20,890 nt of DNA from positions 1 through 20,890 of IMG/VR virus record IMGVR_UViG_3300009151_000494, one strand, 5' to 3'. Source of the DNA: a virus. Every line of letters begins with the position of its first letter. Position 1 is the first letter of the stretch. Positions 1 through 20,890 of the stretch are shown one piece after another. Both the position numbers and the translations under genes were made by a program. The notes under the pieces were generated by a model. It was not told the DNA's origin. It searched no databases and worked only from the letters and a program-made list of their open reading frames with translations.

Positions 1-342
1 AGCCTTGTTTAATACCACAGTTGGTCGAACGTTTACAGTAGTACGTTCTCCCAGTATTTCCCACCAAAAACTTTGTTGCAAGCTACTGCGTTGGTTGTAG
101 TATTCATGATCTCTGTACGGCTCAGGGCTAACGCACAAGTTATCTTTGATAAGATTTTCAAAAATACCCTTGTGGTTCACATCAAATGCATAATTTTGCA
201 AAATAGGATGACCCATATAAAATTCCATTCCGCCTTCACACACAATACCAGCCAGCTCGCCACGTCGATGGCTTTCTTCCAACGCAGGGATGCTGGCAAG
301 AACTCGACCGGCTCCGCCGTTGATAAAAAATATTTTCTTCAT
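1..342 (-). CDS. GT-B glycosyltransferase-like protein (GT9/heptosyltransferase-like), 3' end outside window
   Basis: The reading frame opens at ATG 342 and stays open for 114 codons to the left edge, so only the N-terminal part is visible. The protein begins MKKIFFINGGAGRVLASIPA. A short beta strand followed by a glycine-rich loop and a PAL/PALE-type helix is typical of the first Rossmann half of GT-B enzymes such as ADP-heptose:LPS heptosyltransferases (family GT9). A later SPEPY segment recalls similar phage proteins from memory. The start is supported by AAGGA seven or so bases upstream and by a perfect late promoter at 370-377. If the family is right, the protein would transfer a sugar to a surface glycan or a virion protein. 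The fold is a moderate inference; donor and acceptor are unknown. Confidence 0.6.
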   Translation of the reverse strand, partial: MKKIFFINGGAGRVLASIPALEESHRRGELAGIVCEGGMEFYMGHPILQNYAFDVNHKGIFENLIKDNLCVSPEPYRDHEYYNQRSSLQQSFWWEILGERTTVNVRPTVVLNKA

Positions 343-369
343 GTTATCCTTAATATGCTCAGTTAATGT

Positions 370-377
370 TATTTATA
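370..377 (-). promoter_or_regulatory. T4-type late promoter before the glycosyltransferase-like gene
   Basis: Read on the minus strand this is TATAAATA, an exact match to the T4 late promoter octamer. It lies in the 45-base gap between the stop at 388 and ATG 342, with 27 bases between octamer and start codon. In T4-like phages this element is recognised by the phage sigma factor gp55 with gp33 and the sliding clamp, which would place the gene in the late class. Confidence 0.6.
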
Positions 378-387
378 GTTCACTATC

Positions 388-1155
388 CTAGTATATAATA
401 TTCTTGACTATATAGTCAACCAGTAAATCACCGTATGCTGCATGGGGCACTGGGTTAAAATGATTATTACGTCTTCCTTCATTCACGTGATTGATTTTAG
501 CCCATTCATAAAATGTTTCAGTATTCAATTTATAAAAATTTTTAATTGTAGTATCTAGCGTTTTGTATTCACGGTGTCCACAAGTGTTTACAAAAATATG
601 TCTGTAGCCTTTTGATATCAAAAATGCATGCAGTGCCAGTAATTGAGCCTCATGTTGTGGGTTTTGCATGTGATCGTGCCATATATAATCAACACAAAAC
701 GGAACCACATCTTTTTCTGTAGAGAAAAAAGATTTAGAATTCTGCATAGTTGCATGATAAGAAGGATTAACAAATATTGTTTTGTAATCTGCATATTCTG
801 ATCGTATTGTGCAGTTTGATATTTCAGTAGCAGGATTGATACCAGGTACTTGTTTTTGTAACCACTTGTTGCCGTCTATTTCGAATCGATGAAGTGATGT
901 CCATCCCACTATAACAAACACATCAGCAGGCTGTGCTCCCTGTTTTTCCAATTCTAACAAATCAAAGATTGTGCTTCTGAAAATAAATTCATTAGTTGCG
1001 CCGTTGTAGGAATTATTAATGTACGTTTTGCAATCTAATTCATCAGCTATACGTTTAGGAAACGCCAATTCCTTGTTACATTCGTCTTGGCTGAAATCTG
1101 CTATACATTCCATACCAAATACAAAAGAATCGCCGTTTGCATACAATATTTCCAT
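388..1155 (-). CDS. SGNH/GDSL-type hydrolase-like protein
   Basis: A 255-residue protein with the signatures of the SGNH hydrolase superfamily, whose members are esterases, acetylhydrolases and some O-acyl transfer enzymes. Block I is NGDSF with nucleophile Ser10. A glycine/asparagine block is YNGATN (Gly52, Asn55). The C-terminal block is NNHFNPVPH (His232, His238), where the catalytic His is expected; the usual DxxH acid is replaced by Asn-Asn-His-Phe. No signal peptide or membrane segment is visible, so it should act in the cytoplasm of the infected cell. The frame extends upstream to another ATG at 1197, but ATG 1155 is chosen because AAGGGA sits six bases before it and GDSF belongs close to the N terminus. 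It is transcribed divergently from the oxygenase operon. The substrate is unknown; an acyl group on a glycan is one possibility. Confidence 0.7.
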   Translation of the reverse strand: MEILYANGDSFVFGMECIADFSQDECNKELAFPKRIADELDCKTYINNSYNGATNEFIFRSTIFDLLELEKQGAQPADVFVIVGWTSLHRFEIDGNKWLQKQVPGINPATEISNCTIRSEYADYKTIFVNPSYHATMQNSKSFFSTEKDVVPFCVDYIWHDHMQNPQHEAQLLALHAFLISKGYRHIFVNTCGHREYKTLDTTIKNFYKLNTETFYEWAKINHVNEGRRNNHFNPVPHAAYGDLLVDYIVKNIIY

Positions 1156-1161
1156 TTCAAG

Positions 1162-1167
1162 TCCCTT
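1162..1167 (-). promoter_or_regulatory. Ribosome binding site fixing the start at 1155
   Basis: The minus strand reads AAGGGA here, six bases before ATG 1155. The in-frame upstream ATG at 1197 has no comparable site, so the shorter protein is preferred. Confidence 0.55.
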
Positions 1168-1182
1168 GTGAATACTAATAGC

Positions 1183-1193
1183 ATATATATATA
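1183..1193. promoter_or_regulatory. Palindromic late-promoter-like element between divergent genes
   Basis: An alternating AT tract contains TATATATA, one mismatch from the T4 late octamer TATAAATA and self-complementary, so it reads the same on both strands. It lies 27 bases before ATG 1221 on the plus strand and about 28 bases before ATG 1155 on the minus strand. These are the spacings seen at the two better matches in this window (27 and 26 bases). It may drive both transcripts, but a simple AT tract can arise by chance. Confidence 0.35.
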
Positions 1194-1213
1194 GCATTAC
1201 TACTTCTTACTAA
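1193..1213 (+). repeat. Short copy of the giant tail-fibre gene's 3' end (other copy at 9979-10001)
   Basis: Fifteen bases here (ACTACTTCTTACTAA, 1199-1213) recur exactly on the minus strand at 9979-9993, where they encode the last residues of the 2841-residue fibre. Six further bases on the 5' side (AGCATT) also match if a two-base gap is allowed. Here the copy is noncoding and lies just upstream of the first oxygenase gene, in the orientation of that gene. It looks like a recombination remnant. Confidence 0.45.
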
Positions 1214-1220
1214 AAATATT

Positions 1221-1838
1221 ATGAAAAAAATCATAAATGCTTTTTCTGTACCTGTTTTGGAAGCCATCATTCCCGAAGCCAGTGTCTTAAACGAATCATT
1301 GAATTTCAAAATACACAACTTGTTTGATACCATCGATGACAAACGATTACTTGGACACTATTGGCACAGCAAGATTTTAACAGACGTGGCATCAGATACC
1401 GGATACAGTTCATTTGATCACGGTAACCTTGTTGATGACGAAGATTTTAATGATTTTTTTGCAACCATTTCTCCTGTAATTACAGATTTTTTTAATCAAT
1501 TAAACTTTGATCAAATTTGGAATTTTAGCAATGCATGGGCCAATGTTTATCCCCGTGGTTCTTTTGTTCCTCATCATAATCACGGCACTGCTCATTGGAG
1601 CGGTAGCTATTATGTAAATGCCGCTGAAAACTGTGGTGATTTGATATTGTTAGATCCCAAAGAATATGCGTTGAGTAATGAACCACTGGGTACCAAATGG
1701 CGTGGTAATGTTTCGTACCCTATTAGTGTGTTGCCTGGGAAGTTAGTGATTTTCCCAGGGTATTTAAAACACGAAACTAAACCCAACCTATCCTCCGAAG
1801 ACAGAATTATTATCAGTTTTAATATCACATGTCAGTAA
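1221..1838 (+). CDS. Putative 2-oxoglutarate/Fe(II)-dependent oxygenase (TIGR02466-like), first of three
   Basis: A 205-residue protein resembling the TIGR02466 / 2OG-FeII_Oxy_5 group of phage and bacterial oxygenases. It has a WANVYPRGSF segment (residues 106-115), then HHNH (His118, His119, His121), then SGSYYV. A second half contains GDLILLDP, GKLVIFPGYLKH (His184) and DRIIISFN (Arg195). The likely iron ligands are His119 and/or His121 plus His184, with Arg195 binding 2-oxoglutarate. These enzymes usually hydroxylate a protein side chain or small molecule. ATG 1221 has no Shine-Dalgarno sequence but is the first start after the AT-rich promoter-like element. The gene overlaps the next by ten bases, which suggests coupled translation. 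Substrate unknown; hydroxylation of the neighbouring virion proteins is a hypothesis. Confidence 0.7.
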   Translation: MKKIINAFSVPVLEAIIPEASVLNESLNFKIHNLFDTIDDKRLLGHYWHSKILTDVASDTGYSSFDHGNLVDDEDFNDFFATISPVITDFFNQLNFDQIWNFSNAWANVYPRGSFVPHHNHGTAHWSGSYYVNAAENCGDLILLDPKEYALSNEPLGTKWRGNVSYPISVLPGKLVIFPGYLKHETKPNLSSEDRIIISFNITCQ

Positions 1839-2422
1839 ACAATATTTTTTTTAATCCAGTTTTTCCACAAGTGTTGGAAACACAATTGCTGTTAGATCCA
1901 GCGGTAAAAGCACGTATGATTGATACAGTATTATCACAAAAAGACACGGCAGATTATCACGGCGGGTATACATTCCGTGTCAAGGATCATTACGGAGATT
2001 TCAAAACTCTTTACAATTTCTTTTTTGACACAGTTGTAAACATATTTGGCAATGTAAAATTATCCCCTATACACAAAACATGGTGTTGGGCCAACGTGTA
2101 CAACAGGGATACGTTTAAAACTAATGCTCACGACCATATCAAAACTAGTTCTATCAATGCCATATATTATTTGAAAATGCCGCAAGATATTAATAGCAAC
2201 GAAGGCGGATTAAACTTGTATACTACTAATTTAGAAATTATACAATTTCAACCTGAGGAAGGCGATTTACTTATCATGCCGAATAACACAGTTCACGAAC
2301 CGTTATTTCACAGCAGTATTGATTATAGAATTGCTATCAATATGGAAATATGCATCGAGCCCGATGTCTTTGATTACTTTACAGAAGGAAAATTATATGC
2401 AAATGCCTCACCAAAATTATGA
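1829..2422 (+). CDS. Putative 2-oxoglutarate/Fe(II)-dependent oxygenase, second of three
   Basis: A 197-residue protein that appears to be a diverged paralog of its upstream neighbour. Both carry W-A-N-V-Y, an Arg three residues or fewer later, an H-x-H pair and a double tyrosine strand. Here these are WANVYNRDTF (residues 87-96), AHDH (His101, Asp102, His103) and AIYYLKMP. The distal half has GDLLIMPNNTVHEP (His156) and DYRIAI (Arg167), as expected for the second iron ligand and the 2-oxoglutarate-binding arginine. The start at 1829 lies inside the upstream gene (ATGTCAGTAA contains both start and stop) with no separate ribosome site, so translation is probably coupled. Family assignment is fairly secure, substrate unknown. 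Confidence 0.65.
   Translation: MSVNNIFFNPVFPQVLETQLLLDPAVKARMIDTVLSQKDTADYHGGYTFRVKDHYGDFKTLYNFFFDTVVNIFGNVKLSPIHKTWCWANVYNRDTFKTNAHDHIKTSSINAIYYLKMPQDINSNEGGLNLYTTNLEIIQFQPEEGDLLIMPNNTVHEPLFHSSIDYRIAINMEICIEPDVFDYFTEGKLYANASPKL
2385..2389 (+). promoter_or_regulatory. Ribosome binding site fixing the start of the third oxygenase
   Basis: AAGGA lies seven bases before ATG 2397, within the last codons of the preceding gene. The frame is open upstream to 2319, but that longer start has no such site and would add 26 residues overlapping the previous gene. A second in-frame ATG at 2403 is less well spaced. Confidence 0.6.
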
Positions 2423-2909
2423 ACAAATTGTGGTAATTTCAAAATCACTATTGGACAAAACGCAGTGCAATGAGTTGATAACTCGTTATGATAACAATCT
2501 ACAGAGCATAGTGCAAAAAACATATAGGGATGTGTTAATAACGGATATTCCCATCTTAGACATTCCACAGTTGCTTGATAGTTTACAATATATTAATCAA
2601 CATCATTTTAAATTAGATTTATATCTACATTGGGAGTGTTTTTTTGCAAGATACGATCAAGGTATGCATTACAATAGTTTACATATAGATTGTATAGCTG
2701 GTGATCATCAACGCAAATTGTCTTTTTCATTGTTGTTGAACGACGATTTTCAAGGAGGAGACTTTGCCACTGTTACAGAATCTAGTGTTGCATGTGATGC
2801 GGGCAAATTATTGGTATTCCCTTCTTTCTTACCGCACAAAATATCTCCTGTAGAGTCTGGGACTAGATATGCAATATTTGGATGGATATATGGTCCTAAC
2901 TTTAAATAA
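2397..2909 (+). CDS. Prolyl-4-hydroxylase-like 2OG/Fe(II) oxygenase, third of three
   Basis: A 170-residue protein with the complete double-stranded beta-helix signature of P4H-type oxygenases (2OG-FeII_Oxy_3-like). LHID gives His96 and Asp98, the HxD iron ligands. It is followed by the hallmark segment LLNDDFQGGDF. AGKLLVFPSFLPH supplies His147, SGTRYAI supplies Arg157 for the 2-oxoglutarate carboxylate, and GWIYGP follows. All expected catalytic residues are present, so it is probably active. The start overlaps the end of the previous gene by 26 bases and is set by AAGGA at 2385. Its stop is only two bases from the stop of the converging SGNH gene. Prolyl, asparaginyl or small-molecule hydroxylation cannot be told apart from the sequence. 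Confidence 0.8.
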   Translation: MQMPHQNYEQIVVISKSLLDKTQCNELITRYDNNLQSIVQKTYRDVLITDIPILDIPQLLDSLQYINQHHFKLDLYLHWECFFARYDQGMHYNSLHIDCIAGDHQRKLSFSLLLNDDFQGGDFATVTESSVACDAGKLLVFPSFLPHKISPVESGTRYAIFGWIYGPNFK

Positions 2910-2911
2910 AT

Positions 2912-3646
2912 TTATATCTTTAAATTATTTAAATATAGATTTGCATAATTTTGTGCAGTTTCAACATCATAGTGATGACTGTCTCTTGCTAAATCAAGTA
3001 CAGGTTGTTCGGAGAAAAAGTTAACATTATGTTTTGTTAATTCATTGTATATAAATTCAGCATCGTCTGTCCTAGCAAATTTAGGAATAAATGAATGTAC
3101 GATTTGAGTAGAAGGTTGCCTGTTAATTTTAAGTATGTTTTCTATGCAGTTTTGTTTATCTAAATGTTGCATATCTGCAAACTTTTCTCGGCCGCCTTCA
3201 GCAGCTATAAAATGAATTTTTCGATCCTCGTCGCTCAGTGTAGTATCTGCACTTTCTCTTCGATGCACATAACTCCATTGTATCAATATGATACATGGGT
3301 TAAAATTATCTATAATAGATTGAACACGTCTTGAAATCCAATCATTACTGGCACCATTCATACTGACGTTTATTGTTCTTTTTCCTGTTTTTTTCTCTAT
3401 AATTTTTACCCAAGTCTCATCGTAGGGTTGTCCAAGCCCCACGGTAAAACTATCGCCTACACACCAAATACTGTCGGTTAGATCCTCAGGCCATGCTTCG
3501 TCTCGATAACCAAAATTATTATAAGCATATGCTATATTTTTTGAATATGTTTTATAATGAGCAACATCCTTGCAATGTTCCAAACTATCTATACCACACG
3601 TTACTTCAAACGCATTGGCGGTTTCAGTTAATACAAATTCGTTCAT
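2912..3646 (-). CDS. SGNH/GDSL-type hydrolase
   Basis: A 244-residue protein with a clear SGNH layout after a roughly 58-residue N-terminal extension ending in FGYRDEAWPEDL. CVGDSFTVG holds the nucleophile Ser66, MNGASND gives Gly98 and Asn101, and RDSHHYD gives a DxxH dyad (Asp222, His225). No signal peptide is seen. The start codon overlaps the stop of the upstream gene as ATGA (3643-3646), with no Shine-Dalgarno site, so it is translationally coupled to the sulfotransferase-like gene. This makes de-esterification or acyl transfer on the same substrate plausible. It is a distant relative of the other SGNH protein at 388-1155. The two flank the oxygenase operon. Confidence 0.75.
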   Translation of the reverse strand: MNEFVLTETANAFEVTCGIDSLEHCKDVAHYKTYSKNIAYAYNNFGYRDEAWPEDLTDSIWCVGDSFTVGLGQPYDETWVKIIEKKTGKRTINVSMNGASNDWISRRVQSIIDNFNPCIILIQWSYVHRRESADTTLSDEDRKIHFIAAEGGREKFADMQHLDKQNCIENILKINRQPSTQIVHSFIPKFARTDDAEFIYNELTKHNVNFFSEQPVLDLARDSHHYDVETAQNYANLYLNNLKI

Positions 3647-4758
3647 GTGCGATTATACCATGTTTCCAATTCAGTTAATGCGTTATTACCCAACTTTTCT
3701 ATAGACAGAACTTTTCCTATAGAAGATGTATTACTCCATTCGTTGTAAGTATCCAAACATTCTTTAAAATTCTTTACTAACAATGCTTTTTCTGCTAGTG
3801 TTTGCAATTTGATAGGCATTCCTGCAATCAAAGTTCTATCAGTTACTAAATCATATATAGTTCTATAGGCATTTATATAGTTTGTTGAATTTGTATTCAA
3901 AAATTCTTGATGTGATAAACTTAATCCCGGGCGTGTCATGAGTTGATTCAAATTCATAGACAGCAACGGTCGTTGAACATTGTTTGAATTTTCTAATAGA
4001 AGTTTTTGTTCTTGTGGCAAGCCAGCAGAAAATCCGCTCATATCGCTGATAAGATAATGACAAGTGTTCCAGTCTTTCCACGAAATTCCATACTGATCTT
4101 GCCAGCTTACTGGCTCATGGCCAACTGGGTATATGTCAAGATTGGCCACGTAAGACTCGAGGTCCGCAACATTTTTTTCATAATTAAATATTGAATTAAT
4201 TGCAAAATGATTGTCAACCCAGCTGAGATAATTTACGTATTTGTCTAAGTAGTTTTTAAATACTTCCTGATCTATTGTGATTTTCTTTTGATACAGGTCC
4301 TTGAATATACTGATTTTTTCCTGATGATCGTACACATTTAAGTGTTTTGAAAAAGCTGCTATGCACCAACTTAACCCATGCTCGAACAAATTTTGTCTGC
4401 GGGCACTGATTATAAAAAAATTGTCATTGATGTATTGATAAAAACTCAATTGATCCTTTAACGGATCCTGCCTATTTAAAATGTGATACTGTGCCAATCT
4501 TGATACTTTGTAATGCTCAACACTGGCCAACAATCTTGTTATTTCTTCAAGTGTTTGATGGTAACCCCAAGTAGATTTTTCAGGTTTGCCTAACACTTGT
4601 TGATTGTATTTTGTTGAATGATATGATTCAATTCCGTTGGTAAGCTCGTGCAAATTAATAATTGGGCGTTGATAATCATAGTGTTGCATAGTCACTGTGA
4701 TATACTTTTGTAGTAAACTGGATCCTACTCTATCTGGTGTTAAGACTATTACATTCAT
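3643..4758 (-). CDS. Sulfotransferase-like P-loop protein
   Basis: A 371-residue protein that starts with a hydrophobic strand and an atypical P-loop, VLTPDRVGSSLLQKYIT (residues 5-21). This is where sulfotransferases bind the 5'-phosphosulfate of PAPS. A second segment, FFIISARRQNLFEHGLSW (residues 114-131), resembles the 3'-phosphate-binding strand and helix of the family: an Arg (120 or 121), then Ser130. The C-terminal 130 residues have no feature I recognise. It sits one base after the stop of the upstream gene and overlaps the SGNH gene by four bases, so the three form one operon. A role in sulfating a glycan or protein fits the neighbourhood but is inferred. The acceptor is unknown, and a nucleotide-binding protein of another type remains possible. 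Confidence 0.55.
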   Translation of the reverse strand: MNVIVLTPDRVGSSLLQKYITVTMQHYDYQRPIINLHELTNGIESYHSTKYNQQVLGKPEKSTWGYHQTLEEITRLLASVEHYKVSRLAQYHILNRQDPLKDQLSFYQYINDNFFIISARRQNLFEHGLSWCIAAFSKHLNVYDHQEKISIFKDLYQKKITIDQEVFKNYLDKYVNYLSWVDNHFAINSIFNYEKNVADLESYVANLDIYPVGHEPVSWQDQYGISWKDWNTCHYLISDMSGFSAGLPQEQKLLLENSNNVQRPLLSMNLNQLMTRPGLSLSHQEFLNTNSTNYINAYRTIYDLVTDRTLIAGMPIKLQTLAEKALLVKNFKECLDTYNEWSNTSSIGKVLSIEKLGNNALTELETWYNRT

Positions 4759-4759
4759 A

Positions 4760-5545
4760 TTATGATTGGGGGTATGGTGGTTGAATTGTTCGATACAATT
4801 CTAATTCATCTACTAATTTGTTTTTGATTGCTGAGTTCCAATCTGCTTGTAAAAAATTGTTAATACAATCGATTAAATGTCCAGCATCAGCATGTTTTAT
4901 ATATTGATCATACTCTATTGTTAGTACGCGATTATCAAAATTTTCTATAACTTCTTCTTTTATATTTGACTTGTCAATCAACTTATTGATCCATTTTAAA
5001 TTATCAAGTGCTGTTAAATCAATATTTTCTAAATAAAGTTTTTCAACTGCAAAATCCTTGCCATAATCCTTACATATTTTTTCAAAATATATTAAATTTC
5101 CCCTTAACACTTTATGTATAAAATTAAATCCACACAGAGAAATCTGTTCGTTTGTAATCTCAAGTTGTATCGCCTTACTATTTGGAAACGCTTCTAAGAA
5201 TATATTAATATCTTGGCAATGTATAGATATAGTATGTATTATTTCTTCTTCTTTGTGAGGATTATTGATTAATGTGTTTCTAATATGTTGTATTTTATCG
5301 TTGCGAGACATAGTTGATTCAGTTTGATACAAAATAGATTGATATGCATCTTCTAACGAAATCATAGCAAAGTTATTTAACGATGTAATTTTAGTATTAG
5401 CATGACCAGAACCATTTGAATTATGCTTCAGAGGTTCTTCTGGATTAAATGCTGTATACAACAACGATGTCAAAAACCAGCCGCCAGCACCAACTGGATA
5501 TTGTACAAATAATATTGGCGTTGATGAATCTACAAGTTTTTTCAT
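4760..5545 (-). CDS. Possible sulfotransferase-like protein, first gene of the operon
   Basis: A 261-residue protein with an N-terminal strand and glycine-rich loop, LFVQYPVGAGGWFLTSLL (residues 12-29). This is in the position of a PAPS- or nucleotide-binding P-loop but lacks the usual KSGT core. A central segment with HTISIHCQD and FPNSKAIQLEI, and a late VLTIEYDQYI, follow the general order of strands in phage sulfotransferase-like proteins. The assignment is weak. No Shine-Dalgarno site precedes ATG 5545, and no convincing late promoter lies between it and the terminator at 5579. Transcription may depend on read-through or on an element I cannot recognise. Confidence 0.45.
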   Translation of the reverse strand: MKKLVDSSTPILFVQYPVGAGGWFLTSLLYTAFNPEEPLKHNSNGSGHANTKITSLNNFAMISLEDAYQSILYQTESTMSRNDKIQHIRNTLINNPHKEEEIIHTISIHCQDINIFLEAFPNSKAIQLEITNEQISLCGFNFIHKVLRGNLIYFEKICKDYGKDFAVEKLYLENIDLTALDNLKWINKLIDKSNIKEEVIENFDNRVLTIEYDQYIKHADAGHLIDCINNFLQADWNSAIKNKLVDELELYRTIQPPYPQS

Positions 5546-5578
5546 AGTGTATTTAACTACAAAATTATCAGGCCGTTA

Positions 5579-5603
5579 AAAAAGGCGAACTAGTCGCCTT
5601 TTT
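5579..5603 (-). terminator. Rho-independent terminator closing the virion gene unit
   Basis: A ten-base-pair stem AAAAAGGCGA / TCGCCTTTTT encloses a five-base loop (ACTAG). On the minus strand the 3' arm runs into a T-tract, 14 bases after the stop codon at 5617. The hairpin is symmetric and could also act on plus-strand transcripts, but none is expected to reach it. It separates the structural genes from the accessory operon. Confidence 0.85.
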
Positions 5604-5616
5604 AAGCAGCGTATTA

Positions 5617-6372
5617 TTATGGTCTAGCAAATAACGGAACCCATTTTTCAGGAACAATCAATGCCAGGTCATTTTCTGCTGTGTATGTGGTTGTGCCTCC
5701 GGGCCCAGTAGCTGTGATACTGAATTCCATCGGTTGTGGAGAAGAAGTTTTTGTAAACTCCGCGTCAAAATTAGGACCTTTGGACAACAGCATGCTTCCT
5801 GAGTTTGATGTCAATTGAATCTCATTCAGTGGACTCATGGGATCACATATTTTAAACTTTGTAGCATCCACTACTGTATGTACCAGATACGTTTTGTGTT
5901 TTTCAATCCCGCCCACTGTATCAGTCATAAACTGTATTTGTTCGCCCTTGTGCAACCAAGATGTGCTGTCACAAGTGAATTCATTTGTGTCACTGCGGGC
6001 AGCTGTCACATTGACAGAATACACAATGTTACCCATTGTGATACTCCATGTATCGCACTCACCTCCTACATGTGAGTCAACAGCAATGTGAAATTTATTG
6101 CTTTGTGGATCGTCGCTAGGAGTAAAATCCACTCGACAAAATGGTGGGATGGGAGGAGGTGGAGGATTAGCAGCAACCCATTCTTCGTGCCACTGTCCCC
6201 CGCTGATCCATTCATTGTTCTTGAATTTCCAACCCACGTTCGCATGATCAGGAACTTGTTCCCAGTATCCCGGTATGTCATTTTTTGCAATGGCATCTGG
6301 ATGCCATAATCCTGCTGGATCTTCGTCATGCGTCTGCATGATTTCATCGTTTACTATTTTTGCCCAAATCAT
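5617..6372 (-). CDS. Virion structural / tail-fibre-associated protein with proline-rich linker
   Basis: A 251-residue protein. The first 75 residues are rich in Trp, Asp and His, ending GWKFKNNEWISGGQWHEEW. A flexible linker with five consecutive prolines follows (NPPPPPIPP), then a beta-rich region. Within that region, roughly residues 136-195 (LHKGEQIQFMTDTVGGI onward, ending LTSNSGSML) match in pattern the module repeated in the giant fibre: I-x-F, GG, T-Y-x-V, T-K-F. The start has a strong AGGAG site. It is the last gene of the unit, 21 bases after the split adhesin gene and just before the terminator. A fibre-tip, chaperone or capping role is possible. I do not recognise a named family. 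Confidence 0.6.
   Translation of the reverse strand: MIWAKIVNDEIMQTHDEDPAGLWHPDAIAKNDIPGYWEQVPDHANVGWKFKNNEWISGGQWHEEWVAANPPPPPIPPFCRVDFTPSDDPQSNKFHIAVDSHVGGECDTWSITMGNIVYSVNVTAARSDTNEFTCDSTSWLHKGEQIQFMTDTVGGIEKHKTYLVHTVVDATKFKICDPMSPLNEIQLTSNSGSMLLSKGPNFDAEFTKTSSPQPMEFSITATGPGGTTTYTAENDLALIVPEKWVPLFARP
5788..5965 (-). repeat. Copy of the fibre 'TYYV' beta-module inside a separate gene
   Basis: The encoded segment has the order of the repeats in the 2841-residue fibre: a valine- or lysine-glycine turn, I-x-F, a GG turn, T-Y-(L/Y)-V, then T-K/Q-F and a closing LT...SG. The closest in pattern is the copy at about 15330-15540. Boundaries are approximate. Confidence 0.4.
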
Positions 6373-6393
6373 TTAATTCTCCTGATTATTAAT

Positions 6394-6930
6394 TTATGGA
6401 TTCTTCCAATATATCACCGCCATGCCAGTGCCGGCCATACTGGACAATTGGTCTAATTTGCAGGGTGGGAATGCCAATGCGGCTCCGGACCCGTTACATA
6501 AGTCATAACTTCCGCCCCAGCATACGCACAGCAAATAACATCTGTTTTGGCCAGCACCGCCACCTTTGCCAGCTCGGCTGGCCATCCACATGATGTCAAC
6601 GCCGCCTGATCCACCCAATGTGCCTGCACAATGTGTCACATAGGGAAACAATTGTTCCTGCATTCTATCTGCACAACAGATCCTGTTAGTTGTTCCTAAA
6701 CAGCACAACAAATTCCAATTTATGCCTGGCCCGCATGCAGCACCACCCATGCAGTTTGGTATGTTCATTGAAGTAGGTTCACAACAGAAATAAGCAATTC
6801 CGCCAGTGCCTGCACCTTCGCCGGAGTTGTGCCAGGAAGTCAGTGCCAACCGAGGACCTTGATTCCAATTGCTACATGTGCGATAGCAAGCACCTCGTTC
6901 AAGCCATTTCCTTGACTGCCGCTGCCGCAC
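6394..6930 (-). CDS. Glycine/cysteine-rich adhesin-like protein, 3' part (frameshifted)
   Basis: This frame is open from a GTG at 6930 and closed upstream by a TGA, but it is best read as the C-terminal part of the gene starting at 8021. From NSGEGAGTGG onward it aligns with the C-terminal third of the intact paralog at 8024-9619. Shared blocks are NSGEGAGTGG, CAGTLGGSGGV, AGKGGG, LAFPPC, LDQ and AGTGMA(V/I)IYW/Y. The 90-base overlap with the 5' part lies in a -1 frame. The first 10 or so residues of this frame (MRQRQSRKW) do not resemble the paralog, so the GTG is unlikely to be a true start. An indel or ribosomal frameshift near 6890-6905 would yield a protein of about 542 residues. The C terminus resembles glycine-rich phage fibre tips. 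Confidence 0.6.
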   Translation of the reverse strand: MRQRQSRKWLERGACYRTCSNWNQGPRLALTSWHNSGEGAGTGGIAYFCCEPTSMNIPNCMGGAACGPGINWNLLCCLGTTNRICCADRMQEQLFPYVTHCAGTLGGSGGVDIMWMASRAGKGGGAGQNRCYLLCVCWGGSYDLCNGSGAALAFPPCKLDQLSSMAGTGMAVIYWKNP

Positions 6931-8021
6931 ATGCTGTGAATATCATGCCATTGATAACGTTTGGGTTGTGGACCATGCTCATGAAAATGTCCTATTGCGC
7001 CCATGCAGCCTCGATGATACCAAATAAATCTTGTGTCACGACCTTCATCATTGTCATAGCCGCCCCATCCGCCAGCACCGTAGTGAAACTGTCCAGACAC
7101 GCACATGCCTCTAAAACCTACGACTCTAGCAACAGGTACGTCGCATCTGATAAATTTTGTGCCGCCGCCGCCATCAGTGCCGCTCATGTAATAAGACTTC
7201 ATTCCAGCTGGGTAGCCATTGCTACATCTTTCATTTGTACATATGCAAGTACACTGTGAACTCATAGCACCTTTTTTGCAGATGTATCCAATGCCGCCGC
7301 CGCCGCCCGCTGCCGGGCCGTATCCAGAACCAGTAACCTGATCGTCGTAGTTGGCTCCGCCGCCAGCACCGCCGGTACTGTATATCCATGATCCTGCTGA
7401 TCCGCCGCCTGGTGCTTTGCCGCTGGTGGCACCTGGACTGTTGTCAGTGGCTGAGTAAACGCCATAGCCACTATACACTATACAATATCCGCAACATTGA
7501 GTAAAGGTGCAATTATTGTATATGCCTGGAGCATTGCCTCCAGCATAGGCGCAGCCAGGTGCACCGCCAGTTGAATTCCAATCGCCACCAGATGCTGCTC
7601 CGGGATTGCAACAGGAAGCACCGCCTGCTGTGAGTGTTCTAGTAGCACCGCCTGAGCACACATAAGAAATGGTTGTGTCTTGCTGCTGACGACCCACTAC
7701 CACAGTGACCGTGCAACCTGCAACAACTGTGTCAGTTTTTTCCACATAACCACCGCCTGCACCGGCATAATTCGTAGTGCTGCTGCCTACGTAGCTTGCC
7801 TTGCCACCGCCGCCTACTGCAATGGTACGCAAACATGTGACTCCAGCGGGCACCGTGAACGTGTAACTGCCTGGTGTGTCAAGTATCACTCGGTTTTGCC
7901 AACATGAATTACCATCATAAGCATATTTTTGACCAGAAACTTGATAACATGTTGAGTTAACAATAGTTGTAGTAGCAACATTATTGGCTTGTGTTGACCC
8001 TGTACTTATATAACGTCCCAT
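6840..8021 (-). CDS. Glycine/cysteine-rich adhesin-like protein, 5' part (frameshifted)
   Basis: Codes 393 residues from ATG 8021, which is preceded by AGGGA in the last codons of the upstream gene. The longer frame to 8093 overlaps that gene and is not used. The N terminus MGRYISTGST matches MGRFVQIVYN of the paralog. Residues 50-73 (PGSYTFTVPAGVTCLRTIAV, then GGGG) are the entry of a Gly_rich_2-type domain. A glycine-rich body follows with GGDWNSTGG and CCGYC, also present in the paralog. After GNGL (about 6900) the paralog-like sequence continues in the -1 frame (see 6394-6930), while this frame ends at 6840 after about 20 unrelated residues. Cysteine is very frequent. Probable role: virion surface, receptor binding, perhaps through polyglycine helices as in gp38-type adhesins; that comparison is inference. 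Confidence 0.65.
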   Translation of the reverse strand: MGRYISTGSTQANNVATTTIVNSTCYQVSGQKYAYDGNSCWQNRVILDTPGSYTFTVPAGVTCLRTIAVGGGGKASYVGSSTTNYAGAGGGYVEKTDTVVAGCTVTVVVGRQQQDTTISYVCSGGATRTLTAGGASCCNPGAASGGDWNSTGGAPGCAYAGGNAPGIYNNCTFTQCCGYCIVYSGYGVYSATDNSPGATSGKAPGGGSAGSWIYSTGGAGGGANYDDQVTGSGYGPAAGGGGGIGYICKKGAMSSQCTCICTNERCSNGYPAGMKSYYMSGTDGGGGTKFIRCDVPVARVVGFRGMCVSGQFHYGAGGWGGYDNDEGRDTRFIWYHRGCMGAIGHFHEHGPQPKRYQWHDIHSMCGSGSQGNGLNEVLAIAHVAIGIKVLGWH

Positions 8022-8023
8022 TC

Positions 8024-9619
8024 TTATGATTCCCTGTAATATATAATTGCCATGCCAGTCCCTGCATTGCTGAGCATTTGATCCAGCAAACAAGGAGGGA
8101 ATGCTAATTGTGTCACAGTATCACCATTGCAGGTGTTGTATGCACCACCGTGACATATGCACAAAATTTGATTCTTGGCTTGGCCGCCGCCTCCGCCTTT
8201 GCCAGCTTTACTGGTATAACTACAAATGGCCACACCTCCTGATCCACCTAATGTGCCTGCACAGGTGATGAACTGTGGAAATAATCCGTCTGGCATGAGC
8301 CATGCTTGATCACATGCTCCGCAAATCCCTAATTGACAAAGTTTGAGCCAATTGACATGAGCCCAGGGGTCTAATGTGTCGCCAATACCAAGATCGTACA
8401 ATGCTTCACTTCCACATTTGTACAAGGAAAATCCGCCAGTGCCCGCACCTTCTCCGGAATTTCTTGGACGAGGAGTCACTATGGAATTGTAAGGATAACA
8501 ACTGGTGCAGGCCATTAGTCCTGTGCCCGGTGAGCCCGTGCCGCAGATGTTTTGTATGTCCCATTGTTCACAATTCAACACACACATACGCATAGGAGCC
8601 GCACATGCACATCTTGGTTTACTAACTTGGCCGCCACATCTGATACCAAACGGCCACATGCAACTGCCTTCCCAACCCCATTCCATTTCCCAACCATAAG
8701 TAGCATTGTTGTCAGGACCGCCAGGGCCGCCATCGCCCGATTTCCAATAGCCTTTAAGACATTCCTGCACAGTGCTGCGGCATGAGTTATTGCAGCGGGC
8801 TGAACTGCCGCCACCGCCTTGATTACTGGTCGGCCAATCATAACAATATTTTGTGCCTTCGCAACAAAACGAGGCCAAACAGATGCACGAGCAGCAAGGA
8901 TAGTGCCAAACTGGTATATGACACACAGTATCTCCAATGCCAGCTCCACCGCCGGTAGTTGCGGCATGTAGATAATTGCACACACAACTGGAACAGCCGC
9001 CTGAGAGATTTTTTGGAGATCCTGCTGAAGCACCGCCTGCCGCTCCCCAGTCACAGGAAGCGCAAGTTCCGGCCGGATTACATATGTAAGCTATGCAGTA
9101 GCCACAGCAAGCAGTGAAACATGTGTAGTAACATTGGTTGGTGCTGCCGGTGGCACTGGTATGCCAGCCAGTGACTCCGCCACTGCTGTTCCAATCTCCG
9201 CCTGTGGCAACACCTGCAACACATCCAGCTGCTCCACCTGCTGTGTGAACAGCCACGCTGTTGCAAGCCAGTGTGGTGTCTTGTTCTTGACGACCTACCA
9301 CCAGTGTGAATGAAGTTGTGCCGGGTGTTACTGCATGGCATTTTTCACTGTAAGCACCGCCCGAACCTGCTGTTGAGCAACATCCTGAACTGCCGCCAGC
9401 AAAACATTTGGGTTTGCCTCCTCCACCAACTAGCACAGTTCTAACACACACAGCATTACTTGGAGCAGTCCATGTATACGAGCCTGGGCGATCGTATACC
9501 ACTTTGTATTGCCAACACTGCTTGCCGTCGTAGTATACTTTTGCTCCAGTTACAACTGGTGCTGATTTCTCAGCAACATTTATAGTGTTGTTATATACAA
9601 TTTGTACAAAACGTCCCAT
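8024..9619 (-). CDS. Glycine/cysteine-rich adhesin-like virion protein, intact copy
   Basis: A 531-residue protein. Residues 45-68 (PGSYTWTAPSNAVCVRTVLV, then GGGG) form the start of a Gly_rich_2-type domain common in tail-fibre proteins, followed by long glycine-rich stretches (GGAYSEK, GGDWNSSGG, GGGAGIGD, GGGGSS, GDGGPGGPD). The terminus NAGTGMAIIYYRES is a typical closing strand of such proteins. By my count about 49 of 531 residues are cysteine, some in pairs or clusters (ACCGYC, HYPCCSCIC), which is rare in phage structural proteins. There is no signal peptide. Two bases separate its stop from the ATG of the paralog downstream; AGGGA precedes its own ATG. It is probably exposed on the tail fibre and involved in host binding. 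The function of the cysteines (metal or cofactor binding, buried thiols or disulfides) is unknown. Confidence 0.65.
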   Translation of the reverse strand: MGRFVQIVYNNTINVAEKSAPVVTGAKVYYDGKQCWQYKVVYDRPGSYTWTAPSNAVCVRTVLVGGGGKPKCFAGGSSGCCSTAGSGGAYSEKCHAVTPGTTSFTLVVGRQEQDTTLACNSVAVHTAGGAAGCVAGVATGGDWNSSGGVTGWHTSATGSTNQCYYTCFTACCGYCIAYICNPAGTCASCDWGAAGGASAGSPKNLSGGCSSCVCNYLHAATTGGGAGIGDTVCHIPVWHYPCCSCICLASFCCEGTKYCYDWPTSNQGGGGSSARCNNSCRSTVQECLKGYWKSGDGGPGGPDNNATYGWEMEWGWEGSCMWPFGIRCGGQVSKPRCACAAPMRMCVLNCEQWDIQNICGTGSPGTGLMACTSCYPYNSIVTPRPRNSGEGAGTGGFSLYKCGSEALYDLGIGDTLDPWAHVNWLKLCQLGICGACDQAWLMPDGLFPQFITCAGTLGGSGGVAICSYTSKAGKGGGGGQAKNQILCICHGGAYNTCNGDTVTQLAFPPCLLDQMLSNAGTGMAIIYYRES

Positions 9620-9634
9620 ATTATATGTTCCCTA

Positions 9635-9958
9635 TTAAACTGTACTTGTTTCAATACCGTATGCTACAGCATTGACACTGGTTGTGCTTGCATAAACCAC
9701 AATGTATTTGTTGGTAGCATCACAAACAAGCCCTGTACGTTCCAACACAGAATTTGCTGGAATTGTTACACCAAATTCTAAATACTCTGAATTGCCAGGT
9801 GTTGTAGAGCTAGCAAGAGCTAGTCTTACAGTCACCGAGGTTGCATTCCTATTACAAATAGACACGTTAACAATTGCAAATGTACTTGCAGGGCAAGTAT
9901 ACAAAGTGGTATTTGTTGTTGCTGAAAGGTCTTGTGCACCTAATCTTCCTGTTGCCAT
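9635..9958 (-). CDS. Small beta-rich virion protein, tail-fibre associated
   Basis: A 107-residue protein starting MATGRLGAQDLSATTNTTLY, with alternating hydrophobic and Thr/Ser residues suggesting a compact beta-sandwich (IVNVSICNR, VTVRLALASS, YLEFGVTIPANSVLERTGL, YIVVYAS). No transmembrane or coiled-coil segment is seen. Similar small proteins next to T4-like marine phage fibre genes are familiar to me only as structural proteins of undefined role. GGAG precedes ATG 9958. The gene sits 15 bases after the stop of the giant fibre and 15 before the ATG of the 531-residue adhesin, so all are cotranscribed. An adaptor or trimer-capping role is possible but unsupported. Confidence 0.6.
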   Translation of the reverse strand: MATGRLGAQDLSATTNTTLYTCPASTFAIVNVSICNRNATSVTVRLALASSTTPGNSEYLEFGVTIPANSVLERTGLVCDATNKYIVVYASTTSVNAVAYGIETSTV

Positions 9959-9973
9959 AATTTAATTCTCCGT

Positions 9974-12900
9974 TTATCTTAGTAAGAAGTAGTTTAATGC
10001 TAAGGGACTACCGTCTATACCCTGTGTAAAGTTAGCTTTGTTCTTTATATTTATCTGAGTTCCAGCCGTATTGCTGATGTTGCTACCAGTAATTTGGATA
10101 GTTCCTGCCACCAGCGTATTTACATTAACTGTGCTGGAGCCGCCGCCAATTTGGCTAGAAATATAAGCTCTAATAGCTTTCTGTGTTGGCACAATTGTAT
10201 CGCTGTTGGCACTGAATGTTGCATCAGTACTAAATTGGCTAATACTGGTGTTTGAGCTACCCAGTGTAACGCTGCCTAATTGCAGTGTTTGCAATCCACT
10301 CAAGTTAAATGCATTGGCATTCAATGTGGCAATACCAGTACTCTGTTGCACAGTGAACAGGTCACCCACATTAAAGTTACCGTCTTGGTCAGTACTGGTG
10401 TAGAACACACGACCACCACCACCTTCAACTGTTTCGTTTGTCTGGTCTGACGCTTGGCTTGGTGTGTTTGGATAATTGGTTGTGGCAATTGTTCCGGTAC
10501 CAATACTCAAGAAGTCATGTCCAGTCAATCGAGTTTGACTGTACAATATTCTCATGGTAATTGCCACGCCGTGTACTGGTGCAAGTGCAATGGTCATGTT
10601 AGGACTAATTTGTAGTGTGGCACTGTAGTTTCCTGGAGATCCAGTTTGACTACTGATTGTAACTAATTTGTAGTAAGAACTGTTGCCTGCAAATTGTACA
10701 TTACTGCCCAATGTAGGAATAGCAGTCATGCCACTCACATTCATGTACTGACTATTTTGATAAATGTCAGCATAACCTGTACCACTAATTGTGGTTGTTG
10801 AACTGACATATCCAGTACCACGATTAGTAAATGTTGGATTGCCCAGTGCACCAATACCAGTTCTCACGGTGTAAGTGGCAGCTGATGTGGCATTTGGGTC
10901 ACCCAGTGTAATTGTTGGAGGAGTAGTGTATCCAGAACCTGGTTCGTAAATTCTGAAACTACTAATCTGGCCACTGGCAACAACTGCACGGGCTTCTGCT
11001 CGTGTAAAGTTGGGAATACTCAATGCACTGGTGCTGCCACTTGCAATCACTGCCCAAGTAGGAGCTGCACTGGTGATAGTGACGCTGCCAGTTGTGGTAG
11101 CATGGCTGGTATTCACTGTCCAACTACTGCTTGAAGCAAATTGCGTTCCAGTCACGTTAGCGGTAATTGTTGTTCCTGCTATTACACCAATGCCGTTTAA
11201 CACCGCACCTATAATAATACCACTACCACTTGGTGTGCTGGTCACAGTCAATGTTGTGCCGCTGATTGTACCAGTAAAGCTAGTGCTGGTATTGCCAAAT
11301 GTTAAAGAATTCCAAGATGCATTGCTCAATGTGCGTGGAGTCCAGTTGATACCATCCGGGCTACTTGCACCAGCACCAGCACCAGTTACACTGGTCCATG
11401 CACCGCCTACATTACTTGTAATTGTGGTAATCGGGCTTAGTGTTGAACTTGTACTAACTTGTATCTGGTTGTTAGTTTGATTAATGCTGGCAATATAATA
11501 TGTTGTACCACTAGTTAATCCACCAAATGTTGCATTATAAGTTGCAGTCAACGAACCAGTTGCAGTAGTTAACGTTTGATCCCTACCGCCAAATGTGGTC
11601 GCAATTGCTAATTCTGTGCCGCTTGGAACTGCTGTTGCATAATAAGTAGAACCAACAGTATATGTTAATCCTGTAGGAGTACCAGTTGTAGTTGTTACAC
11701 CTGTACCAGCATTTAACGAAGCACCTAATACAAATGATGTTGTACCATTAGTACTGATAATATAATAAGTAGTTGGAGTAGCGTAACCAGAAATAGTTCC
11801 AGTACCGCCCAGTGTGCCACTGATTGTCACAGTCATACCAACTGCTAGCGTGGCTGCTGTACAAGTGAACTGTCCTGCTGGGCCAGCAATCACCACACTG
11901 GCCAATGTTTGACTTGTTGGTAATATTGTTCCAAAGCTAGTTCCAGCAAAACTTACTGGACTACCGGCAGCAATGCCAGTTGTGCTTGACACTGTGACCA
12001 AGTTTCTAGTAGCAATCACAGGAGTTCCTGTAGCAACAGACTGTGTAGTACTCAAACTATAACTTGTACCAGCAACTGCAATAGTGCCAGTTGATCCGAT
12101 TGGTGTGCTGATTGTGTATGAGCCGGCACCGCCTGCACCTGTTCCAAAAGCTGTGATCCAACCAGTCAAATTGTTCAATGCAATGCTTGAACTTTGATAG
12201 CTTGTGTATCCCAATGTGTATGTTAATCCTGTTGGAGTACCAGCTGTGGTTGTGATAGGTGTTGAATTCTGACCACCATTCCATGGAGCAATTGTGCTTA
12301 ATTGAAATGTGGTTGAACCGTTTGTGCGTGTGATGTAATATGTATTACCAGTAGTATAGCCAGTAATTGAACCAGTTCCGCCCAGTGATCCAGTAATAGT
12401 CACACTCATACCAACTGTGAGGTTAGTGGCCGTGCAAGCAAAGTCGCCGCTGATGTCACCGATACTCACGCCAGAAACTGTGCCTGCATTAACTGTGTAT
12501 GCTTGTCCAGCAAAACTTGTACCACCAGCTGCGGTTGTTGGAGTTGATAGATAGTATGTGCCAGCACCACCAGTACCCGTTCCGTTTGCAGTGACATATG
12601 TGCCTGCACTTACCACTGTGCCGCCTGCACCAGTTGCACTTGTGGCACTGTCAAATGTTGCAATACTTGTTGAACAAGCTGTTACTTTGAATGTGCCATT
12701 GAAGTTGCTGTTGGCATTACCAGTGATTGTGATTGCTTGACCTGCTACAAAAGGAGCAGCTGTCTGAACACTGCTGAATGTTACTGTGGCACTTAAACCG
12801 TTGCCAGTGATGCTGCTGATTGACAAACTCTGTGCAACAATACCGCTTGTCCAACTCACAACAGTACCTGGAACAATTGTTCCAACACCAACACCAGACA

Positions 12901-15900
12901 CTGTCATGGTAATCGGTGTAGCTGTAATTGTTGTGCTTGATACTGTTTGGCTAAGATTTACATACCATGTGCTTGGATTACTTGTGGCTGTACCTGTGAT
13001 TGGTGCAGACACATAGGTTCCGCCAGCAACACCTGTACCACTCAGTAGATAACCTACAACAATGCCTGCTCCGCTTGGAACACTGGTAACAGACATAATT
13101 CCGCCTAAGCCTGCATCTGTTGTACTTGTTGGAGCAATACTAGCAGTAAACGTCACTGCGGTACCAGCTGCAATACCTGCAAACCAAGAGCTTGAATTAC
13201 TTGCACTGATAGTTGGAACAGCACCATTGATGTTGGGGCCGCTGATGTACTGTCCTGCTGCTGGAGTTCCAACATTTATGCCTTGTAAACTTAAATTACC
13301 GCCAACGATCTGTGCATAATTGTTGGTAACTACGGTGCCACTGATTGCTTGTCCAATTGACACAGTACCAGTAACTGTTCCGCCAACTGTTAGTGTAGTT
13401 CCGCTAGCACTTGAAGCAGTACTTGTAAAACTGTTAGTACCAGTAATACTCAATGGGCCAGCAAATACTGAACCGCCGCTTGTATAACTAGCACTAGCAG
13501 TACCAGCAGCAGTTAGTTGATAACCTGAGCTAGATAGACCAACACCAGTAATAGTGTAAGAACCGTTATAAGCAATTGGTATAATACCTTGTACGTTTAC
13601 TGTGGCACCTGTCAAATATGGAACTGGTGGGTAGTAAACAAATGTCACAGCCGCACTAGGTGTTCCTGCTGTTGTTACACTGGCTGCACCAGTAGTGTAG
13701 TTAATAGTACTTGTTGCAGCAGTACCTGTTGCAAATGTCAATGCTGTGCCGCCGGGTGTTAAGCCTAGTGTTACACTTGTACTTGCAACAACACTTAATA
13801 CATAGTAAATTGTGTTAGTGACAATACCAACGTTGGCTAAGTTAGCACCAGTAAAGTAAATTGGCATACCAACTGCCAATGGTGTTGTAGTAGCAAATGC
13901 AAGCGTAGTTGTAGCATTACCTGTTAATGTCTGGGCTGCAATAGTAGTTGGAGTACCAATTCTAAATCTAGTTGCACCGTCAGTATTCAAGATAAAATAG
14001 TAGTTGCCAGATGAGTAGCTAGTAATAGAACCTGCGGCAAATGTACCAGATATTTGAATTAATCTATCTGTAGAGATAGGATATTGCGAACTATTAACAG
14101 TGATCCATCCTGCTGTATCCTGAATAATTGCACCGCTTAGATTAACTGCTGGTGGTGCATAGGTAACTGTTACTACAGAACCTGTACCAGAAGCTGTGGT
14201 AACTGGCATGTTATTTGCACCTTGTATTGCACCAGCATTCACACCAGATACAACCATTCCAGTTGCAACTGTGCCTTGGCTAACTGTGCCTGGAGTCAAC
14301 ACACCAGATGCAACACCTAACACGCTGTTGCTTAATTTAGCAACTGAAGTTGTTGTTGCAGTGGCAGCTGTTGTACCACTGTTGGTTGTTGGAACCCAAG
14401 TTGAGCTTGTTGACATACCAGCTGTGCTACTCACTGTAATCTGATTACTGCCAGTGTAGGCTGCTGAAACCGTTGGTGTCAAATATGCTGAGGTTGCAAG
14501 GAACGAACCTTGGCCGTAGGCAACATTTTTCCAAGCATAACTGAATGGTAGTACTGTGTTTGGAGTTGTCCAAGTAATGCCATCTGTTGAGTATGCTGTT
14601 GCTGTTCCGCCCTGTGCCACTGCAACAAATCTGCCGTTGCCCCATGCAATACTGGTCCAGTATGCAGTTTGTGGCAATGTGCCAGCTGTCCATGCTGCAC
14701 CGTCTGTTGAGTATGCAGTTGTTGCACTTAATCCAGTACCGCCTGTGATTGCAACAAATCGGCCTGGACCTGTGCCATAAGCAATAGCTACATAATTGGC
14801 ACTGACTACAGCACCGCCATTACTCCAACTTGAGCCGTTGGCACTGTAAGCTGTTACTGTGCCGTTGCCAATTGCAACAAAACGGCTGTTACCGTATGCA
14901 ACGCTAGTCCATGTACCAGATTGCAATCCAGTCATTGAGTTCCAGCTTGTGCCGTTGGTGCTGTAATATGCAACTGTGGTTGCTGTTGAGCCAGCAACTG
15001 TGACAAAATATGTTGTTGCACTAATTGCACCACTTGCAACACCAACATACGCACTGGCAGAACTCAATCCAGTCATTGCTGTCCAGTTTGCACCATCAAC
15101 ACTGTATGCACTGTTGCCGCCTGCTGTGGAAACAGCCACAAAACGACCGTTAGCATATGTTGAACTTGACCAAGTTGTGCTTGCTGGCATTGTGCGACTT
15201 GTAGTGGCAAAACTAGGAGCAGTAAATGTTACTCTTGGTTCAATGCTATACGTAGTTGTGCTGTCCAGTGTTGCACTGATGGCTGTTCCAACAACCACAT
15301 GATCATAACCCGCTGCATTTACAATCATTGTGCTGGCAGTCACATCTGTTAAGCCAGAGCTAATTACAGCACCACCTGATGTTGCACTAACTGCAAACTG
15401 TGTTGCACTTGTAATAGCCTGCACATAATAAACTGTGCCAGTTGCGTTAAATCCGCCAATTGCAGTGCCTGTGAACACAATTGGTTGGTTAACATACAAT
15501 GTTAATGTGCTAGGCACAGTGATCAATGCACCAGTTGCAGTAACTGCACTGGCTGTTAGTGCTGTGAAACTTTCTTTAGCAATGGTTGCTTGCTTGCCGC
15601 CTGAAGTGTAATAAGCAATGTATCCAAATTGCCCAACACCTAATCCGGATGTAATTAATAAACGCATACCGAGATAAGCTGCACTGACTGCGGTATCCGA
15701 CCCAGCAATAATAATGCTTGTGGTTGTGCCGCTTTGTGCAGTGTTCGTTGCTGCTACATAGGCCGAACCTGTGGTCAACATTCTGTTTTCAAACACTGCA
15801 TTGTCACGAATTTCATCTCCAACTGCGGCAGCATTGATGCCGTTTGCACTGTTAAAGGTAAACGATGTGCCTGAGTTAGGATATGCATTACCAGCGTTGC

Positions 15901-18499
15901 TGTATTCTAATCTATAGACTACAGCACCGCTAGTAAATGTATTACCAACTTGTGCTTGTAACGCACGATTGTTGACAGTGGCAGTAATAGGAGTCTCGGA
16001 GCTGTTCACTCCTTCTGATACACTGCCAAATTTACCATAACTGTTGTTGCCGTTGGTGGCACGAATTTTGCCGCCATTTTCTGCTAGATAACCAATGTGT
16101 GCATAGTAAGTGAATACAGAAACTAGTTCCGAACGGCCTTGGTTGGTAATCCATGCACCAATTCCGTTGTCAATAACTTGTGTGAAGTCGTTGGCTACAA
16201 TAGATTGATTGCCGCCTGCGTGTAATGCACCGTCCACTTTTAGGCCAGTACATCCGTATCCGAATGTAGTGACGTTTTGTACATAAGGACTACGGCGTGA
16301 AATCCATACACTGGCATCGTCTACTCCTGTTCCAGGATCCAAACTCACATATGCTCCAGCTGTGGGACGCTGTGTGCCATAACTGTTTGCAGCACCCAAT
16401 GTGCCAATCAATCCCTGTAGAGTACAGTTACGTAGGCCAGAACCGTTTCTCATGTAGAACATGTTGCTGGTTGTGTATCCGCCTGTTGGCTGAATCACTG
16501 TTGAACGCAATTCGTCACCCACAATAGCACAGTTTTCAGGAATACTGATTGGTAATATTTCAGAATAAACACCAGCCTTAACATAAATTGTGCTGGTATA
16601 ACCAGTGGTTGGTAACGGAATACCCGCTGTGCTCACTGCGGTTAGTGCATTGATAACAATATCAAACAATGCACCTGCCGCTGTGGTTGCTCCAGCTTCA
16701 GATGTGTAAGCCCCATTAATTACTTGATTAACTGCTGGACTAAAGCTGGTTAGGGTTTGATAGTTGGTACCTGGAGCAGTATTGGTTAATGCATTGGTAA
16801 CAATATTGATTTTTAGTCTTTGTAACAATGCAATAATGTAAGGCATTGCTGATGTAGTAGCTGCGTTAACAAATGTAGTAGGAGTGGCAAAATACGCTTT
16901 TGTTGCACCCACAGTGTTGGTGTTGCTTCCGTTACGTAAATCTTGTGCGATGGCATCTAAAATAATTCTTGAATCACGCAATGTTTTTGTGCCGTCATAC
17001 ACTGAACTTGGACTGAATGGTGCAATGCTATTTGTTTTGGCATATACACCGTACTGATACATTTCGCGAACAGCCCAGTTGACGTTCTGTCCAAACAAAT
17101 ATACAGCATTGGGAAACAATGTTCCTGAGGCCACTTGTGAGCAAGCATAAGCAATGCTTGCCCATGGTTTGTCAAGTGTTTTGCCTTGATCAGTAGCTGT
17201 GGTATCAGTACCGCCCACAGCAACATAGTACACATTGTTGATGTTGCCAAATGTATTCCAGTATAAATTTGTGCCTTGTATAGTTAACACCTGTCCGTCT
17301 GTGCCAATAGGCAATCTTGCTGGACCTGCTCCACTGTAATACAGTGTGTCGCCTTGGGTTGTTAGCACTGCTGTTTCTGATCCAGCAGCCAACAAGTTCC
17401 AATATACACCAGTTAAATCAACTGTGGGTTTGTTTGTTGCAGTGGCAGCAGTGTGTGCCGATACGCAAACATATGTGTTTACACCATCCTTGATTGAGTC
17501 GCCCAGTTTGTATGCAGTGCCGTTTGTCCATGCACCTAACCATTTGTAACCAGGGTTCAATAATTCCCAGTATGTGCCGTTCGGTGGTTCGTTGTTGGTG
17601 TGATCTAGTTTTGATAGATATGTGTAACCATTTAATCTTATAACATCGCCTACTTTGTAGGCTGTTGCTCCAGACCAGTTGCCCACAAAGTTAAATCCTG
17701 TGCTCAACACAGTCCAATATAATGTTGCTGTGCTAGGAGTTTGTCCTGTGTGATTCTGTAGGGCTACATAACTATAGCCACCGTATGTGACCACGTCACC
17801 CTGTTGGTAGGCGGTTGCACCACTCCAGGTACTCTCAAATTGTAAACCTTCTACAAATATAGCCCATTTGCCTTGATCTGCTTCCAAAGTTGATTGACTT
17901 GTGTGGTACGTTGTGCAAATCCATAAATCAGCACCATACTTGACCACATCGTTGAGTTTGTAACGTGTGGTGGCTGTCCAGCCTGTTTTGTAATCAAAAC
18001 TTCTGTTGACCAAATCCCATGATGCAGTGTCACCTTCTAATCCAGTTGCAGTGGATTGACTTGTGTGTGCTGCATTACAAATATAAACGGCCGCTCCATA
18101 CTTGACAACATCTCCAACCTTGTATGCTGTGGTTGCTGCCCAAGATCCAATCCAATTAAATGCACTGGCAAACAATGTCCAGTTGGCTTGGTTTGTTTCT
18201 AATGTTGTGCTGCTGGTGTGGCCAGTGTTACAAATATAAACTCTGCCGCCATACTGCACAAGGTCATTGACATTGTAGTATGTGGGTGTAGTCCACGAGC
18301 CTTTCCACACTTGCCCGTCAGAAGTAATGTTCCACTTTGATGCTAAATCGGTGTAAAAATCTGCCGAGCTTGTATGCCCTGTGGTACAAATATATACTTT
18401 ACCACTAACTCTAACTACGTCATCTTTTACGTATGCGGTAGTGCCTGCCCAGATATTTTTCCAGACAAATCTAATTCTACCTAATTTAAACTCTGCCAT
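9974..18499 (-). CDS. Giant modular tail-fibre / virion structural protein (2841 residues)
   Basis: It starts MAEFKLGRIRFVWKNIW, as in T4-like cyanophage structural proteins I remember. Residues 11-370 hold seven carbohydrate-binding-type repeats. A linker follows (TTQGDTLYYSGAGPARLPIG) that is common in tail fibres. About 424-975 form a pectate-lyase-like right-handed beta-helix (VYYVAVGGTD; YVKAGVYSEILPISIPENCA), with a helical insertion at about 452-633. About 1095-1335 are propeller-type repeats (YSTDGITW), interrupted by about 1,040 uncharged beta-rich residues and resumed at 2378-2497. From 2497 (FTRAEAR) the protein again matches the neighbouring fibre gene to its C terminus (ARLTGHDFL, TDQDGNF, VPTQKAI). 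GGAG precedes ATG 18499, and a late promoter lies at 18526. Probably a homotrimeric fibre with glycan-binding parts. No chaperone or cleavage domain was recognised. Confidence 0.85.
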   Translation of the reverse strand: MAEFKLGRIRFVWKNIWAGTTAYVKDDVVRVSGKVYICTTGHTSSADFYTDLASKWNITSDGQVWKGSWTTPTYYNVNDLVQYGGRVYICNTGHTSSTTLETNQANWTLFASAFNWIGSWAATTAYKVGDVVKYGAAVYICNAAHTSQSTATGLEGDTASWDLVNRSFDYKTGWTATTRYKLNDVVKYGADLWICTTYHTSQSTLEADQGKWAIFVEGLQFESTWSGATAYQQGDVVTYGGYSYVALQNHTGQTPSTATLYWTVLSTGFNFVGNWSGATAYKVGDVIRLNGYTYLSKLDHTNNEPPNGTYWELLNPGYKWLGAWTNGTAYKLGDSIKDGVNTYVCVSAHTAATATNKPTVDLTGVYWNLLAAGSETAVLTTQGDTLYYSGAGPARLPIGTDGQVLTIQGTNLYWNTFGNINNVYYVAVGGTDTTATDQGKTLDKPWASIAYACSQVASGTLFPNAVYLFGQNVNWAVREMYQYGVYAKTNSIAPFSPSSVYDGTKTLRDSRIILDAIAQDLRNGSNTNTVGATKAYFATPTTFVNAATTSAMPYIIALLQRLKINIVTNALTNTAPGTNYQTLTSFSPAVNQVINGAYTSEAGATTAAGALFDIVINALTAVSTAGIPLPTTGYTSTIYVKAGVYSEILPISIPENCAIVGDELRSTVIQPTGGYTTSNMFYMRNGSGLRNCTLQGLIGTLGAANSYGTQRPTAGAYVSLDPGTGVDDASVWISRRSPYVQNVTTFGYGCTGLKVDGALHAGGNQSIVANDFTQVIDNGIGAWITNQGRSELVSVFTYYAHIGYLAENGGKIRATNGNNSYGKFGSVSEGVNSSETPITATVNNRALQAQVGNTFTSGAVVYRLEYSNAGNAYPNSGTSFTFNSANGINAAAVGDEIRDNAVFENRMLTTGSAYVAATNTAQSGTTTSIIIAGSDTAVSAAYLGMRLLITSGLGVGQFGYIAYYTSGGKQATIAKESFTALTASAVTATGALITVPSTLTLYVNQPIVFTGTAIGGFNATGTVYYVQAITSATQFAVSATSGGAVISSGLTDVTASTMIVNAAGYDHVVVGTAISATLDSTTTYSIEPRVTFTAPSFATTSRTMPASTTWSSSTYANGRFVAVSTAGGNSAYSVDGANWTAMTGLSSASAYVGVASGAISATTYFVTVAGSTATTVAYYSTNGTSWNSMTGLQSGTWTSVAYGNSRFVAIGNGTVTAYSANGSSWSNGGAVVSANYVAIAYGTGPGRFVAITGGTGLSATTAYSTDGAAWTAGTLPQTAYWTSIAWGNGRFVAVAQGGTATAYSTDGITWTTPNTVLPFSYAWKNVAYGQGSFLATSAYLTPTVSAAYTGSNQITVSSTAGMSTSSTWVPTTNSGTTAATATTTSVAKLSNSVLGVASGVLTPGTVSQGTVATGMVVSGVNAGAIQGANNMPVTTASGTGSVVTVTYAPPAVNLSGAIIQDTAGWITVNSSQYPISTDRLIQISGTFAAGSITSYSSGNYYFILNTDGATRFRIGTPTTIAAQTLTGNATTTLAFATTTPLAVGMPIYFTGANLANVGIVTNTIYYVLSVVASTSVTLGLTPGGTALTFATGTAATSTINYTTGAASVTTAGTPSAAVTFVYYPPVPYLTGATVNVQGIIPIAYNGSYTITGVGLSSSGYQLTAAGTASASYTSGGSVFAGPLSITGTNSFTSTASSASGTTLTVGGTVTGTVSIGQAISGTVVTNNYAQIVGGNLSLQGINVGTPAAGQYISGPNINGAVPTISASNSSSWFAGIAAGTAVTFTASIAPTSTTDAGLGGIMSVTSVPSGAGIVVGYLLSGTGVAGGTYVSAPITGTATSNPSTWYVNLSQTVSSTTITATPITMTVSGVGVGTIVPGTVVSWTSGIVAQSLSISSITGNGLSATVTFSSVQTAAPFVAGQAITITGNANSNFNGTFKVTACSTSIATFDSATSATGAGGTVVSAGTYVTANGTGTGGAGTYYLSTPTTAAGGTSFAGQAYTVNAGTVSGVSIGDISGDFACTATNLTVGMSVTITGSLGGTGSITGYTTGNTYYITRTNGSTTFQLSTIAPWNGGQNSTPITTTAGTPTGLTYTLGYTSYQSSSIALNNLTGWITAFGTGAGGAGSYTISTPIGSTGTIAVAGTSYSLSTTQSVATGTPVIATRNLVTVSSTTGIAAGSPVSFAGTSFGTILPTSQTLASVVIAGPAGQFTCTAATLAVGMTVTISGTLGGTGTISGYATPTTYYIISTNGTTSFVLGASLNAGTGVTTTTGTPTGLTYTVGSTYYATAVPSGTELAIATTFGGRDQTLTTATGSLTATYNATFGGLTSGTTYYIASINQTNNQIQVSTSSTLSPITTITSNVGGAWTSVTGAGAGASSPDGINWTPRTLSNASWNSLTFGNTSTSFTGTISGTTLTVTSTPSGSGIIIGAVLNGIGVIAGTTITANVTGTQFASSSSWTVNTSHATTTGSVTITSAAPTWAVIASGSTSALSIPNFTRAEARAVVASGQISSFRIYEPGSGYTTPPTITLGDPNATSAATYTVRTGIGALGNPTFTNRGTGYVSSTTTISGTGYADIYQNSQYMNVSGMTAIPTLGSNVQFAGNSSYYKLVTISSQTGSPGNYSATLQISPNMTIALAPVHGVAITMRILYSQTRLTGHDFLSIGTGTIATTNYPNTPSQASDQTNETVEGGGGRVFYTSTDQDGNFNVGDLFTVQQSTGIATLNANAFNLSGLQTLQLGSVTLGSSNTSISQFSTDATFSANSDTIVPTQKAIRAYISSQIGGGSSTVNVNTLVAGTIQITGSNISNTAGTQINIKNKANFTQGIDGSPLALNYFLLR
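9979..10001 (-). repeat. 3' end of the giant fibre gene, copied at 1193-1213
   Basis: These bases encode the last residues of the fibre (LNYFLL region). Fifteen of them, plus six more across a two-base gap, recur in the noncoding gap upstream of the oxygenase operon, on the opposite strand. Confidence 0.45.
10048..10055 (-). promoter_or_regulatory. Possible internal late promoter at the 3' end of the giant fibre gene
   Basis: The minus strand reads GATAAATA, one base from the late octamer and identical to the element at 18526. It lies inside the fibre coding sequence about 90 bases before ATG 9958 and could add transcripts of the small protein and adhesins. It falls within codons for Ile-Asn-Ile-Lys, so chance is a real alternative. 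Confidence 0.25.
11055..11370 (-). repeat. Last propeller-type blades, the final one split by a beta-module
   Basis: SSPDGINWTPRTLSNASWNS (about 11305-11365) continues the blade pattern left off near 14495. The next blade starts ASWNSLTFGN, is interrupted by about 75 residues (LTVTSTPSGSGIIIG to TSAAP), and resumes as TWAVIASGSTSALS. A similar 75-residue module occurs near 12920-13100 (SVTSVPSGAGIVVG). Confidence 0.45.
11727..11878 (-). repeat. Fibre 'TYYI' beta-module, copy A of a close pair
   Basis: Encodes GQFTCTAATLAVGMTVTISG to FVLG. It closely resembles the copy at 12296-12449 in both protein and DNA (for example CCGCCCAGTG and TCATACCAACTG are shared on the plus strand), indicating duplication. 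Boundaries are approximate. Confidence 0.6.
12296..12449 (-). repeat. Fibre 'TYYI' beta-module, copy B of a close pair
   Basis: Encodes GDFACTATNLTVGMSVTITG to FQLS. More diverged members with the same order (VG turn, beta strand with TG, YY-V/I, T-x-F) are found near 11420-11540, 13725-13900, 13960-14085 and 15330-15540. Confidence 0.6.
14490..15190 (-). repeat. Propeller-type repeats in the giant fibre
   Basis: Roughly 40-residue units with the pattern W-x-S-x-A-Y-G-N-G-R-F-V-A-V, a short turn, A-Y-S-T-D-G-x-x-W-T. Five complete units and the first half of a sixth are here. The sixth's second half and a seventh lie at 11055-11370. This pattern resembles BNR/kelch-like blades; seven units would suit a closed seven-bladed propeller. 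Confidence 0.55.
17390..18470 (-). repeat. Seven tandem carbohydrate-binding-type repeats at the fibre N terminus
   Basis: Each unit of about 47-55 residues follows the pattern W-x-x-x-T-x-Y-x-x-G-D-V-V-x-Y-x-G-x-x-Y-x-C-x-x-x-H-T-S, ending in W. This is the pattern of CBM5/12 (chitin-binding type 3) modules. Copies 1-4 keep Y-I-C or W-I-C and HTS; copies 5-7 are more diverged (HTGQ, HTNN, HTAA). The array probably contacts polysaccharide or packs on the fibre shaft; binding is not shown. Confidence 0.75.
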
Positions 18500-18525
18500 A
18501 TTCTACTCCAGATTTAAGTTTTAAA

Positions 18526-18533
18526 TATTTATC
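18526..18533 (-). promoter_or_regulatory. T4-type late promoter of the giant fibre unit
   Basis: The minus strand reads GATAAATA, one base from the late consensus, in the 44-base gap between two fibre genes and 26 bases before ATG 18499. It probably starts the transcript that runs to the terminator at 5579. Confidence 0.55.
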
Positions 18534-18543
18534 AATATACATT

Positions 18544-20890
18544 TTACTGTGCTCCGCCTGCTACGAACATAGCAGTTGCCAACATGTTACCATCAATTCC
18601 GCCTGTGAAATTAACTTTGCTTTTGAAGTTAATTGCAATGCCCAGTGTGTTTGTTATTTGATTTGATGTTGCTATCCTAATTTGGCCAGCTGTTGCTTCG
18701 TTAACATTCAAGTTAGCACCACCGCCACCTATTCTACTTGCAATATATGATTTAATTGCTTTTTGTGTTACCAAAACATTGTCGCTGTTTGCAGGCATTG
18801 TTGTGTCTGTGCTAATTTCAGTAATTGTTGCACTGGTTCCACCCAATACAATACCACCCAGTGTCAATTGAGACAATCCGTTTAACTGAAAGAAGCTGGC
18901 GTTCAGAGTTGCTGTGCCGCTGGCTTGTTCAACTTTGAACAAACTGCCAACTCTAAAGTTACCGTCTTGGTCCGTGGCTGTGTAGAATGTTCGGCCGCCG
19001 CCGCTTTCCACTGCAAGATTTTGTGGTTTTATTGCAGTAACATCAATACTAGGGTAGTTTGTAACCGCAGCATTGCCTGTACCAACTTCTAAGAAGTCGT
19101 GTCCTGTGAGTCTGGCTTGGCTGTATCCAGATCTTATTAAAACCTGAGAGCCTTGTGTGGGAGCTTGGGCCAAGGGCACTGTGGGATATACTTGTATTCT
19201 AGCAGAATAAGGTCCACTTCCAGTGATATTAGTTGCAGCAACTAATCTATAATTAGCTGTACTACTGAAAAAATTGACGTTTGCACCTGGAGTTGGAATT
19301 GAGGACAACCCGCTCACATATACATAATCCCCATATTGGAAACTGTCAGCATATCCCGTTCCTGATAAAACTGTAGCTGATGCTGTTATATATCCAGTGC
19401 CTCTATTACTAAAAGTAGGAGTGGCCAGTACGCCATTTCCTATTCTAACTTGATACTCTACACCGGAGCCATTTGGATCTCCAATAACTAACGTTGGGGC
19501 TGATGAATATCCAGAGCCCGGTTCAAACACTCTAAATTTACCAATCCGTCCTGAAGCAATAACTACTCTTGCTTGGGCCCTAGTTCCAGAGCCTGGAGCA
19601 CTGAATGTGATTCTAGGTTCAATACTGTACTGACTGGTTGTATCAAGATCCACTACAGCATTAACACTTTGCATAGCATCCCATCCAGCTGTTCCGTTGC
19701 TTTCTTTCAATATAGTGGCTAGTTTGGTTGATGAGTTGTATGCACTGATATATCCGTATTGTCCTGCTCCGCGGCCTGAAATAATAACAATACGCATTCC
19801 TAGATAGTTGCTTTGTGCATTTGAATCGCTGGCTGCAAGATAAATTGTTCCTCCAGAGCCACTGCCAGCTTGTGCATTGTTAACTACATTTAAATAGCCA
19901 CCGCCACCGTAGCTGCCAGATGAAGTTAAATCTGTTAGTCTAACTTCGTAAACACCGCCGTTTCTAACATTTGCAGAACTGGTAGCAGCACCTAGTCCTG
20001 AACCTGTGAATGAAAATGCAGTAGAACTATTATAACTTACACCAGCATTGTCGTATTCAAAGCCTAATATTTGTGTACCGTCTGTGAATACAAATCCAAT
20101 TGTTGCATGCGAGCCACCGTTGTTAATTGTTCCTGAAATAGGAGTCTCCGCTGCAAGAGTGCCTTCTGATACTGTACCAAAATCTCCATAACTGTTGTTG
20201 CCGTTTGTGGCACGAATCTTGCCGCCATCTTCTGCCAAATATCCAATATGACAATAGTACGTAAAAACTGAAACCAATTCTGATCTGCCGCCGTTAGTAA
20301 TCCACATACCAATACCATCACTGATTACTTGTGTGAAGTCGTTGGCCACAATAGATTTATTTCCTGTGGCATGTAGTGAACCGTCCACCTTCATACCTAT
20401 GCAGCCAGTTCCTATAGTAGTAACGTTTTGTACATAGGGACTTTTGGTCAATATGGGACTGGTTGGGTTTAATGAAACAAATGCTCCGGCTGTGGGTCTT
20501 TTTGTACCGTAACTGTTGACTATTCCCAATGTGCCGCTTAATCCTTGCAGAGTCATGTTCTTTAAAGTGGATCCGTTGCTCATACGGAACATATCTAATA
20601 GTGTTGAACTTGAATTGGGTTGTACCACAGTACTGCGTAGTTCGTCTCCAACCACTGCAACATTTTCCGGAATAACAATTGGTAGCAGTTCAGAGTATAC
20701 TCCTGATTTGATGTACAGCGTTGCAGTTCCTGTGATATTATCACAAGCATATCTGATGGTTCTATAAGGCTTGTCTTGTGTTGTGCCGTATCCTGCTGCG
20801 TCTGTTCCTGATGTTGCAACATAGTAAACTTTTGTTCTAACACCCCATAGTCCCCAAACAGGAACATTACCGGATACTCTCAATACTTGA
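18544..20890 (-). CDS. Tail-fibre / virion structural protein, 5' end outside window
   Basis: The frame is open to the right edge. The TTG at 20883 is not a start, because the codons before it (Gln-Val) continue the fibre linker seen in the giant paralog (GQVL...). About 780 residues are visible. They contain VYYVATSGTDAAGYGTTQDK, then a right-handed beta-helix of pectate-lyase type (YIKSGVYSELLPIVIPENVA; GGKIRATNGNNSYG), a region with YSIEPRITFSAP and RVFEPGSGYSSAP, and a conserved C-terminal part (ARLTGHDFLEVGTG, TDQDGNFRVGSLF, VLVTQKAIKSYIASRIGGGG). All of these align with the 2841-residue protein, which differs by large insertions. It ends at 18544, 44 bases before the ATG of that paralog, so the two are a tandem duplication. 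The compact form is useful as the reference for locating the insertions. Confidence 0.8.
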   Translation of the reverse strand, partial: QVLRVSGNVPVWGLWGVRTKVYYVATSGTDAAGYGTTQDKPYRTIRYACDNITGTATLYIKSGVYSELLPIVIPENVAVVGDELRSTVVQPNSSSTLLDMFRMSNGSTLKNMTLQGLSGTLGIVNSYGTKRPTAGAFVSLNPTSPILTKSPYVQNVTTIGTGCIGMKVDGSLHATGNKSIVANDFTQVISDGIGMWITNGGRSELVSVFTYYCHIGYLAEDGGKIRATNGNNSYGDFGTVSEGTLAAETPISGTINNGGSHATIGFVFTDGTQILGFEYDNAGVSYNSSTAFSFTGSGLGAATSSANVRNGGVYEVRLTDLTSSGSYGGGGYLNVVNNAQAGSGSGGTIYLAASDSNAQSNYLGMRIVIISGRGAGQYGYISAYNSSTKLATILKESNGTAGWDAMQSVNAVVDLDTTSQYSIEPRITFSAPGSGTRAQARVVIASGRIGKFRVFEPGSGYSSAPTLVIGDPNGSGVEYQVRIGNGVLATPTFSNRGTGYITASATVLSGTGYADSFQYGDYVYVSGLSSIPTPGANVNFFSSTANYRLVAATNITGSGPYSARIQVYPTVPLAQAPTQGSQVLIRSGYSQARLTGHDFLEVGTGNAAVTNYPSIDVTAIKPQNLAVESGGGRTFYTATDQDGNFRVGSLFKVEQASGTATLNASFFQLNGLSQLTLGGIVLGGTSATITEISTDTTMPANSDNVLVTQKAIKSYIASRIGGGGANLNVNEATAGQIRIATSNQITNTLGIAINFKSKVNFTGGIDGNMLATAMFVAGGAQ

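Follow-up and report, generated by a model that had tools for sequence, protein, structure and literature searches.

How is one to read a fibre gene in which a run of propeller-like repeats halts in the middle of a unit and resumes some thousand residues further on? The question is posed by a viral contig of 20,890 bases, the whole of which was analysed and is called the window here. The explanation that we favour, and that we hold to be fairly probable as a whole, is a seven-bladed, velcro-closed propeller in a loop of a T4-like fibre backbone, opened by an array of modules that would serve as an exchangeable adhesion arm. Its parts differ in strength. The architecture, a ring in a backbone loop that is opened at b6-c6 (~1,037 residues) and at a7-b7 (~74) and carries nested array modules, is very likely; the function, in which a rigid mount would hold an adhesion arm, is a reasoned guess with about even chances. 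The features on which the argument turns are as follows.

9974..18499 (-): whole fibre ORF (P0001), 2841 aa; ORF list and profile matches
15212..15250 (-): backbone on the N side of the propeller site, YSIEPRVTFTAPS, residues 1084-1096; uninterrupted in paralogue P0002
15185..15211 (-): putative closing strand at the N-terminus (blade 7, strand d), FATTSRTMP, residues 1097-1105; strand 18-28 of the L093 model
14549..15184 (-): blades 1-5, residues 1106-1317; unit HMM
14489..14548 (-): blade 6, strands a and b, PFSYAWKNVAYGQGSFLATS, residues 1318-1337; unit HMM and alignment
11378..14488 (-): large insert in the b6-c6 loop, residues 1338-2374, ~1,037 aa of beta-rich modules; alignment and pairwise mapping
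11321..11377 (-): blade 6, strands c and d, around GAGASSPDGINWTPRTLSN, residues 2375-2393; alignment and distal profile
11288..11320 (-): blade 7, strand a, ASWNSLTFGNT, residues 2394-2404; alignment and distal profile
11066..11287 (-): small insert in the a7-b7 loop, residues 2405-2478, 74 aa; alignment
11006..11065 (-): blade 7, strands b and c, APTWAVIASGSTSALSIPNF, residues 2479-2498; alignment and distal profile
10928..11005 (-): backbone on the C side of the propeller site, TRAEARAVVASGQISSFRIYEPGSGY, residues 2499-2524; motif position and comparison with P0002

The fibre ORF contains no internal stop and runs from CBM5/12-like repeats through a beta-helix and a backbone module with the split propeller to a conserved C-terminus. 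CBM_5_12 of Pfam was matched seven times in its N-terminal part (E 6.8e-29), and five stretches of the fibre body match the PHROGs profile of the tail fibre family phrog_9851 (E 8.3e-185); that one protein combines such repeats with tail-fibre families counts for the favoured explanation. The top isolate relatives of the ORF are Kyanoviridae fibres, from T4-like phages of Synechococcus, Prochlorococcus and Pelagibacter, and the fibre belongs to an uncultured T4-like phage, probably a marine one. No propeller was recognised in the protein by Pfam or NCBIfam, and sequence-based domain annotation of this kind overlooks such propellers.

The neighbourhood of the fibre deserves brief mention. Directly downstream of the fibre genes (6394-9619, minus strand) lie two tandem Cys-/Gly-rich proteins, the first without a profile match in Pfam and PHROGs and the second without one in PHROGs, which by position and composition presumably recall the Gly-rich tip adhesins of T-even phages. 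The second of these genes (6394-8093, minus strand) is broken over two frames in the window and is one open frame of ~550 aa in three relatives from other metagenomes (L001, L002 and L005); sequencing error, a pseudogene or a programmed shift may each account for the break. Next to the fibre cluster, three adjoining 2OG-Fe(II) oxygenase-like genes occupy 1221-2909 (plus strand), and similar genes adjoin the fibre of Pelagibacter phage Mosig.

A first-pass annotation of this DNA had proposed seven propeller units with blades six and seven split by ~1,040 and ~75 residues, and alignment gives 1,037 and 74 aa. The motifs it had named were found where it had placed them: TWSSS at residue 1109, GQGSFLATS at 1329-1337 (14515-14489), SSPDG at 2379 (11365), ASWNSL at 2394 (11320) and TWAVIASG at 2481 (11059). 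With a unit HMM of 40 positions built from 20 blades, we obtained five full matches (23.8-60.8 bits) at residues 1105-1313, then a half unit at 1320-1337 that stops at model position 20 and, after a gap of 1034 aa, model positions 20-40 at residues 2372-2391. Seven consecutive four-stranded units are thus present by unit HMM and alignment, five of them whole and the sixth and seventh split. An Asp-box-like motif, S-x-[DN]-G-x-x-W, occurs five times in residues 1086-1340 and once at 2380, six times in all, whereas shuffles of the 255-aa stretch 1086-1340 contained it 0.0135 times on average and once at most. The strict Asp-box or BNR motif, S-x-D-x-G-x-T/S-W between strands c and d, is absent from the window, which therefore falls outside that class, and in 62 family propellers the strict form was counted 41 times and the short form 309 times. 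BNR profiles of Pfam matched neither the window protein nor its relatives; DUF6242 matched nine of 35 relatives at E<=0.01 (best 4.9e-6) and not the window protein.

Taken alone, the second half of the sixth unit scores weakly against the unit HMM (5.8 bits). Moreover, an AF2 model of the split form (residues 1233-2432 of L005, 1200 aa with blades 4-7 and inserts, 15-row alignment) had a pLDDT of 41.8 and a pTM of 0.29, too low to count for or against closure. Both results would accommodate a different reading, in which the five and a half proximal units make up a propeller of their own, open or smaller, and the SSPDG and ASWNS pieces are remnants or belong to another domain. We regard this as very unlikely. 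From 48 uninterrupted relatives, with the window's own clade excluded, we made a profile that starts at strand c of blade 6 and reaches the backbone. It matched the window at residues 2378-2407 (20.9 bits, model 2-32) and at 2460-2524 (34.5 bits, model 10-78), so that strands c6, d6, a7, b7, c7 and the backbone follow in order and register; none of 200 shuffled insert sequences appeared among the matches listed. Since a profile made without the clade finds both distal pieces, both breaks are real and their order is right. The distal pieces are also 93-95% identical to those of L005, and the backbone anchors directly adjoin them. The split propeller is thereby confirmed at the level of sequence, as one homologous ring with two break points.

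Protein-guided scans of viral contigs yielded nine close loci and a further 80, from a total of at least 567, and many of these relatives carry intact blades 6 and 7 between the same anchors, Y-x-I-E-P-R and E-P-G-S-G-Y. Uninterrupted relatives are 42-48% identical to the window across the first five units. Aligned with them, the window breaks at ~1338-2374 and ~2405-2478, the large insert standing where they have a b6-c6 loop of ~11 residues and the small one lying in the a-b loop of blade 7. In this work hmmalign was discarded, as it put the inserts at the sequence ends; gap-tolerant pairwise mapping does find inserts, at the price of inflated identity and scattered short gaps, and only large clean inserts were counted.

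The same split architecture recurs in L001, L002-L004 and L005, which come from other metagenomes, are 63-88% identical to the window over the whole protein and hold the split propeller within one open frame. The locus might instead be two genes joined by chimeric assembly or a sequencing artefact, and the broken glycine-rich gene nearby indicates that the record is not necessarily error-free. However, three independent relatives share the architecture, which rules out an assembly artefact, and synonymous change well exceeds replacement change in nearly all regions compared; we consider a chimera extremely improbable.

Loop insertion is not confined to this clade. Of the single propellers sampled, about three quarters carry 80-120 inserted residues in their first blade and some have an insert in blade 2, the ORFs of L007, L042 and L068 hold 177-208 residues between middle blades, and many relatives carry inserts of 80-210 aa at other loops of the ring. 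The window clade is the extreme case of loop insertion in this propeller family. In nine loci (L022, L025, L026, L033, L039, L055, L065, L069 and L070), one fibre ORF contains two seven-unit rings in tandem. A tblastn search of isolate phages returned five weak matches to the window propeller and none to either insert or to the propeller of L007, a PDB sequence search gave a single, weak match below E 0.001 (9vyg), and a genome scan found distant propellers in MAGs of many phyla.

The first-pass annotation had also expected a closed seven-bladed ring with both inserts projecting from one blade edge. Closure is supported for an uninterrupted relative, L093 (residues 488-850, 35-row alignment), whose AF2 model reached a pLDDT of 88.8 and a pTM of 0.87; for the form with inserts, it is drawn from homology. 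The model contains seven a-b-c strand sets after one leading strand, SATSKTLP, which we infer to be the closing fourth strand of blade 7, with FATTSRTMP as its counterpart in the window. In Foldseek it matched virginiamycin B lyase, which is seven-bladed (TMt 0.84), and Ycf48 (TMt 0.83-0.84 and 2.9-3.3 A over the two), together with many viral propellers. Both breaks, as had been suggested, map to loops of the ring by alignment and pairwise mapping. A shared edge is not supported. By the strand order of L093, the b6-c6 and a7-b7 loops would lie on opposite faces, because b-c and a-b loops of an antiparallel blade open on opposite sides. Since the chain ends that join the backbone would be on the a-b/c-d face, the large insert is expected to emerge on the ring's opposite face and the small insert on the side where the backbone lies. 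After each insert the chain would return to complete blades 6 and 7, the distal GAGASSPDGINWTPR pairing with the GSFLATS strand in blade 6.

Two further levels of nesting emerged that the earlier annotation had not described: the propeller lies within a loop of the backbone, and inside the large insert one module lies within another.

19507..19629 (-): empty propeller site in the adjacent paralogue P0002, YSIEPRITFSAP-GSGT-RAQARVVIASGRIGKFRVFEPGSGY; the same in L001, L002 and L005
12920..13129 (-): module within the large insert that resembles the blade-7 insert, residues 1791-1860; local score 153, with shuffles at 78
11918..12013 (-): first half of a short module in the large insert, residues 2163-2194; model 2-34, 22.9 bits
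11645..11914 (-): FCCH-like module inside the short module, residues ~2196-2285; largely absent from L005
11564..11656 (-): second half of the short module, residues ~2282-2312; profile matches

In the adjacent paralogue P0002, as in its counterparts of L001, L002 and L005, the chain continues without a break across the propeller site as SAP-GSGT-RAQAR. P0002 served as the propeller-free reference, the isolate phages examined being without the backbone motif. Judged by this comparison, the propeller is an insert in a loop of the fibre backbone, a loop that is empty in the paralogue. The backbone also holds, at 15356-15604 (minus strand, residues 966-1048), a short module resembling parts of the large insert, and by eye the matching stretch of P0002 appears shorter.

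Within the large insert, the short module is whole in L005 (2159-2222, 51 bits) and split in the window, L001 and L002 by a module of ~90 residues, which amounts, on sequence comparison, to one case of presence and absence of a module within a module. FCCH-like is our own label for this module, and no library profile backs it; L002 has one more such module elsewhere within its large insert. A larger scheme, in which the whole large insert is a further short module split by everything between its halves, is suggestive only: the candidate halves at 1350-1363 and 2327-2358 scored 9.0 and 12.7 bits, and shuffles reached maxima of 8.1 and 13.9. The insert modules are small beta units rich in Thr, Ser, Ala and Gly, and those similar to the blade-7 insert recur in numerous other viral contigs. 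An FCCH-like module of the window's large insert has a 66%-identical relative at residues ~422-508 of an 817-aa ORF (L153), which by eye we take to be a contractile tail sheath protein; if so, such modules would decorate unrelated virion proteins.

The large insert diverges far faster than the ring around it when the window is compared with L005. It is 64% identical with 96 residues unaligned, as against 84-95% for most other regions and 88% and 93-95% for the propeller pieces, and identity falls near residue 1350 and recovers near 2350, close to the insert borders. Third-codon-position identity drops from ~58-76% outside to 27-54% over most of the insert, with a local recovery at residues 1901-1950. 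Exchange or replacement of parts of the cassette is the simpler reading, because silent identity would not fall so far through fast point selection alone. The event is not universal, since the comparison of the window with L001 lacks such a drop. In nearly all regions compared, synonymous change far exceeds replacement change. With the insert changing so much faster than the ring, the latter resembles a fixed mount that takes exchangeable parts.

What the array does is a matter of weighing two readings. Pfam, isolate-phage and further profile searches found no similarity of the large insert to a known receptor-binding domain. The inserts might be passive decoration in the manner of Ig-like domains on other virion proteins, offering weak, unspecific contact with sugars of the cell surface or plain spacing and no choice of receptor; we count this as a serious rival, if an unlikely one. 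The spread of small Thr/Ser/Ala/Gly-rich beta units across many viral contigs fits it, and the module relative in the sheath-like protein suggests general surface decoration rather than specific receptor contact. Against it stands the cassette as the fastest-diverging part of the protein, as host-driven change predicts; relaxed constraint predicts this equally, and the point is not decisive. We favour the adhesion arm, in which the ring would act as a rigid, conserved mount and the array as an arm for adhesion or receptor contact, evolving and being swapped as a cassette. More tentatively, propeller loops may be standing acceptor sites in general, a conserved ring bearing, in individual blade loops, exchangeable arms as long as ~1,100 residues, which grow module-in-module and recombine whole at the loop borders; we rate this below even chances.

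The first-pass annotation knew of no described fibre with this nested arrangement. In the accessible literature, which leaves most subscription journals outside its scope, this holds: we found no fibre propeller opened by an array of such size, nor one with modules nested inside it. Its elements, however, are familiar. Propellers in phage host recognition are known from phi11 Gp45, PhiKZ gp131C and PRD1 P2 (PMC4901313), endosialidase tailspikes combine a propeller with an extra beta-barrel (PMC12632334), and the mosaic domain make-up of phage fibres has been amply documented (PMC10684548). The array size and the nesting inside a blade would be new, no paper describing them having been found.

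Among known systems, the C-terminal domain of PhiKZ gp131 (PDB 4GBF; PMC4901313) is likewise a seven-bladed propeller, located at the baseplate periphery and proposed as a receptor-binding domain; unlike that of the window it is C-terminal, and no interruption of it is mentioned. It matched in neither our sequence searches nor the top Foldseek list. The trimeric host-recognition protein Gp45 of Staphylococcus phage phi11 (PMC4901313) shares the propeller platform and an N-terminal closing strand, but has five blades and flanking domains in series, with no module array inside a blade. Kyanoviridae fibres of phrog_9851 (S-CAM1 and S-CAM3, with a related one in Pelagibacter phage Mosig) are homologous to the window in their N-terminal repeats, beta-helix and C-terminus; those of the isolates examined are 1,090-1,245 aa long and are without the backbone motif and the propeller. 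The K1F endosialidase has six blades, with a barrel within the propeller region. The K1F tailspike (PMC12632334) resembles the window in being a propeller protein, with a beta-barrel and a beta-helix and a separate glycan site for each, but it is catalytic, ends in a C-terminal chaperone domain and has an accessory domain far below 1,037 aa. In P0001, Pfam gave no match to the endosialidase-type S74 intramolecular chaperone, a point on which the window fibre departs from this class.

A formal parallel comes from animals. In integrins, a whole domain, alpha I, sits in a loop of a seven-bladed propeller and binds ligand, as a single insert of ~200 aa. A domain inserted in the alpha subunit is described in PMC12422189. 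It belongs to an animal receptor and is not known to be nested. If propeller loops are indeed acceptor sites, they would offer a distinct route to adhesin diversity that leaves the holding fold untouched, and if the cassette reading is true, receptor-binding parts of uncultured T4-like phages should be sought in propeller loops besides C-termini. Phage fibres are usually pictured as serial domains with a variable tip. Here, in contrast, the fastest-changing part lies in mid-chain, inside one blade of what would be a closed ring, and is itself nested.
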